From Planctomycetaceae bacterium (lineage in GTDB: Bacteria; Planctomycetota; Planctomycetia; Pirellulales; Lacipirellulaceae): DNA of 64,000 nt. Both the position numbers and the translations under genes were made by a program. Shown piece by piece: positions 1 through 64,000 of this stretch. Under the pieces are notes generated by a model. That model saw nothing but the letters and a program-made list of their open reading frames with translations, had not been told where the DNA came from and ran no database searches. The DNA lies in assembly GCA_003233055.1 (NCBI GenBank), contig QIKP01000014.1, positions 60,387 through 124,386 on the forward strand, given 5' to 3'. Positions within the stretch are counted from its first letter, which is position 1. Each line of letters opens with the position of its first letter.

Positions 1-2
1 AC

Positions 3-113
3 TACCGCCCCGGCAATTGTGCCCCTTACATGGTCGACCCGATCCCCTTCACCTGGCGTGCGGTGCTCTTCCAAGCGGGAGCGACGGTCGGCGTGGTGGG
101 CGTGTTGCCGTAA
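3..113 (+). CDS. C-terminal end of a CDS entering from upstream of the window (YRPGNCAPYMVDPIPFTWRAVLFQAGATVGVVGVLP*), function unknown
   Basis: Open frame from window start to TAA at 111-113; hydrophobic C-terminus. Confidence 0.35.
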   Translation, partial: YRPGNCAPYMVDPIPFTWRAVLFQAGATVGVVGVLP

Positions 114-171
114 CGACGGCCCGTACTTTTTCACGTCGTTTCCTACTCCCCGTCGTTGTCGCTTCCTACTA

Positions 172-193
172 GCCGACGAGCTACGCCTCGTCA
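172..193. repeat. Dispersed palindromic repeat, family A
   Basis: GCCGACGAGCTACGCCTCGTCA. Confidence 0.75.
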
Positions 194-219
194 GGTTGCC
201 GCACGCCTGAGCTTTACGA

Positions 220-552
220 ATGAAAACGCCTCACCCCACACAACTCGACAAACAGGGGGACGATCGCCTCCGCATCACCTGGTCGGACGATACCTTGCGC
301 GAGTACACCGCCAGGGAACTCCGCGACGCGTGCCCCTGCGCCACCTGTCGTGAAAAGCAGAAGGCCCCTCCACCCCCCCCCACCGAATTGCCGATCCTTG
401 CACCAGGGACGGGCGGACCGATTCAGATCGCCGCGATGCGCCCCGTTGGCAGCTACGCCTATGGCATCACCTTCAGCGATGGCCACGACACGGGGCTCTT
501 TACGCTCGAGTTATTGCACGAGCTCGGAATGAAGATCGAAACCGATGGCTAA
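220..552 (+). CDS. DUF971 / gamma-butyrobetaine hydroxylase-like N-terminal domain protein
   Basis: ORF with 'LRITWSDDTLREYTARELRDACPCATC...GSYAYGITFSDGHDTGLFTLELL' typical of DUF971. Confidence 0.85.
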   Translation: MKTPHPTQLDKQGDDRLRITWSDDTLREYTARELRDACPCATCREKQKAPPPPPTELPILAPGTGGPIQIAAMRPVGSYAYGITFSDGHDTGLFTLELLHELGMKIETDG

Positions 553-619
553 CGCGAATCGACACGAATAACGGCTATTCGTTCTATTCGTAGTTCACTC
601 TCTTCCGACTCGTGAACGG

Positions 620-2344
620 TTACGGCGATTCTTCCGCCTCGGTTTTCTCCGCGCCGCCAATCCCCAGGTCAGGAAGCCCCGGGATCGCCCCCCCTGGCGC
701 GCCAAACGGTGCCGCGGGCTCGGTCTCTTCCTCCCCCTCCTCCGCTGACTCTTTCTTCTCGATGACTTGTTCGCGACCCAGGTGAATTTTCTTAAAAACG
801 TCGTTCGGGATCACGTAATACCAATCGCCAAATCGAGCGTTGAGTTCTTCCACCCGCTTGCGACCTGCTTCGATTTTCTCTTGGTATTCGTCTTGCAGCC
901 GCTGGTTCGATTCTTCGATTCGTGTTCGCTCCGCTTCGATTTGCTTCCGCTCCGCTTCGGTGTCCGATTCGGTGTCCGATTCTTCCTTCGTGGTGTCGGT
1001 CTCGTCTGATTCGTCTTCCTTCGATTCGTCTTTGTCAGGGTCGGCGATTGTGTCGTCACTTGTGTCGGTGTCAGGGCTCCCGGCCGCTGAAGCGGCCTCG
1101 CCAGGAGTGGCCTCGGTGGGGAGTTCTTCTAGCTCTGGTTTTTCGATCATCGCCTCGTTGAATCGCGCCATCACGAAAAGGTAGCGGTGGAGGCCTTCGC
1201 CCTCGGCGTTGCCGTCGCCCTGCTCCGGCTCACTCTCGCTGGTCGGATCGCGCTGAAGGTCGCCAAAACGGAGGACGTATTCGACGCCACTTTTGAGGGT
1301 TACGGCAATCTGCCCCTCACTCGAGAGCAGTTCGATTTGGTCCTTGGCCCCCGGCACGGGCAGAAATCCCCGCTGGGCCAGGCTGATTTTCTTTTCGTTG
1401 CTGTCGGTAAATTCCTTGCCGGCCTGCAGGTCGCCGCTCAGGCCTTCGGGCTTACGCTCGACGTCGACAATCACGAGGTCGTCCAGCGCGTTTTTCAGGC
1501 CATCCAAGGTCTCTTCGTTGAGCTGTTCCCCTTCCGCTAACTCAAACGGCTCGTAGGCGCGCTTCTCCGCGTCAAACTTTTGAAGCGAGCCGACTTGCCA
1601 CTTACTCGACGCCTCATCGTAGACGAGGTCCATTTTCGCGCGGCGTTCTTCTAGGATCTGCTGCATGAGCCGACCACCGGAGATCATCGCCCGGGTCTGG
1701 ATCGCGTAGTCGTCAATCGAAATACGGGCCACGTCGAACGGATTGAGTCCGAGCAAATCCTTCTCGATCCAGTCGGCAAAGTTCGTCGAGAATTTTTCGA
1801 GATCGATCGCCACTTGGTAAACGGGGTCCTGATTTGCGATGCGAACGTAAAACTGCCCGTCGGCCTCTTTGACTTTGTTGCCGACGAGGAGGTCGGCCAG
1901 CACGGCGTCCCCGTCGCCTGAGAGTTTGACATGGGTGCCGTAGCCCGAGTTGCTACCGACCGACGCGTCCGCCGGATCGAGCACGCCGTAGGTGGCATGG
2001 TCGCCGCTGGTGGCGTCGATGACGGCGAGGATTTCTCGACCAACCACCCCTTCGACCGCAGCCGCCATTTGCTCGGCAGCGTCCGCCGGGTAACCACTCT
2101 TCGAAGGGATCGACCAGACACCGTCGACTTCCGCAACCTCAAATGCCTGCGATTCGCCTGCCTCGTCATTCATGCTCGTAATGCGCAGCCGCGTCGGAGC
2201 GTCGGGTTCGAATTCCTTGACCAGCGGGGTGCCACGCAATTCATCCACGTTGTAGGCGTCGGTCGAAGGGCGCGTGAAGAGAGCGAGGCCGATCGCCCCT
2301 ACGGCGGCGGCGAAGAACAAGGTGGTTTTGGTAGATTCGTTCAT
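620..2344 (-). CDS. DUF4340 domain-containing protein (auxiliary of GldG-type ABC system) with acidic/coiled-coil C-terminal region
   Basis: N-terminal TM anchor, 'YNVDELRGTPLVKEFEP', position directly downstream of the GldFG-like gene. Confidence 0.75.
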   Translation of the reverse strand: MNESTKTTLFFAAAVGAIGLALFTRPSTDAYNVDELRGTPLVKEFEPDAPTRLRITSMNDEAGESQAFEVAEVDGVWSIPSKSGYPADAAEQMAAAVEGVVGREILAVIDATSGDHATYGVLDPADASVGSNSGYGTHVKLSGDGDAVLADLLVGNKVKEADGQFYVRIANQDPVYQVAIDLEKFSTNFADWIEKDLLGLNPFDVARISIDDYAIQTRAMISGGRLMQQILEERRAKMDLVYDEASSKWQVGSLQKFDAEKRAYEPFELAEGEQLNEETLDGLKNALDDLVIVDVERKPEGLSGDLQAGKEFTDSNEKKISLAQRGFLPVPGAKDQIELLSSEGQIAVTLKSGVEYVLRFGDLQRDPTSESEPEQGDGNAEGEGLHRYLFVMARFNEAMIEKPELEELPTEATPGEAASAAGSPDTDTSDDTIADPDKDESKEDESDETDTTKEESDTESDTEAERKQIEAERTRIEESNQRLQDEYQEKIEAGRKRVEELNARFGDWYYVIPNDVFKKIHLGREQVIEKKESAEEGEEETEPAAPFGAPGGAIPGLPDLGIGGAEKTEAEESP

Positions 2345-2422
2345 GCTATTTGGAGAATCGTTTTGGTCGGTGTCGGGAGAGGCAAACCTGCCTGCGAGTC
2401 GTGCCAGGTTATTTCGTCGGGA

Positions 2423-5209
2423 TTATTTCGTCGAGGTTGCGTCTTCTTCCTTTTCCTTGTGGAAGCGGAGTCTTGTCTTCACAACCCCTTCCCGTTCTCC
2501 CTGTCGGCGGTGGAAGAAGACGAAGATGCCGAGCAAGATCGGCAGGATGGGTGGCAGAGCGAAGGCATAGAATTTATAGCGGTTTTGTACGGCTCGGATT
2601 TCTTTTTCAAGCGACCGCCGCTCCTGCTGAATCTGCCGATCACGATTTTTTTCGAGCCTTACGATCTGGTTCTCCAGCTTCCGCTGCCCTCGAATCGTCG
2701 CCTGCTGAAGGAGGAATCGCTTTTCCTCCTTGCTGATGTCGGTGCGCGCATCGATCTTGTCGATCTCGTCACTAAATTTCTGCCGCGCACTGACGATCTC
2801 CTCTTCCGCTTCCTTGGTAAAGTCGTCGATTCGCTCGCGGACACCTTCCCGAGAATCCTTGGTCCTTTTTTCAATTTCCGTTAGCACCCGATGGGATCGC
2901 GTCCGCTTGCGAATGTCGATGTACCGGTCATCCTTGGCCAGATAGTCGAGGATATTGAGGACAAAGGCGACGTTCTGAAAGTCGAGGTCGGCAAAGACGT
3001 TGACCGCCTGCTCCCCCTGCGAGCGAAGCGAAAAGAAGACGTCGCCCAGGCAGTCGGTGTCGGCGACAACGACCGCGTGAATCGGAATTTTCTTGATCGG
3101 CGCGAGAGGCTTTTTCTCCGCTTCGTCCGACTCATCGGTCGCATTCGGGTCAAGCGAAAGAGAGAGGTCGTCTTGGTCCTCGATTTCCCCTTCGACAACG
3201 GCTGCCATGATGTAGGTGCTTCCGGTGAGGTCTTGCTTGAGCGACATCTGGCCGACTGGCAATTGTTCGATATGCCGATAGGGGATCGTCGCCGTGAGCG
3301 TGCCGGTCACCGCGAGCGGCTTGAAGTCGAGCTTCGAGTCGTCCGCCTGTCGAACCGCGCCAGGGCGAAGAAAGAGGACTTGCTTCATTCCCTTGGAGAG
3401 AGAAACCTCGTCGTTGAAGGGATGGGGTGCCCCGTGGGCGGTGAGCCCCTCGTCGATAAAGACCAAGTCGGGACCGAAGGGATACTGATCGTAGGGATTG
3501 AATTCTTGCAGGATCACTTCGTCGCCAAACATCCGAACGCCGAGCAGCTGCCATAGCTGCTGGATGTCCCCCTTCGGCATCGGCCTGGCCCCTCCCATCA
3601 TCCCCATCATGCCGCCCCCACCGGAGGTGCGTGGCTGGTCGGTGCCAGGGGCCCGCCACATCATCGGCATCGGGTCCTCAAAGACCGCGATCGGCTGCCC
3701 CTTTTTCACCGCCTCGACCAAATGATTCATCGCCTCGGGACTCATGGCGGAAGGCTGCACGGCAAGCAGCACGTCGTACTTGTCGGTAATCGGCTGCTCG
3801 GGGTCGACTTCCACCACGTCGTATTGCTTCTTGAGTTCCGTGACGAGTTGCGACTCGTTGGTCATCCCCTGCATGGTGAATCCTTCGAAAAGCTGGATAT
3901 CGGTCTTGACGATTCCGACGCGTTTTCGCTTCTTCTGAGCCACCGTGGTGATCGACCGAACCAGCTCGTACTCCACGGGAATTCCCTTGCCAATAAAGGG
4001 GACGACGACCTTGTCGAGCTTATGGCGAACGGCGACTCCCATGAAGATTTCTTCGGTCGAGAGCTTCCCTCGCGACAACGAGTCGACCTCCTGCGGCACG
4101 ATGCCAAAGGCGGTTTCGGCCGTGGCGGCTTCTTCGCTAAAATTCTCGATCTCGTAGATGTTGGTATGGATTTTTCCACCACTCATCGATTCGAGTTCTT
4201 CGAGCGTCCCGAGCAGATTGAGCTTGTGGGCGGCAAAGTCCGAAGGGACCTGGGGGCTGACGTAGGCGTCGACGATGATGGTGTCGACCTGGTCGTTTTT
4301 CTTCAGCTCCTCCAGCAAGTCGCGGGTGGCGGGCGAAAGCGAGTTGATCTGCTCACTCGTCAGGTCTTGCCGAAGGGAGTTGTGGTTCGACAGCGTCACG
4401 TTGAGCCCCGCCACGACCAGCAGGAGCGACGCCGCCCGGGCGAAGTAGTGAGCCCACCGTGAGTCCCCATCCGCACCTGCCCCCCAATGCCGTTTGCCGA
4501 TGAGAACCATGCAGACATAGAGCATCACGATGGCGATGCTCAGGAAATAAACCACACCGCTCAGACTCATCACGCCGCGCTGAAAATCGGCAAGTTGTGC
4601 GTCGGCACCCCATCGGGAAATCTGCTGGGCGGTGACGGGATCTTTGACCAGCCAGTCGGCCACGCTGAACAGGGCAAGCGGGGCGTTGAACAACATGCCA
4701 AGGACGAAACCGACCGTCAAGTTCTTCGTCAAGAACGAGGCAATCATTCCAATGGCCAGCATGGCGACGCCGAGGAACCAGTAGCCAAGATAGGTGCATA
4801 GGAAAAGCCCGCCATCGGGTGACCCCAGCCCCCAGCTAAAGACGAGCCAAATCGAAAACAGGGAGAACAGGAGCGAGACGGTGAAGATCGCCACACCGGC
4901 AAGGTACTTCCCCAGCACCACGTCGGTATCGGTCGCGGGGAGGGTGAGCAGAAGTTCGTCGGTCCCTTGCCGTCGCTCTTCCGACCAGGTGCTCATCGTG
5001 ATGGCTGGAATAAAGACAAGCAAAATGGCAGGCAACCAGCGGCTCAGTTGGTCGAGATTTGCCAAGTTGTTGTTAAAGAACTCCGGTGGCCAGAAGGCGG
5101 AGACGGCGCTCAGCAGCACGAAGACGCAGATAAAAACGTATCCGGTCGGATTGGAGAAGTAGCTGACAAAATCGCGTTTGAAGATCGTCTTGAGAACAGT
5201 AAAGTTCAT
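2423..5209 (-). CDS. ABC-2 type permease fused to GldG-like ABC-type uncharacterised transport auxiliary domain
   Basis: MNFTVLKTIFKRDFVSYFSNPTGYVFICVFVLLSAVSAFW (ABC-2 permease, start inferred at 5209) followed by a GldG-like 'NHNSLRQDLTSEQINSLSPATRDLLEELK' domain and C-terminal coiled coil + TM. Confidence 0.85.
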   Translation of the reverse strand: MNFTVLKTIFKRDFVSYFSNPTGYVFICVFVLLSAVSAFWPPEFFNNNLANLDQLSRWLPAILLVFIPAITMSTWSEERRQGTDELLLTLPATDTDVVLGKYLAGVAIFTVSLLFSLFSIWLVFSWGLGSPDGGLFLCTYLGYWFLGVAMLAIGMIASFLTKNLTVGFVLGMLFNAPLALFSVADWLVKDPVTAQQISRWGADAQLADFQRGVMSLSGVVYFLSIAIVMLYVCMVLIGKRHWGAGADGDSRWAHYFARAASLLLVVAGLNVTLSNHNSLRQDLTSEQINSLSPATRDLLEELKKNDQVDTIIVDAYVSPQVPSDFAAHKLNLLGTLEELESMSGGKIHTNIYEIENFSEEAATAETAFGIVPQEVDSLSRGKLSTEEIFMGVAVRHKLDKVVVPFIGKGIPVEYELVRSITTVAQKKRKRVGIVKTDIQLFEGFTMQGMTNESQLVTELKKQYDVVEVDPEQPITDKYDVLLAVQPSAMSPEAMNHLVEAVKKGQPIAVFEDPMPMMWRAPGTDQPRTSGGGGMMGMMGGARPMPKGDIQQLWQLLGVRMFGDEVILQEFNPYDQYPFGPDLVFIDEGLTAHGAPHPFNDEVSLSKGMKQVLFLRPGAVRQADDSKLDFKPLAVTGTLTATIPYRHIEQLPVGQMSLKQDLTGSTYIMAAVVEGEIEDQDDLSLSLDPNATDESDEAEKKPLAPIKKIPIHAVVVADTDCLGDVFFSLRSQGEQAVNVFADLDFQNVAFVLNILDYLAKDDRYIDIRKRTRSHRVLTEIEKRTKDSREGVRERIDDFTKEAEEEIVSARQKFSDEIDKIDARTDISKEEKRFLLQQATIRGQRKLENQIVRLEKNRDRQIQQERRSLEKEIRAVQNRYKFYAFALPPILPILLGIFVFFHRRQGEREGVVKTRLRFHKEKEEDATSTK

Positions 5210-5271
5210 GGTCGTTCGTGGTGGGTGGGCAGGTGTGGTCAGTGGTTTGTGGCGGCTCGTCGCTCGTCTCA

Positions 5272-6057
5272 CTACGCGGTCAACTGATGGAACCGTTGTT
5301 CGAGGTTGGGCTCTTCGCCTTGGAGGTCTTGGGGGGTGCCGTCGAACACGACGCGACCTTCGTTGATGAAGACCACGCGATTGCACATTGCCTCGACCTC
5401 TTGGAGGATGTGGGTGGAAAGCAAGATGGTCTTGGTCTCGCCCAACTTGCGAATGAGCTTACGCACCTCGCGAATTTGATTCGGATCGAGACCGGCGGTC
5501 GGTTCGTCGAGGATGAGCACGTCCGGTTCGTGGAGCAAGACCTGGGCCATCCCGACCCGCTGGCGATACCCCTTCGAGAGCTTCCCGATCGGCTTGCCAA
5601 GCACTTCCCGCAGGTTGCACAGTTCGATCACTTCGTGCATTCGGCGATTGATTTCGCTCGGTGAGAGTCCGCGCACAGCACCGAAGAATTGAAGCAAGGT
5701 GCGCGGCGTCATGTCGGGATAGAGAGGGCCATTCTCCGGCAAATAGCCCAAGACGTTCGCCGCCTCGATGCGGTCGGTCGCCATCTCGTAGCCGGCAATC
5801 CGTGCCCGACCAGTCGACGGGGCCAGGTAGCCGGTGAGCAGCTTCATGGTGGTGCTTTTGCCGGCACCGTTGGGACCGAGAAACGCCGCGACTTCGCCCC
5901 GATTGATGGTGAAGGAGACCTCCTGGGTGGCGGCGAAGTTGCCATAGTATTTCGACAACCGAATCGCTTCGATCATCGGTTCGCCATTGGAACCATTGGA
6001 GGATGCCGAATCGTTGGCAGAGAGTTTGGTCTTTTGAGTTTTCGTCTCTTGGGTCAT
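5272..6057 (-). CDS. ABC transporter ATP-binding protein (GldA-like)
   Basis: Walker A GPNGAGKST, signature LSKGYRQRVGMAQ, Walker B VLILDEPTAGLDP. Confidence 0.93.
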   Translation of the reverse strand: MTQETKTQKTKLSANDSASSNGSNGEPMIEAIRLSKYYGNFAATQEVSFTINRGEVAAFLGPNGAGKSTTMKLLTGYLAPSTGRARIAGYEMATDRIEAANVLGYLPENGPLYPDMTPRTLLQFFGAVRGLSPSEINRRMHEVIELCNLREVLGKPIGKLSKGYRQRVGMAQVLLHEPDVLILDEPTAGLDPNQIREVRKLIRKLGETKTILLSTHILQEVEAMCNRVVFINEGRVVFDGTPQDLQGEEPNLEQRFHQLTA

Positions 6058-6393
6058 CCTCAGAGGCTCCGGAGGAGGGAGGGTAGGGCTAGCGGTGTGA
6101 CAGGGGTAGGCAAGTCCACTGAAGGTAAACCATCGAAGCGCGATATGTCTATACCGCCACCCCAGGTATCCAGGCGAACGGCAAAGTCAGAAAAACAAAA
6201 GAAACCGCCAGGGACGCCAAGATCGCGAAGCAAGAATCCGGTGAAAAGGGGCGTCCCCGCAGGGCGGTCGCGGCTTCGGCGTCGTGGGATACGTCGCTAG
6301 GGTTGGGCGGGGGCGCCTCGGCTCGCAACCCATTGAGGATCACCGGTTGGTGGGATTGGCGGCGGGGGTGATCTTTTCACTGCGGGGCTACCG

Positions 6394-6705
6394 CTAGCCG
6401 GCAGTGAACGTATCGTATTCCGCGTGAGTGCCGATCCAGTACCACACGTTAACGCGTTCACGCTCCACAAAGATCGCACGATACTTCATCGTAATCGAGA
6501 TCGAAACGCTCCCTGGCGAATGCGAAGCCTGTTTGCGGTTTCCAAGGCGGTGCCAGCGAAAAGAGGGGTGACGAGGGTCCAGGTCGAAGAGTCTGCACCC
6601 GTCCTTAGCAAGCTGTCGAATATGGGCGGGCAATTCGGCGTATTGCTCCCTGAACCTTCGCGTCGTGTGATTGCGTTCCCTAAAAGAACTCGGCAGTTTC
6701 GCCAT
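6394..6705 (-). CDS. RelE/ParE-like toxin family protein
   Basis: 'RRFREQYAELPAHIRQLAKDGCRLFDLDPRHPSFRWHRLG...YRAIFVERERVNVWYWIGTHAEYDTF' pattern. Confidence 0.7.
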   Translation of the reverse strand: MAKLPSSFRERNHTTRRFREQYAELPAHIRQLAKDGCRLFDLDPRHPSFRWHRLGNRKQASHSPGSVSISITMKYRAIFVERERVNVWYWIGTHAEYDTFTAG

Positions 6706-7285
6706 CGGAATGCTCGCGAATTGCTTCGTCTTCGAGTGAGAGAATCTGGGGGTTCATCATGCCGCCTGAATCGTCGCTATGAGAGTCCAGGTTCTTGACA
6801 ATCGCAACCGCTTGGCCATAGCAATCAGTAAACTTTTCGAGATTAGAAATCTCAAACCCATTGCCTTTGACACTTTCGGCCCACTTCAATGCCTTACCGC
6901 ATGGCACCATCCAACCACGGAACAGCTTCTCTAGCGACTCCTGGACCTTGGGATCATAGCTGCCATCGTTTGCGTAAAACCTCGACCGCCAAACCTCATC
7001 GGCTCTACAGAGCCACCCAAACGCATCGATTCCCATTTGCAAGAAATCTTCACAGGCGTAGCAATCCCTCGCTTCGTCATGCTCACGCATCACAGCGTCA
7101 TGCTCATGCTCACGCATCACAGCGTAGAGTGCATCGACCTGCCTACGGGCGTTGCTTAAAGCTGGGCTAGCGGTTGCCACGAAAGAATCCCCATGGTAAT
7201 CGAAATGCACAACAACGGGCGTGAGGGTCGCCGACACGGCGGCAGAGGCCGTCCGTTCCCATGAGCGATGAGCTACGCTGTCCAT
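6680..7285 (-). CDS. Hypothetical protein overlapping and upstream of the RelE/ParE-like gene (possible antitoxin partner)
   Basis: ORF overlapping the toxin start by 26 nt on the same strand; start inferred. Confidence 0.5.
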   Translation of the reverse strand: MDSVAHRSWERTASAAVSATLTPVVVHFDYHGDSFVATASPALSNARRQVDALYAVMREHEHDAVMREHDEARDCYACEDFLQMGIDAFGWLCRADEVWRSRFYANDGSYDPKVQESLEKLFRGWMVPCGKALKWAESVKGNGFEISNLEKFTDCYGQAVAIVKNLDSHSDDSGGMMNPQILSLEDEAIREHSDGETAEFF

Positions 7286-7487
7286 GCGTCTGCTACTTAG
7301 TATGACTAACAGTAAAGTATATCGGAAGAAACGGCCACGCAATTACCTAAATCTAGTCCACTAAACACTTTAGGCCGTAAGTCTAGTGCTACCAGTACGT
7401 TGCGGCAAGACCGATATTCGGTTTTTTTCCGAATAACTGGAAAGTCTGGCAGGTTATTGCTACCACCCCGGCGACACCCTCCATCCC

Positions 7488-9119
7488 TCACACCTCCACG
7501 AAGGTCGGCTTCTTGCCGCGGACGAGCAAAATATGGCGACGCCAATGGTCGTCGTCGGTCTCCGGGAAGTCGGTTCGCAGATGGACGCCACGTGACTCGG
7601 TCCGGAGGGTTGCCGCCTCGATGATCAGTCGCGAAAGGGCCAGCATGTTTTGGAGTTCCCAGCCGGAGGGGCCCGAGAGTTGCCGGCCAAGGGCGTAGCG
7701 GATCCACCCGTCAATCGTTTGCCCTGCCGCCGCCAGGGTTTCCCCCTCACGCCACACTCCCGCATCGCGCCACATGAGGCTTTTGAGCGAATTGCGAATG
7801 TCGGCCAAGTCGAGATTCTCATGCCCGCCCGTCTCCATGCTGTTTTCCAGGGGGATTGCCCGGAAATGGTCGGGCTCCTCCATCGCTGCCCTGCTGCTCG
7901 CCGCGCCGGCTCGCGCGCCGTAGACGAGCCCTTCGAGCAAGCTATTCGAGGCAAGACGGTTCGCACCATGCAGCCCGCTCGCGGTCGCCTCGCCTGCCGC
8001 CCAAAGCCGGGGGAGCGAGGTCCGCCCTTCGGGATCGACTCGCACGCCACCAATCATGTAGTGCGCGCCGGGCCGAACCGGGATCGGGTCGGTCGCGATG
8101 TCGATGCCAAACTCCTGGCATGTCCGAGCGATCCCTGGAAAACGCTGGCGAACCCAATCGGCATCCAGGTGCCCCGATCGCAGGTAGACACAAGGATGGT
8201 TCGTCTTGGCCATCTGCTCGACAATCGACCGGCTCACGATGTCGCGCGGCGCGAGTTCAGCCCGGTCGTCGTAGTCGGGCATGAACCGGTGCCCGGTCGA
8301 GTCGACCAACTGCGAGCCTTCACCCCGCATTGCTTCGGTGATCAAACTTCGGCTCGAACCGGCGATGTAGAGGACCGTTGGGTGGAACTGCATGAACTCC
8401 ATGTCGGCCAGGACCGCGCCAGCGCGGTAACAAACGGCGTGCCCGTCGCCCGTGGCGACTGCCGGGTTGGTCGTCTCGCGATAGACTTGCCCCGCGCCGC
8501 CGGTGCAAAGGATCGTCTGCTTGGCCCAAACGAACGTCTTGCCATGCTTGGCATTCCAAACGAGCGCGCCGCGGCATTCGCCTTCGTGCGTGAGGAGGTC
8601 GATGACAAACGTGTTGGGCCAAATCTGCGCTTGCAGTTCTTCGCGCACGCGGTGGATCATCGCCCGAATGATCTCCTTGCCGGTGGCGTCGCCCATCGCA
8701 TGGACGACTCGGTGGTGGCTATGCCCCCCCTCACGGCCAAGCATCAGGTCGCCCCCCTCCTCTTCGTCGAACCGCGTTCCCCAAGCGATCAACTGGCGGA
8801 TATGGTCGGGCGCTTCGTGGATCACCTGCTCGACAACGGACCGGTCGCCAAGATTGGCACCGGCAGCGAGCGTATCGGCAACGTGGTTATCAAGCCGATC
8901 GTCGGGGGCGAGTACCCCAGCGATACCCCCCTGGGCATAGCGGCTGTTCGATTCGCGCATCCGGTCCTTCGTGACCATCAGCAACTCCAGCCGCGGATCG
9001 ATCTCCATGGCGGCCCGCAGCCCGGCAATCCCCCCCCCGAGGATCATCACGTCCACAAAATGGTGCGGGATCCGTTTCGGCTGGAACGGGACAAGGTAGC
9101 GGGGAATGGGGGGAATCAT
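7488..9119 (-). CDS. nadB: L-aspartate oxidase
   Basis: FAD-binding 'VDVMILGGGIAGLRAAMEI', 'NSRYAQGGIAGVLAPDD', 'GEGSQLVDSTGHRFMPDY', 'AAGEATASGLHGANRLASNSLLEGLVYG'. Confidence 0.95.
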   Translation of the reverse strand: MIPPIPRYLVPFQPKRIPHHFVDVMILGGGIAGLRAAMEIDPRLELLMVTKDRMRESNSRYAQGGIAGVLAPDDRLDNHVADTLAAGANLGDRSVVEQVIHEAPDHIRQLIAWGTRFDEEEGGDLMLGREGGHSHHRVVHAMGDATGKEIIRAMIHRVREELQAQIWPNTFVIDLLTHEGECRGALVWNAKHGKTFVWAKQTILCTGGAGQVYRETTNPAVATGDGHAVCYRAGAVLADMEFMQFHPTVLYIAGSSRSLITEAMRGEGSQLVDSTGHRFMPDYDDRAELAPRDIVSRSIVEQMAKTNHPCVYLRSGHLDADWVRQRFPGIARTCQEFGIDIATDPIPVRPGAHYMIGGVRVDPEGRTSLPRLWAAGEATASGLHGANRLASNSLLEGLVYGARAGAASSRAAMEEPDHFRAIPLENSMETGGHENLDLADIRNSLKSLMWRDAGVWREGETLAAAGQTIDGWIRYALGRQLSGPSGWELQNMLALSRLIIEAATLRTESRGVHLRTDFPETDDDHWRRHILLVRGKKPTFVEV

Positions 9120-9167
9120 GCCGCCGATTATAAGGGAGAACGCCTAGCACTGTGGAGGTCCGGATCG

Positions 9168-9530
9168 CTACCGATCGGACCAGACGCCCAGTTCGTTGCC
9201 ATGGGGATCGAGAAACTGGAATCGCCGGCCGCCCGGGAAGGAGAAGATATCGCAACAGATACGGCCGCCACTGGCGACGACTTTATCGCGGGTCGCTTCC
9301 AGGTCGGCGGCGTACAGGATCACCAGCGCTGCGCCGCTGGCAGTCGTCGACTGAAGATCGGACCGATAGAAACCGCCATCGAGTCGGTCGTCGGAGAACG
9401 CCCGATAATCGGGTCCGTAGTCGGTGAACGACCAGCCAAAGGTGGCGGAATAAAACGCCTGGAGGGCATCGAAGTCGGCGGCAGGAAATTCGAGATAGTC
9501 GATTTTTTGGTCGGTCGGCATGATCGGCAT
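9168..9530 (-). CDS. VOC family protein (glyoxalase/bleomycin resistance-like)
   Basis: 'IDYLEFPAADFDALQAFYSATFGWSFTDYGPDYRAF...FQFLDPHGNELGVW'. Confidence 0.85.
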   Translation of the reverse strand: MPIMPTDQKIDYLEFPAADFDALQAFYSATFGWSFTDYGPDYRAFSDDRLDGGFYRSDLQSTTASGAALVILYAADLEATRDKVVASGGRICCDIFSFPGGRRFQFLDPHGNELGVWSDR

Positions 9531-9644
9531 TCCTGCTGCAGACGCAAGCGATCACGGAGACTCGTTCGCGATTCAAGCATTTCGGAAAGGCTCACTGGCC
9601 GAAAGGCTCACCGGACGAATACTCACCGGAGACTTATTCCTCGT

Positions 9645-9869
9645 TTACCGCTCACGGTAAGTAATCCGGCCCTTGGTCAGATCGTAGGGCGAGAGTTCCA
9701 CGCGGACGCGGTCGCCAGGGACGATGCGGATAAAGTGCTTGCGCATCCGGCCCGCAACGTGGGCAGTGACGATGTGGCCCCCCTCGATCTCGACACGAAA
9801 TCGAGTATTTGCCAGGGCTTGGGTGACGGTGCCCTCGACTTCGAGGGCCTCTTCTTTCTGCTTCGTCAT
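9645..9869 (-). CDS. infA: Translation initiation factor IF-1
   Basis: [74 protein letters not shown]; start corrected to 9869. Confidence 0.97.
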
Positions 9870-10153
9870 AAAAAAACTGCTTCGCCTCCTGGGGAGGCCT
9901 CCGATAAGGAATGGGGAGAGAGCCAAGAGGTAGGCCGGACGTCTTGCGTCGCTGGGGACTCCAGACCCTCCACTCAAACCCAATCGTATCACCAAGAGGG
10001 CCCTAAAGTCTACCCAACGCCCCGTTTTCGCCTCTACGGGCTGGGAATGCGCTACCCATTTTAACGGTTCTAGCGACTGCAAACGGAACTAGATGGCTTC
10101 CTTTGCAGACCGATGCTCCCGAAGTCCGCGATTTACGATACATTTGAGGGTCT

Positions 10154-12286
10154 ATGAGTACCTCCGAGTTCTCCAATACGCCTCGATCGCCCGAATCGGC
10201 CCTTACCGTCGATCCGGAGGATGTCCAGCGCGCCAAGCGCGAGATCCAGTCGATCGTCCAACAAATCGCTGAACTCTCGCGATCCGATGTCCCGCTCGAG
10301 CAGTTCTACGACGAATTCCTCAATAAAGTGGTGACTGCTCTGGCGGCTGTGGGGGGAGCGGTTTGGACGCGCGGCAATGGCGGTTTTCAGCTCACCTACC
10401 AAATCAACCTCCGCGACACGGGCCTGATCGACGACCCGATCGGCCAGGAGCAGCATGGCCGACTGCTGCAACAGGCGGTGACCAGCGAAGAGGGGCTGCT
10501 GGTTGCCCCTCACTCGGGCCACGCCGTCAGCGGCGAGAATCTGCCTGGCGACGACACCGACGAACACGCGGCGGCGAACCCGACCAACTACTTGCTGGTC
10601 CTCATGCCGGTCCATAACGACGAAGGGCCGCAAGGGATCGTGGAGGTTTTTCAGCGTCCTGGCTCGCGTCCCGCGACGCAGCGTGGTTACTTGCGGTTTT
10701 TGCAACAGACCTGCGACATTGCGGGGGAGTACCTCCGTTCTCGACGACTTCGGCATCTCTCGGAGAAGCAGTCGCTTTGGGAACAACTCGAATCGTTCAC
10801 GCGTACCGCCCACGCCACGCTGGACGTTCGCGAGGCGGCCTACTCGATCGCCAACGAAGGTCGCCGGCTCATCGGTTGCGACCGGGTGAGTGTCGCCATC
10901 CGGCGGGGGAGCAAGTGCGTCGTCGAGGCGGTGAGTGGCCAGGACACGTTCGACAAGCGGTCGAACGTCGTGACGCTGCTCAATCGGCTCACGCGCGCGG
11001 TCACCAAGACGGGCGAAGACGTTTGGTACACGGGCGACACCAAGGACATGGCCCCGCAGGTCGAAAAGGCGATCGATGCCTACGTCGACGAATCGAACAC
11101 CAAGAGCATGGCGATCCTGCCACTCATCAAGCCCGACCGCGATGCCGAGGAAGGCAAACCGAACCAGAAGAAACGCCAAGAAGTCTTCGGCGCGCTCGTC
11201 GTCGAGCAGATGGTCGACACGAGCCCCTCGGACGGCTACGCCCAGCGCGTCGACGTGGTGCGAACCCACAGCGCGACAGCCCTCGCCAATGCCTTGGAGC
11301 ACCACAGCCTATTCCTCATGCCACTCTGGAAGATGCTCGGCAAAGCAACGTCGCTCTTTCGTGGTCGGACCAAGTGGAAGACCTTCGCTGGCCTTGCCGC
11401 AGCGATCGGGCTCGTGCTGGGAGCCCTTTTCTATGAGACCGACCTGAACCTCGAGGGGGACGCGCGACTGAAACCGACCACCTTGCGAAGCGTTTTTGCC
11501 CACATCGATGGGGAAATCAGCGAAGTCTTGGTGCAGTACAATCAAAAGGTCGAAGCAGGACAGGTGCTCGTCACCCAAAAAAGCCTGGAACTCGACAAGG
11601 AAATCAAACGGCTCCTCGGGCAAGCGAGCGAAATCGATGAACAAATCGCCTCACTCGCCCGACAGCAGATCGGCGGTGGGCTCTCCCAGGGAGAAAAACG
11701 AGAGGCCTCGGCAAGACTCGCCGAACTGCGGACCGAACGGAGAACCCTCGACAGCCAGCTCGCGAAGGTCGAAGAACAAATCGCCCTGCTCCAGGTCACC
11801 AGCCCGATCGCGGGCCGCGTCATCACCGGCAAGAGCCAGATTGAGCAACTCACCGGTCGCCCCGTCGGCCGGGGGCAGTCGCTCATGGAGGTGGCCGAAC
11901 TGACCGGCGATTGGTGGCTTGAGGTCCTCATGCCGGAGTCGCGCATGCGATTCGTCGCCGAGCAGTGGAACCTGTCGCAGCAATCGGGTGAGCCACTCCG
12001 CGTCACCTTCTTCGTCTCCTCGCTTCCCGAAGAGCATTTCTCGGGAAGCGTGAAGCTGATCGAAACAACGGCTGAAGCGAGGGGAGAGGAAGGGAATACC
12101 GTGCTGCTTCGCATCGAGTTCGACGAAGGCGAGTTGACCCGACTTCGAGAGATCATTGGCGACGACCCCAAGGTCGGTGCCGAAGCGATTGCGAAGGTGC
12201 ACTGCGGAAAAGAACCGATCGGCTACGTCTATTTGCACGATCTGTTCGACTTTATCCAGGCCAAGATTTTGTTCCGGCTCTGGTAA
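10154..12286 (+). CDS. GAF-domain + HlyD/biotin-lipoyl-like membrane fusion protein
   Basis: N-terminal GAF-like region, single TM near residue 420, 'GEISEVLVQYNQKVEAGQVLVTQKSLELDKEI...ITSPIAGRVITG' HlyD pattern. Confidence 0.8.
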   Translation: MSTSEFSNTPRSPESALTVDPEDVQRAKREIQSIVQQIAELSRSDVPLEQFYDEFLNKVVTALAAVGGAVWTRGNGGFQLTYQINLRDTGLIDDPIGQEQHGRLLQQAVTSEEGLLVAPHSGHAVSGENLPGDDTDEHAAANPTNYLLVLMPVHNDEGPQGIVEVFQRPGSRPATQRGYLRFLQQTCDIAGEYLRSRRLRHLSEKQSLWEQLESFTRTAHATLDVREAAYSIANEGRRLIGCDRVSVAIRRGSKCVVEAVSGQDTFDKRSNVVTLLNRLTRAVTKTGEDVWYTGDTKDMAPQVEKAIDAYVDESNTKSMAILPLIKPDRDAEEGKPNQKKRQEVFGALVVEQMVDTSPSDGYAQRVDVVRTHSATALANALEHHSLFLMPLWKMLGKATSLFRGRTKWKTFAGLAAAIGLVLGALFYETDLNLEGDARLKPTTLRSVFAHIDGEISEVLVQYNQKVEAGQVLVTQKSLELDKEIKRLLGQASEIDEQIASLARQQIGGGLSQGEKREASARLAELRTERRTLDSQLAKVEEQIALLQVTSPIAGRVITGKSQIEQLTGRPVGRGQSLMEVAELTGDWWLEVLMPESRMRFVAEQWNLSQQSGEPLRVTFFVSSLPEEHFSGSVKLIETTAEARGEEGNTVLLRIEFDEGELTRLREIIGDDPKVGAEAIAKVHCGKEPIGYVYLHDLFDFIQAKILFRLW

Positions 12287-12394
12287 GCCGGTCCGTGAGA
12301 GGGCGGAGGGCTGAGACAACGGCCCCTCCCCTTGTTGCTTTTATTTGTGTGACTCGTGGTTGATTTTCCTTTGGAGCAACAACTGGCAACGGCT

Positions 12395-13357
12395 ATGAAA
12401 ACCATCTTCCCTACGATCGCCCTCTTCAGTGTCTTCTTCGGTGTCTTCTTCGCTGCTTTGGGCCCGACGACTTTCGGCCAATCGCCTTCCGAGCGCGACC
12501 CGGAGCTACCCGAATGTCAGTTTTCGTTCTTGCAACACAACATCATCGAGATCGCGGCGGAAAAGGCGGGCGTTCTTCGCCACATGTCCGTCCGCGAAGG
12601 GTCGTTGGTCGACGAGGGGGAGGTCGTCGCTCGAATTGACGACCAAGAAGCGAAGATGCAGTGGCAAGTCGCCGAGCAGCAACGCCTCGCGGCGCTCGCC
12701 CGGTACAACGACGAGATCGAAAAACTCTACGCCGTCAAGGCTTCCGAAGTTGCCAAGGCCGACTACGAAGGGCTGCTCGATGCCAACTCCGGCAGCATCG
12801 ATAAAGTGGTCACCGAAACCGACCTCCGGCGTGCCAAGCTGGAATGGGAGCGGGCGGATCTGCAAATCGAGAAGGCGGGCAAAGACAAAACCCTCGCCGG
12901 CTACGAGTACCTCATCCGCAAAGCGGAGGTCGCCGCCACCAACATGGAAATCGACCGACGGATTGTCAAAGCCCCGTTTGCCGGGCAAGTCATGGAACTC
13001 TTTAAAAAGCAGGGCGAATGGGTCAATCCGGGCGATCCTCTCTTGCAATACGCCCGGTACGACACGCTCCGATGCGACGGACGGGTTTCGCTGAACGACT
13101 ACGACCCGAGAGAAATCGAAGGCTGCGACGTGACGGTCACCGCCGTTGTGGGACGAGGGGTCGCCGTCGAAGCGAAGGGAAAAATTACCTACGTCGAGCA
13201 ACTCGTCCAGTACGAAGGCCAATACACCTACCGCATCCAAGCAGAAATCCCCAACCAACTCCAAGGAGGCAGGTGGCTACTGCTCCCGGGGCTCTCGGCA
13301 AAGATGACCATCCACTTGGACCCGACGAGGCGTAGCTCGTCGGCTAGGCGCCAATAG
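12395..13357 (+). CDS. HlyD-like periplasmic adaptor subunit
   Basis: Signal peptide, 'AEKAGVLRHMSVREGSLVDEGEVVARID...IVKAPFAGQVMELFKKQGEWVNPGDPLLQYA'; ATG at 12395 preferred over upstream GTG. Confidence 0.8.
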   Translation: MKTIFPTIALFSVFFGVFFAALGPTTFGQSPSERDPELPECQFSFLQHNIIEIAAEKAGVLRHMSVREGSLVDEGEVVARIDDQEAKMQWQVAEQQRLAALARYNDEIEKLYAVKASEVAKADYEGLLDANSGSIDKVVTETDLRRAKLEWERADLQIEKAGKDKTLAGYEYLIRKAEVAATNMEIDRRIVKAPFAGQVMELFKKQGEWVNPGDPLLQYARYDTLRCDGRVSLNDYDPREIEGCDVTVTAVVGRGVAVEAKGKITYVEQLVQYEGQYTYRIQAEIPNQLQGGRWLLLPGLSAKMTIHLDPTRRSSSARRQ

Positions 13358-13380
13358 CCGACGAGCAACGCCTCGTCGGG
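13322..13380. repeat. Two family A palindromes as an adjacent pair
   Basis: CCGACGAGGCGTAGCTCGTCGGCT ... AGCCGACGAGCAACGCCTCGTCGGG. Confidence 0.85.
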
Positions 13381-13410
13381 AACCCCTTCGGCTTTTGATA
13401 TTTTTCTCCT

Positions 13411-15669
13411 ATGGCTACGACTCTTGCTGACAGCCTGGTTTCTAGCTCTTCGCGGGCGCTCGCCATTCGTGTGCGGCCCGATCTGAAGGCGCGGCGAGTC
13501 CGCTACCAGGGGCGAAACTATTGGGTGGTGAAGGACCCGGTCGGGCTCCAGTACTTCCGCTTCGAAGAAGAAGAATTCGCCATCCTGCAGATGCTCGACG
13601 GCGAATCGAGCCTCGAAGAAATCGCCGAACGGTTCGAGACAGAGTACCCGCCCCAGACCATCCGATCGGAAGAATTGCAACAGTTCATCGGTATGCTCCA
13701 CCGCAGCGGACTCGTGATTACCGGTGCGGGGGGGCAAGGGGTGCAGCTCAAGAAGCTCCGCGACGAAAAAGCGACCAAGCAGCGAATCGCCACCTTCAGC
13801 AATATCTTGTCGGTCCGCTTCAAAGGGATCGACCCGGAACGGCTCCTCAACTTTCTCGATGGCTACCTCGGGTGGTTTTGGTCGAAGCCCGCTTTCGCCC
13901 TCAATATGATGCTCGTCCTTACGGCGGCCACACTCATCCTGGTGCAATTCGATGTCTTTCAGTCGAAGCTGCCTTCGTTCAACTCGTTTTTTGAGGCCCA
14001 AAAATGGCTCCTCCTGGGCGGGGTCCTCGCCTGCACCAAGGTGATCCATGAGTTTGGTCATGGGCTCAGTTGCAAGTACTTCGGTGGCGAATGCCACGAG
14101 ATGGGGATCATGTTCCTCGTGCTGACCCCTTGCCTCTATTGCAACGTGTCGGACTCGTGGATGCTCCCCAACAAATGGCATCGGGCGGCGATCGGGGCGG
14201 CCGGGATGTACGTCGAGGTGGTGCTCGCGTCGATTTGCACCTTTATCTGGTGGTTCTCCGAGCCAGGGTTCTTGAACTACCTTTGTCTGAACATCATGTT
14301 CGTCAGTTCGGTGAGCACGATTCTGTTTAACGCCAATCCCCTCTTGCGGTACGATGGATACTACATCGCGAGCGACGTGCTGGAGATCCCCAATTTGAGG
14401 CAGAAAGCGACCTCGATCCTCAGCCGAACGCTGGGCAAGTGGTGCCTGGGGATCGAACCGCCCGACGACCCGTTCTTGCCGAAGAGCAATCAAGGCATGT
14501 TTGCGCTCTACAGCGTGGCGGCGGCCATCTACCGTTGGGTCGTCGTGCTGTCGATCTTGTATTTCCTCAACCAAGTCTTCGAACCGTACGGACTCAAGAT
14601 CTTGGGGCAGGCGATCGCGATGATGTCGATTTATGGACTACTGGTGCAACCCCTTGTCAAACTCTACAAATATTTCAAAGTGCCTGGGAGGATGGGAAAA
14701 GTGAAACGCTGGCGATTCCTAACGACGCTGTTCCTCGTCATCGCGATCCTAACAGCGGTCGTGAATGTCCCGTTGCCGTCGTACGTCTATTCGACCCTCG
14801 TTGTGCAGCCTCGCAATGCGGAAATCGTCTCGGTCAAAGTCGATGGCAGGCTCGAATCGATTGCCGAAGGCGTCGAACCAGGCGCCCATGTCGAGAAGGG
14901 CCAAGTCCTCGCCCAGTTGCGAAATTTACAGCTCGAGGCAGCACTGGTCGGACTGGAAGGCGAGCGGGCCGTTCTGATCGAGCGATTGCGGAGCCGCCAG
15001 GCACTCAGCCATGTCGGGAACCGGGCCGATCGAACCGCCGCGAAGAACGAGATCGCCAACTTCCGGAAGCGACTTCAATCGATCGACACGCAGATCTCGC
15101 TCCAGAAAGAAGACCTCCAGCGGCTGGTGATCCGCGCACCGCGCACCGGGGTGATCATCCCTCCCGAGATCGTTCCCGATTCGCGTCGTGACGACAAGGA
15201 ACTCACCACCTGGCATGGGACCCCCTTTGATAAGCGCAACCTAGGGGCAACGCTCCAGACCGGCACGAAGTTTTGCTGGATTGGCGACCCAACCGATCTG
15301 GAAGCCCGCCTGCTCGTCGAGCAAGACAGCTCGAATCGAGTCCGCCGGCAGCAACCGGTCCAGGTACTGCTCCGCCAGTCGGCAGACATTCGCTACACCA
15401 CCTTCATCGAAGACCGCGAGGAAGACAAAGTGCCAGTCGCCCCCGCCCGACTCTCGAGTCTCACCGGGGGGTCGCTGCCGACCGAGATGGACAAATCGGG
15501 CGTCCCCCGGCCACTCACCCCCCACTACTACGCCTTCGCTCCACTCCCCAACGACCCCGATCGCCTCCGCGTGGGGCTGATCGGCGAAGCGAAGATACGA
15601 ACCCCCGACCGGACGCTCGGCCAGCGCATCTACCGTTACGCAGCCCGGACGTTTAACTTTGAATTGTGA
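13411..15669 (+). CDS. Site-2 protease-like M50 metallopeptidase with N-terminal PqqD-like and C-terminal HlyD-like regions
   Basis: HEFGH zinc motif, second motif NPLLRYDG, multiple TMs, C-terminal 'DGRLESIAEGVEPGAHVEKGQVLAQL...IRAPRTGVIIPP'. Confidence 0.85.
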   Translation: MATTLADSLVSSSSRALAIRVRPDLKARRVRYQGRNYWVVKDPVGLQYFRFEEEEFAILQMLDGESSLEEIAERFETEYPPQTIRSEELQQFIGMLHRSGLVITGAGGQGVQLKKLRDEKATKQRIATFSNILSVRFKGIDPERLLNFLDGYLGWFWSKPAFALNMMLVLTAATLILVQFDVFQSKLPSFNSFFEAQKWLLLGGVLACTKVIHEFGHGLSCKYFGGECHEMGIMFLVLTPCLYCNVSDSWMLPNKWHRAAIGAAGMYVEVVLASICTFIWWFSEPGFLNYLCLNIMFVSSVSTILFNANPLLRYDGYYIASDVLEIPNLRQKATSILSRTLGKWCLGIEPPDDPFLPKSNQGMFALYSVAAAIYRWVVVLSILYFLNQVFEPYGLKILGQAIAMMSIYGLLVQPLVKLYKYFKVPGRMGKVKRWRFLTTLFLVIAILTAVVNVPLPSYVYSTLVVQPRNAEIVSVKVDGRLESIAEGVEPGAHVEKGQVLAQLRNLQLEAALVGLEGERAVLIERLRSRQALSHVGNRADRTAAKNEIANFRKRLQSIDTQISLQKEDLQRLVIRAPRTGVIIPPEIVPDSRRDDKELTTWHGTPFDKRNLGATLQTGTKFCWIGDPTDLEARLLVEQDSSNRVRRQQPVQVLLRQSADIRYTTFIEDREEDKVPVAPARLSSLTGGSLPTEMDKSGVPRPLTPHYYAFAPLPNDPDRLRVGLIGEAKIRTPDRTLGQRIYRYAARTFNFEL

Positions 15670-15690
15670 GTCGGGGGGGCGACCGACTCG

Positions 15691-15750
15691 CAGCCGCTGA
15701 AGCAGCAACGCCAAGGGGCGTTGGCGTTGGCGATGCCGCTTCAGCGGCAG
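15691..15750. repeat. Two family B palindromes in inverted orientation
   Basis: CAGCCGCTGAAGCAGCAACGCCAAGG / GGCGATGCCGCTTCAGCGGCAG. Confidence 0.8.
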
Positions 15751-15861
15751 TGCGCCGGGTGCCGGGCGCCATCACTGCTAGCAGCTTCGCTCTGGCCCCG
15801 GCTCTGCTGCGTCGTTAGAATCGCGCCCCCTCTTTCCCTGATTTCTAGTGAGGCGCCCGGC

Positions 15862-18800
15862 ATGTCGGTTCGTTTGTTTGCAACCAGTGGCCCGGCGCGC
15901 GCGGCGAAGGCGAAGCGCCGGTTGCTGTTCTTGTTGGTAGTGATTCTAGCGATCGCGATTTTCGCGCCGACGATTGTCCTCCGCACTCCCCTCCGTGGGC
16001 TGCTGCTCGCACGGCTGGTTCCCGCGAACGTCGGGACGGTCACCGCCCAAACCCTCACCGCCGGTTGGTTCACACCGATCTCCGCGAAGCAGGTCGTGTT
16101 CCTCGACCCGTCGGGCAATCGGCTCGCCGAAATCGAACGACTCTCCATCGACCGAACACTTACCGCCCTCCTCAGCAACCACCGCAACCTCGGGACGATC
16201 CGTCTGGAGAACGCCACGGTCTACGCCTTAGTCCGGCCTGACGGGAGTTCAATCGAAGATGCGATTCTTGCGGCAAGCGAAACTCCGCCGGGCCAGGAAA
16301 GGGAGGCCGACACTTCGGCAACGGGCGGTCCCGCCTACCGCCTCGAAGTGGTGAACGGGCGCCTCCTCACGCGCGACGCCGCGACGGGCGAAACCTGGTC
16401 GGCCGAATCGCTTACCGCCACCCTCCACCATCCCGCCTCGGGAGAACAGAAGATCGAGGTGGCCGGGTTCCTGCGGCCCGTGCAGGCCGACGGCGTGACC
16501 TTGGCCCCTTCCCCCGAAGGGGCGGGACGCTTTGAGTTGCGTTGGGGGACCACCGACGAAGGGATCCATGCCACGCGACTCGTCCTCGGGAGCGTCCCGC
16601 TTGCGCCGTTCCGGCCGTGGCTTCAGAGATTCGATCCAGCGCTTCAACTCACCGGGCAGTTGACAGGCAAATTAAGCCTTTCGCATCCGCCAGGAGGGCA
16701 CGAGTCGCTCACCGGCAGTTCGAACGGCCGGCTATCGCTCACCAGCCTGAAAGTCCGCGCCACGGCACTTCATGGCGAAACCTTGCAACTCGATCAGACC
16801 AACCTAGCATGGCAGGGCACGGCACGCGGCGGACGCTTGGCGGTCGAAAACCTCTCCCTAGAATCCGACATCGCCCTGTTCGACCTGCGTGGCACCGCGC
16901 CGGCCCGAGTCGTCAAGCAACTTGCTGCCGGTGAATGGGCCCCGTTGGAGGCCATGACCCGGAGCGACCTCGATATCGAGGGACGCGTCCACCTCGCCCG
17001 ACTCGCCAATCGCCTGCCCGGACTCCTTCTCATTCGCGAAGGAACCAAGATCACCGATGGCCAAGTCCGATTCGCGTCGAAGAGCGAGCCAAGCGAGAAG
17101 GGCCGAAAGCTGACCGCTTCGCTCTCCACCACCTCCCTTTCGGGAACCACCGGGGGACGACCCATCTCCTGGGACGCGCCGCTCCGCGTCGACCTGGTCG
17201 CTCGACAAAGGGACAACCACTTCCGGTTGGATCGACTCGATTGCAAATCCGATTTCTTGCATTTCACCGGCTCGGGCGATACTCGACAAATAAAAATCGA
17301 GGGCCAAGTCGATCTCGACCAACTGGTCCGCCGACTCGAATCGTTCGTCGACTTGACCGATTGGCAGCTCACCGGGCGCAGCAAGCTCGAGATCACCGGT
17401 CAAACCGACGACCGGGGCCGCTTGGTGGCACGCGGCTCGGGCAGCTTTAGCGACATGGTCGTGGCGTTTCGTGGCGATACGCTCGCCCACGAACGACAAC
17501 TCGATTGGCAAACGCACCTCGAAGGGAAGTCGGACGCCTCTTCCCTTTGGCCCCGCCAACTGCAAAGCGGGCAACTATCCCTCACGGCGGGCGGCGACCA
17601 GATGACGCTTCGTCTGACCGAGCCCACCCTTCTCGAAGAATCGTTCTCGGCAACCGAATGGCCCGTAGCGATCACCACGACCGGCCAGCTCGGTAGCTGG
17701 GCAACCCGGCTGCGGCCTTGGGTCGATCTCTCCGCGTGGCAACTCGCCGGTCGGCTCGATTTGCGTGCCGAAGGCCGAGTGCGCGCCGAGCCGCTGGCGC
17801 TGACGTTGGCGAGTTCGGATCTGAAAATCGGCTCGCTCGAAGCGATCTCCGAGGGTTGGGAAATCCGGGAGCCACGCATCGAATGGCAAGGCGACGCCAG
17901 TTGGGATGCCACCACCGGCACCCTCACCAGTCGAGGAGGGCAGCTTCTCAGCAGCACCGCCGCCGCCAGTTTGCGAGATTGGTTTTGGACCAGCGACCCG
18001 CGACAAGCACGCCGCGTCGGTGGGCTAGCGGCCGTGCGCGCCGATCTCGGTCGGCTCGCTGCGATGCGCCGCGCAACGTCAGAGAACGACCCCGACGCCC
18101 TGACACCGGTCGGCGAAGTGAGTGGCAACGTCCAACTTGCGGCCGAGGGAGACCAAATCTTGGCCCGGCTCGATCTGACAGGCACCCACATCGCCCTCAA
18201 AAAACCGCAGCCAAGCTTGCCCGGCCAGCCAGCCACTTGGCAAACCGTTTGGCAAGAGCCCCAACTCCGCGTCACCGGCACCGTCGCCTACTCCCCTGCC
18301 CTCGATCGGCTCAAGCTCGAGAGCCTGCGTACCGAATCCGCATCGCTCGCGCTGGCAGCGAGCGGCCAAATCGAGAACCTGACCAGCGAAGGAGAGGTCG
18401 ACCTTGCAGGCACCGTCGACTACAACCTCAGCCGCCTCACCCCGCTGATCGCCCAGTACGTTGGCCAGGGGATCGCCCTCGCCGGCAACGGGCCTGCACG
18501 GTTCGAGGTCCGAGGCTCGCTGGCCAGTCAACTCCAATTAGAAACCACCCCCCGGCGGCTGGGAACCACGGCGGCGCAAGCCAGCGGTGGTACCCGAGGG
18601 ACGGCCAAAACTTGGCAAGCCCGGGTCCTCGCGCCGTGGACTTCGGCCAGTCTGTATGGCTTGCAGGTGGGTGACGGGCGTCTCTCGGCAGAACTTGCCA
18701 ACGGTCGAATCGCCATCGAGCCGCTCGACTTTGCGATCGGCGGAGGCCGCTTCACCGCGTCGCCAAGCGTTCGCCTCGACCCCGCACCGGGCGAAGTGAC

Positions 18801-19479
18801 GCTCGCTGCCGGGCCGCTGCTCACCGATCTCCGCATCACGAAAGAAGTGAGCGAGCAGATGCTCAAATACATCGCCCCGGTACTAGCCAACCACGCACGG
18901 GGCGAAGGGCTCTTTTCGATGACCCTCACCGGCGCTCGCATCCCTCTCGGCGACCCTGCTGCGGCCGAAGTCGCCGGGCAGCTCCTCGTGCAATCGGCCA
19001 CGATCACTCCCGGACCAATGGTCAAGGAGTGGATCCAAGTCGCCCGTCAAATCGAGGCCCTCGCTCGGGGAGGCACACCAAGCGCATCCCCCACGGGGAG
19101 GCCCACCACCGAAATGACCATCCGTAGTCGGAACGTCAGCTTTCAATTGACCGGCGGTCGTGTGTATCATCAAGGCTTGGAGTTCGAGATTGAAGGAGTC
19201 GTCTTTCGGTCGCGAGGCTCGGTCGGATTCGATCAGACGTTGTCGCTGATGATCGAAATCCCGATCCAGGACCGATGGATCGAGGGAAACCGGCTCCTCT
19301 CCGGTTTGCGAGGCAAGTCGATCGAGCTGCCGGTGACAGGAACCTTTACCAATCGTCGCGTCGACGCCAAAGCCGCCCTCAAGCAAGCAACGCAACTATT
19401 CCTCGGCCGGGATGCCATTCGTGGAGCGATCGGAAATGAAGTCAATCGAGCGCTCAACAAATGGCTCGGCGGCGAATAG
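15862..19479 (+). CDS. Large AsmA/DUF3971-like membrane-anchored protein
   Basis: N-terminal TM (LLFLLVVILAIAIFAPTIVLRTPLR), long beta-rich body with AsmA-like C-terminal part; start moved to 15862 because the upstream part is repeat-derived. Confidence 0.65.
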   Translation: MSVRLFATSGPARAAKAKRRLLFLLVVILAIAIFAPTIVLRTPLRGLLLARLVPANVGTVTAQTLTAGWFTPISAKQVVFLDPSGNRLAEIERLSIDRTLTALLSNHRNLGTIRLENATVYALVRPDGSSIEDAILAASETPPGQEREADTSATGGPAYRLEVVNGRLLTRDAATGETWSAESLTATLHHPASGEQKIEVAGFLRPVQADGVTLAPSPEGAGRFELRWGTTDEGIHATRLVLGSVPLAPFRPWLQRFDPALQLTGQLTGKLSLSHPPGGHESLTGSSNGRLSLTSLKVRATALHGETLQLDQTNLAWQGTARGGRLAVENLSLESDIALFDLRGTAPARVVKQLAAGEWAPLEAMTRSDLDIEGRVHLARLANRLPGLLLIREGTKITDGQVRFASKSEPSEKGRKLTASLSTTSLSGTTGGRPISWDAPLRVDLVARQRDNHFRLDRLDCKSDFLHFTGSGDTRQIKIEGQVDLDQLVRRLESFVDLTDWQLTGRSKLEITGQTDDRGRLVARGSGSFSDMVVAFRGDTLAHERQLDWQTHLEGKSDASSLWPRQLQSGQLSLTAGGDQMTLRLTEPTLLEESFSATEWPVAITTTGQLGSWATRLRPWVDLSAWQLAGRLDLRAEGRVRAEPLALTLASSDLKIGSLEAISEGWEIREPRIEWQGDASWDATTGTLTSRGGQLLSSTAAASLRDWFWTSDPRQARRVGGLAAVRADLGRLAAMRRATSENDPDALTPVGEVSGNVQLAAEGDQILARLDLTGTHIALKKPQPSLPGQPATWQTVWQEPQLRVTGTVAYSPALDRLKLESLRTESASLALAASGQIENLTSEGEVDLAGTVDYNLSRLTPLIAQYVGQGIALAGNGPARFEVRGSLASQLQLETTPRRLGTTAAQASGGTRGTAKTWQARVLAPWTSASLYGLQVGDGRLSAELANGRIAIEPLDFAIGGGRFTASPSVRLDPAPGEVTLAAGPLLTDLRITKEVSEQMLKYIAPVLANHARGEGLFSMTLTGARIPLGDPAAAEVAGQLLVQSATITPGPMVKEWIQVARQIEALARGGTPSASPTGRPTTEMTIRSRNVSFQLTGGRVYHQGLEFEIEGVVFRSRGSVGFDQTLSLMIEIPIQDRWIEGNRLLSGLRGKSIELPVTGTFTNRRVDAKAALKQATQLFLGRDAIRGAIGNEVNRALNKWLGGE

Positions 19480-20875
19480 CGGCGTCCTGCCCAGCCACCT
19501 GCGACTCGCCACTTGCGGCTTCGCACTGCTGATCGTACTAACGCAGACCGCCAGGGCGGAAACGCCTGCGGCAACGCGCGCCCGGGCGATCGCCCAATGG
19601 CCCGCCGCGAGGCCAATCGACCGAGCCAAGCTGGTGCGCCTTGGTCTGCGCGTGCTCAAAGGTCGGCACATCACCCTAGTGACCGACCTTCCCTCCACGC
19701 CGGAGGTCGACGAACTCCCCAACCTGGTCGATGCCGCCGTTCCGCTGCTCGCCCAGCGGTTTGGGATCGACGAAGAGGACCTTCGCGACTGGCATCTCCT
19801 CGGTTCGGTGATCGTCGATCGCGAAACCTTCGCCGCTGCCGACTTGCTGCCAACCCGCGGCGAGGAGTTTCCCGATGGGCTCTCGATCGGCTACGAACTG
19901 TGGGTCGCCGAACAACCGAGCGACTACTACCGCCGCCACCTGCTGCTGCACGAAATGACACACAGCTTCATGGCGACGCAACTCGGCGGGTGTGGGCCCG
20001 GGTGGTACATGGAGGGAATGGCCGAGTTGCTTGGAACCCACCACTGGGACCCCAAAACCAAAAAACTCCGGCTCGCCGTGATGCCTGCCAGTCGCAAGGT
20101 GGTACCCATGTGGGGCCGACCGAAGCTCCTCCAACAAGCGGTCGCCGACCAGCGGCTCCTTCCCATCGTGTCAGTCATGCAGATCGACAACCGTCGGGCG
20201 CTCGACGTCGAGGCGTACGCCTGGGTTTGGGCCTTGGCCAAATTCCTCGACACGCATCCCCGCTACCGCGACCGGTTTCGTTCGCTTCGGTCCCAAACCT
20301 TAGAGCCCGACTTCAACGCGAAATTCCGCAAGCGATTCGCCCACGATTGGTCCGACCTCGAGACCGAATGGCGGCTCTTCGTCTCGTCGATGGTCTACGG
20401 CCATGACATCGAACGAGAAGCAATCGACTTCGCCCGGCCGGCACCTCGCCGCGCTCGCACCCCCCATCGCCTCCCCATCATCGCCACCCGGGGCTGGCAG
20501 TCGACTGGCCTGCGTCTCGAAGCGGGCGAGCGTTACGAAATCAAAGCGAGCGGGCGATTTGTCATTGGCCAAGAGCCCGATGGCACTCCCTGGCCCTGCG
20601 AGCCGGGCGGCATCACGCTCGACTACCACGCCGGCCACCCGCTCGGCCAGCTCCTCGCGGTGATCGACCCCCGTCCCGAATCCCGTCCCGACCAGGCCGC
20701 TTCCGCAGGGCCCAGGCCTGGCACCAGTGCCTTCCTCCACCCCCAACCGATCGGCCTGCGCACGACGCTCGCACCGAAGCGCTCGGGCCTTCTCTTCCTT
20801 CGCCTCAATGATTCCCCCGACAGGCTTCGGGACAACCGAGGTAGCGCGACCGTTTCAATCCGCCGCCTCCCCTGA
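19436..20875 (+). CDS. Secreted gluzincin-like metallopeptidase-like protein
   Basis: Signal peptide, 'LLLHEMTHSFMATQLGGCGPGWYMEGMAELLGTHHW' (HExxH plus downstream E); start inferred. Confidence 0.6.
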   Translation: MKSIERSTNGSAANSGVLPSHLRLATCGFALLIVLTQTARAETPAATRARAIAQWPAARPIDRAKLVRLGLRVLKGRHITLVTDLPSTPEVDELPNLVDAAVPLLAQRFGIDEEDLRDWHLLGSVIVDRETFAAADLLPTRGEEFPDGLSIGYELWVAEQPSDYYRRHLLLHEMTHSFMATQLGGCGPGWYMEGMAELLGTHHWDPKTKKLRLAVMPASRKVVPMWGRPKLLQQAVADQRLLPIVSVMQIDNRRALDVEAYAWVWALAKFLDTHPRYRDRFRSLRSQTLEPDFNAKFRKRFAHDWSDLETEWRLFVSSMVYGHDIEREAIDFARPAPRRARTPHRLPIIATRGWQSTGLRLEAGERYEIKASGRFVIGQEPDGTPWPCEPGGITLDYHAGHPLGQLLAVIDPRPESRPDQAASAGPRPGTSAFLHPQPIGLRTTLAPKRSGLLFLRLNDSPDRLRDNRGSATVSIRRLP

Positions 20876-20899
20876 GCCGACGAGGCGTAGCTCGTCGGC
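20876..20899. repeat. Dispersed palindromic repeat, family A
   Basis: GCCGACGAGGCGTAGCTCGTCGGC, starts 1 nt after the 20875 stop. Confidence 0.9.
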
Positions 20900-20904
20900 T
20901 ATTT

Positions 20905-20979
20905 GGCGATGCCGCTTCAGCGGCTGTGCTTCAGCGGCTGTGCTTCAGCGGCTGTGCTTCAGCGGCTGTGCGGCTGTGC
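20905..20979. repeat. Family B palindrome followed by a 14-bp tandem array
   Basis: GGCGATGCCGCTTCAGCGGC then (CTTCAGCGGCTGTG)x4 plus partial CGGCTGTGC. Confidence 0.9.
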
Positions 20980-21028
20980 GTCGGGGCGGCTAATTGACAC
21001 TCGGCGGTCTCCTCTCGACAATGGAGGC

Positions 21029-22303
21029 ATGAACCACATCCAACAGAATGATCCCGAAATCTGGGCCGCCATCTCGGGCGAAGTCGACCGGCAACAGGAC
21101 GGGCTCGAATTGATCGCCAGCGAAAACTACACCAGCCCCGCCATCATGCAGGCCGCCGGCAGCGTCCTGACCAATAAATACGCCGAGGGCTACCCCGGGC
21201 GGCGGTACTATGGCGGCTGCGAACAGGTCGACGTCGTGGAGACGCTCGCCCGCGATCGGGCGAAAAAGTTGTTTGGTGCCCCCCACAACGAAGACATTTT
21301 CTCGAATGTCCAGGCGCATTCCGGGTCGCAAGCCAACGCCGCCGTCTACCTGGCCTTCCTGGAGCCGGGAGATACCGTCCTGGGGCTCGACCTAGCGCAT
21401 GGCGGACACCTGACCCATGGCATGCGGCTCAACATTTCCGGCATGCTCTACAATTTCGTCTCCTACGGCGTTCGCAAGGAGGACCACCGGATCGACTTCG
21501 ACCAACTCGCCTCCCTCGCTCGCGAACATAAACCAAAGCTCATCGTTGCCGGCGCGAGTGCCTACCCGCGAGAGATCCCGCACGACAAATTCGCCCAGAT
21601 TGCCGAAGAAGTCGGCGCGAAACTCATGGTCGACATGGCCCACTACGCCGGCCTCGTTGCGGCGGGACTCCACCACAACCCCGTGCCGGTCGCCGACGTC
21701 GTCACGAGCACCACCCACAAGACGCTCCGCGGCCCTCGCGGCGGGCTAATCCTCGCCAAGAAAAAGTACGCCAAGGTGCTCAACAGCCGTATCTTCCCCG
21801 GCACCCAAGGCGGCCCGCTGATGCACGTCATTGCTGGCAAAGCGATTTGCTTCCAGGAAGCGCTCCAGCCGGAGTTCAAAAAATACGCCCAGCAGGTCAT
21901 CGACAACGCCAAGGCACTCGCCGAGACACTCATCGCGGGCGGACTCCAGCTCGTGAGTGGCGGCACCGACAACCACCTGATGCTTGTCGACGTCACGCCG
22001 CTCGGCATCGGAGGCAAAATTGCCGAGGAGGTCCTCGACCGCTGCGCCATCACCGTCAACAAAAACATGATCCCCTACGACCAGCGAAAACCGGTCGACC
22101 CCTCCGGCATCCGTGTCGGCACGCCAGCTCTCACGACACGCGGGATGGGGACCGATGAGATGCAAGCCGTCGGCCATTGGATGCTCGAAGCGTTACGTGC
22201 AACCGAAGACAGCAACGTCCACCTCCGAATCCGCCAGCAGATACGCGAACTGTGCGAAGGATTCCCCGTGCCGGCGGCCGCGGCGATTTCCAACGACGCG
22301 TAG
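21029..22303 (+). CDS. glyA: Serine hydroxymethyltransferase
   Basis: '[62 protein letters not shown]', '[19 protein letters not shown]'; start corrected to 21029. Confidence 0.97.
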
Positions 22304-22352
22304 GTCCTCGGCGCTTCACCAACCACTGACACCTGACCACCCAGCTAGACGA

Positions 22353-22787
22353 ATGTCCGAAAAAAGCCGCATACTGATTGCTGACGACAACGAGCCGAAC
22401 GTCGAGCTCTTGGAGGCCTATTTAAGCCACCTCGGCGCGGATATCCAGATCGCAGTGGATGGGCAAGACACGCTCGACAAGGTCGCCCTCTGCCAGCCCC
22501 ACCTCATCCTGCTCGACGTGATGATGCCGAAAAAGAGTGGGTTCGAAGTTTGCAAGCAACTCAAGGAAGACCCCAAGACAAGCCGCATCATGATCCTGAT
22601 GGTGACCGCGCTCAACGAATTGGGCGACATCGAACGGGCCGTCGAGGCGGGAACCGACGACTTCCTCTCCAAGCCGGTCAACAAATTGGAACTGACCAAA
22701 AAAGTCGAGATGATGCTACGACTCTTCAATGTGACCGACGAAGTGGAACGTTTGCGGCGATACATCGAAGAAATGGAACGCCGGTAA
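22353..22787 (+). CDS. Stand-alone response regulator receiver (REC) protein
   Basis: 'RILIADDNEPNVELLEAYL...LILLDVMMPKKSGFEVCKQLK...TDDFLSKPVNKLEL'; start corrected to 22353. Confidence 0.92.
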   Translation: MSEKSRILIADDNEPNVELLEAYLSHLGADIQIAVDGQDTLDKVALCQPHLILLDVMMPKKSGFEVCKQLKEDPKTSRIMILMVTALNELGDIERAVEAGTDDFLSKPVNKLELTKKVEMMLRLFNVTDEVERLRRYIEEMERR

Positions 22788-22881
22788 CTGGAATGCCAGC
22801 AAATGGAACGCCGGCAACTGGAACACGCTGGCCACTCCGTCGCTTGCGTCGTCGAGAGGGCCCCTACCACCGGATAATTTC

Positions 22882-24786
22882 ATGAGCATCGGTCAACTAC
22901 TGACTGGCAACGCTCGAAGCCAAGCGCGAAGGCTCGCACGGGTAACCTGGCTCTGCGTCTTTGTCTACGTCTTTGTCTGTGCCTTTGTCTGCGTTTTCTT
23001 TGCAGGATCGCTTGGCGTGGCGGGCGAGAGCACCAGCGTTACCGAGCCACCCCCCTTCCTCGACCAAGAGCGCGTCGCCCTGCTCCTCACCCAACTTGGC
23101 GACACGCGGTACGTCACCCGCCGACGCGCCGAACAAGAATTGCTCCAGATCGGTCTCCCCGCCTTCGATCAAATCGACGCCGCCACGTCGGAAGCCGATC
23201 CCGAGGTCTCGGCCAGTTGCCGTTTCTTGCGGAGCGAATTAACACGCCGCTGGACGCGCCGAGACGACCCGCTGGAGGTCAAGCGGTTGGTTCGCTCGTA
23301 CTCCGATTACGAGGAAAACGGCCGCTTGGCGATCGTTGCCCAATTGGGTTCCCTCTCCGACCACCTGGGCCAAGCCACCCTTTGCCGTATCTGTCGCTAC
23401 GACACCTCGCCGGTCGTCGCGAGGCAAGCGGCGATCGAGTTGCTGGCGACCACCGAATGGGAACCAAGCTACCCCGCCGACGCACCCTCCCTCCTTCGAG
23501 AGGCCATTGGCACCAGCCGGCGGCCGGCGGCTACGTGGATTCGCCTCCTGGCCTACCAGCTCGAGTCGCCAAGCCCGTCGATTCCCTTCTGGAAGGAAGC
23601 GATCGAACGCAACAGCAAGGAAGCGATCGGGGTGGCCGAAAAACGGGCGTCGGCCTCCCAGCAATTGGCCCTACGACTCCATCTAGTTCGCCTCGAACTG
23701 TTGCATGGCAGTCGCGACGACTTCTTGCACGCCGTGGCCTCGCTCCTCGAAGCCTCCTCGGAAACCTTCGAGCCAACCTTTGCAAAACTAGCCGAGTGGA
23801 CCGTTGCAGCCCAATCGTCCGACCGACTCGATGCCCTCTTCGATACGTACGAATCGAAATTGGCAAACTCCAAAGGGGGGCTCTACACCGCCGCGATGGC
23901 TCGAGCCAAGCAAGGCAAGACCGACCTTGCCGAGAAGCTAGCCAACGCCGCCTTCGAACGCCCACCCTCGGAGCCAACGAGGAACCCTAGCGACGAGGCA
24001 TTGCAACAGGCAAGCCAACTCCAGGCCAAAGGTTATGTCGAATGGGCCCGACGCGAGCTTCGGAGGGTCGTGAAGGAAGCAACCGTCGCTTCCGTGCCCC
24101 ACGCGACCGCTTGCTATCTCTTAGCCAATTCACTGCACGATTGGCAACTCGATGAAGAAGCAGCCGACACACTCGACATCATCACGAACGCGCTGAAGAC
24201 CAACGCCACGGCGCGCAAGACCTACAACCAGCGAGCCCTGCAGCAGAACCGACGATTCCAACAGCGCGCCCCCAGCTACGACACCCTCGTTGCCTACAGC
24301 CATTTCTACCGTGCGTGCCATTATCAGGCCGAAGGCAATCGGGACCAGCAATGGAAAAGCCTCGAGCAAGCGATCAAGGTCGGTCCCAACGACATTGACA
24401 TCCTCATCGCCATGTACCATGCGAGCGAAGACAATCCCGAACGCCGAAGGCAGGTCAAAGAACGCATGAAGAAGCGACTTCAGATGGTCGAACACCAGAT
24501 CGAAGACCACTCGAACGACGCCAACGCCTGCAACGAGTGGGCTTGGCTCGTGAGCAATACCGAGGGCGACTTCGAGAAGGCAGTGCGATACTCCCTCCGG
24601 TCGCTTGAAGTCAGTCCAGGAAGTGCCGGCTTGCTCGACACCCTCGCTTGCTGCTACTTCGCCGCAGGCGATCTGGAGAAAGCGATCCAGCACCAATCGC
24701 GAGCCGTCAAACTCTCGCCCCACCTGCAAGTCCTCCGCAGGCAGTTAACGAGATTCGAGAAAACGATGAAAGAGTCCGAACAGTAG
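22882..24786 (+). CDS. Secreted HEAT/TPR-repeat protein, function unknown
   Basis: Signal-peptide-like N-terminus, TPR-like repeats at the C-terminus ('SNTEGDFEKAVRYSLRSLEVSPGSAGLLDTLACCYFAAGDLEKAI'). Confidence 0.7.
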   Translation: MSIGQLLTGNARSQARRLARVTWLCVFVYVFVCAFVCVFFAGSLGVAGESTSVTEPPPFLDQERVALLLTQLGDTRYVTRRRAEQELLQIGLPAFDQIDAATSEADPEVSASCRFLRSELTRRWTRRDDPLEVKRLVRSYSDYEENGRLAIVAQLGSLSDHLGQATLCRICRYDTSPVVARQAAIELLATTEWEPSYPADAPSLLREAIGTSRRPAATWIRLLAYQLESPSPSIPFWKEAIERNSKEAIGVAEKRASASQQLALRLHLVRLELLHGSRDDFLHAVASLLEASSETFEPTFAKLAEWTVAAQSSDRLDALFDTYESKLANSKGGLYTAAMARAKQGKTDLAEKLANAAFERPPSEPTRNPSDEALQQASQLQAKGYVEWARRELRRVVKEATVASVPHATACYLLANSLHDWQLDEEAADTLDIITNALKTNATARKTYNQRALQQNRRFQQRAPSYDTLVAYSHFYRACHYQAEGNRDQQWKSLEQAIKVGPNDIDILIAMYHASEDNPERRRQVKERMKKRLQMVEHQIEDHSNDANACNEWAWLVSNTEGDFEKAVRYSLRSLEVSPGSAGLLDTLACCYFAAGDLEKAIQHQSRAVKLSPHLQVLRRQLTRFEKTMKESEQ

Positions 24787-24838
24787 ATAATTCCTCCGCG
24801 CCATCGCGTGAGGCTTGTTGGAATATCAGCCCCCTCTA

Positions 24839-24862
24839 GCCGACGAGCTACGCCTCGTCGGC
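24839..24862. repeat. Dispersed palindromic repeat, family A
   Basis: GCCGACGAGCTACGCCTCGTCGGC between convergent genes. Confidence 0.9.
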
Positions 24863-24877
24863 TCCCATGCTAAAAGC

Positions 24878-25426
24878 TCACGTACCCGGCAGCACGAACA
24901 ACGACTCGCTTTTGAGAATCATGCCATCGTCGGGAAACGTGTGGATCGCCTGGATGCGCAGCGAGCTGTCCCGCGACTCGAAGTGGATGTAGCTGAACGC
25001 ACGCGTTCCAATCCGCCCGTTCGGCGCAAATTCGTGCATCAGGCCCTCTTTGGCACCCACAAGCTCCAACTCCCGCTGGTAGGCGCGTAGGGCCCGTTGA
25101 TCGACCGGCTCTAGCGAAAACTCCGTTTCGTAGAAGAGCCCTCCTGCGCATTCGATGCGATCATGCTGTTCGCCCTGCAAGCGATGCAACATGAGCCGAC
25201 GCTTGGTCGGGAGATCGTGGCAAGCGGAAGTGGCGACCTCGGTAAGAAACATCCCCTCCGGACGCTGCCACGTGACCACGTGCCCCGTGCTCGTGATCTG
25301 GATCGCTGCCACGTACCGTTTCCGCTCAATTTTTTTCTCGCACTGCACTTCAAAAAGCTCGGGATGAAGCGCTCGCCCAAAAAACTGAAACACCAGTTCG
25401 GCAACTTTTGGTCGCGTGGAAAGCAC
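24878..25426 (-). CDS. DUF2617-family protein
   Basis: 'VLSTRPKVAELVFQFFGRALHPELFEV' start; GTG start at 25426 inferred (longest ORF to 25753 has an unconvincing N-terminal extension). Confidence 0.6.
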   Translation of the reverse strand: MLSTRPKVAELVFQFFGRALHPELFEVQCEKKIERKRYVAAIQITSTGHVVTWQRPEGMFLTEVATSACHDLPTKRRLMLHRLQGEQHDRIECAGGLFYETEFSLEPVDQRALRAYQRELELVGAKEGLMHEFAPNGRIGTRAFSYIHFESRDSSLRIQAIHTFPDDGMILKSESLFVLPGT

Positions 25427-26363
25427 GGGAGGGGTTCTTTCAATCGATGGGTAGGGGGACGAGGCGAACGTTGCCAGCCAACATTTTTTCGCTGCCGATA
25501 TTATAGCTACCGACCGATGCACGATCAAAGGCCGATCCATAGGGTAACGATTTTCTCGAAAATTCACCTTGACGAAATCACCTTGACTCGATTCATTCCG
25601 CGTTCTTCGACAACCCGCGAAGTACCGGCCGCGAATCTTAGGAAACTGGTCCCTCGAATTCACTTGGAACGAAGTGTCCCACTCATTCCCTCCGTCATCG
25701 AAAAAGCGTCCCACCTGCTTGGCATAAAAAGAGTCCTGGAATTTGCGGGCCAATGGGGTCTAATGGAAAGACTCGTATCGCATCACGGCCCCGCAAGGCT
25801 GGAGATTCGCCCCTTGCCTGTTGTTCGGTGCGCGCCAGAGACAAAACCTTGCCCGTTCGCACGATCGTCCTGCGAGGGAAACACCATCGAGGACAGGAGT
25901 TCCGACAAGTAGCAAAGCTAGCAAAGGGGGTCTTATTGGCGCTACGGCGAGGGACCGAGGAGAAATGGGACAAAATTTGACCCGAAAGTGCTCGATTTAC
26001 CAAGCAAGCAGCCTCCCTATTGTCTCGGTTGTCTGGCAGCAAGGGTGACAGAACGGCCCCTATCGAACGAGTTGGAAGTCGGCGAACCAAGCCACAGGAG
26101 AACTGCAAAGTCATTTTTGAACCGCCAAGATCGCCAAGGCGGTTTCTTTTATTCGGCGACTTGGGAAGCGTCCCGGGACCAAGCCACCGGTGGCTGCCCT
26201 GGTCCGCTCGGAGCCGCTATAATCGCCCCTTCGCATGAGGATGAAACGGGGCAGCCATGAGGGGGGTATCCCCCCGAAGAGGCCGTCCCCCCAGTCTGCC
26301 TTCCCGAACAACATTTCCTTTCATCCTTCAACCCCTTTCATCCTTGAACCAAGGAGCCTGACC

Positions 26364-28073
26364 ATGAAGATATTCTCCACCCGCCCCGCCCTCGCTGCGA
26401 CTTTGGCTTTCGCCATCGGCGGACAGCTAGCCTCCCAGGCGACCGCCCAATCGGACAGTGAACAAAAACCGGTTGCCGTGATCGCGGCCTCTAGCTACTC
26501 CGAGCTCCTTGCCGACATCGACTACTTGGGCGAGTTGGGAGGCCGGCCAGCGGCGGGACAGCAGATCGAAGGGATGCTCGCCCTCTTCACCCAAGGCAAA
26601 GGGCTACAAGGACTGGAGAAAGAGAAGCCGTGGGGCGCGGTGGTGATGACCGACGGTTTCCAATTCAACCCCATTGTCTGCTTACCCGTCAGCGACCTCG
26701 ACGCGTTGCTCCGCCTGATCGAAGGCTTCGGCATGGCGACTTCCGATGTAGGCGATGGCATCACGGAAATCGAATCTCCCAACCAAAGCATTTACGTCAA
26801 AAAAACGGGGGGATGGGCCTTCGTCGCGCAGAAGCCCGAGCTCCTCACCGAAACACCCGCCGACCCCACCGCACTGTTTAAGTCGCTCACCGACGAATAC
26901 GACCTGGGCGTGCGAGTGATGCTACAAAATATTCCTGAAATGTACCGCCAGATCGCGATCCAACAGATGCAGGCGGGTGCCGAGCAAGGGATGGAGCGGA
27001 TGGCAGAGGAAAGTGATGAAGCCTACGAGATACGTCGCAAAGGGGTGGAAGCCAACATCGATCAGATCTCGCAGATGATGCAAGAGTTCGACGAGATCAC
27101 CCTGGGCCTCAACGTCGATAGCGAAGAAGGCAACGCCTACATCGACTTCGTCTACAGCGCGCTGCCCGAATCGCAGTCCGCCAAGGCCCTTGCCGCCTAC
27201 CGTGCGGCCACGACCAATTTTGCTGGCTGCATGAATGAAGAGGCAGCCATCCGCTGGAACTTGTCGGTCGACACGCCGCCTGAACTACTCGAGCAGCAGC
27301 GAGAGCAACTGCAGGCGCAGATGCTCTCGCTACGTCAGCAGGCGATGAACGCCATCGACCAAGAAGCCAGCCTGCCGAACGACGAAGTACGTGAAACGTT
27401 AAAGGAAGCGGCCAACGAATTGCTCGACGCGCTCGAAGCGACCACCATGTCAGGCCACTTCGACGTCGCAGGACATGTCGACCTGAGTTCCACGATGTTG
27501 AGCGTCATCGCGGGCGGCTTTGCAAAAGAGACCGGTAAGATCGAATCAGCCGCCAAAAAAGTCGCAGCACTGCTCGAAGGTGAGCCCGACTTCCCAGGGG
27601 TCGAGTGGAATGCCGACTCGCATCAAGGCGCGGCGATCCACACGATGTCGATTCCTCTGCCACCCGAGGCACCGGAAGAGGCTCGCGAAATGTTTGGCGA
27701 GAGCCTCGACCTCGCGCTCGGACTGGGTGACGAGGTGGTTTACTTCGCTGCCGGCAAAGATTGCGTTGACCAGCTCAAGGAAGCGATCAACAAGTCGCAG
27801 AGTGCGGGAAGCGTTGCTGTCCAACCAATGCAACTGACCCTTGCGGTCGGCCCGATTCTGAAAATGGGCACCGAGCTCAACAACGACAATCTGGTCGTCG
27901 CTGCCATGGCTGAAGCGCTCTTGACGAGCGAAGGATACGACGAGATCCATGTGACGGTGGAAAGCGTTGGCGAAAAACTCCGAATCCGACTCGAACTCGA
28001 AAGTGGTCTCCTCAAAGCGATCGGCGCAGCTGCCGCCGAGGCACGCAACGCCGGTGTCGGTGCAGGGTTCTAG
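26364..28073 (+). CDS. Secreted hypothetical protein
   Basis: Signal peptide MKIFSTRPALAATLAFAIGGQLASQATAQ; good ORF; start at 26364. Confidence 0.7.
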   Translation: MKIFSTRPALAATLAFAIGGQLASQATAQSDSEQKPVAVIAASSYSELLADIDYLGELGGRPAAGQQIEGMLALFTQGKGLQGLEKEKPWGAVVMTDGFQFNPIVCLPVSDLDALLRLIEGFGMATSDVGDGITEIESPNQSIYVKKTGGWAFVAQKPELLTETPADPTALFKSLTDEYDLGVRVMLQNIPEMYRQIAIQQMQAGAEQGMERMAEESDEAYEIRRKGVEANIDQISQMMQEFDEITLGLNVDSEEGNAYIDFVYSALPESQSAKALAAYRAATTNFAGCMNEEAAIRWNLSVDTPPELLEQQREQLQAQMLSLRQQAMNAIDQEASLPNDEVRETLKEAANELLDALEATTMSGHFDVAGHVDLSSTMLSVIAGGFAKETGKIESAAKKVAALLEGEPDFPGVEWNADSHQGAAIHTMSIPLPPEAPEEAREMFGESLDLALGLGDEVVYFAAGKDCVDQLKEAINKSQSAGSVAVQPMQLTLAVGPILKMGTELNNDNLVVAAMAEALLTSEGYDEIHVTVESVGEKLRIRLELESGLLKAIGAAAAEARNAGVGAGF

Positions 28074-28101
28074 CATCCGAGTTCCCGGCACACAACCATT
28101 C

Positions 28102-28141
28102 ACTGCGGCGATGGACTCCCTGGCGAGTTCGTCGCCGCAGT
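28102..28141 (+). terminator. Strong intergenic hairpin, possible terminator of the 26364-28073 gene
   Basis: ACTGCGGCGATGGACTCCCTGGCGAGTTCGTCGCCGCAGT: 10-bp outer stem plus inner GGACT/AGTTC; weak T-tract. Confidence 0.5.
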
Positions 28142-28230
28142 ACTGTTTCTCCACCCTCTGGGGAGCCCCGCAAAAGTGAGAACACTCTGCTCGTCGCCTA
28201 CGAACGACTGACCATTTACAACGGACCCCC

Positions 28231-29532
28231 ATGACCCCGCTCCTCCACGACATCGCTGGCCATTCGATTCGCGAGCTTGGCCAGCAGTTTGGCACTCCGT
28301 TCTACGCCTACGATGCGGCAACCATCGCGGAGCGCATTGCCGAGCTCGCTGCGTTTGACGTGGTCCGTTACGCACAAAAAGCTTGCTCAAACTTAGCCAT
28401 TCTCGACCTCGTTCGCCGGCACGGCGCGATGGTCGATGCGGTGAGCGCCGGCGAGATCCACCGAGCCATGGCTGCCGGATTCCAACCAGGGTTCCACGAT
28501 CCACCCGAGATTGTCTTTACCGCCGATCTGTTCGACCGCGAGACGCTTGACAGGGTGGTGGAACTCGAGGTGCCGGTAAATTGTGGATCGCCCGACATGA
28601 TCGACCAATATGGCGAGCGAGCGCCGGGCCATTCGAAGCCACTGCCGATCACGCTTCGCATCAACCCAGGCTTCGGGCATGGGCATAGCCAAAAGGTGAA
28701 CACAGGAGGCGAACAGTCGAAGCATGGCATTTGGCACGAACAAGTCAACGACTGCATCGAGCGAGCCGCCAAGCACAACTTGACTATCTCTGGACTGCAC
28801 ATGCACATTGGCTCCGGCTCCGACCTGGAGCATCTTAGCCAGGTTTGCACGGCCATGGAGCAGACCGCCATGGCAATCGGTGCGAGCCTCACGAGCATCA
28901 GCACGGGCGGAGGATTGCCAACGCCCTACCGTAACGAAGACCAGCGAATCGATATCCAACCCTTTTTCGACTTATGGGATGCGACTCGCCGTCGACTGGA
29001 AGCCGCGTTTGGCCATCCTGTCTCACTCGAGGTCGAGCCAGGCCGCTACTTATCGGCGGAGAGTGGCTACCTGATCAGCGAAGTGCGCGCCGTCAAACGA
29101 ATGGGCAGCAATCTCTATTACTTAGTCGACGCTGGCTTCAACAACTTGGCCCGCCCCGTGATGTATGGTGCGTACCACCCGATGGCGGTCTGCCCGGCGA
29201 AGGGAGAGACCGATCGCTCGTTACAAGAGGTGATCGTCGGCGGGCCACTCTGCGAGTCGGGCGATATCTTCACACAGACCGAAGGAGGCGTCGTGAGTAG
29301 CCAGACGTTGCCTGAGGCCCAAGTCGGCGACTACGTCGTCATCGGTTGCGCCGGTGCGTATGGTTTTGCCATGTCGAGCAACTACAACTCGAAACCAATG
29401 TGCGCCGAAGTCTTGCTGGACGGGGACACCGCGCACTTGATCCGAGAGCATCAAACCATGGAAGACTTGATAAGAGGGGAGACGATTCCCCACCTCACGC
29501 GCCGCACCGACGAGGCGACCGACGAGGCGTAG
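28231..29532 (+). CDS. lysA: Diaminopimelate decarboxylase
   Basis: 'VVRYAQKACSNLAILDLVRR', 'RINPGFGHGHSQKVNTGGEQSKHGIW', 'HMHIGSGSDLEHL', 'GPLCESGDIFTQTEGG', 'GAYGFAMSSNYNSKP'. Confidence 0.95.
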   Translation: MTPLLHDIAGHSIRELGQQFGTPFYAYDAATIAERIAELAAFDVVRYAQKACSNLAILDLVRRHGAMVDAVSAGEIHRAMAAGFQPGFHDPPEIVFTADLFDRETLDRVVELEVPVNCGSPDMIDQYGERAPGHSKPLPITLRINPGFGHGHSQKVNTGGEQSKHGIWHEQVNDCIERAAKHNLTISGLHMHIGSGSDLEHLSQVCTAMEQTAMAIGASLTSISTGGGLPTPYRNEDQRIDIQPFFDLWDATRRRLEAAFGHPVSLEVEPGRYLSAESGYLISEVRAVKRMGSNLYYLVDAGFNNLARPVMYGAYHPMAVCPAKGETDRSLQEVIVGGPLCESGDIFTQTEGGVVSSQTLPEAQVGDYVVIGCAGAYGFAMSSNYNSKPMCAEVLLDGDTAHLIREHQTMEDLIRGETIPHLTRRTDEATDEA

Positions 29533-29541
29533 CTCGTCGGT
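29518..29541. repeat. Dispersed palindromic repeat, family A (A-T terminal pair variant)
   Basis: ACCGACGAGGCGTAGCTCGTCGGT, contains the lysA stop codon. Confidence 0.9.
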
Positions 29542-29637
29542 CGCCTCATCGGGGGGCTGTCCATCGCTTGAACGACCGCCTCCGTCGCGATAGGCTGGAG
29601 GGTCAGAATTCCCTGTTTTTCGCGAGGATCACCGCGC

Positions 29638-31401
29638 ATGCCCGTTACATCTCAGGCCGCCATTCAGCAAGGCGATTGCATTCAACTCATGCGCGAGATG
29701 CCGGCAGAGTGCATCGACCTGGCGTTTGCCGACCCTCCGTTCAACATCGGCTACCAGTACGACAAGTACCATGACGAACAGACCGACGACGATTATCTCG
29801 ATTGGTCGCGATCGTGGATGGAAGAAGTCCATCGTCTGCTCACGCCGACCGGCAGCTTCTGGCTAGCGATTGGCGATGAATACGCGGCCGACCTCAAGGT
29901 GATTGCGGATCGGCAGATTGGTTTCACCACGCGGAGTTGGGTCGTCTGGTACTACACCTTCGGGGTGAACTGCAAGCGAAAATTCAGCCGGTCGCATGTC
30001 CACCTGTTTCACTTCGTCAAAGATCCCGACCAATTCACTTTCAACGCCGACGATCCCAACATCCGCATCCCCTCAGCACGTGCGCTCGTCTATGGCGACA
30101 AGCGTGCCAATCCCAAAGGGCGACTCCCTGACGACACGTGGATTCTTCGTCCGCAAGACTTCCAGTCCGACCAGTATGGCTTCGATACCGTCGACGACAC
30201 GTGGTACTTCTCTCGCGTCGCGGGCACGTTCAAGGAACGGCAAGGTTTTCATGGCTGCCAGATGCCCGAGCAACTGTTGGGACGAATCATCCGCGTCAGT
30301 TCCCAACCGGGCGATGTCGTTTTCGATCCGTTTACCGGTAGCGGAACGACACTCGCGGTCGCAAAGAAGCTGGGACGGAAATGGCGAGGCTGCGAGTTGT
30401 CGGAGGACTACGTTCGCTACGCCGGCGGGCGACTCGCACCGATTCGCGAAGGAGATCGGCTCAACGGCCCCACCGACGCCATCGGCAGCGCGCCGACGAC
30501 CGCCAACGGTCGCCGGCTGAAGCGGACCAAGGAACAGCCGTTGTTGCCGATGTTCGACCCGTCCGATTTTACACCCCAGCGGTTGCAGGACCAACCGCTG
30601 GCACCAGAAACGGACATTCGGCAACTCCAGCAGCAGTTACTTGGCGAAGCCTTTCTGCAAGCGGGCGAGGGACGATCGGTCGACGACTTGATTACGAACC
30701 CACAATTGCAGGATGCCTTTCACAAGGCATGTGGCGAGCGAGGATTGCTCGGCACGCCGAACGTCTGGAATCAAGAACTGCTGCGACTTCGCAAGTCGGG
30801 CGAATTGCCCCCACCGACGCGAGAGACAACACCAGCGTTGCCCGCGACACCACTCGACCAAGTACAGTTTGCCGCCGAGATTGCTTGGCAGCTTACGAAC
30901 GAAAAGTTGGGGACCGCGTCGTCTGGCATCATGTCGATCGAAGAGATTCTTAGCCATGGCGAGTCCTCCGCGTTTTTCGATCGAACCGCCTCGCGTTACG
31001 CACCTGGTTTTACCTCAGTGGACTACCGCTGCGCGGCGTTGGACTTCCACGAGCAACGCCCCGCTTGGACCGCGGACGCCAAGACCTACGACTATGTCTT
31101 CGCCACACGGGATTTTGAGAAATCTCGCAAACTCACACCACGCGCCACCGCTGCACTCGCTGGCGTGCCAGGCGTTTACCTACTCACCGGCGCACGCCGC
31201 ACGCCACTCTTCATCGGCCAAGCTCTTGATCTGGGTGCCCGTTTACAACAGCACCTCACCGCGCCGGCGACCAAGAGAAAGGTCACCGGTTTCGCCGTGA
31301 TCTTCCAAAGCGCCCTACCGAGTGGTGAGTACCGCGCACCACTGATGGTCGACTTCGTGCGGCGGCACAAACCGAGGTGGAACCTTACCGACAAGGCGTA
31401 G
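29638..31401 (+). CDS. Beta-class site-specific DNA methyltransferase (N4/N6-type) with C-terminal GIY-YIG-like domain
   Basis: DPPFNIGYQY (motif IV) N-terminal to DPFTGSGTTLAVAKKLGRKWRGCELSEDY (motif I); C-terminal 'GVYLLTGARRTPLFIGQALDLGARLQQHL...PRWN'. Confidence 0.85.
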   Translation: MPVTSQAAIQQGDCIQLMREMPAECIDLAFADPPFNIGYQYDKYHDEQTDDDYLDWSRSWMEEVHRLLTPTGSFWLAIGDEYAADLKVIADRQIGFTTRSWVVWYYTFGVNCKRKFSRSHVHLFHFVKDPDQFTFNADDPNIRIPSARALVYGDKRANPKGRLPDDTWILRPQDFQSDQYGFDTVDDTWYFSRVAGTFKERQGFHGCQMPEQLLGRIIRVSSQPGDVVFDPFTGSGTTLAVAKKLGRKWRGCELSEDYVRYAGGRLAPIREGDRLNGPTDAIGSAPTTANGRRLKRTKEQPLLPMFDPSDFTPQRLQDQPLAPETDIRQLQQQLLGEAFLQAGEGRSVDDLITNPQLQDAFHKACGERGLLGTPNVWNQELLRLRKSGELPPPTRETTPALPATPLDQVQFAAEIAWQLTNEKLGTASSGIMSIEEILSHGESSAFFDRTASRYAPGFTSVDYRCAALDFHEQRPAWTADAKTYDYVFATRDFEKSRKLTPRATAALAGVPGVYLLTGARRTPLFIGQALDLGARLQQHLTAPATKRKVTGFAVIFQSALPSGEYRAPLMVDFVRRHKPRWNLTDKA

Positions 31402-31460
31402 CTCGTCGGCTATTGGGCATAGCTCGTCGAGGGCGCTAGCCGACGAGCTACGTCTCGTCG
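31388..31460. repeat. Cluster of family A palindromes between convergent MTase and rlmN
   Basis: CCGACAAGGCGTAGCTCGTCGGC, partial ATAGCTCGTCGAGGGC, GCCGACGAGCTACGTCTCGTCGG. Confidence 0.85.
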
Positions 31461-32518
31461 GGGCGGCGCGACGACTCGCGGTCCAACCGCTGAACTAGTT
31501 GCCCGCAGGCGGCTTCGATGTCGGCGCCCATCGAGTAGCGGATCGTGGTGGTTAGCCCAGCCGACTTGAGCGCGTGGGCAAAGGTGTCGCGCACTTCGCG
31601 GGTCGAGCCCACAAGTTGCGGGGCATCGTCGATCGCATTGTACGGGATCAAATTGACATGGACCCTTAGACCGTCCAAGAAACGGACCAGCTCCGCTGCA
31701 TCCGCCATCGAGTCGTTCAGCCCGGCAAGCATCAGGTATTCGATCATGACCGTGCGAGATTGGATCGCATTGAGCGACGCGATCGTCTCGCGCAGTTCGC
31801 TCACAGGATGCTTTCGGGCGAGCGGGATGATCTGTTCTCGCACGTCCTGACGAACGGCGTGCAGGCTGAGTGCTTGGCCGACGTCAGGAAAACGGCGGGC
31901 GCAGCGAAGCATCGCTTCCGGGATGCCGACGGTGGAAATCAACACGCGGCTTGCCGGATGATGAAAACCTTCTGCGCCGAGGAGCGTGGCGAGCGCCTCG
32001 TCGACGGCCCGTTCGTTGTGGAACGGTTCTCCCATACCCATCAGGACAATGTTCCGCACGCGACGCCCTTCGTGAGCGACGAGTTGGGCCGCTTGGACGA
32101 CTTGATCGATCATTTCTCCGACGGAGAGATTCGCCTGAAACCCCATCTTTCCTGTGGCACAGAAGTCGCAGTTCGCTGCACAGCCAACCTGACTAGAAAT
32201 GCAAAGCGCTGTTCTGCCGGTCTCGGGACGAAGTAGCACCGACTCGACACGTGCTCCTGCGGCCGTCACAAAGACCAACTTGGTCGCTCCGTCGCTGGCC
32301 GAGTCGATTCGCTGCTCCAGCCGAAGTGGGTGAAAATCGATTCGCTCGGCAAACGCCTCGCGCACCTCGACTGGCAACTCGTCGATTGCCGCCTCCGATC
32401 CCTCGAGCTTTTTATAGAAAACCCTCCGCATTCGCGCGATGCGATGGGGATCGACCCGTCGTTGCCTGCGCAACGAGTCGATCGCGATGCTGTCATGAAT
32501 CGAGATGCGCTCGGTCAT
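31448..32518 (-). CDS. rlmN: 23S rRNA (adenine2503-C2)-methyltransferase RlmN
   Basis: Radical SAM CAANCDFCATGKMGF, 'VLMGMGEPFHNERAV', C-terminal 'RYSMGADIEAACGQL'. Confidence 0.93.
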   Translation of the reverse strand: MTERISIHDSIAIDSLRRQRRVDPHRIARMRRVFYKKLEGSEAAIDELPVEVREAFAERIDFHPLRLEQRIDSASDGATKLVFVTAAGARVESVLLRPETGRTALCISSQVGCAANCDFCATGKMGFQANLSVGEMIDQVVQAAQLVAHEGRRVRNIVLMGMGEPFHNERAVDEALATLLGAEGFHHPASRVLISTVGIPEAMLRCARRFPDVGQALSLHAVRQDVREQIIPLARKHPVSELRETIASLNAIQSRTVMIEYLMLAGLNDSMADAAELVRFLDGLRVHVNLIPYNAIDDAPQLVGSTREVRDTFAHALKSAGLTTTIRYSMGADIEAACGQLVQRLDRESSRRPDET

Positions 32519-33615
32519 GCGAGGACTCGCTTGTTCGGATCGCCGGCGACCTCCTGGACGTATCTCGGGACGGCGTAACCTGGCAGAGTCGCCCGAAGCT
32601 CCGAGATGATCGCTAGCCCCTCTTCAACCGGCACCTCAAAGTGGGCGGCGCCCGTGACGCGGTCGAGTTGATGCAAGTAGTAAGGAATCGTTTGGAGTTC
32701 AAGGAGCCGTTCGCTTAACTTGCGTTGGTCTCGGATCGTGTCGTTGACGCCGCGGAGTAGGACCGCTTGGTTGAGAAGTAGGATGCCGGCGCTCGCTAAC
32801 CTCGCGGTCGCAGAAGCGACCTGGCTCGATAGTTCGTTGGCGTGGTTGGCATGAAGGACGACGATCGGTGTGAGCCGCGTTCCGGTGAGCCAAGTGACGA
32901 GGGCCGACGTGATACGGTCGGGAATCACGATCGGCAGTCGGGTATGGATGCGGAGCCGGCGGACGTGGGGGATCGCCGCGATTCGGTGCGTTAGCTCGGC
33001 CAGTAGTTCATCCCCTAGTGAGAGAGGATCGCCGCCACTGAGGATGACTTCGGTGAGGCTCGGATCGTCGGCGATTTGCTGCAAGGCGCGGTCCCAAACG
33101 CGCGGTCCGGCGGAGTCGCTTGCGTAGGGATAGTGACGGCGGAAGCAGTACCGGCAGTGGACCGCACAGGCCCCGGTCACGACGAGCAGCACTCGCCCCT
33201 CGTATTTTTGCAGCACGCCCGGCTCGAGCGTGGCAGCCCCGTCGCCAACCGGGTCGAGAGTAAATCCAGGCGGCGGGCTCTCTTCCTTTTCTTCCAAGCG
33301 AGGGAGCACCTGCCGAAGTAACGGGTCGTCGGGATCGCCCCGGCGCATCTGGTCGAGGTAGGGCTGCGGCACCAGCAGCGGGAAGTCACCCACGTTGTTG
33401 GCCAACTCGGGTGGCAAATCGAGCAGCCGACAAAGCTCTGCCGGGTCGCGCACCGCGTCGCGGAGTTGTTCCCTCCAGGAAGGGAATTCGGCAGCCCTCG
33501 AATGGGGGCGGACAGGCGGGGCAGTAGAAGCTAGAATGGTGGACCTCAAGGCAAACGACTTGTTAGCCGGCTCGCGTACCGGCCTGGCTCGTGGCGGGAA
33601 ATAGGTTCTCCCCAT
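32515..33615 (-). CDS. epmB: EF-P beta-lysylation protein EpmB (lysine 2,3-aminomutase family)
   Basis: Radical SAM CAVHCRYCFRRHYPY, 'VILSGGDPLSLGDELL', 'LLNQAVLLRGVND', 'IPYYLHQLDRVTGAAHFEV'; exact start uncertain. Confidence 0.9.
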   Translation of the reverse strand: MGRTYFPPRARPVREPANKSFALRSTILASTAPPVRPHSRAAEFPSWREQLRDAVRDPAELCRLLDLPPELANNVGDFPLLVPQPYLDQMRRGDPDDPLLRQVLPRLEEKEESPPPGFTLDPVGDGAATLEPGVLQKYEGRVLLVVTGACAVHCRYCFRRHYPYASDSAGPRVWDRALQQIADDPSLTEVILSGGDPLSLGDELLAELTHRIAAIPHVRRLRIHTRLPIVIPDRITSALVTWLTGTRLTPIVVLHANHANELSSQVASATARLASAGILLLNQAVLLRGVNDTIRDQRKLSERLLELQTIPYYLHQLDRVTGAAHFEVPVEEGLAIISELRATLPGYAVPRYVQEVAGDPNKRVLA

Positions 33616-33670
33616 GGGAAGCTTTTCTAGAATAACCGATCCCGACCAAAACTGAAAACGGAACCTACCA

Positions 33671-34255
33671 GTGGCAAGCTACAACACCAGCGATTTCCGC
33701 AAAGGGCTCAAGGTCCAGATCGACGGGACTCCCTTCTCGATCATCGAAATGACCTTCCGCAAGCCAGGCAAAGGAGCCGCTCTGTACGAATGCAAGCTCC
33801 GAAACCTGCTCCGAAACACGATTGTCGACCGGACCTACCGGGCAGGCCAGACGCTCGAAGTGGCCGACGTGACGGAGTTCACGGCCCAGTACCTCTATCG
33901 GCAGAGCGATTCGTTCGTCTTCATGAACAACGACGACTACGAGCAGTACGAATTGTCCGAGGACCAGGTGGGCAATTTTGCTCGATTTTTGAAGGAAGGC
34001 ATGGACTGCCAACTGATGACGTTCAACGACCTGCCGATCGCGGTCACGCCGCCCAAGCATGTGGTGCTCCAGGTCGAGGTCGCCGAGCCGACGGCCAAGG
34101 GGAACACAGCGACCAACGTGCAGAAGCCCGTCAAGCTAGAGACGGGCGCCGAGATTGGGGCCCCTCCTTTCATCAACTCGGGCGACTGGATCCGCGTCGA
34201 CACACGCACCGGCGAGTACATTGAGCGAACCACCGAGCCCGAGGAAAAGTCGTGA
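33671..34255 (+). CDS. efp: Elongation factor P
   Basis: 'SDFRKGLKVQIDGTPFSIIEMTFRKPGKGAALYECKLRNLL...INSGDWIRVDTRTGEYIER'; GTG start. Confidence 0.97.
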   Translation: MASYNTSDFRKGLKVQIDGTPFSIIEMTFRKPGKGAALYECKLRNLLRNTIVDRTYRAGQTLEVADVTEFTAQYLYRQSDSFVFMNNDDYEQYELSEDQVGNFARFLKEGMDCQLMTFNDLPIAVTPPKHVVLQVEVAEPTAKGNTATNVQKPVKLETGAEIGAPPFINSGDWIRVDTRTGEYIERTTEPEEKS

Positions 34256-34280
34256 GGCGGTGACGACTGACGCTGACGCG

Positions 34281-34302
34281 CAGCCGCTGAAGCGGCATCG
34301 CC
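34281..34302. repeat. Dispersed palindromic repeat, family B
   Basis: CAGCCGCTGAAGCGGCATCGCC between efp and epmA. Confidence 0.85.
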
Positions 34303-34317
34303 ATGGACAACCAATCT

Positions 34318-35220
34318 ATGAGTACTGACTCGCGAGCGAGCGCTGAGTTGCTGGAGCGGGTGCGGGGGTTCTTCGCTGCGCGACAGTTCTTGGAAGTCTC
34401 GACGCCCCTCATCGACGCCGAGATGATTCCCGAGGCACACATCGATCCCTTCGAGGTCCCAGGCTTAGGCTACTTGCGCCCGTCGCCCGAGATGCACCTC
34501 AAGCGGCTGTTGTGTGCGGGGTCGGGGGCGATTTTCGAGATCGGCCGTTGCTTCCGCGCCGGCGAGCGAGGGAACCTCCACCAGCCAGAGTTCACGATGG
34601 TCGAGTGGTATCGCCCCGGCGATGACATGCGGGCAGGAATTGAATTGCTCGACCAATTGATGCAAGAGGTCGCTGGTTCGCCACCCGCCAAAAAGACAAG
34701 CTATGCCGAAGCGTTTGAGCAGACGCTCGGCTGGAATCCCCATACCTGGCCGCTCGAGCGGTTGCAGCAGGTGGCCGGCGAGTCGATCGCCGACCGTGAT
34801 GAACTACTGAACGTGTTGCTCGCCAAGCAGGTGGAACCGACCCTCGGATCGGGTCCCCCGGAGATTCTCTACCACTATCCGGCCAGTCAATCGGCGCTCG
34901 CGACAACGACCTTCCACAAGACAGGCATCGAGGTTGCCGAGCGGTTTGAGCTTTACTGGAAGGGGGTGGAACTGGCAAACGGCTACCATGAACTGACCGA
35001 CGCCGGTGAACTGCGCCGACGATTGGTGACCGCGAACCACCAGCGCGTCGCCGGCGGCCGCCCTGCCCTGCCCTTGCCAGAAAAATTGCTCGCTGCGATG
35101 GACAATCCTGGCTTGCCCTCCTGCGCCGGCGTCGCGTTAGGTTTCGATCGACTACTGATGCTTAGCGTGGGTGCCGATTCGATTGGCCAAGTCATGGAGG
35201 GGAACAACGCTCGTCGATAA
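34318..35220 (+). CDS. epmA: EF-P--(R)-beta-lysine ligase EpmA (LysRS-like)
   Basis: 'FLEVSTPLIDAEMIPEAHIDPFEVPG...LRPSPEMHLKRLLCAGSGAIFEIGRCFRAGERGNLHQPEFTMVEWYR'; ATG at 34303 or 34318. Confidence 0.92.
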   Translation: MSTDSRASAELLERVRGFFAARQFLEVSTPLIDAEMIPEAHIDPFEVPGLGYLRPSPEMHLKRLLCAGSGAIFEIGRCFRAGERGNLHQPEFTMVEWYRPGDDMRAGIELLDQLMQEVAGSPPAKKTSYAEAFEQTLGWNPHTWPLERLQQVAGESIADRDELLNVLLAKQVEPTLGSGPPEILYHYPASQSALATTTFHKTGIEVAERFELYWKGVELANGYHELTDAGELRRRLVTANHQRVAGGRPALPLPEKLLAAMDNPGLPSCAGVALGFDRLLMLSVGADSIGQVMEGNNARR

Positions 35221-36556
35221 ACCGATTCCCTTTGCCTTCGAACCGTGGTAGCGACATCTTCGGCACGAGATGAACCTCGATTCGGAGGCCGAGCCGGCGA
35301 TGCAGCTCCTTCGCGATACGCTCGGGCTGCTGCAAGTGGTCCTCGACTTCGATCCTCACGCTATCCATCTCGCCCTGCTTGCTTGCGGTGAGACGGTACT
35401 CGACCACCTCGGGAAAGCTATGGAGAATCTGCTCGATCGCCGTGGGAATAAGATTCATGCCTCGGATGACCATCCTATCATCCGACCGGCCGAGCACGCC
35501 CCCTTCGAGGAAGACAAACGGGTTGCCATCGCCTTGGCTCCAAACGGGTCGAACGAGATCGCCCGTTTGGTAGCGGATGACCGGAGCGCCGGTGCGCCCC
35601 AGCGTGGTGAGGACGAGGTGGGAGAGGCCCGGCCCGCCCGCTGAATCGGGCTTGCCAGCGCCACTATCGACGGGGAGAAATTCAGCGATGAACTCCGACT
35701 CGGCGACGTAGAGCCCTCGGCCTGCGCGATCGCCGTAGCCCCATGCGCCGACCTCTGTCGCGCCAGCATGGTCGATCACCTTGGCGTTCCATGCTTGCTC
35801 GATGCGCTCACGAATGGCTGGCACCGACCCCCCTGGTTCGCCGGCGACGATGATTTTTTCGATCGGCGAATCGGCGAGCGTAATCTGATTCTCCGTCGCG
35901 ACTTGGGCAAGACGAAGCGCGTAAGTCGGTGTGCAGAAGAGCGCCGTGGTTTGTTGACGCTCGATCAGATCGAGTCTCGCCAACGACCCCATTCCGCCCC
36001 CTGGAACGACCATCGTCCCGCGAGCGACCAAGGCGTCGAAAGCGCTCCAAAATCCAATGAACGGGCCGAACGAAAACGCCAGCATCGCGCGATCGTCGGG
36101 CGTTATCCTGGCCACGTCGAGGACATACTGCCAGCAGTCGATCCACCATCGCCAATCGTCTGCCGTGTCGTAGACCGACAACGGGCGGCCTCGGCTGCCC
36201 GAGGTTTGATGAAAGCGGACGTACTCGCCGGCAGCAAATGTCCGATTCGAGGCCACCTGAGAACCCTGGCCAACCGGTAGCAGTTCCTCTTGGGTCGTGA
36301 GGGGAAAGTCGGCCAACTGGTCGAGGATTTCGAGCTTGCGAGGCAGGCCAGCCAGCTTGGCCGCGTAGAGCTTGTTGGTCGGCAAAATGGCGGCCAAGAG
36401 CGCGTTGAGCCGCCTCAACTGGTACGCCTCCAGCGATGCACGATCGATCGACTCGAATTGCCGGCGTTGGTCTTGCACAGGAGGACTTCTAGGGGTTTGG
36501 GAACCCGAACCGTTGGTCGAGGCGCCTTGGTGCTTCTTGTTCGCCTCTCGACTCAT
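35192..36556 (-). CDS. Phenylacetate-CoA ligase-like AMP-binding protein
   Basis: 'VRFHQTSGSRGRPLSVYDTADDWRWW', 'HAGATEVGAWGYGDRAG', 'YQTGDLVRPV', 'GRSDDRMVIRGMNLIPTAIEQIL'. Confidence 0.85.
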   Translation of the reverse strand: MSREANKKHQGASTNGSGSQTPRSPPVQDQRRQFESIDRASLEAYQLRRLNALLAAILPTNKLYAAKLAGLPRKLEILDQLADFPLTTQEELLPVGQGSQVASNRTFAAGEYVRFHQTSGSRGRPLSVYDTADDWRWWIDCWQYVLDVARITPDDRAMLAFSFGPFIGFWSAFDALVARGTMVVPGGGMGSLARLDLIERQQTTALFCTPTYALRLAQVATENQITLADSPIEKIIVAGEPGGSVPAIRERIEQAWNAKVIDHAGATEVGAWGYGDRAGRGLYVAESEFIAEFLPVDSGAGKPDSAGGPGLSHLVLTTLGRTGAPVIRYQTGDLVRPVWSQGDGNPFVFLEGGVLGRSDDRMVIRGMNLIPTAIEQILHSFPEVVEYRLTASKQGEMDSVRIEVEDHLQQPERIAKELHRRLGLRIEVHLVPKMSLPRFEGKGNRFIDERCSPP

Positions 36557-38427
36557 CTCTCAATTTTGTACTGTTCAATCTTGCGATACAGGGTCGCTCG
36601 TCCAATGCTAAGCAGCTTCGCGGCGGCCGGGACATTGCCCCCGCTGCGATGCAGCGCTTCGACAATCAGCTTCTTTTCCCAGTGGTCAATCGCCAGCGTA
36701 TCGAGACTATCGCTACCCGTATCTCGCAGCGCGAGGTCGCTCGGCTCAATCACCTCCCCTTCCGCCATCACCACCGTACTGTCCATCACATTGCGAAGCT
36801 GTCGAACATTTCCCGGCCACGAATACTTCAGCAATTTTTGCCGGGCCGCTTCGCTCAAGCCGAGCATAGGACGACCATGCTCTTGTCGAAAATGGTCGAG
36901 AAAGTGATCGACCATCAGGCCAACATCCTCTTCCCGATCGCGCAGTGGCGGCAGGTGTAACTCGAAGACGCTCAGGCGGTAGAAAAGGTCTTCACGAAAA
37001 TTCCCCTCACGAACATAGACCTGCAAGTCGCGATTCGTTGCCGCGATCACTCGCACATCGACGCTTACCTCCGCCGTCGCGCCGACCGGGAGAAAAGGGT
37101 GTCCTTCCAGGATACGAAGTAGCTTCGCTTGCCCTTCCAGCGTGAGTTCCCCCACCTCGTCGAGGAAAAGCGTCCCCAGGTCGGCTTGCTGAAAATACCC
37201 CGCATGATCCCGCTCCGCCCCCGTAAACGCCCCCGCCTTGTGTCCGAAGAGGTGGCTCTCCATCAAGTCTGCCGGAATGGCGGCACAATTGACGCTCACC
37301 ATCGGCCGATCGGCTCGGGGACTCAGACGATGGATCGCGCGGGCCACGAGTTCTTTGCCTGCTCCACTCTCACCCCGCACCAGCACGCAGCCGGTGGCCC
37401 GGCTGACTCGTTGGATCTTCGCTTTGAGCGTTTGCATCGGCTTGCTCTCGCCGAGCATTTCGTCGGTGGCCGCCGAGCTTCGCAGCAACCGCCGATAGTC
37501 CGTCTGCAAGCTGGTCAATTCGCGAGTATTGGCCAACGCAATCGTCACGAGATTAGCGACCGTGATAATGAAATCAAAATCGGACTGTCGAAACCGCCCA
37601 TCCTCAAGATAGACGTGAATCGCCCCCAAGGTCTTCCGCTGCCCGCCGCCGATCCGCCGAACCAGCGGCGCACAGATGGCGTCCGCAAAATGTTCGAGGT
37701 TCGACCCCTCTGCCGACTGATTCGCGACCCAAACCGCATGCCCCTGCTCGCTCACCAGTTCGGTAAGCGAGGGATTAAGCGTTACCCGACCGGCAGCCCC
37801 TTCAGGGAGAACGAATTTTGGCTTGAGCGATCCATCGTCGCTTACCCAAAGAAAACCTGCGATCGAAGCGCCGGTCCTCTTCTTCAAAAGTTCTAGCGAG
37901 CCGGTCACCACATCGTTGGGCTCACGGCATCCCAGAAGTTTGATGCAGAGCTGGTAGAGCAGCATCAACTCCTTGACTTGCTGGGAATCGGGAAGTCCGG
38001 CAAAGGAGTCTTCGCTCGACGTCTGCGCGCCAACAGAGATTTCTTGAACGAGCGTCTGCTGGAGGTTTGGCCCTTCCTCCGATTCTTTCGTCGGCGGCTC
38101 GTTGGAGAAACATAACTCGAACTCCGAGCCACCAATTTTGACGACATGCCCCACACCCAGAATGGCTTCGTCAATCTTTTGCCCGTTGACGAACGTTCCA
38201 TTCCGGCTTTGAGCGTCGCAAATTTCCCAACCCTCGCCAGAGGCAACCAACCGAGCATGGACCCGGGAGCAGAGGGCATCCTCCAGCGAAATATGGCAGT
38301 GGCTGCCGCGTCCCAAGAGCGTTTCCGTTCCGGGGTCGAGCGCAAAATTCGTGCCCGCCTTTTCGCCGGTCAGCAGAGTGAGATAGGCGTATACCAGTCG
38401 ATCCGTGGCCATCGAGTCCTTGCCCAT
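36553..38427 (-). CDS. Sigma-54-dependent transcriptional activator with N-terminal FHA and GAF domains
   Basis: FHA (LLGRGSHCHISLEDALCSRVHARL...SRNGTFVNGQKI), AAA+ GESGAGKELVARAIH, GAFTGA loop, C-terminal Fis-type HTH; start uncertain (38427 or 38412). Confidence 0.9.
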   Translation of the reverse strand: MGKDSMATDRLVYAYLTLLTGEKAGTNFALDPGTETLLGRGSHCHISLEDALCSRVHARLVASGEGWEICDAQSRNGTFVNGQKIDEAILGVGHVVKIGGSEFELCFSNEPPTKESEEGPNLQQTLVQEISVGAQTSSEDSFAGLPDSQQVKELMLLYQLCIKLLGCREPNDVVTGSLELLKKRTGASIAGFLWVSDDGSLKPKFVLPEGAAGRVTLNPSLTELVSEQGHAVWVANQSAEGSNLEHFADAICAPLVRRIGGGQRKTLGAIHVYLEDGRFRQSDFDFIITVANLVTIALANTRELTSLQTDYRRLLRSSAATDEMLGESKPMQTLKAKIQRVSRATGCVLVRGESGAGKELVARAIHRLSPRADRPMVSVNCAAIPADLMESHLFGHKAGAFTGAERDHAGYFQQADLGTLFLDEVGELTLEGQAKLLRILEGHPFLPVGATAEVSVDVRVIAATNRDLQVYVREGNFREDLFYRLSVFELHLPPLRDREEDVGLMVDHFLDHFRQEHGRPMLGLSEAARQKLLKYSWPGNVRQLRNVMDSTVVMAEGEVIEPSDLALRDTGSDSLDTLAIDHWEKKLIVEALHRSGGNVPAAAKLLSIGRATLYRKIEQYKIER

Positions 38428-38576
38428 CCCAGCATTGTCGCAGAGAGCCCGCTGCAATGCTACGGAGGTGCCGCTCCTGCCTGCCCGAAAATCGAGAGAG
38501 AAATCGCCCCCTTTCGCGGACCTTGTGGGCGTCGGAACGGTCTGATAGCTTGTTTTACCGGTGCCAAGCACCACGA

Positions 38577-38650
38577 CGGGCTGTAGCTCAGCTTGGTAGA
38601 GCGCTGCGTTCGGGACGCAGAGGTCGAAGGTTCAAATCCTTTCAGCCCGA
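38577..38650 (+). tRNA. tRNA-Pro (anticodon CGG)
   Basis: Acceptor CGGGCTG/CAGCCCG, D-arm GCTC..GAGC, anticodon stem-loop CTGCG-TTCGGGA-CGCAG, T-arm GAAGG-TTCAAAT-CCTTT. Confidence 0.95.
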
Positions 38651-38690
38651 CTCACGAAAACCACGCTAAAACAAGGCGATCGGTTACGCA

Positions 38691-39275
38691 TTAGAAGACG
38701 TTGATTTTGGCGAAATTGTGTTCGACGTTGTAAGTGCCGTTATGGCGGAAGGCAAATTCCGTGAGCGGTTGCCACCGATTTCTGGAATTGCGAGCTTCTA
38801 AAGTCGCCAGGTAGGCTTGGCTGTCCGATCGCTCACAGGCCTCTTCTATGGCGGAAACCAGTCTACCGGAATCAGGATTTTCCATGCCGCTGACAAAGGT
38901 GTAATTGTAGCAAGCGCTCGCATAGGGACCTAAGGCTGGCTGGGAAGCTAAACAACTTTCTTCCACGGAGCTATGCAAAGAAGGGCATTCGAATTCCCAA
39001 TCGAGGAGGAGATCTTCTCGTTGATCGTCGACCGAGATGCGCACGCGCAGATCGTTGATCGCCTTATTTTGGGCACCCGTGTTCATGAAGGTGATCATCA
39101 AATAGAGCCGGACAGCGCGATAGTTTTCGTTATCGATCTGATAGTTCAGCGGCTCCACTCGGTAGGCTCGGATTGGCGACACAACGACTTTGCCTTTTTT
39201 GAATTGGGCAATGTAGGCGGAAACCAAAGCAACGATGGTACTGAAGATCGATAAAAGAACGGCAAACTTGTCCAT
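38691..39275 (-). CDS. Hypothetical protein with N-terminal TM helix
   Basis: MDKFAVLLSIFSTIVALVSAYIAQFKKGK...; coherent ORF downstream of the tRNA. Confidence 0.6.
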   Translation of the reverse strand: MDKFAVLLSIFSTIVALVSAYIAQFKKGKVVVSPIRAYRVEPLNYQIDNENYRAVRLYLMITFMNTGAQNKAINDLRVRISVDDQREDLLLDWEFECPSLHSSVEESCLASQPALGPYASACYNYTFVSGMENPDSGRLVSAIEEACERSDSQAYLATLEARNSRNRWQPLTEFAFRHNGTYNVEHNFAKINVF

Positions 39276-39614
39276 GGATTTCTCCCTTTAGCAATGAAGC
39301 AGTCTGTTCCAAAAGTTGTCTCACCAGCAATTTCACTTGCAAACAGACTTTATGAAACGGACAACGTGGCCGTAAAGAGCAATTGCTAATCCCCCTGAAC
39401 AAGGGGGAGTAGCACAAGAAGGCGAGAAACAGCGGCCGGGAATGGACGCCCCGAGGCCGAAGAAAATCGGGGCCATCAAGTAGCGTTGCTGGCAACGCAT
39501 CGCTTTGGCAAGCAAAGACCAGCACTCGAAACAACTTTTGCCAGCAAGAATAGCCGTATCGGATGCAAAAAGTCAAACCGTGACTTCGTAGCGATCGACT
39601 CCAGCGAATTCTTC

Positions 39615-40808
39615 TTACTGACGGTCCATCACGTCTTGCTTGGCCACGCGGAATTGTTCCGCTGCGAAACGAAGGTCGTCTGCCGTGTGGGCCGCAGAAA
39701 TTTGTACGCGGATACGCGCTGCACCCATCGGCACCACCGGATAAGAAAAAGCGATGACATAGAGACCAAGCTCTAGTAATCGCTCCGCCATCCTGGCAGC
39801 CAGCCGGGCATCGCCCAGCATGATCGGCGTGATCGGATGTGTGCCGGGGAGGAGTTCCAACCCGTAGCGTTCCATTTCGCTTCGGAAGAGTGCGGTATTC
39901 TCGCGGAGCCTGCTCCGCAAGTCGTCTGCGTCACGGGCAATTTCGAGCGCCTTGAGCGAACCGCCGACGATTACCGGTGCAACGGTATTGGAAAACAGGT
40001 AGGGCCGCGACCGCTGGCGGAGGAGTTCAATGAATTCCCGCCGACCGCTGGTGTAACCACCACTCGCGCCGCCGAGCGCCTTCCCAAGCGTGCCGGTCGT
40101 CAGGTCGATGCGGTCCATCACGCCGCAATGCTCATGCGTGCCTCGACCGGTGGGGCCCCAGAAACCGGTCGCATGGCAGTCGTCAACGTGAACCAGCGCG
40201 TGATGCAGGTCGGCCAATTCGCAAATTTGGTCAAGTTTGGCGACCGAACCATCCATGCTAAAGACACCATCGGTCGTGATCATCTTCGTTCGCGCGCCGG
40301 CAGCCGTCGCTTCTTGGAGTTTCTCCCGGAGGTCCGCCATGTCGCCGGTCGCGTAACGGTAGCGCTTCGCTTTGCAAAGCCGCACGCCGTCGATGATCGA
40401 AGCATGATTGAGCTGGTCGCTGAGGATGGCGTCGTCGGACGTAAGCAACGTCTCGAAGAGGCCCGCGTTGGCGTCGAAGCAAGAAGAGTAGAGAATCGTC
40501 GCTTCGGTCCCAAGAAAATCCGTGAGCGAATCTTCTAATTCCTTGTGACAGCTTTGCGTCCCGCAGATGAATCGCACGGACGAAAGACCGTAGCCCCAAC
40601 GATCGAGCGCGTCGTGGGCGGCTTGGATGATCTCGGGATTGTCGGCCAGGCCGAGGTAATTGTTGGCGCACAGATTCAGCACCTCCTTGCCATCGGCAAG
40701 TTCGATGCGAGCCCGTTGGGGTGAGTGAATCAGGCGTTCGCGTTTGAATAAGCCAGCGTCGCGAATTTCTTGAAGGGCGTTCGTAGCGTCGGAGGTCGGA
40801 GTGGCCAT
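39615..40808 (-). CDS. kbl: 2-amino-3-ketobutyrate CoA ligase (glycine C-acetyltransferase)
   Basis: '[42 protein letters not shown]', '[46 protein letters not shown]'; start corrected to 40808. Confidence 0.96.
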
Positions 40809-40972
40809 GAGGTTGCCTTCGTTCCTGCTGGCAGGGGTTCCGGCTGGCAGGGCCGCCGGTATCTGCTGCCAAGATTGGTGCTGCCAGGGTGGGTGCAGAA
40901 GTCGCTTCGGAGATTGCTTGGCCGAAGGCCTTGCCATCCAGGCGAGCAAGGATCTTCGAGTCCGTTTCGCCT

Positions 40973-41016
40973 AAAAAAAAGGCGGCGGGAGAAGCTCGTC
41001 GCTTCGTCTCGCCGCC
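40973..41016 (-). terminator. Putative rho-independent terminator downstream of the 41154-41606 gene
   Basis: On the minus strand: GGCGGCGAGACGAAGCGACGAGCTTCTCCCGCCGCC followed by TTTTTTTT. Confidence 0.8.
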
Positions 41017-41153
41017 TGTTCTGTTCAATTTCTTTCTAACGAATCTTTCGTCACCGACGAAGCACTCCTTAGCGGCCCGTTGAATGGACACGCAGCGCCG
41101 GAACTCACCTAGCTTGTTCCGGTTCTACGAATCTTCTTTGCTTCAACGGACGG

Positions 41154-41606
41154 TTAGCGCCCTCTGGCTACCCCCCAAACGACACCAAACGCACTAGCAA
41201 CCGCCAACAATCCAACGGCGGTCATGAAGGGGGGAATCTCGGAAGGAGCCTTGGTAGCACGGTGGCTTCGCGAAGCGACGACTGAAGTATCGCTCGCTAC
41301 CGGACCATGGCCGCTAAACATCGAGAGCTGGCGGCCGCTAAAGCCTGATCGTGAAAGACCGGCATCCGAGGAAAAACCTGAAAGATCGCCAGAGACCAAG
41401 TCGTCCGATTGGCTATTCAAGTAGTCTGGAGAAATAGAATCCCAACCAGCCGCGTCATCGGCTCCGGAAAAATTCATCGCCAGTGACTCGCCACCAGCAA
41501 ACGCGAGAGGGAAATTCTCGGCTTTCGCGACACCACCGATGCACAGCATCAGCGCGACGGTCGCGACCGAAAAGGGAAAAAATGTACAAGCTGCTTTCCG
41601 ATACAT
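41154..41606 (-). CDS. Small exported protein with signal peptide and C-terminal TM anchor
   Basis: MYRKAACTFFPFSVATVALMLCIGGVAKAEN... and PPFMTAVGLLAVASAFGVVWGVARGR. Confidence 0.6.
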   Translation of the reverse strand: MYRKAACTFFPFSVATVALMLCIGGVAKAENFPLAFAGGESLAMNFSGADDAAGWDSISPDYLNSQSDDLVSGDLSGFSSDAGLSRSGFSGRQLSMFSGHGPVASDTSVVASRSHRATKAPSEIPPFMTAVGLLAVASAFGVVWGVARGR

Positions 41607-42060
41607 TAGCGTTCCTCCTTATGATACGTCCGACAAGGCCTGCGAACCGCTCGGCAGGCCATGTCTGCATTCTAGCCGGGCCTGCGACTGCTGGAACCCC
41701 ATTTTTCCGAATAACCTCTAAAATTCGGAAAACTGCACGATTCAACCGAGTGGGCGACACGATACGTGCGGCAGACCGCACTATTCCCGCTCGCTGCATG
41801 GCTCATACAAGTCCCGTAAGCCCCGGCTAAGCTTGGCCGGGGCTAGCTTTGGCCGAGGTTGGCTTTGGTCAGGGCTGGCATAAGGGAGGGGCATTTAGAG
41901 TGGAAATGATGCGAGCCATGCCAAACGGCTCGGAAACGGACTTCGCAGGCTTCCTGCGTACAGGTCTCCGGCCGCCTCGCGTCCTGTGATAAACTACGCC
42001 CCAAGTCGGGCCGTCCGCAGCCCGGACTGCGTGGCGCTCCAGCGATAGCAAGGAAACAAC

Positions 42061-42873
42061 ATGGCTCCAGACGAAACCGAACCGCTCGATCTCGCGCGCA
42101 CGATGCAAGAGACCTGGATCGACCGCGTTCACTTTTTCAAGGAGATCGAGTCGACCAACACAACGGCGCTCCGACAGGTGCGAGAAAACGACCCGGCGGG
42201 GGTCGAATTGTTCGTTGCGGATCGGCAAACGGGTGGGCGAGGGAGAGGCTCGAATGCTTGGTGGTCCGGCCCAGGATCCCTGACGTTTTCGCTCCTCACT
42301 GCCCCACTCGACCTCCCGACCGACCAGTTACCTCGTGTTTCGCTCACCGTCGGGCTCGCACTCTGCTTGGCCGTCGAACGATTTGCCGAACCGGCCGGCG
42401 TCGCGCTGAAATGGCCCAACGATGTTTATTTGGCCGAACGCAAAGTGGGTGGCATTCTCATCGAACTCGCCAGCGGCTTGGCTCACCGCCCCGTCATCGG
42501 CGTCGGGCTCAACGTCAACAACCTGCTCACCGGCGCGCCAAAAGAGCTGCGCTCGACCGCCATTTGCCTGCGAGAGACCTGCACCGGTAGTCCACTGCTC
42601 GACCGAACGGAGGTGTTGATCGAGTGCCTGACACAAATCGAGCGACAACTGGCCAGGCTCCAGTCAGGCGATCGTTCACTGCCCGACGACTGGCGTACCT
42701 ACTCACTCCTCACGGGCCAGCAGGTCCGTGTCCAAAGACCGGGGCACTCCACTAGTGGCCTCTGCGAGTCGATTGCAGACGATGGTTCCCTACTCGTCAG
42801 GACGCCCCAGGGGATCGAATCGTGTTACGGCGGAGAGGTATCGGCCTGGTTTCCAGGCGAGCGGGAGAGGTAA
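42061..42873 (+). CDS. birA: Biotin--[acetyl-CoA-carboxylase] ligase
   Basis: 'KEIESTNTTALRQV', 'ADRQTGGRGRGSNAWWSGPGSLTFSLL', 'ALKWPNDVYLAERKVGGILIE'. Confidence 0.93.
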   Translation: MAPDETEPLDLARTMQETWIDRVHFFKEIESTNTTALRQVRENDPAGVELFVADRQTGGRGRGSNAWWSGPGSLTFSLLTAPLDLPTDQLPRVSLTVGLALCLAVERFAEPAGVALKWPNDVYLAERKVGGILIELASGLAHRPVIGVGLNVNNLLTGAPKELRSTAICLRETCTGSPLLDRTEVLIECLTQIERQLARLQSGDRSLPDDWRTYSLLTGQQVRVQRPGHSTSGLCESIADDGSLLVRTPQGIESCYGGEVSAWFPGERER

Positions 42874-42984
42874 AACCCCGGGGCTCCTCGGGGGACATTC
42901 ACAAGCGGCCCGTCAGCAACTATTCTAGGGCTATCTTGATTGCTGCTCCTCGCCCATTGTTTCCCCTAGCAGACGGAAATCCGG

Positions 42985-43299
42985 TTGGCCTTTTTTATCC
43001 TCCTCGCTCATGCGAACGCGCCCTCCCTGACGGGCTGGGACGGCATTGTAGAAGGGGATGGCATTGCCGTCGCCCTCACCGGCATGTCGATCGTCTTCGC
43101 GGCGCTAACGTTGATTGCGGTGCTCATCGCGCTGGTCCCCCACCTGCTCGCGTTCCTGGCGCCCATCCTCCCCAAGATACACCCTCACCATGAGCCGCCA
43201 TCCCGGGCCGAGCAAACATCGGTCGACCGCGACAAGATTGTCGCCGCCATAGGGCTCGTCCTCCATACAGAAATGCAAAAGGTAACCAGTAAGTCGTAG
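42985..43299 (+). CDS. OadG-like subunit of Na+-translocating decarboxylase
   Basis: Single TM 'GIAVALTGMSIVFAALTLIAVLIALVPHLL', position immediately upstream of the beta subunit; TTG start inferred. Confidence 0.7.
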   Translation: MAFFILLAHANAPSLTGWDGIVEGDGIAVALTGMSIVFAALTLIAVLIALVPHLLAFLAPILPKIHPHHEPPSRAEQTSVDRDKIVAAIGLVLHTEMQKVTSKS

Positions 43300-43354
43300 C
43301 GAGGCACTCCCTCCGTTCTGCGAAATTGGTCCCTCTTTCCGAGACCCCCCTTCC

Positions 43355-44482
43355 ATGGAAATTTTCTTCGAGTTCCTCGACACGACTGGCTTTGCCCTCA
43401 TGACTTGGGGCAACGCGGCGATGCTACTCATCGGCCTTATTTTCATTAGCCTTGCGATCATCAAGGACTATGAACCGCTGCTGCTGCTTCCGATTGGCTT
43501 CGGCATGCTGATAGGCAACATCCCAACGATTACAGGGATGCCCCTTGGCGTCTACGACGAAGGGAGCGTGCTGAGCCTCTTTTATCTGGGCGTGAGCCAG
43601 GGGATTTTTCCGCCGCTCATTTTCCTTGGCATCGGTGCGATGACCGACTTTTCGACGATGCTCTCGAATCCGAAACTCATACTGCTCGGCGCCGCAGCGC
43701 AGCTGGGGATCTTCCTGACGCTCCTCGGCGCGCTGGCTCTTGGATTTGGTGCCAAGGAAGCAGCCGCGATTGGTATCATTGGCGGCGCGGACGGGCCGAC
43801 CGCCATCTTTCTCGCCTCCCAGCTCGCGCCCCATCTTCTCGGGGCCATCGCCATCGCCGCTTATTCCTACATGGCCCTGGTGCCCGTGATTCAGCCGCCC
43901 ATCATGCGACTGCTTACCACGCGAGAAGAACGGCTGATCCACATGCAGCCGCCCAGGCTCGTTACCCGCCGAGAAAAAATCATCTTCCCGATTATGGCGT
44001 TCCTCATTTGCACGCTCATCGCGCCTGGTTCGATCGTGCTCATCGGCATGCTGTTCCTCGGCAACCTCTTGAAGGAAAGCACAGTCACCGAGCGACTTGC
44101 CAACACGGCCCGCACGGCGATGATCGATGTCGTGACGATCCTGCTCGGCTTCTCCGTCGGGGCGAGCACCGAAGCCGAAGTCTTTTTGACGCGACAATCG
44201 ATGCAAATATTTGGCCTCGGGGCGCTCTCGTTTGCCGTCGCTACGGCCTGTGGCGTGCTCTTCGCCAAATTCATGAATCTATTCCTGAAACAAAAACTCA
44301 ATCCGCTGATCGGTGCTGCCGGAGTCTCGGCAGTCCCCGACTCGGCGCGCGTCGTCCAGATGGTCGGGCAGAAAGAAGACCCGCACAACTTCCTTTTGAT
44401 GCACGCCATGGCCCCCAACGTCGCAGGTGTGATCGGCTCCGCCATCGCCGCCGGCGTCTTGTGGTCGGTATTGATGAAGTAG
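43355..44482 (+). CDS. oadB: Na+-translocating carboxylate decarboxylase beta subunit (OadB family)
   Basis: 'EPLLLLPIGFGMLIGNIP', 'IGIIGGADGPTAIFLASQLAP', 'NPLIGAAGVSAVPDSARVVQ'. Confidence 0.93.
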   Translation: MEIFFEFLDTTGFALMTWGNAAMLLIGLIFISLAIIKDYEPLLLLPIGFGMLIGNIPTITGMPLGVYDEGSVLSLFYLGVSQGIFPPLIFLGIGAMTDFSTMLSNPKLILLGAAAQLGIFLTLLGALALGFGAKEAAAIGIIGGADGPTAIFLASQLAPHLLGAIAIAAYSYMALVPVIQPPIMRLLTTREERLIHMQPPRLVTRREKIIFPIMAFLICTLIAPGSIVLIGMLFLGNLLKESTVTERLANTARTAMIDVVTILLGFSVGASTEAEVFLTRQSMQIFGLGALSFAVATACGVLFAKFMNLFLKQKLNPLIGAAGVSAVPDSARVVQMVGQKEDPHNFLLMHAMAPNVAGVIGSAIAAGVLWSVLMK

Positions 44483-44569
44483 AACGTCTTAGGGTGCATG
44501 CACCCAACCCTGTCCCCGTCCATGCCTGTAGGATGCCTTGCATACACCTTCCTTTGATCGAGAGAAGAC

Positions 44570-46381
44570 GTGGCTAAGAAAAAAATCGACTTCATGTGTA
44601 CGGCCTTCCGCGACGGGTTTCAGTCCGTTTACGGAGCGCGTGTCCTGACCCCCGACTTCTTGCCGGCGCTCGAAGCAGCCCGGGATGCCGGGATCGCCTA
44701 CTTCGAGGCAGGTGGCGGGGCGCGATTTCAGTCGCTCTACTTCTACTGCAACGAAGACGCCTTCGACATGATGGATGCCTTCCGCGCGACGGCGGGTCCG
44801 GATGCCAACCTGCAAACCCTCGCCCGTGGTGTGAATGTCGTTGGCCTCGAATCGCAACCCCGAGATGTCATCAAGCTCCATGCCGAGCTCTTCAAAAAAC
44901 ATGGCATGACAACGATCCGCAACTTCGACGCGCTCAACGATGTCAACAATTTGATCTACAGCGGACAGTGCATCGTCGATGCAGGGCTCAAGCATCAGGT
45001 CGTGGTGACCATGATGGAACTCCCCCCAGGCTGTACGGGAGCGCACGACGTCGACTTTTACACCAACGTGCTCCAGCAAATCCTTGACGCCGAGATTCCC
45101 TTCGACGCGGTCTGTTTTAAGGATGCGTCCGGAACCGCCGTCCCGTCGAAGGTCTACGAGACCATCCGACAGGCGAGGAAAATGCTGCCGGCGGACGCTT
45201 ACATTCACTTCCATACACACGAGACCGCTGGTGTAAGCCTCCTAGCCAACAAGGCGGCGATCGACGCCGGTGCCGATGCCATCGATCTCTCGCTGGCTCC
45301 CTGTTCCGGCGGCACCTGCCAGCCCGACCTGCTCGTGATGTGGCACGCTCTTCGAGGCAGTGACTACACCCTCGACATCGACATCGATAAAATCCGAGAA
45401 GCCGAAGAGGTCTTCAAAGAATGCATGAGCGACTACTTCCTCCCTCCCGAAGCGGTCGCGGTCGAGCCTCTCATCCCCTGGAGCCCCATGCCGGGAGGAG
45501 CGCTCACTGCCAATACGCAGATGCTTCGCGACAACGGCATCATGGAGAAGTTCCCCGAAATCATCCACGCAATGGGCGAAGTCGTCCGCCGTGGGGGATA
45601 CGGCACATCGGTCACGCCGGTCTCGCAGTTTTACTTCCAGCAGGCGTTCAATAACGTGATGTTTGGTGAATGGGAAAAAATTGCCGAGTCGTATGGGCAA
45701 ATGGTACTCGGCTACTTCGGAAAGACCCCCGTCGCACCCGACCCCAAGATTGTTGCGCTCGCATCGAAACAACTCGAAATGGAACCGACCACGCGTTCGC
45801 CACTCGAAATGAACGAGGAGGATCCGACCAAAGGGATCGAGGCGGCTCGCACGCAAATCAAAGATCGCAACCTTCCCGAGACCGACGAAAATCTCTTCAT
45901 CGTCGCTACTTGCAAGGAAAAGGGGCTCACCTTCCTCGAAGGCAATGCCGAAGTGAGCGTCCGAAAAATCGACAAAGAATCGGAATCAACCACTCCTCTC
46001 GCATCGCCCAACCAGTCGGCCGAGTACACCGTCACCGTCGATGGCAAGGATCATTTCCTCGCCTTCAATGGCAACAACGTGGTGGTCGATGGCAATGTCT
46101 ACCAAGTCGCCATGAAGCCTCGTGCGGCCGGCACAGAGCGGGCCACCGATGGCGAGGCTTCGACCGTCTTGACCGCCATCCAAGCTCAGATGCCGGGCAT
46201 CCTGCTCAAAGCGCTCGTTCAACCAGGAGATACGGTCCGGTCGGGGGAAACGCTCTTCGTCCTCGAAGCCATGAAGATGGAAGTTCCTGTCGCCGCACCC
46301 CATGACGGGGTCGTGAAAGAAGTGCTCGTCGAAGTCGGACAGCAAATCACCAACGGACAAGAGCTAGCCACGCTGGGGTAA
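44570..46381 (+). CDS. oadA: Oxaloacetate decarboxylase alpha / pyruvate carboxylase subunit B with C-terminal biotinyl domain
   Basis: HMGL-like domain 'FMCTAFRDGFQSVYGARV', 'AIDLSLAPCSGGTCQPDLL', biotinylation site VLEAMKMEVPV; GTG start. Confidence 0.9.
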   Translation: MAKKKIDFMCTAFRDGFQSVYGARVLTPDFLPALEAARDAGIAYFEAGGGARFQSLYFYCNEDAFDMMDAFRATAGPDANLQTLARGVNVVGLESQPRDVIKLHAELFKKHGMTTIRNFDALNDVNNLIYSGQCIVDAGLKHQVVVTMMELPPGCTGAHDVDFYTNVLQQILDAEIPFDAVCFKDASGTAVPSKVYETIRQARKMLPADAYIHFHTHETAGVSLLANKAAIDAGADAIDLSLAPCSGGTCQPDLLVMWHALRGSDYTLDIDIDKIREAEEVFKECMSDYFLPPEAVAVEPLIPWSPMPGGALTANTQMLRDNGIMEKFPEIIHAMGEVVRRGGYGTSVTPVSQFYFQQAFNNVMFGEWEKIAESYGQMVLGYFGKTPVAPDPKIVALASKQLEMEPTTRSPLEMNEEDPTKGIEAARTQIKDRNLPETDENLFIVATCKEKGLTFLEGNAEVSVRKIDKESESTTPLASPNQSAEYTVTVDGKDHFLAFNGNNVVVDGNVYQVAMKPRAAGTERATDGEASTVLTAIQAQMPGILLKALVQPGDTVRSGETLFVLEAMKMEVPVAAPHDGVVKEVLVEVGQQITNGQELATLG

Positions 46382-46672
46382 TGCGGACAAGGAAGTCTTG
46401 CAGTGACTCCTCCTTCCAAGATTCTCCACTGAGCCGGACCACCACGCGGTCCGTGAAAACTGGGGCGACTCTTGTCAGGCCCCGATTTGGAACACCGATG
46501 GGGGGGGCGTCGAGTGAGTCGGATCCGGGCGAGCAAATCGGTGGGAAAATCGACATCGATGCGAACAAATGGGAGCGTCTTCGCCGATTTGCCAAACTCT
46601 CGTCCATCGGGATAATGCAGTTGGGAAGGGCGCTGCGCCATCTCGATTGCTTTTCACCGGAGGATCTTGGAG

Positions 46673-47695
46673 ATGATTACGTTCCATCGATCGGTCGTTC
46701 TGCTGGGGGGCGGTCTGCTTCTCGCACTTGTCTCGCTTCCCTTCGCCCAGGCTCAGCGCCGTACGGCACCGGACATCCACAACCGGAACGCGATCACCGG
46801 GACCGGTGTCGACCGCAACGGGATCAAGTCGAACTCCAACGGGCCGCGGCGGACGACGAATTACGTACTGCCCCGGCGCGGCTACTCCTACGGCTATTCC
46901 CAGGGGCCAACCTATTACTCCAATTATTATTACGCCGATCACTATTATTCGGACCCTTACCATTCGGGAGGCTATCCCATTGGTGGCTACCCCAGCTACT
47001 CGCGCGGTTATTACGAGGATTGGTATCGTCGAGGCCCGGTCTATTTGCCACCCGTTTATGGCGACGCCGGTTCGCTCTACGGTCCGCGAGCAACGCGAAA
47101 GTTTTTAGGGACTGGCGTCGGGAACAACCGTGCGAGCCGCAGTGGTCCGCTGCGTGTGGCGAGGGCTACCGCACCGGCATCGCCGCCCCCATTGAGCAAT
47201 CCGACCGCTCGCGCCCGGGCTTGGCGATTTGTCGAGCAAGGCGATCGACACTTTAAGAAAGGCAACTACCCTAAGGCGGCTGCGCGGTATCGCAAAGCGG
47301 CGACCCAGGCCTCGGAACTTGCCGAAATTTACTTTCGCCAAGCGTTTGCCGAAACGGGTGCTGGGCGCTATCCCCGGGCAGTGATGGCCCTGCGCAAGGG
47401 ATTGCGACTCCAACCGAATTGGCCCGAGTCAGGTTTCGTGCTGGAGGAGCTTTTCCCGTCCGCAAACGCCAAGCGGGCCATTTTCCGCCAGCTTCACCTA
47501 CAGATGGAAGAGCACCCGCTCGACGCCGATGCCCTGTTCCTGCTAGCAGTCATGCAACACTTCGACGACCAAAAGGCCGCGTCGGAAGTTGCCATGCGTC
47601 GCGTCGTCAAGCTGACGGGAGCGGGAGAACATGCCCGAGCGTTCCTGCCGCGAGCGCCGGTAGCCGAAGAGGCCAACGACTTGTTGACGGAGTAA
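46673..47695 (+). CDS. Exported TPR-like protein with Tyr/Gly/Ser-rich N-terminal region
   Basis: Signal peptide MITFHRSVVLLGGGLLLALVSLPFAQAQ; 'GYSYGYSQGPTYYSNYYYADHYYSDPYHSGGYPIGGYPSYSRGYYEDWY'. Confidence 0.65.
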   Translation: MITFHRSVVLLGGGLLLALVSLPFAQAQRRTAPDIHNRNAITGTGVDRNGIKSNSNGPRRTTNYVLPRRGYSYGYSQGPTYYSNYYYADHYYSDPYHSGGYPIGGYPSYSRGYYEDWYRRGPVYLPPVYGDAGSLYGPRATRKFLGTGVGNNRASRSGPLRVARATAPASPPPLSNPTARARAWRFVEQGDRHFKKGNYPKAAARYRKAATQASELAEIYFRQAFAETGAGRYPRAVMALRKGLRLQPNWPESGFVLEELFPSANAKRAIFRQLHLQMEEHPLDADALFLLAVMQHFDDQKAASEVAMRRVVKLTGAGEHARAFLPRAPVAEEANDLLTE

Positions 47696-47780
47696 TCCGT
47701 AGCTCCTCGTGGAGGGCTGCCGGGCGCATGCAATCACGCCATTGGCTTGGTCGCGTTCCATGCACTCCACCCGTTGCCTG

Positions 47781-48551
47781 TTACATCCTCGCGGCGAGGT
47801 GGTCGATTTGGCCTTTGAGATTCGCCAGGAGGATCGTCGGGCTCGCGCCACGGGAGAGCTCGCCATAGAATCCGCTCGCACCGCCTGGTCGCTGTGCGAC
47901 GATCGAGTCAGCGGATCGCTGAACCTGGGCAAGGCCCCGTTGCACTTCAGTAAGATGCTTGGATGCGATCCGGCTGTTGGACCATAAACTGATGAGAACA
48001 CGAATCAGTCCGGCAATGAGCGCCGCCTGGCCGGCGAGCGTAACGCCAACGCCCCATTGCCAAAATTCGGGTTGCTGGCCCAAAAGTCCCATCCCCAAGA
48101 GCACCACCCCGCCCGTCGCCAGTCCGAAGCCAAAAATCATTGCCAACCAGGCGACAGCTTGCATCTGCCGATCGCCGTTGGCGTGGCTACTGGCAGCCAG
48201 GGGTTCCGTTGGTAGGGCCTCGCTTGGTTTCGGCCGTTCTCGGCCAGGCGTGTCGAAGCGGACCTGATCGCTGAACGTATGGGAGCTGAGCGCATGGGAG
48301 TCGACCACCACCGGAGCGACGGGCACGGAAGCAACTGGTACCGAAGCAACGGGCGAACGGAGCGAACGTCCGATTTCCCGCATTCGCTGTTCGGATCGCC
48401 AACTAATTTGCGGCTCCGTACGAGCGTTCGGAGTACCAGCGTCATAGTGATATTCCCCATCGATCACCTTCTGGCACCGGGCACACTCGAGCGGTTCGTC
48501 CGCCGCTGCCCCAATCGCCGGTACGTCCTGCTGGCAATGCTGACACCACAT
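47781..48551 (-). CDS. Hypothetical membrane protein with N-terminal zinc-ribbon-like motif
   Basis: MWCQHCQQDVPAI...LECARCQKVIDG (CxxC x2) and two TM helices. Confidence 0.65.
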   Translation of the reverse strand: MWCQHCQQDVPAIGAAADEPLECARCQKVIDGEYHYDAGTPNARTEPQISWRSEQRMREIGRSLRSPVASVPVASVPVAPVVVDSHALSSHTFSDQVRFDTPGRERPKPSEALPTEPLAASSHANGDRQMQAVAWLAMIFGFGLATGGVVLLGMGLLGQQPEFWQWGVGVTLAGQAALIAGLIRVLISLWSNSRIASKHLTEVQRGLAQVQRSADSIVAQRPGGASGFYGELSRGASPTILLANLKGQIDHLAARM

Positions 48552-48718
48552 ACGTCACTCCTTCGCGGAAAAGGTCGGATGTTCTCCTTGGTGCTATCGG
48601 ACAGAGGACGTGGGAAACTTTGGCGATTGTACCGACTGAAACACTTCCCAAGGAAACCGTTGGTCGTGGGCTGGCCGTCTGAGGCCTGTGATTTACCGAC
48701 CGCGTGGCAGCTCGGCTG

Positions 48719-50590
48719 TCATTCCCCCGCCTTCAAGTCCACCGGCATCGGCCAATCTTGGCGGAGCCAGCGGGTGAGAAGGTGGAGCTGGTGGTCCGAG
48801 AGCTTCGGGTCGTCTGCGTGCGCGGCGTAGGCAGGCATCAGGCGATCGACCTCGTCGTAGTTTTCTTTGGAGTAGTAGAACCGCTCGGCGTGGGGATTCT
48901 TGAGAAACTCCAAGAGCCAGTCGTGGGAGCCGTAACTCGTGAGGTCAGGCCCGGTGCCAAGGTCACCCTGGTCGCCCATTTTATGGCAGTCGATGCAGCC
49001 AAACTCTTCGATCGCCAACTTGTTCCCAACGGAAATTTGCGCTTGATCGCGCTGGTCGATGTCGCGTTGGTAAGGGAGCTTGGCTTCGGCAGAAAGTGCC
49101 CATGCCACGGCTTTGACTTGCTTGGCGTAAGTCTTTTTTTCGCTCTCGTCCAAATCGGAGACGTCGCCAATGTAATCCTTGACCCATTCGACCATTTCGC
49201 CTTCGGCTAGAAGGGTCCTTCCGAAGTAATGCGGCCCGGCGATTTTTTCCGGGTCAAGCATTCCTTCCACCCACTGGCGGCTGCCGAAACCGTAGAGATT
49301 CGATGCGGTCGGTTCGTCGCCTTGGACATGAAGGAGCCGGTCGCCGATGGTTTCGCTTTGTGCGTCGTAGTGGTCGTGGCAGGCAGCGCAATGGAACTGG
49401 AAGAGCTGGTAGCCGGCCGCCTTGGGATCGTCGCGCAGCATCTGCTTGGCACCTTCGATAGGGATGCCCATCGACGCAAGTTCGCGCGCCCGCTCTGCTT
49501 GATCATGCCCCAGGGCAAGGTGGGCCAAGAATTGCTTCGACTCGTCGGTCTTGCCGTTGTAATCTTCGTAGAGCGCCACGCCGGTGAGGCCAGCGACACT
49601 GGCCAACAACGCGAATAAAAAAACCACATTGAAGCTGCGGCCCAATTTCCATCGCCCAACGAAAGGCATCAGTGCCATGCCGAGAAGTAGGAGCCCCGGG
49701 ATGAGCTGCGCGGCGATGAACATTCCGCTTGCGCCCTTGAAGTAACTCAGAAGCTGAAAGAGGAACAGAAAATACCACTCGGGACGAGCGGAATTGAAAT
49801 CGACGGTCGGGTCACTGGGGGGGCCAAGGTCCGCTCGCCACTGCGTCGCCAGGAGCCCAACCGTTCCCAAGACCGCCAGGCACGCGATGCCGTCTCGGAG
49901 GGCTTGGTCAGGCCAGTAGGGAGTGTCGGGACGCTTGGATTCCACCGGGGCCGTCACGCCATGCCGGCGCCCGATCGCCACATGCAGCATCAACAGACCG
50001 AGCAGTAGTGCGGGAAGTAAACCGGCGTGCAGTGCGAAGAACCGCGTGAGGGTATGGTGCCCAAATTCACTCCCTCCGATGGCAATGGCCTTGACCTGAT
50101 CTCCCACGACCGGCGTGACGCCGGCAATGTTGGTAGCGACTTGTGTTGCGTGGTACCCGCGCTGGTCCCACGGGAGGAGGTAACCGGTCTGCCCCATCAC
50201 CAAGAGCGTTGCCATCAACGCTAATCCAGTCCAGTGATTGACTTCTCGCGGCGCGCGATACGCCCCGGCAATGACCACCTGCATGAGATGAAGTGCCAAG
50301 AGCACCATCAACGCCTGGGCCATGTAATGATGCAGCCCGCGCAAAAGCGACCCGCCCGACATTTCGTATTGGATGTAATAAACGCTCTCCCAGGCGGTCT
50401 GCGTGCTGGGGCTGTAGTGCATCCAGAGGAACAGCCCCGTAACAAACTCGACGAAGACCGCAAAAATGAGCGTCGTCCCCCAGACGTAACGCCAACGCGC
50501 TCCCCCAGGAATTCTCCGGTAAAGCACCTCATGAACCGCCTTTCGGCAGCCGGTGCGGTCGTCTAACCAATCAGCAATACGTCGAAACAT
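48719..50590 (-). CDS. Cytochrome b fused to di-haem cytochrome c (bc-type complex)
   Basis: Cyt b signatures (GLHHYMAQALMVLLALHLMQV, GQTGYLLPWDQRGYHATQV, ARPEWYFLFLFQLL) plus two CXXCH motifs (CAACH, CIDCH). Confidence 0.93.
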   Translation of the reverse strand: MFRRIADWLDDRTGCRKAVHEVLYRRIPGGARWRYVWGTTLIFAVFVEFVTGLFLWMHYSPSTQTAWESVYYIQYEMSGGSLLRGLHHYMAQALMVLLALHLMQVVIAGAYRAPREVNHWTGLALMATLLVMGQTGYLLPWDQRGYHATQVATNIAGVTPVVGDQVKAIAIGGSEFGHHTLTRFFALHAGLLPALLLGLLMLHVAIGRRHGVTAPVESKRPDTPYWPDQALRDGIACLAVLGTVGLLATQWRADLGPPSDPTVDFNSARPEWYFLFLFQLLSYFKGASGMFIAAQLIPGLLLLGMALMPFVGRWKLGRSFNVVFLFALLASVAGLTGVALYEDYNGKTDESKQFLAHLALGHDQAERARELASMGIPIEGAKQMLRDDPKAAGYQLFQFHCAACHDHYDAQSETIGDRLLHVQGDEPTASNLYGFGSRQWVEGMLDPEKIAGPHYFGRTLLAEGEMVEWVKDYIGDVSDLDESEKKTYAKQVKAVAWALSAEAKLPYQRDIDQRDQAQISVGNKLAIEEFGCIDCHKMGDQGDLGTGPDLTSYGSHDWLLEFLKNPHAERFYYSKENYDEVDRLMPAYAAHADDPKLSDHQLHLLTRWLRQDWPMPVDLKAGE

Positions 50591-50681
50591 AGTGAGTGAG
50601 ATCGTTAAGAGGCAAGCGGAATAGTGAAGGCGACCGGGGTCCGTCAGGGGCCGTGGTTTCGTCCGTAGGCAGGAGGCAGCG

Positions 50682-51236
50682 CTATACCACCACTTGGTCT
50701 CCGACTCCTGCTTTGAATTTCCGATAATCGACCCAGATTTCCTTGCCCTTCCGTATTTCTACTTCAAGGGAGTCGAGGTCGCGCGGACTGACGGATTCCT
50801 CGTCGGTACGAACACCGTGGACATCGAAATCGGCACTGTGGCAAGGGCAATGGAATTCGCCGCTCGAATTCTGGAAATCGACCGTGCATCCAAGGTGGGG
50901 GCACTCCGCGCTAATCGCGGTCGGCGTCGCCTTTGCATCCAACCGAGTAAGATAGAGGGTTCCGATCGGTTGCGGGTCGTACAAATTCCACTTGTCGGTT
51001 GGTGCCTCGTCGACGACGGCGAATCGATACGGCTTGCCATCCGCTGGCAAAGCATCGAGCGTTGCGACACGGATCCATTTTCCCTCCGTTTTTTTTCTCC
51101 CCAGCGGATCGAGCAGTACTGCGATCCCTGCCCCAACGGGCCCCAGCAGCGCCACGACGCCCGTGAGGCCGGCGAGGAGTTTGGTAAAGAACGACCGGCG
51201 TGGTTCTGGCGATGGTTTTTCGTTGGAAGAACTCAT
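50682..51236 (-). CDS. Rieske iron-sulfur protein of bc-type complex
   Basis: 'CPHLGCTVDFQNSSGEFHCPCHSADFDVHG'; N-terminal TM; start at 51236 preferred. Confidence 0.93.
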   Translation of the reverse strand: MSSSNEKPSPEPRRSFFTKLLAGLTGVVALLGPVGAGIAVLLDPLGRKKTEGKWIRVATLDALPADGKPYRFAVVDEAPTDKWNLYDPQPIGTLYLTRLDAKATPTAISAECPHLGCTVDFQNSSGEFHCPCHSADFDVHGVRTDEESVSPRDLDSLEVEIRKGKEIWVDYRKFKAGVGDQVVV

Positions 51237-51321
51237 GGAAGTTGCCCCGTGAGGGATCCGTGAAAAGGATAGGGATATTGGAATGCTCATGGCTCGAGGC
51301 CCTACGGCCGCGCGTGAAGTG

Positions 51322-52329
51322 TCACCCGTCCAATTCGTTCATTTTCGCATCCATTGCCTCAAGCACCATTTTGCGGGCTTCGGGAAGGGGTTGGGGGATT
51401 CGCAAACCGGCCGCTGCGCGGTGGCCACCACCGCCAAACTGCTCGGCAATGCTTCGCACGTCGAAGTTGGTGCGACTGCGGAGACTGATTTTGGTGATGC
51501 CCTTTTCGAATTCTACAAAGAGCGCCGCCGCTTCGACACCCGCGATGGTGAGCAACCGGTTGACCACGTCTTCGGTGTCGTTTTGCTGGGCACCGGTCGT
51601 TTCGTAATCGGCCCGCGTGGCGCAGGAATGGGCAAAGCGACCCTCCAGGGCCGTTTCGACTTGGCTTAAAATAAGGCCTTGGAGGTTCACTCTTGCCTGG
51701 GTGCTCTGTTCGTAGAGCGCGCCAAAAATGCGTGGGGGGGACGCGCCGGCGGCAACGAGCTTTTCAATGGCCGCAAAGCAACTCGCGCCGACCAACGCAA
51801 AGCGAAACCAGCCTGTATCGGTCGCAATCGCGGCAAAAAGAACCGTTGCCATCTCCTCGGTGAGGTCGACACCCAGCGCCTCGATCGCTTCGAGAATGAG
51901 CCGACCGTTGGCTTCGGCCGAGTCGTCCTTGAAGACCTGCGCTCCCATGTCGTCGCCACTCACATGATGGTCGATGACCACTTTGGCTGCGGTGGACTCG
52001 CGAAAGATGTCTGCCATGGGGCCAATTTGCTGCCAAGCACTCGTATCCACAACAATCATCGCATCGACCGAATCGCCTAAGAGTTCACTGGCTAAGACAT
52101 CTTCGCCTAGCACTTCGACGCGCTTGGCTCGGTCGATGAACGCGATATGCGGAGGGACGCCATCCGCATTGACGATCCGCACCTTTTTCCCAAGGGACTC
52201 GAGCGCCGCGGCAAGGGCCAGCTCGCTGCCAAGCGCATCGCAGTCGGCGCGCATGTGCGTAGTAAGGACAAACGAATGGTGTTCGCTCACAAAGTCAACA
52301 AAAGGTCGCCACGCAATAGACATCGACAA
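51322..52329 (-). CDS. nrnA: DHH/DHHA1 bifunctional oligoribonuclease/PAP phosphatase-like protein
   Basis: 'HMRADCDALGSELAL', 'IVVDTSAW', 'VVIDHHVSGDDMGA', C-terminal 'FGGGGHRAAAGLRI'. Confidence 0.88.
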   Translation of the reverse strand: MSMSIAWRPFVDFVSEHHSFVLTTHMRADCDALGSELALAAALESLGKKVRIVNADGVPPHIAFIDRAKRVEVLGEDVLASELLGDSVDAMIVVDTSAWQQIGPMADIFRESTAAKVVIDHHVSGDDMGAQVFKDDSAEANGRLILEAIEALGVDLTEEMATVLFAAIATDTGWFRFALVGASCFAAIEKLVAAGASPPRIFGALYEQSTQARVNLQGLILSQVETALEGRFAHSCATRADYETTGAQQNDTEDVVNRLLTIAGVEAAALFVEFEKGITKISLRSRTNFDVRSIAEQFGGGGHRAAAGLRIPQPLPEARKMVLEAMDAKMNELDG

Positions 52330-52338
52330 CTCTCCGAT

Positions 52339-53340
52339 TTAGCGGTGCAAAAAATCATCCGCGATTTCTTTCGCTCGGTTTACGTCTCTCTGCAACTGTT
52401 TCTGGAGTTCTTCGATCGAATTAAACGACTGCACATCGCGAAGCGACTCGAGGAACTCGATCTCGAGTATCTGACCGTAAAGGCTTTCGTCGGCGCCAAT
52501 CAAGTGGACTTCGACCTTGGTGGCTCCTTCGCCGAAGGTTGGGTTGGGTCCCAAATGGATCGCGGCAGGCCAGCGTCGACCAACGGCCCATGCGACTCCA
52601 GCATACACACCAAGCGCTGGGAGGAGGGTGTCGACACCTTCGAGATTAGCGGTTGGGAACCCCAGGGTCGCTCCCCGGCCCGCACCATGGGTGACCATTC
52701 CACGGATTCGGTAGGGCGCAGTGAGCCAATGCCGGGCGTCCGCCACATGGCCCCGTCGGATCGCTTCGCGAATTCGTGAGCTGGAAATCACTTGCCCCTC
52801 GATCTCCAGCGGAGGCGTCACTTCGAGCTGGACGCCGGCCTCGGTAGCCAACTCACGAAGCCTCTCCACGTCGCCGGCCCGATTTTTTCCGAAGAAAAAG
52901 TTAGGCCCTTCGACCATCGCCCGGGCGGCGAGTACTTCGCAGACGACCCGTTCGAAGAAATCGCGAGGCGAAAGCGATAGGAGCCCCAGGTCGGTCGGGT
53001 AGGCGATGACCCAGTCGATGCCGAGTTGGGCAAGCAGCTCCGCCTTCCGCTCGGTCCAGGTGAGCGGCGCGGGACAAGCCTCGGGCCTAAGCAATCGGGC
53101 CGGGTGAGGGTCGAACGTAAAAACCACCGCGGGCCCTCCCACTTCCTTCGCCCGTGCGAGCAACCTTTCGACAATGCGAGCATGGCCCCGATGAACCCCA
53201 TCGAAATTCCCAATGGTCACCGCCCCCCCACGGGCGATCGGCGGCAGATCATGGACATGGCGAATAACGTGCACGAGGGATCGCTTCGGAGTGGAAATGA
53301 CGGGAACCGCCAGTATCGAGTTTCGAGCGTTCACCGTCAA
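52339..53340 (-). CDS. ribF: Bifunctional riboflavin kinase/FAD synthetase
   Basis: 'TIGNFDGVHRGHARIVERLL', 'SSSRIREAIRRGHVADARHWLTAPYRI', 'TLGFPTANLEGVDTLLPALGVYAGVAW'. Confidence 0.94.
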   Translation of the reverse strand: MTVNARNSILAVPVISTPKRSLVHVIRHVHDLPPIARGGAVTIGNFDGVHRGHARIVERLLARAKEVGGPAVVFTFDPHPARLLRPEACPAPLTWTERKAELLAQLGIDWVIAYPTDLGLLSLSPRDFFERVVCEVLAARAMVEGPNFFFGKNRAGDVERLRELATEAGVQLEVTPPLEIEGQVISSSRIREAIRRGHVADARHWLTAPYRIRGMVTHGAGRGATLGFPTANLEGVDTLLPALGVYAGVAWAVGRRWPAAIHLGPNPTFGEGATKVEVHLIGADESLYGQILEIEFLESLRDVQSFNSIEELQKQLQRDVNRAKEIADDFLHR

Positions 53341-53346
53341 CGCGGG

Positions 53347-54210
53347 CTAACACGGCTCCTCTTGAAACGCCGCTGGTAGATGCTCGACCAAGTCGGTTGC
53401 AATCAGCGAGACTTCCCCCCACTGCTTGGCAGCCAAGTCGCCGGCGTGCCCATGAACATGCACGGCAAGTCGTGCGGCGGACCAACTGTCGAGCCCCTGC
53501 CCAGCGAGTGCAGCGATCATGCCCGTGAGAACGTCGCCCGCGCCGCCGGTTGCCATGCCAGGGTTGCCGGTCTTATTGGTGGCGTATTGCTCCGAAGTCG
53601 CGATGATCGTTCCCGCCCCTTTGAGGACCACCACGGTTTGGGAGGTGGGGTCGCGCGCGGCGAGTGCCATGGCGGCTCCGGCCCGCTGAAGCGGGCACGC
53701 CCTGCCGGTGAGGCGGGCGAATTCGCCCGGGTGGGGGGTGAGCACTCGCGGGCCACCGGGGTTTTGCAGTGCGGTTGGTAATTGGGCCAGCGAGTTCAGG
53801 GCGTCGGCGTCGACCACCAGCGGCGCCGCGAGATATTTGTAGAGCCGCTTCACCAGCGTTCGTACCACCCCGTTTGGGCCCATGCCTGGCCCGATGGCAA
53901 CCACGTCGGCTCGTTCGGCCAGTTCAAGGATCGGCTCGATGGCAGCAACCGAGAAGGTGTCGTCATTGTCCGCGAGGCCGACAGTCATGTAGCAGGGGGA
54001 GAAACTGGCAACGGTCGCCTGGGCGCCTCTTGGAGTGGCAATCGTCACGAGCCCGGCACCGCTCCGCAGCGCGGCGAGCCCCGAAAGCGAGATGGCCCCC
54101 GCCATGCCGCGTGAACCACCCACTAGCAGCACGCGACCATGATCGCCCTTGTGGCTGTCGTCCGCGCGGGTCGGCAAGGTCGGTAGTGGTTCGTTCGATG
54201 CCTCTCGCAT
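53347..54210 (-). CDS. nnrD: ADP-dependent NAD(P)H-hydrate dehydratase
   Basis: 'GRVLLVGGSRGMAGAISLSGLAALRSGAGLVTIATP', 'VLTPHPGEFARLTG', 'NKTGNPGMATGGAGDVLTGMIAALAGQGL'. Confidence 0.92.
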   Translation of the reverse strand: MREASNEPLPTLPTRADDSHKGDHGRVLLVGGSRGMAGAISLSGLAALRSGAGLVTIATPRGAQATVASFSPCYMTVGLADNDDTFSVAAIEPILELAERADVVAIGPGMGPNGVVRTLVKRLYKYLAAPLVVDADALNSLAQLPTALQNPGGPRVLTPHPGEFARLTGRACPLQRAGAAMALAARDPTSQTVVVLKGAGTIIATSEQYATNKTGNPGMATGGAGDVLTGMIAALAGQGLDSWSAARLAVHVHGHAGDLAAKQWGEVSLIATDLVEHLPAAFQEEPC

Positions 54211-54250
54211 AGAATTCAGTGTAGCAGAAGTGTCGCGGAGGGGGGCACCC

Positions 54251-54284
54251 GTCTTAGCGCACCCAAGGTCTTAGCGCACCCAAG
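54251..54284. repeat. Perfect 17-bp tandem duplication in nnrD/nnrE divergent intergenic region
   Basis: GTCTTAGCGCACCCAAG x2. Confidence 0.95.
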
Positions 54285-54326
54285 CAAGCAACCTGCCACT
54301 ATTGGCAACTTAGGAGCATCGCCCTC

Positions 54327-55073
54327 ATGTCCTCACCTCGTTCGCTCACGCGCGCCCAATCTCGCGAAGTCGATCGCATTGCCATCGAAGAATTCGGCAT
54401 GACAGGCCTTACTCTGATGGAGAACGCGGGGCGAGGGTGCGCGGATTTATTAGAACAGAAGCTATTGGAACAGCAGGGCCTCTTGGAGCCGAAGGGTATC
54501 GCGGGGCGGGTCGCCCTCTTGTGCGGCAAAGGGAACAACGGCGGCGATGGGTTGGTCCTCGCTCGACACCTGGCGATTCGTGGCTACGAACCTCGTGTCC
54601 TGCTGGTGCCACGCGCCGAAGAACTTTCAGACGACGCATCGGCAAACTATGACCTCTTGCGCCGCGACGGCTCCCTGATGGTGGAACTCGCCCACGAAGG
54701 AGGCTCTGCGGCACTACCCGACGTTCTCGATATCCTTGACGTTGCGACGGAAGGCTGCGACTGGCTAGTCGATGCGTTGCTCGGTACCGGCGCGGTCGGC
54801 CCGCCACGGGCACCCTACGACACGATCATCGAGTGGATGAACGCCAAGCCGATCAGGACGCTAGCGATGGACGTCCCGAGCGGCCTCGATTGCGATACGG
54901 GCCAGCCTTCACCGACGACGATTCGTGCGGAAGTGACCGCGACGTTTGTCGCCACGAAAATCGGTTACGAGCAACCCGCCGCGAAGGAATTCCTTGGCGA
55001 GCTGCATGTCGTGGGAATTGGGATTCCGTCAGAAGTCGTCGAGCGGGCGCTGCGCGTTTCCGACGAGGCGTAG
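54327..55073 (+). CDS. nnrE: NAD(P)H-hydrate epimerase
   Basis: 'EEFGMTGLTLMENAGRG', 'VALLCGKGNNGGDGLVLARHL', 'VDALLGTGAVGPPR', 'ALDVPSGLDCDTGQP'-like segment. Confidence 0.92.
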   Translation: MSSPRSLTRAQSREVDRIAIEEFGMTGLTLMENAGRGCADLLEQKLLEQQGLLEPKGIAGRVALLCGKGNNGGDGLVLARHLAIRGYEPRVLLVPRAEELSDDASANYDLLRRDGSLMVELAHEGGSAALPDVLDILDVATEGCDWLVDALLGTGAVGPPRAPYDTIIEWMNAKPIRTLAMDVPSGLDCDTGQPSPTTIRAEVTATFVATKIGYEQPAAKEFLGELHVVGIGIPSEVVERALRVSDEA

Positions 55074-55082
55074 CTCGCCGGC
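55060..55082. repeat. Dispersed palindromic repeat, family A
   Basis: CCGACGAGGCGTAGCTCGCCGGC containing the nnrE stop codon. Confidence 0.85.
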
Positions 55083-55179
55083 GGGAGGGCCAGCACTCGG
55101 CGGCAGGCAGGGCGAAGCGTTCAACACCCCCCGCCGCGAACCCTTGATCGTGTGACAAGCGCCAACGACAATCAGGCGT

Positions 55180-56403
55180 ATGAGCAACAGGCCTCCCCAA
55201 CCCGCAACCACTGTCGTTCCCGATGCCAGAGGCCGATTTGGCCCCTTCGGAGGGCGGTACGTTCCGGAGACGCTGGTCGGTGCACTCGATCAGCTTGCCG
55301 CGGAGTATGCCAAGGCGAAGGAGGACGATGGTTTCCAAGCGGAATTAGCGGGGCTCTTTCGCGATTTTGTCGGTCGGCCTTCGCCTCTCTACCACGCCAA
55401 GCGGCTGAGCGAGCAGGCTGGCGGGGCACAGATTTATTTCAAACGCGAAGATGTCAACCATACTGGTGCCCATAAAATCAACAACACCCTCGGGCAGTGC
55501 TTGCTCGCGATGCGAATGGGCAAGAGGCGGGTGATTGCCGAGACGGGGGCAGGACAGCATGGGGTGGCCACCGCGACCGCGTGTGCCCATTTCGGTTTGC
55601 CTTGCGTCGTCTACATGGGCGAGGAAGACATCCGTCGGCAGAAGCCGAATGTCTTTTCGATGAAGCTGCTCGGCGCGGAGGTCCGCCCTGTCACCAGTGG
55701 CGCACGGACTTTGCGTGACGCCATCAACGAAGCAATGCGAGACTGGATGGCGTCGGTCGACAACACGCACTATGTCCTCGGCTCGGTCGTTGGTCCACAT
55801 CCGTTCCCTCAAATCGTTCGCGACTTTCAAAGCGTTATCGGCAAAGAAACAATCGAGCAAAGTCTTGCTCGCCTTGACCGCTTGCCCGATGTGGTCGTTG
55901 CCTGCGTCGGCGGCGGCAGCAACGCGGCAGGCATGTTTTATCCCTTTATCGAACATGCGGAGGTCAAACTCGTCGGCGTCGAAGCCGGTGGGCGGAGTGA
56001 CAGCCCGGGTGACCACGCCTCGCCCCTCACGTTTGGTCAGCCAGGCGTTTTGCACGGCAGTTATAGCTATGTGATGCAGGACGAAGATGGCCAGACGTGC
56101 GATGTTCATTCGATGAGTGCTGGCCTCGACTACCCAGGCGTCGGCCCCGAGCATAGTTACTGGAAAGAGACAGGCCGGGTGACCTACGAAAGCTGCACCG
56201 ACACGACCGCCATGCAAGCTTTCGACGCCTGTACCGCTGCTGAAGGAATCATGCCCGCACTCGAGTCGTCGCACGCGGTTGCCAAGGCGATGGAGATCGC
56301 CCGCAGCCGCAAGCCTGAAGAAGTGATCGTCGTTTGCCTGAGCGGTCGGGGTGACAAAGACGCGATGGAAATCGCGAGGCTCAAGGGCATTGATTTTGGG
56401 TAA
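55180..56403 (+). CDS. trpB: Tryptophan synthase beta chain
   Basis: '[22 protein letters not shown]', '[23 protein letters not shown]', '[17 protein letters not shown]'. Confidence 0.97.
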
Positions 56404-56491
56404 GCAACGGCCGCACGCCTCGTCCGTGTCGCACAGACGTGTTCCGCCCGCCTCGGTCGCTATCGCTATGAAATCCAGGAACTGAGTCAAC

Positions 56492-57289
56492 ATGTCAGCC
56501 ATCGACCAACTCTTCGAACAACTTCGCTCCGAAGGCCGCAAGGCGCTCATGCCGTTCGTCACCGCAGGCGATCCTGACCTCGAGTTCACCAGCGAAGTCC
56601 TCCAGGAGATCGTTGCGCGCGGTGCTAGCTTGTGCGAGGTTGGCATTCCCTACAGCGATCCGATTGCCGACGGACCAGTGATCCAAGCATCCTACACGCG
56701 TGCACTCGACAAGCGGGTGAAGCTTGCCCGCATTCTCGAGATGCTCACCGAGACGACGCCCGCACTTCGCGCACCAGTCGTCACGATGGTGAGCTACGCC
56801 ATCGTCTACCGCTATGGCGTGCAAAAGTATTGCGACGACGCGTGCAAGGCGGGCATCGCGGGGCTCATCGTTCCCGATTTACCGGTGGAGGAGTCGCAAG
56901 GGCTCGCCGGTCTTTGTCGCGAGCGCGACTTGAGCCTGATCCAACTGGTCGCACCGACGACACCGCGCGATCGTACACTCCAAATTTGCGAAACGTCGAG
57001 CGGGTTTGTCTACTACGTCTCGATCACCGGAATCACCGGCGAAAGAACCGAACTTCCCGACGACATCGTAGAGAAGGTGACGTGGCTTCGCTCGCAAACC
57101 AAGCTGCCGATTTGTATTGGCTTTGGCATCGCCAAGCCGGAGCATGTGAAATTGCTCGCACCGGTCGCCGATGGATTGATTGTCGGATCGGCAATCGTCC
57201 GCCGGATCGCCGAGGCAGACCGGCGGCCACGCGACGAGGTACTCCGGGAAGTGGGCGACTACGTCGCGACCCTGCTCGCGGCACTGTAG
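56492..57289 (+). CDS. trpA: Tryptophan synthase alpha chain
   Basis: 'ALMPFVTAGDPDLEFT', 'CEVGIPYSDPIADGPVIQASYTRAL', 'VYYVSITGITGERTELP'. Confidence 0.97.
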   Translation: MSAIDQLFEQLRSEGRKALMPFVTAGDPDLEFTSEVLQEIVARGASLCEVGIPYSDPIADGPVIQASYTRALDKRVKLARILEMLTETTPALRAPVVTMVSYAIVYRYGVQKYCDDACKAGIAGLIVPDLPVEESQGLAGLCRERDLSLIQLVAPTTPRDRTLQICETSSGFVYYVSITGITGERTELPDDIVEKVTWLRSQTKLPICIGFGIAKPEHVKLLAPVADGLIVGSAIVRRIAEADRRPRDEVLREVGDYVATLLAAL

Positions 57290-57545
57290 TGGGGTGCGTG
57301 GAATGCGGTGGTGTCCGGAGAAAGGCCAAGCCGCCCAAGCCTTCTTGTTTCCCGGCTGGCGAGCCGCAAGCCGTTTTCCAGAAAAGACTTATGTCTTTTC
57401 AACAATGCGAACAAGGACGGAGTAGGATCTAGTTTTGGCGAACACTGCCCTAGCAGACTACTATTGATACGGAGGGGCAATTGCTGTAATGGCACTAGTC
57501 GGGTGATAGAAAACAAGCAGGCAGCTCACTTATAGGAGGTCCCCT

Positions 57546-58079
57546 GTGCAGCCAAATCGCCGGAGTGAAAGTGCTCGCCGTTTTTTCGCGGGCGTCACGG
57601 AGTTCGTCTTCCAAACAAGGCTCGGCGTCGCCGATCCACCGCTGACCGACTACCTGTCGGAAATGCTCGTCCGCTTTCTGCGATCCGAGAACGTCTACGC
57701 AGTGCGCGACATTCGGGGTAGCCGGTTGACTCAGGTCGCCGACATGCTCGAAGAGGCAAGGCACCGGCAAGGCCCCGCCAAGCGGCAACTCCACCGCCAC
57801 ATCGGCGACTTCACACTCTTTTGGACGGGTTTGTTTCCCGAGATGGCCGACCGAATGCAGCAAGCGGGTGGCAAAGATCGGTTGCTCGACTACTGTGATC
57901 AAGGCAAACGGAACTACCTAATCGCCAGCACCATTGAGGTCGAAAAGGAGCAAGCCCCGTCGGAGGTACTCCAACGATTGAGCGACTGTTTCGATCTTTG
58001 CACCTACGGCCTGGGAGAAGTGCGCAAGGCGTGGGAAGAGGAAGAAGGGGGCAACGGAGGGCCGATTATCTTCGAGTAG
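57546..58079 (+). CDS. Hypothetical protein
   Basis: Coherent 177-aa ORF, GTG start, Shine-Dalgarno-like aggagg immediately upstream. Confidence 0.65.
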   Translation: MQPNRRSESARRFFAGVTEFVFQTRLGVADPPLTDYLSEMLVRFLRSENVYAVRDIRGSRLTQVADMLEEARHRQGPAKRQLHRHIGDFTLFWTGLFPEMADRMQQAGGKDRLLDYCDQGKRNYLIASTIEVEKEQAPSEVLQRLSDCFDLCTYGLGEVRKAWEEEEGGNGGPIIFE

Positions 58080-58580
58080 GTGACGGCTTTCCAGCCCGTG
58101 GAAGAAGTCGGTGCGCAGGCCGGGAGACTTGATCAGGATAAATCCCGAGGAACGCTATCCAAGATCCCAAGAATCCACCGATCGTGGAAACGAAATCGGC
58201 AGCTCCATGCTGGCGGGCGGAGCTGGTAGCGGCTCAGGCGAATTCGAATCGCAGAGATCGCCTGCGACTGCAAGAGTCTTGCTCATTCTGGCGATCAACC
58301 ACAACATGATGACACTCTGGAAGACGGTTTTCTACCGAACCGCTGCTCCTCCCTGTTGACCACGGGAAAAAGCGGATCGTCGGGCCGATGATAAGAGGAT
58401 TCGGGGAGGGTCGAGGGTCCAAGGTTTCGGGTCCAGAGTCCAGGGGCAAGCCTCTGAAAGCGCCCGGTTTGCCATAGCCAGGTAGCCAACGAGCGGCAAT
58501 AATTGGGTTGGCTTGGCTCTTGGCTCGCAGGCCAGGACCAAGACCGTTTGCCAATTTCCTTCCAGCCGGAATTCCCCGCT

Positions 58581-60365
58581 ATGTTGCCCACCTCAGTTCC
58601 TCTCCGTTTTTTCTCCCTCTTTCTCCTGCTCGCCGCCCCGTTCGCCTTGGCCCAGGAGCCGGTCAAGGAGCTGGGTGAGGAACCAGAGGCCGCTAGCGAA
58701 TCGGCTGGTTTGCAAGTCGAGGTCGATACGGCCAACCCGGGGCAACCCGATCTCGACGAAGCAACACGGCGGAAGCTCATCGCCCAAGATGGCCGGCAGA
58801 TGGGGCAGGTGATCCAGCTCCTGGAATCTTCGATCAAAAAAGGTCTCGACGAAGAGAACAGGGAGTTTGCGGAACAGATGCTGGCCGCTTCGTTTTTGGA
58901 GCGAGGGACAGCGCTGTCACAGATGATCCTCGACCGTCCTCTGCCGAATCCAAAACAAGACCCACGGTGGCTGCAAGTTCGGCAACTGGCGCTGGTCGAC
59001 CTTTTGCGAGTCGCGAAACTCGATGATTCGCAGCTCGATGCCTACCTGCTTATCGGCCGCCTGCAACAGCTGTCGCTGGGGGATCCCGAGGCAGCGCACC
59101 GCGCGTTTTCAACCGTCATCGAGTCTGACGAGGCGGAGCCCCCATTACGCGCCGAGGCGTATGCTCGCCGAGCGGCCGGGCAAAAGGACGAGAAACAACG
59201 ACTGTCGGATCTAACCAAGGCGATCGAGACCGATGGCGATCGCATCGAATATCGGCTCATGCGGGCGCGGCATTACTTCGCCGGCAAACAATACGAAACC
59301 TGCCTGAAGGACGTTGACGAGGTGCTAACGATCAAGCCGGACAACTTTGCTACGCACGAATTGCGGGCGCTCGTGCTACTAGCACTCGACCGGCAAGAGG
59401 AAGCCCTCGCAAGCTTTGATCGTGCGACCGAACTCGCCCCCAACGCGGTGACGCCCTATCTTCGACGAAGCGAGATGTACAGCAAGCTTGGCAATTTTAG
59501 CCAAGCGATCGAACAGGCGACGAAGGTAATCGATCTGCGCCCCAAAAACTCGCTCGGCTACCTCATGCGGGCCGATATTTATCTGCGTAACGAGCAAGCC
59601 GAACTCGGTTTGAAAGATGCGGAGCAGGCGCTCGTCTTGCGGCCAGGATTAGTACAGGCGTTCCTCCTCAAGGCGAGGGCCTACGAGCTGCAGGGGGAGA
59701 CACGAAAGGCGCTCGCGCAGCTCGAAGAGTTGGCCGAAGCGATGCAGCCCCAAGTAGAGATCCACTTGCAAATTGCTCTCTACGCTTTGCAACTCGAAAT
59801 GCCCCGCCGCGCCATCGATGCACTGGACCGAGCACTGAAGGTCGAGCCTGAGAACGCTCTGCTCCTGCGATTTCGAGGCGATGCCAACCTGAATTTGGGC
59901 CAACATCGCGAGGCGATCGCGAATTATGAATCGGCCCTGACGCACGAGCCCGAAGACTCCGGCATCCTCAATAACTTGGCCTGGACACTCGCCACAAGCC
60001 CGGACAACGAATTAAGAGAAGGCAAACGGGCGGTTGAGTTGGCCACGAAAGCCTGCGTACTAACGGAGCACAAGAAGGCTCACATTCTCAGCAGCCTCGC
60101 TGCCGCCTACGCAGAGATAGGTGACTTCGAGAAGGCGGTGGAATGGTCGAAGAAGGCGGTGGAATTGAACGACCAGGAAGAAAGCGCCGTACAGATCGGG
60201 GAAGAGCTGGCAAGCTATGAAGCGGGTAAGCCTTGGCGTGAGTCGCAACAGCTTGACGCGGGCGAACGCCCAGAGACGCCAGAGACAACCGACACGCCGA
60301 AAGAAACAACGCACGACAAGCCCGTCGAATCCACTCCCGCACCAGGTCGGACAATCGATTTCTAA
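58581..60365 (+). CDS. Exported TPR-repeat protein
   Basis: Signal peptide MLPTSVPLRFFSLFLLLAAPFALAQ; many TPR units (e.g. 'QAFLLKARAYELQGETRKALAQLEELAEAM'); start corrected to 58581. Confidence 0.85.
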   Translation: MLPTSVPLRFFSLFLLLAAPFALAQEPVKELGEEPEAASESAGLQVEVDTANPGQPDLDEATRRKLIAQDGRQMGQVIQLLESSIKKGLDEENREFAEQMLAASFLERGTALSQMILDRPLPNPKQDPRWLQVRQLALVDLLRVAKLDDSQLDAYLLIGRLQQLSLGDPEAAHRAFSTVIESDEAEPPLRAEAYARRAAGQKDEKQRLSDLTKAIETDGDRIEYRLMRARHYFAGKQYETCLKDVDEVLTIKPDNFATHELRALVLLALDRQEEALASFDRATELAPNAVTPYLRRSEMYSKLGNFSQAIEQATKVIDLRPKNSLGYLMRADIYLRNEQAELGLKDAEQALVLRPGLVQAFLLKARAYELQGETRKALAQLEELAEAMQPQVEIHLQIALYALQLEMPRRAIDALDRALKVEPENALLLRFRGDANLNLGQHREAIANYESALTHEPEDSGILNNLAWTLATSPDNELREGKRAVELATKACVLTEHKKAHILSSLAAAYAEIGDFEKAVEWSKKAVELNDQEESAVQIGEELASYEAGKPWRESQQLDAGERPETPETTDTPKETTHDKPVESTPAPGRTIDF

Positions 60366-60707
60366 CGCTAGGATTGGAACAGAATTCCTACCTGCCGGAT
60401 CGAAGTGTCCGAGTAACCGTTCACGGGATCTTCTTTGGGGACGCGCTCGGAGGGAAGGTTCGTTCCACCCAAAGCCTTCAAGAAGCAGAGCTCTCAAGAA
60501 GGGGTACCCAGTTCCTCCGCTGCGGCTAGCACTTCGGAGAATCGGACGCGCTGAAGAGATCCGAATTCAGAGTGGCTGCGGAGCTTGGCCTTGCTGGTGG
60601 CGGGGGAGCTGCAGCCGCAGAGGAATCGCGAGAGCTGCCGGGGCGTCGCGGCGATGCTGAGTGCGGCGAGGTACTTCTTGATCCCACAGGCGAGGCATCC
60701 GCTTTAG

Positions 60708-61775
60708 CTACTGAACTTGCAGGATCAAGTAGAGTTGCGGGCTCTCCGATTGTGCCGCCTGCTCCATTGCCGGCTGCTCCATCAAGGCCGACGCTGGCTT
60801 GTAGGTTAGTCCTCCCACGATCACCGGCACTGCGGTTGGCAGTCGCAACGTCGTGGCCAGTTGTTGCGTTTCGATCGCGATTCGATCGATGGCCGGGGGT
60901 ACAGCTAGTGGAGCGAAGTTGCCAGGAAGGTTCGGCTGTTCGCCACGAAAGGTGAGGGTGGCCGTCAGATCGACTACGGCTGTCAGGCCGCCGGGTGTCA
61001 ACATCGGTCGGATTTCGAGCAGCGTGCCAAAGTTCACTTTCTGCACAATCGGTTGATAGCCGACGTCGCCGCCACCAACCACGGGGATGTAACCCGAGAC
61101 AACATTCCGCTGCGTGCCGCTCACGACGTAGACCAACTGTCCACTAAAACACTGGGTAAGGCCGCGAATGCTGGTTGGTCGGCGCGTGAACTGGTCAAGC
61201 ACCTGGGGGTCGACACGGGTTGTGCCGTTGTTGTCGGCCGGCGCCAGTTGGGCAAGATCGTCGGAGTTGAGCAGCAGCCAGCGGGCGTCGACCTTCAGCG
61301 TCGGCCGGTTGCCGTTCCGAAGTGTGGTGAGGAGTTGCCTAATTTTTTGATGGACTGGCTCGGTTTGCCACACGACTAGCGCCGTGCCAAAGGCCCGGAG
61401 TTCTCCACCACCGCCGTTGGTAGTCCAGCTATCCGGTTCGACCGTAGCGAAGATGGCGCCGATTAAGTCGTCCATGGAATGTTGCATTCCGGCATCGGCG
61501 CGGCGACCAAATTGAGCCAGATAGAGCGGCTGATGGGAAGCGACCTCCGGCACGCTGAATTGCCCGCCTCTACCGCCTCCTTGAAATCCTCGACGAGTTT
61601 GCGACGCCGCCTTGCCGTAGGGATGGTCTATGATATTCATCGTCAGATCGCCCACTTCGTAGGTTCCCAAGACGTACTCTTCCTCCTGCTGTGCTTGAGC
61701 GATAAGGGGGAGCGCCAACAAGATCGCCACGAAACTTGCAAATAAGCAGCCACTAATCGGTCGTGAAAAACGCAT
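60708..61775 (-). CDS. Secretin-like exported protein
   Basis: Signal peptide; 'GTLLEIRPMLTPGGLTAVVDLTATLTF' resembles the secretin C-terminal domain. Confidence 0.6.
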   Translation of the reverse strand: MRFSRPISGCLFASFVAILLALPLIAQAQQEEEYVLGTYEVGDLTMNIIDHPYGKAASQTRRGFQGGGRGGQFSVPEVASHQPLYLAQFGRRADAGMQHSMDDLIGAIFATVEPDSWTTNGGGGELRAFGTALVVWQTEPVHQKIRQLLTTLRNGNRPTLKVDARWLLLNSDDLAQLAPADNNGTTRVDPQVLDQFTRRPTSIRGLTQCFSGQLVYVVSGTQRNVVSGYIPVVGGGDVGYQPIVQKVNFGTLLEIRPMLTPGGLTAVVDLTATLTFRGEQPNLPGNFAPLAVPPAIDRIAIETQQLATTLRLPTAVPVIVGGLTYKPASALMEQPAMEQAAQSESPQLYLILQVQ

Positions 61776-61927
61776 GGCAAAATCTCCGTGAGGGAAAGAA
61801 AATTTTTACTGACCACGTGAGCCGTACGCGCTAGCGTCGGGTGCCTCAAGGAAAACACCCACACAACCATCCTCGTCGACCTCTAACTTCACCCGAGGCT
61901 AGCGCCTACGGCTCACAACGGACAACT

Positions 61928-62953
61928 CTAGTAACTTAGTTGCGCCCACTGCAATTGGGCATGATTAAACTGGCCCAGCAATTGGGGGCTTTGCGTGGCG
62001 TGGACCAAAAACGTATCGGCCGCATCGCATCGGCAGGCAAACAGCGCGAACCACGCCTCCTGAGAGTTCGAGGGTTGCTGCTGAACGCGGTCGATCAGCG
62101 CAGCGGTCATTTCGCAGCGATTCATCCGGCCAAGCACCACCGCCGCGGCGAGCCTGACCGATTCGTCCTCGTGCCCAAGTAGTTCGATGAATCCATCGAC
62201 CGGTAGCTCTTTTAATTCTGCCCCTGCAGCCAGTGCCTCGTCGCGTAGTGCTCGGTCGCGCACAAGCGACAAGTAGGCTACCAGCGAGGGTTGACTCTTT
62301 GCGGTGAGCAGTCGCTGCATCAGGGCGTAGCGGACCTCTGCGTCTGGTGTCTTGCGGACCAGCTCTCGCCACCGCTGAATACCGCCAGCCACTTGCTCGT
62401 AGGCCGCTAGCTCGCCGGTCAGTCGAGCAACGGTTACCTCACGGACGAGGGCGGCCGACGGTGACGCGGGCGGAAGTGGCGGAGGGGGTTTTTGAATTCG
62501 TGTGGCTGCCACGAAAAGAATACGTTCGTAGGTCGTCGGCGGTCGCCCCGCAGACAGGTTGTCGGTAGAAACGACCGGCTCGGAAATCGTCCTCTCGGCG
62601 CTGGCGAGCCCATCGATAGCAACCGAGTCGATGGCAATCGGACCAGGGACCGTTACGTGATCCGGGGCGGAACTTTGCCGAATCGATGGTTTGGGAGTTT
62701 TTCCCGTGTTGGCAACGTCATCGACGGGCTCTTTTCGGGAAGCGAAAAAGAAGAGACAAGCCAGCATGGCGGCGGCCGCCAAAGGAACCGCACGCCGCGC
62801 AAGTTGTCTTCGCGCCTGCCGGCGCGACTCCACTCGCCAGAGCCGCTCCAGTCGCTCCCCACCAATCGCATCAGGCTCCAACCGCAGCGATTCGCGAATC
62901 AACGCGTCGAGCGATGCTTCCATAGGCAAAGGAGGTGGATCGTTATGGCCCAT
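61928..62953 (-). CDS. Anti-sigma-factor-like membrane protein with HEAT-like periplasmic part
   Basis: Located immediately downstream of an ECF sigma gene; single TM (AVPLAAAAMLACLFFFA). Confidence 0.55.
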   Translation of the reverse strand: MGHNDPPPLPMEASLDALIRESLRLEPDAIGGERLERLWRVESRRQARRQLARRAVPLAAAAMLACLFFFASRKEPVDDVANTGKTPKPSIRQSSAPDHVTVPGPIAIDSVAIDGLASAERTISEPVVSTDNLSAGRPPTTYERILFVAATRIQKPPPPLPPASPSAALVREVTVARLTGELAAYEQVAGGIQRWRELVRKTPDAEVRYALMQRLLTAKSQPSLVAYLSLVRDRALRDEALAAGAELKELPVDGFIELLGHEDESVRLAAAVVLGRMNRCEMTAALIDRVQQQPSNSQEAWFALFACRCDAADTFLVHATQSPQLLGQFNHAQLQWAQLSY

Positions 62954-62959
62954 GGTTGC

Positions 62960-63691
62960 TTACCGTGTCATGCGTTTTTGCAGCAGATGCTCGATGCCAA
63001 TCGCTTGTGCGATTCGCTGTCGAGCCAAATGCAAGCAGGTCTGTACGTTGGCTACGGTGACATCCAAAATATCAGCAATGTCGCGGGCACCGAATCCCTC
63101 GCCAAAGCTCAGTAAGGCAACTTCACGCTGCCGGTCGGGAAGGTCATCAATGGCTGCTCGAATCTGCTGCCTAAGTTCATCTGCGGTTAGTTGCTCGTAG
63201 GGTTCCAGAGTAGGGCTCACCAGTTGCTCGGTGGCAACTTCGTGAGATCTCTCTCGACGCCTACGATCACGACCGATGTTCACCACGACTTGTATCATCC
63301 AGGTACGAAATGCTGCCTCGCCTCGATAGCTCCGCCATCGTTGCAAAATTCGACAAATCGCCTCTTGGACGATCTCTTCAGCAATCTCCACATCGCCCGA
63401 GAGCCGCCGCGCGACGCGCAGCGCCACGGGCAAATGCTCCACAACCAACCGGTCTATGGTTTGCCTGTCAATGAGAATTTGCCTACCGGTTGACCGCAAT
63501 GGGCCTGAGCCTCTTTGGGTTCGTCTATAAGAGTGAGACGCAACAAGCGAGCCTATCTTAAAGAAAATCGGGTCGCTTCGGCAAAATTTTACCAGAAAAG
63601 TAGCAGCGAGTGGCGACGTCATTGTTTGCTGGGCGACAGAATTGGCTGGGCAAGCGTCAGGGCGGCTTGGGCGACGTCGATCGAAAACCAC
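62960..63691 (-). CDS. ECF-type RNA polymerase sigma factor
   Basis: 'VEIAEEIVQEAICRILQRWRSYRGEAAFRTWMIQVVVNIGRDRRRRE' and 'ALLSFGEGFGARDIADILDVTVANVQTCLHLARQRI'; true start probably further inside. Confidence 0.9.
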   Translation of the reverse strand: MVFDRRRPSRPDACPANSVAQQTMTSPLAATFLVKFCRSDPIFFKIGSLVASHSYRRTQRGSGPLRSTGRQILIDRQTIDRLVVEHLPVALRVARRLSGDVEIAEEIVQEAICRILQRWRSYRGEAAFRTWMIQVVVNIGRDRRRRERSHEVATEQLVSPTLEPYEQLTADELRQQIRAAIDDLPDRQREVALLSFGEGFGARDIADILDVTVANVQTCLHLARQRIAQAIGIEHLLQKRMTR

Positions 63692-64000
63692 GTTTTCCCC
63701 GCCTTCGACTGCCTAAAAATATCACCGATGAACTTGGCTCGTGCCGGATTAAACCGCCCCAGAATCTCCGCGGACGGTCGTTGTGGCTGGAATTTGTACT
63801 GCGTGTAGATCGCACCGGTTGGTTGCAGGATGCCTTCGAGCTCCAAGTAAGTCAGCAACGTCTTTACAACCAGGTCACGAACATCATGCCGGGCTGACAG
63901 CTCGTAGACCGACAACTCCAAGGGAATTTTTTCGCTGTGCTTGCGGAAAAACGAGTGCCCAGAGGTTTTCTTAGAAACTTTCCCGGAATTTTCTTGCACT
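63619..64000 (-). CDS. C-terminal fragment (runs off window) of a possible RecQ-family helicase
   Basis: 'LELSVYELSARHDVRDLVVKTLLTYLELEGILQPTGAIYTQYKFQPQRPSAEILGRF' resembles the C-terminal region of RecQ-like helicases. Confidence 0.4.
   Translation of the reverse strand, partial: VQENSGKVSKKTSGHSFFRKHSEKIPLELSVYELSARHDVRDLVVKTLLTYLELEGILQPTGAIYTQYKFQPQRPSAEILGRFNPARAKFIGDIFRQSKAGKTWFSIDVAQAALTLAQPILSPSKQ

Follow-up and report, generated by a model that had tools for sequence, protein, structure and literature searches.

Three consecutive open reading frames at positions 10154-15669 of the 64-kb stretch of planctomycete DNA that was analysed (the window) most likely encode the membrane components and adaptors of a secretion machine, first noticed in 2015 and still little known, with which planctomycetes and certain other bacteria probably export giant, LEPR-tagged surface proteins. 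The fuller explanation, namely a type-I-like machine with a SecA-like motor, in which an RRE domain would read the LEPR-XLL tag, an M50 protease would trim it, and HlyD and TolC components would form the conduit, is considered reasonably probable.

The three genes share one direction and are separated by intergenic gaps of 69 and 53 bp. The first (10154..12286, + strand) encodes a GAF-TM-HlyD protein of 710 residues, as judged by Pfam, hydropathy, a family HMM and synteny. Pfam returned matches to GAF (1.6e-7) and HlyD_D23 (1.5e-11) and, together with hydropathy, delineated a cytoplasmic GAF region (GAF at residues 224-357), a single TM helix at about residues 408-429, and a periplasmic HlyD barrel-sandwich/hairpin. 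The protein scored 930 bits against the family HMM, and its orthologue was found at all 20 of the orthologue loci considered. The second gene (12356..13357, + strand) begins with a GTG codon, an ATG being found 13 codons further in, and encodes a short HlyD/RND-type periplasmic adaptor of 333 residues, recognized by Pfam (HlyD_3, 2.3e-13), TIGR01730 (5.8e-21), synteny and hydropathy, with the last revealing a hydrophobic signal at the N-terminus (about residues 12-41). The third gene (13411..15669, + strand) encodes an RRE(PqqD-like)-M50-HlyD protein of 752 residues, to which Pfam, profile searches, an AF2 model and a homologue alignment assign an RRE domain (residues 15-104), seven TM helices (159-451) and a periplasmic HlyD domain (454-735). 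The original prediction of three co-directional genes with these architectures was in this manner confirmed by ORF, Pfam, PDB-profile and AF2 analyses.

In the third protein, Pfam detected Peptidase_M50 (1.1e-6), as well as PqqD (2.3e-4) and HlyD_D23 (1e-3) matches that fell just below and below the cut-off, respectively. The C-terminal part is nonetheless firmly predicted to be of the HlyD type, given a match to MacA (2e-20) in a profile search against the PDB and the similarity of the AF2 model to MacA/MexA/AcrA (E values of about 1e-12 to 1e-8). The N-terminal domain (residues 15-104; 13453..13722, + strand), a PqqD-like winged helix according to AF2, Foldseek and hmmsearch, was modelled with a pLDDT of 87.6 as three beta-strands followed by three helices. 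Its top PDB matches in Foldseek were the TbiB1-leader complex, PqqD and lasso B1 RREs, including TfuB1, which was also matched by hmmsearch (E value of 0.014) across residues 14-100. The modelled fold is that of an RRE (RiPP-recognition) domain and resembles leader-bound RREs, as had been anticipated; an RRE was likewise present in all eight proteobacterial homologues scored. Finally, the HEFGH zinc-binding motif (residues 213-217; 14047..14061, + strand) and the NPLLRYDG second metal-ligand motif (residues 309-316; 14335..14358, + strand) are intact. Residues H213, E214, H217, N309, P310, L311, D315 and G316 did not vary across 34 homologues with identities down to 25%, while C221 and C244 were nearly invariant. 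In the structural model, HExxH falls in TM2, and the HExxH and NP(x)4DG motifs of M50 site-2 proteases both lie in membrane helices. The protein is a predicted protease, and the earlier placement of an M50 protease between adaptor proteins is supported.

Such a combination raises the possibility of RiPP-type maturation and export, whereby, as happens with daptides, a small modified peptide would lose its leader to the RRE-M50 protein before being exported by the HlyD proteins. Indeed, NF041824, describing the daptide intramembrane protease, matched residues 34-411 of the third protein at 1.2e-52, as well as all 34 homologues, and daptide leaders are removed by the same RRE-M50 fusion (PMC10036551). 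Yet the score of 179.3 bits lies below the curated cut-off of 300, no RiPP modification genes were seen among identified neighbours, and the search of the flanks for small precursor ORFs called for by the original prediction found none that is conserved in or beside the cluster at 20 orthologue loci. Because no such ORF is conserved, whereas related cassettes (paralogous and proteobacterial) adjoin giant LEPR-XLL-tagged proteins, the "peptide" in the originally predicted peptide export is unlikely to hold, and this explanation as a whole is regarded as quite improbable. A daptide system proper was rejected, as the family cut-off was not reached and no precursor was present.

The distribution of the genes points to a conserved unit. 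The M50 protein was found in 59 of 60 relatives within the order (Pirellulales), and all three genes occurred together at 20/20 orthologue loci, in agreement with the expected synteny. At 56 further loci, the trio was complete at 46 by a strict test, with the GAF-HlyD gene directly upstream at 50. No second full-length M50-HlyD protein turned up in the window genome, the assembly of which is about 90% complete. The AsmA/DUF748 gene found downstream (15721-19479) was considered as a fourth member and rejected, being conserved in the close family only.

The cluster had been described as being without a recognizable pump. No ABC, RND or outer-membrane-channel gene is indeed found within the cluster, but in substance the description is not supported, since the module includes TolC homologues as well as a SecA-like ATPase of its own. 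The transport role initially proposed is supported. A gene encoding a truncated SecA-like ATPase of about 650 residues lies directly upstream of the trio at 9 of the 42 orthologue loci with enough sequence, as in the orthologous cluster of Blastopirellula marina (locus L119). Across 294 genomes of the phylum, with related genomes being counted as independent, truncated SecA-like proteins were listed for 38/67 genomes containing a full-length M50-HlyD protein versus 1/227 genomes without (Fisher p 3e-28); in the same set, 29 SecA-like genes lay less than 6 kb from an M50-HlyD gene. The protein retains Walker A (GEGKT) and DEAD-type motifs and stops at the point at which canonical SecA enters its helical wing and two-helix finger. 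In the window genome, a SecA-like protein of 650 residues that ends before the wing region is encoded on another contig (G000:C3), while a cassette-type OEP/TolC homologue of 820 residues (600 bits) is encoded on G000:C39, both unlinked to the trio. Elsewhere, a TolC-family gene was found at 14/20 paralogue loci, and five-component cassettes occur in other planctomycete classes (L197, L200, L204, L205 and L206). A homologous plasmid subtype (E. coli, Azospirillum, Cupriavidus and Variovorax) comprises the cassette without the SecA-like gene.

These linkages also bear on whether the trio could instead serve in envelope signalling, as a GAF-gated site-2-protease module whose HlyD parts would be the periplasmic sensors and whose M50 protein would free a membrane-bound regulator. 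The cytoplasmic placement of the GAF domain in a protein with a single TM helix, the intact M50 active-site motifs and the frequent presence of a histidine kinase or Ser/Thr kinase-WD40 gene at paralogue loci are in line with such a role. Still, a conserved membrane-bound regulator was not found adjoining the trio, and it is with SecA-like ATPase, TolC channel and giant genes that stable linkage is seen, making signalling very unlikely.

As to the cargo, giant genes with a LEPR-type tag lay beside 8/20 paralogue loci versus 0/20 orthologue loci (p 0.003), with the former count rising to 11/20 once upstream sequence was read. Among proteobacterial plasmid cassettes, the giant N-terminus was in view in 13; ten of these also showed the tag, whereas those of A. 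thermophilum, Phyllobacterium and Magnetospirillum did not. Giants beside cassettes are annotated as LEPR-XLL (NF012209) and DUF4347, and the LEPR-XLL-type tags at their N-termini contain no hydrophobic Sec-type core and no Sec signal. Giant surface proteins with a LEPR tag are the likely cargo of this type of machine. The window genome itself encodes four LEPR-type N-termini and yielded three NF012209 matches above the cut-off, one of which (C4) is probably due to chance. A genome-wide count of the tag by DNA pattern (20/30 matches in M50-positive genomes versus 6/12 for a codon-reversed control) was too weak a test against that control and was dropped as evidence.

Since no tagged giant was found near the orthologue group (0/20 loci) or in the 64-kb window, the cargo of the window copy is deduced from the situation at paralogue loci and from the tagged genes that this genome carries at other places; what this unlinked copy exports is the least certain point of the explanation. 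It could be that the paralogues are the LEPR-XLL exporter, with the universal Pirellulales copy exporting some other, housekeeping cargo. Both the near-universal presence of the orthologue group (59/60) and the linkage of tagged giants to paralogues and never to orthologues (20 loci) would fit this division of labour, but the window genome contains LEPR-type genes and, in an assembly of this completeness, only the one full-length M50-HlyD protein, and a different task for the orthologue is regarded as unlikely.

In the preferred explanation, that of LEPR-XLL export, the cluster products would associate to form the inner-membrane and periplasmic portion of a type-I-like secretion machine, the motor of which would be the dedicated shortened SecA-like ATPase encoded elsewhere (G000:C3) rather than an ABC transporter. 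The cytoplasmic RRE domain of the third protein would recognize the Sec-less N-terminal tag of the giants, the SecA-like ATPase would drive the chain outwards through the inner membrane, with the M50 membrane domain (or SecYEG) as the crossing point, and membrane-level trimming of the tag would fall to the M50 centre. A periplasmic conduit to the TolC-family channel would be built from the three HlyD parts, and export is probably gated by the first protein, whose GAF domain would sense a cytoplasmic ligand. Going further, these components may define a secretion system distinct from others. Giants would be selected by RiPP logic (RRE leader recognition plus intramembrane leader cutting), a finger-less SecA would power export, and the fusion of RRE, protease and adaptor would be the gate in the inner membrane. 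Such a system would be universal in Pirellulales and, through transfer, patchily distributed across Proteobacteria, E. coli plasmids among them; this broader proposal is offered tentatively, at slightly less than even chances.

The locus type is not undescribed, as originally thought. A secondary SecA_DEAD/HlyD/M50/GAF locus was described by Kamneva, Poudel and Ward (2015; PMC4452313), with Blastopirellula marina among the example species; an operon of Methylobacterium extorquens AM1 (META1p2402-2399) is also named there. In the proposal of those authors, SecA supplies the motor and the M50 protein the pore; they called the role completely unknown and noted that locus partners may sit elsewhere in the genome; PqqD/RRE domains, LEPR-XLL cargo and adhesins are not mentioned. 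No later description was found among the freely accessible journal papers searched. What the present analysis adds is the RRE domain, the relationship to the daptide protease and the likely cargo. Giant surface proteins are numerous in planctomycetes, and in the same literature no secretion route was found to have been assigned to LEPR-XLL/DUF4347 giants. Given the linkage to the LEPR-XLL tag and an RRE suited to reading tags, the role and cargo left unknown in 2015 therefore become testable.

Compared with the 2015 locus, the same phyla and parts are involved, namely GAF-HlyD, HlyD and M50-HlyD proteins (all in the window trio), a second SecA from which most of the SecA_SW (wing-scaffold) region is missing and, sometimes linked, an OEP/TolC protein; in the window genome, unlike in that locus, the SecA-like and OEP genes are unlinked. 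The daptide leader protease MpaP (NF041824) shares the fusion of an RRE to an M50 intramembrane protease, whereas the third protein adds a C-terminal HlyD domain and stands apart from any small precursor or daptide enzymes. Like accessory SecA2 systems of Gram-positive bacteria, in which the SecA paralogue works with SecY or SecY2 and Asp proteins, the module would devote a second, divergent SecA to selected surface proteins, but the one found here is cut short at the wing/two-helix-finger region and shows linkage to HlyD/TolC parts. With type I secretion (HlyB-HlyD-TolC) it has in common HlyD-type adaptors, a TolC-family channel and, probably, giant Sec-less cargo, while differing in that the tag is N-terminal rather than C-terminal, that no ABC gene is found in the trio cluster or annotated plasmid cassettes, and that a SecA-like ATPase and an M50 membrane protein would replace the ABC transporter; if so, a SecA-type motor would feed a TolC-type conduit with no ABC transporter involved.

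Three co-directional genes were found on the + strand where the original prediction had placed them, namely at 10154-12286 (GAF-HlyD; Pfam GAF and HlyD), 12356-13357 (HlyD; Pfam HlyD) and 13411-15669 (M50-HlyD; Pfam M50, with PqqD and HlyD sub-threshold), separated by gaps of 69 and 53 bp. The AsmA/DUF748-like gene that lies directly 3' of this trio in the same orientation (15721-19479, +) is probably a neighbor rather than a component, as it adjoins the trio only in near relatives (about eight loci).

In the PDB, a profile built from 34 third-protein homologues matched MacA (2e-20), the site-2 protease structure 3b4r (0.002) and the lasso RRE TfuB1 (0.014). The AF2 model of residues 1-130 (pLDDT 87.6) comprises three strands followed by three helices; Foldseek placed the leader-bound RRE TbiB1 first among PDB structures, ahead of PqqD and further RREs, at probabilities near 1 yet E-values of only 3e-3 to 3e-2. 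The PqqD-like fold expected at the N-terminus is thus predicted by the model, and an RRE was found in all eight proteobacterial homologues scored. In the whole-protein model (pLDDT 82), the RRE precedes seven membrane helices, the second containing HEFGH, and a HlyD fold matching MacA, MexA and AcrA. Given this arrangement of helices and HlyD fold, the RRE would be cytoplasmic and the HlyD portion periplasmic. As the catalytic residues are invariant across the 34 homologues (identity down to 25%), the domains and motifs originally described were confirmed. In the cysteine-bearing segment SCKYFGGECHEMG...TPCLYCN (residues 220-244; window 14068-14142), C221 and C244 are nearly invariant in the same homologues, suggesting a structural or metal-related role.

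The M50 protein is present order-wide, in 59 of 60 relatives, usually as a 45-73% identical orthologue together with a 30-40% paralogue. The predicted synteny likewise held: all three genes are retained in 20/20 orthologue loci examined and, by a strict test, in 46 of 56 further loci from named Planctomycetes; GAF-HlyD lies directly upstream in 50 of the 56. Beyond the trio, gene contexts vary. An in-frame stop interrupts some of the paralogous M50-HlyD copies (G195:C5:46615-48822 and G164:C1:140496-142667; genome:contig:positions), suggesting decaying copies or assembly errors.

The description of the cluster as without a recognizable pump was, in substance, not sustained. Of the 42 orthologue loci whose upstream sequence was long enough, 9, such as that of B. 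marina, encode a SecA-like protein of ~650 aa directly before GAF-HlyD. The source genome encodes its own on contig C3 (L179:8198-10150), unlinked to the trio, as well as a canonical SecA of 912 aa. The SecA-like protein comprises NBD1, the preprotein cross-linking domain and NBD2, with Walker A and DEAD-type residues invariant in 13 sequences; it aligns with B. subtilis SecA residues 10-608 and therefore ends just before the region of the wing and two-helix finger. Among the best-scoring matches listed across the phylum (294 genomes), 38/67 genomes with full-length M50-HlyD have the truncated SecA-like protein, as against 1/227 of those without (Fisher p 3e-28, counting related, non-independent genomes separately), and 29 such genes lie at 6 kb or less from M50-HlyD.

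Within the same taxonomic order, a TolC-family, lipoprotein-like channel gene is linked in 14/20 paralogue loci, and the source genome has a cassette-type channel on contig C39 (600 bits to the cassette model). Complete cassettes (GAF-HlyD, HlyD, SecA-like, M50 and OEP, the outer-membrane channel) occur in other planctomycete classes (loci L197, L200 and L204-L206). Among the recurrent neighbors of paralogous cassettes and giant genes are large Ser/Thr kinases that combine WD40 repeats with a zinc-ribbon-like segment at the N-terminus (L060:3-2558, L072:10666-16725, L207:84-5792 and L210:9550-14649; domains scanned for L060 and L072); these are possible regulators or partners. PAS/HAMP histidine kinases of one cluster also recur adjoining such cassettes (L063:981-2588, L065:913-2703 and L069:16143-17651).

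Giant genes with an N-terminal LEPR-XLL-like tag (e.g., LEERRVLSA, LEPRVVLTA and LERRRVLSAD) adjoin 8/20 paralogue loci as compared to 0/20 orthologue loci (p 0.003), rising to 11/20 paralogue loci once upstream sequence was read. Among 274 long ORFs, the pattern fell within residues 1-140 in 11, each longer than 700 aa, and within residues 141-280 in 2. The source genome encodes LEPR-type N-termini elsewhere (at least four, on other contigs), yet no tagged gene lies near the window's own orthologue; the cargo of the window copy is therefore the least certain step of the exporter reading.

Homologues carried on plasmids of Alpha-, Beta- and Gammaproteobacteria share the arrangement of a giant gene adjoining adaptor genes, with a SecA-like gene in 7 of 18 cassettes. 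Their tags, including ALEPRFLLSAD, TLEPRVLLNAD, PIEPRILLSAD, ALEPRFMFDAA, ALESRQLFDGA, ALEPRLLYDAA, PMEPRVLLSAD and ALEARYMFDAA, are without a hydrophobic signal-peptide core. Among plasmid records, 18 of E. coli and 8 of Citrobacter yielded homologues of the third protein. The E. coli IncF plasmid NZ_CP081687.1 (53820-69240) bears a complete TolC/RND-adaptor/HlyD/M50-HlyD cassette, whose Ig-like giant of ~4,460 aa carries ALESRQLFDGA. Alphaproteobacterial cassettes place a small DUF3467 gene between the giant gene and GAF-HlyD (L170:11690-12010, L171:11651-11947, L218:17809-18090 and L220:7641-7985).

Together, these data support a reading of the trio as part of a type-I-like exporter, in which a SecA-like protein would be the motor and LEPR-XLL giants the cargo. 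Leaders at the N-terminus are what RRE domains bind and, in daptides, what an RRE-M50 protease removes (PMC10036551); the most natural reading is therefore that the RRE of the third protein would read the LEPR tag and its M50 center would cut it, while the GAF domain would gate export; these steps, and the inner-membrane route, are what we infer. The machine is not undescribed, as originally proposed, since the SecA_DEAD / HlyD / M50 / GAF locus type is already known (Kamneva, Poudel and Ward, 2015; PMC4452313). Its authors suggested that SecA drives the machine and that the M50 protein forms its pore. The terms PqqD, LEPR, cadherin and adhesin are absent from that paper; the present analysis adds the RRE domain, kinship to the daptide protease, order-wide universality and LEPR-XLL giants as the proposed cargo. 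As such, the cargo question for this locus is now directly testable. The window trio belongs to this known type of putative secretion locus, with the motor and channel genes of the source genome unlinked to the trio.
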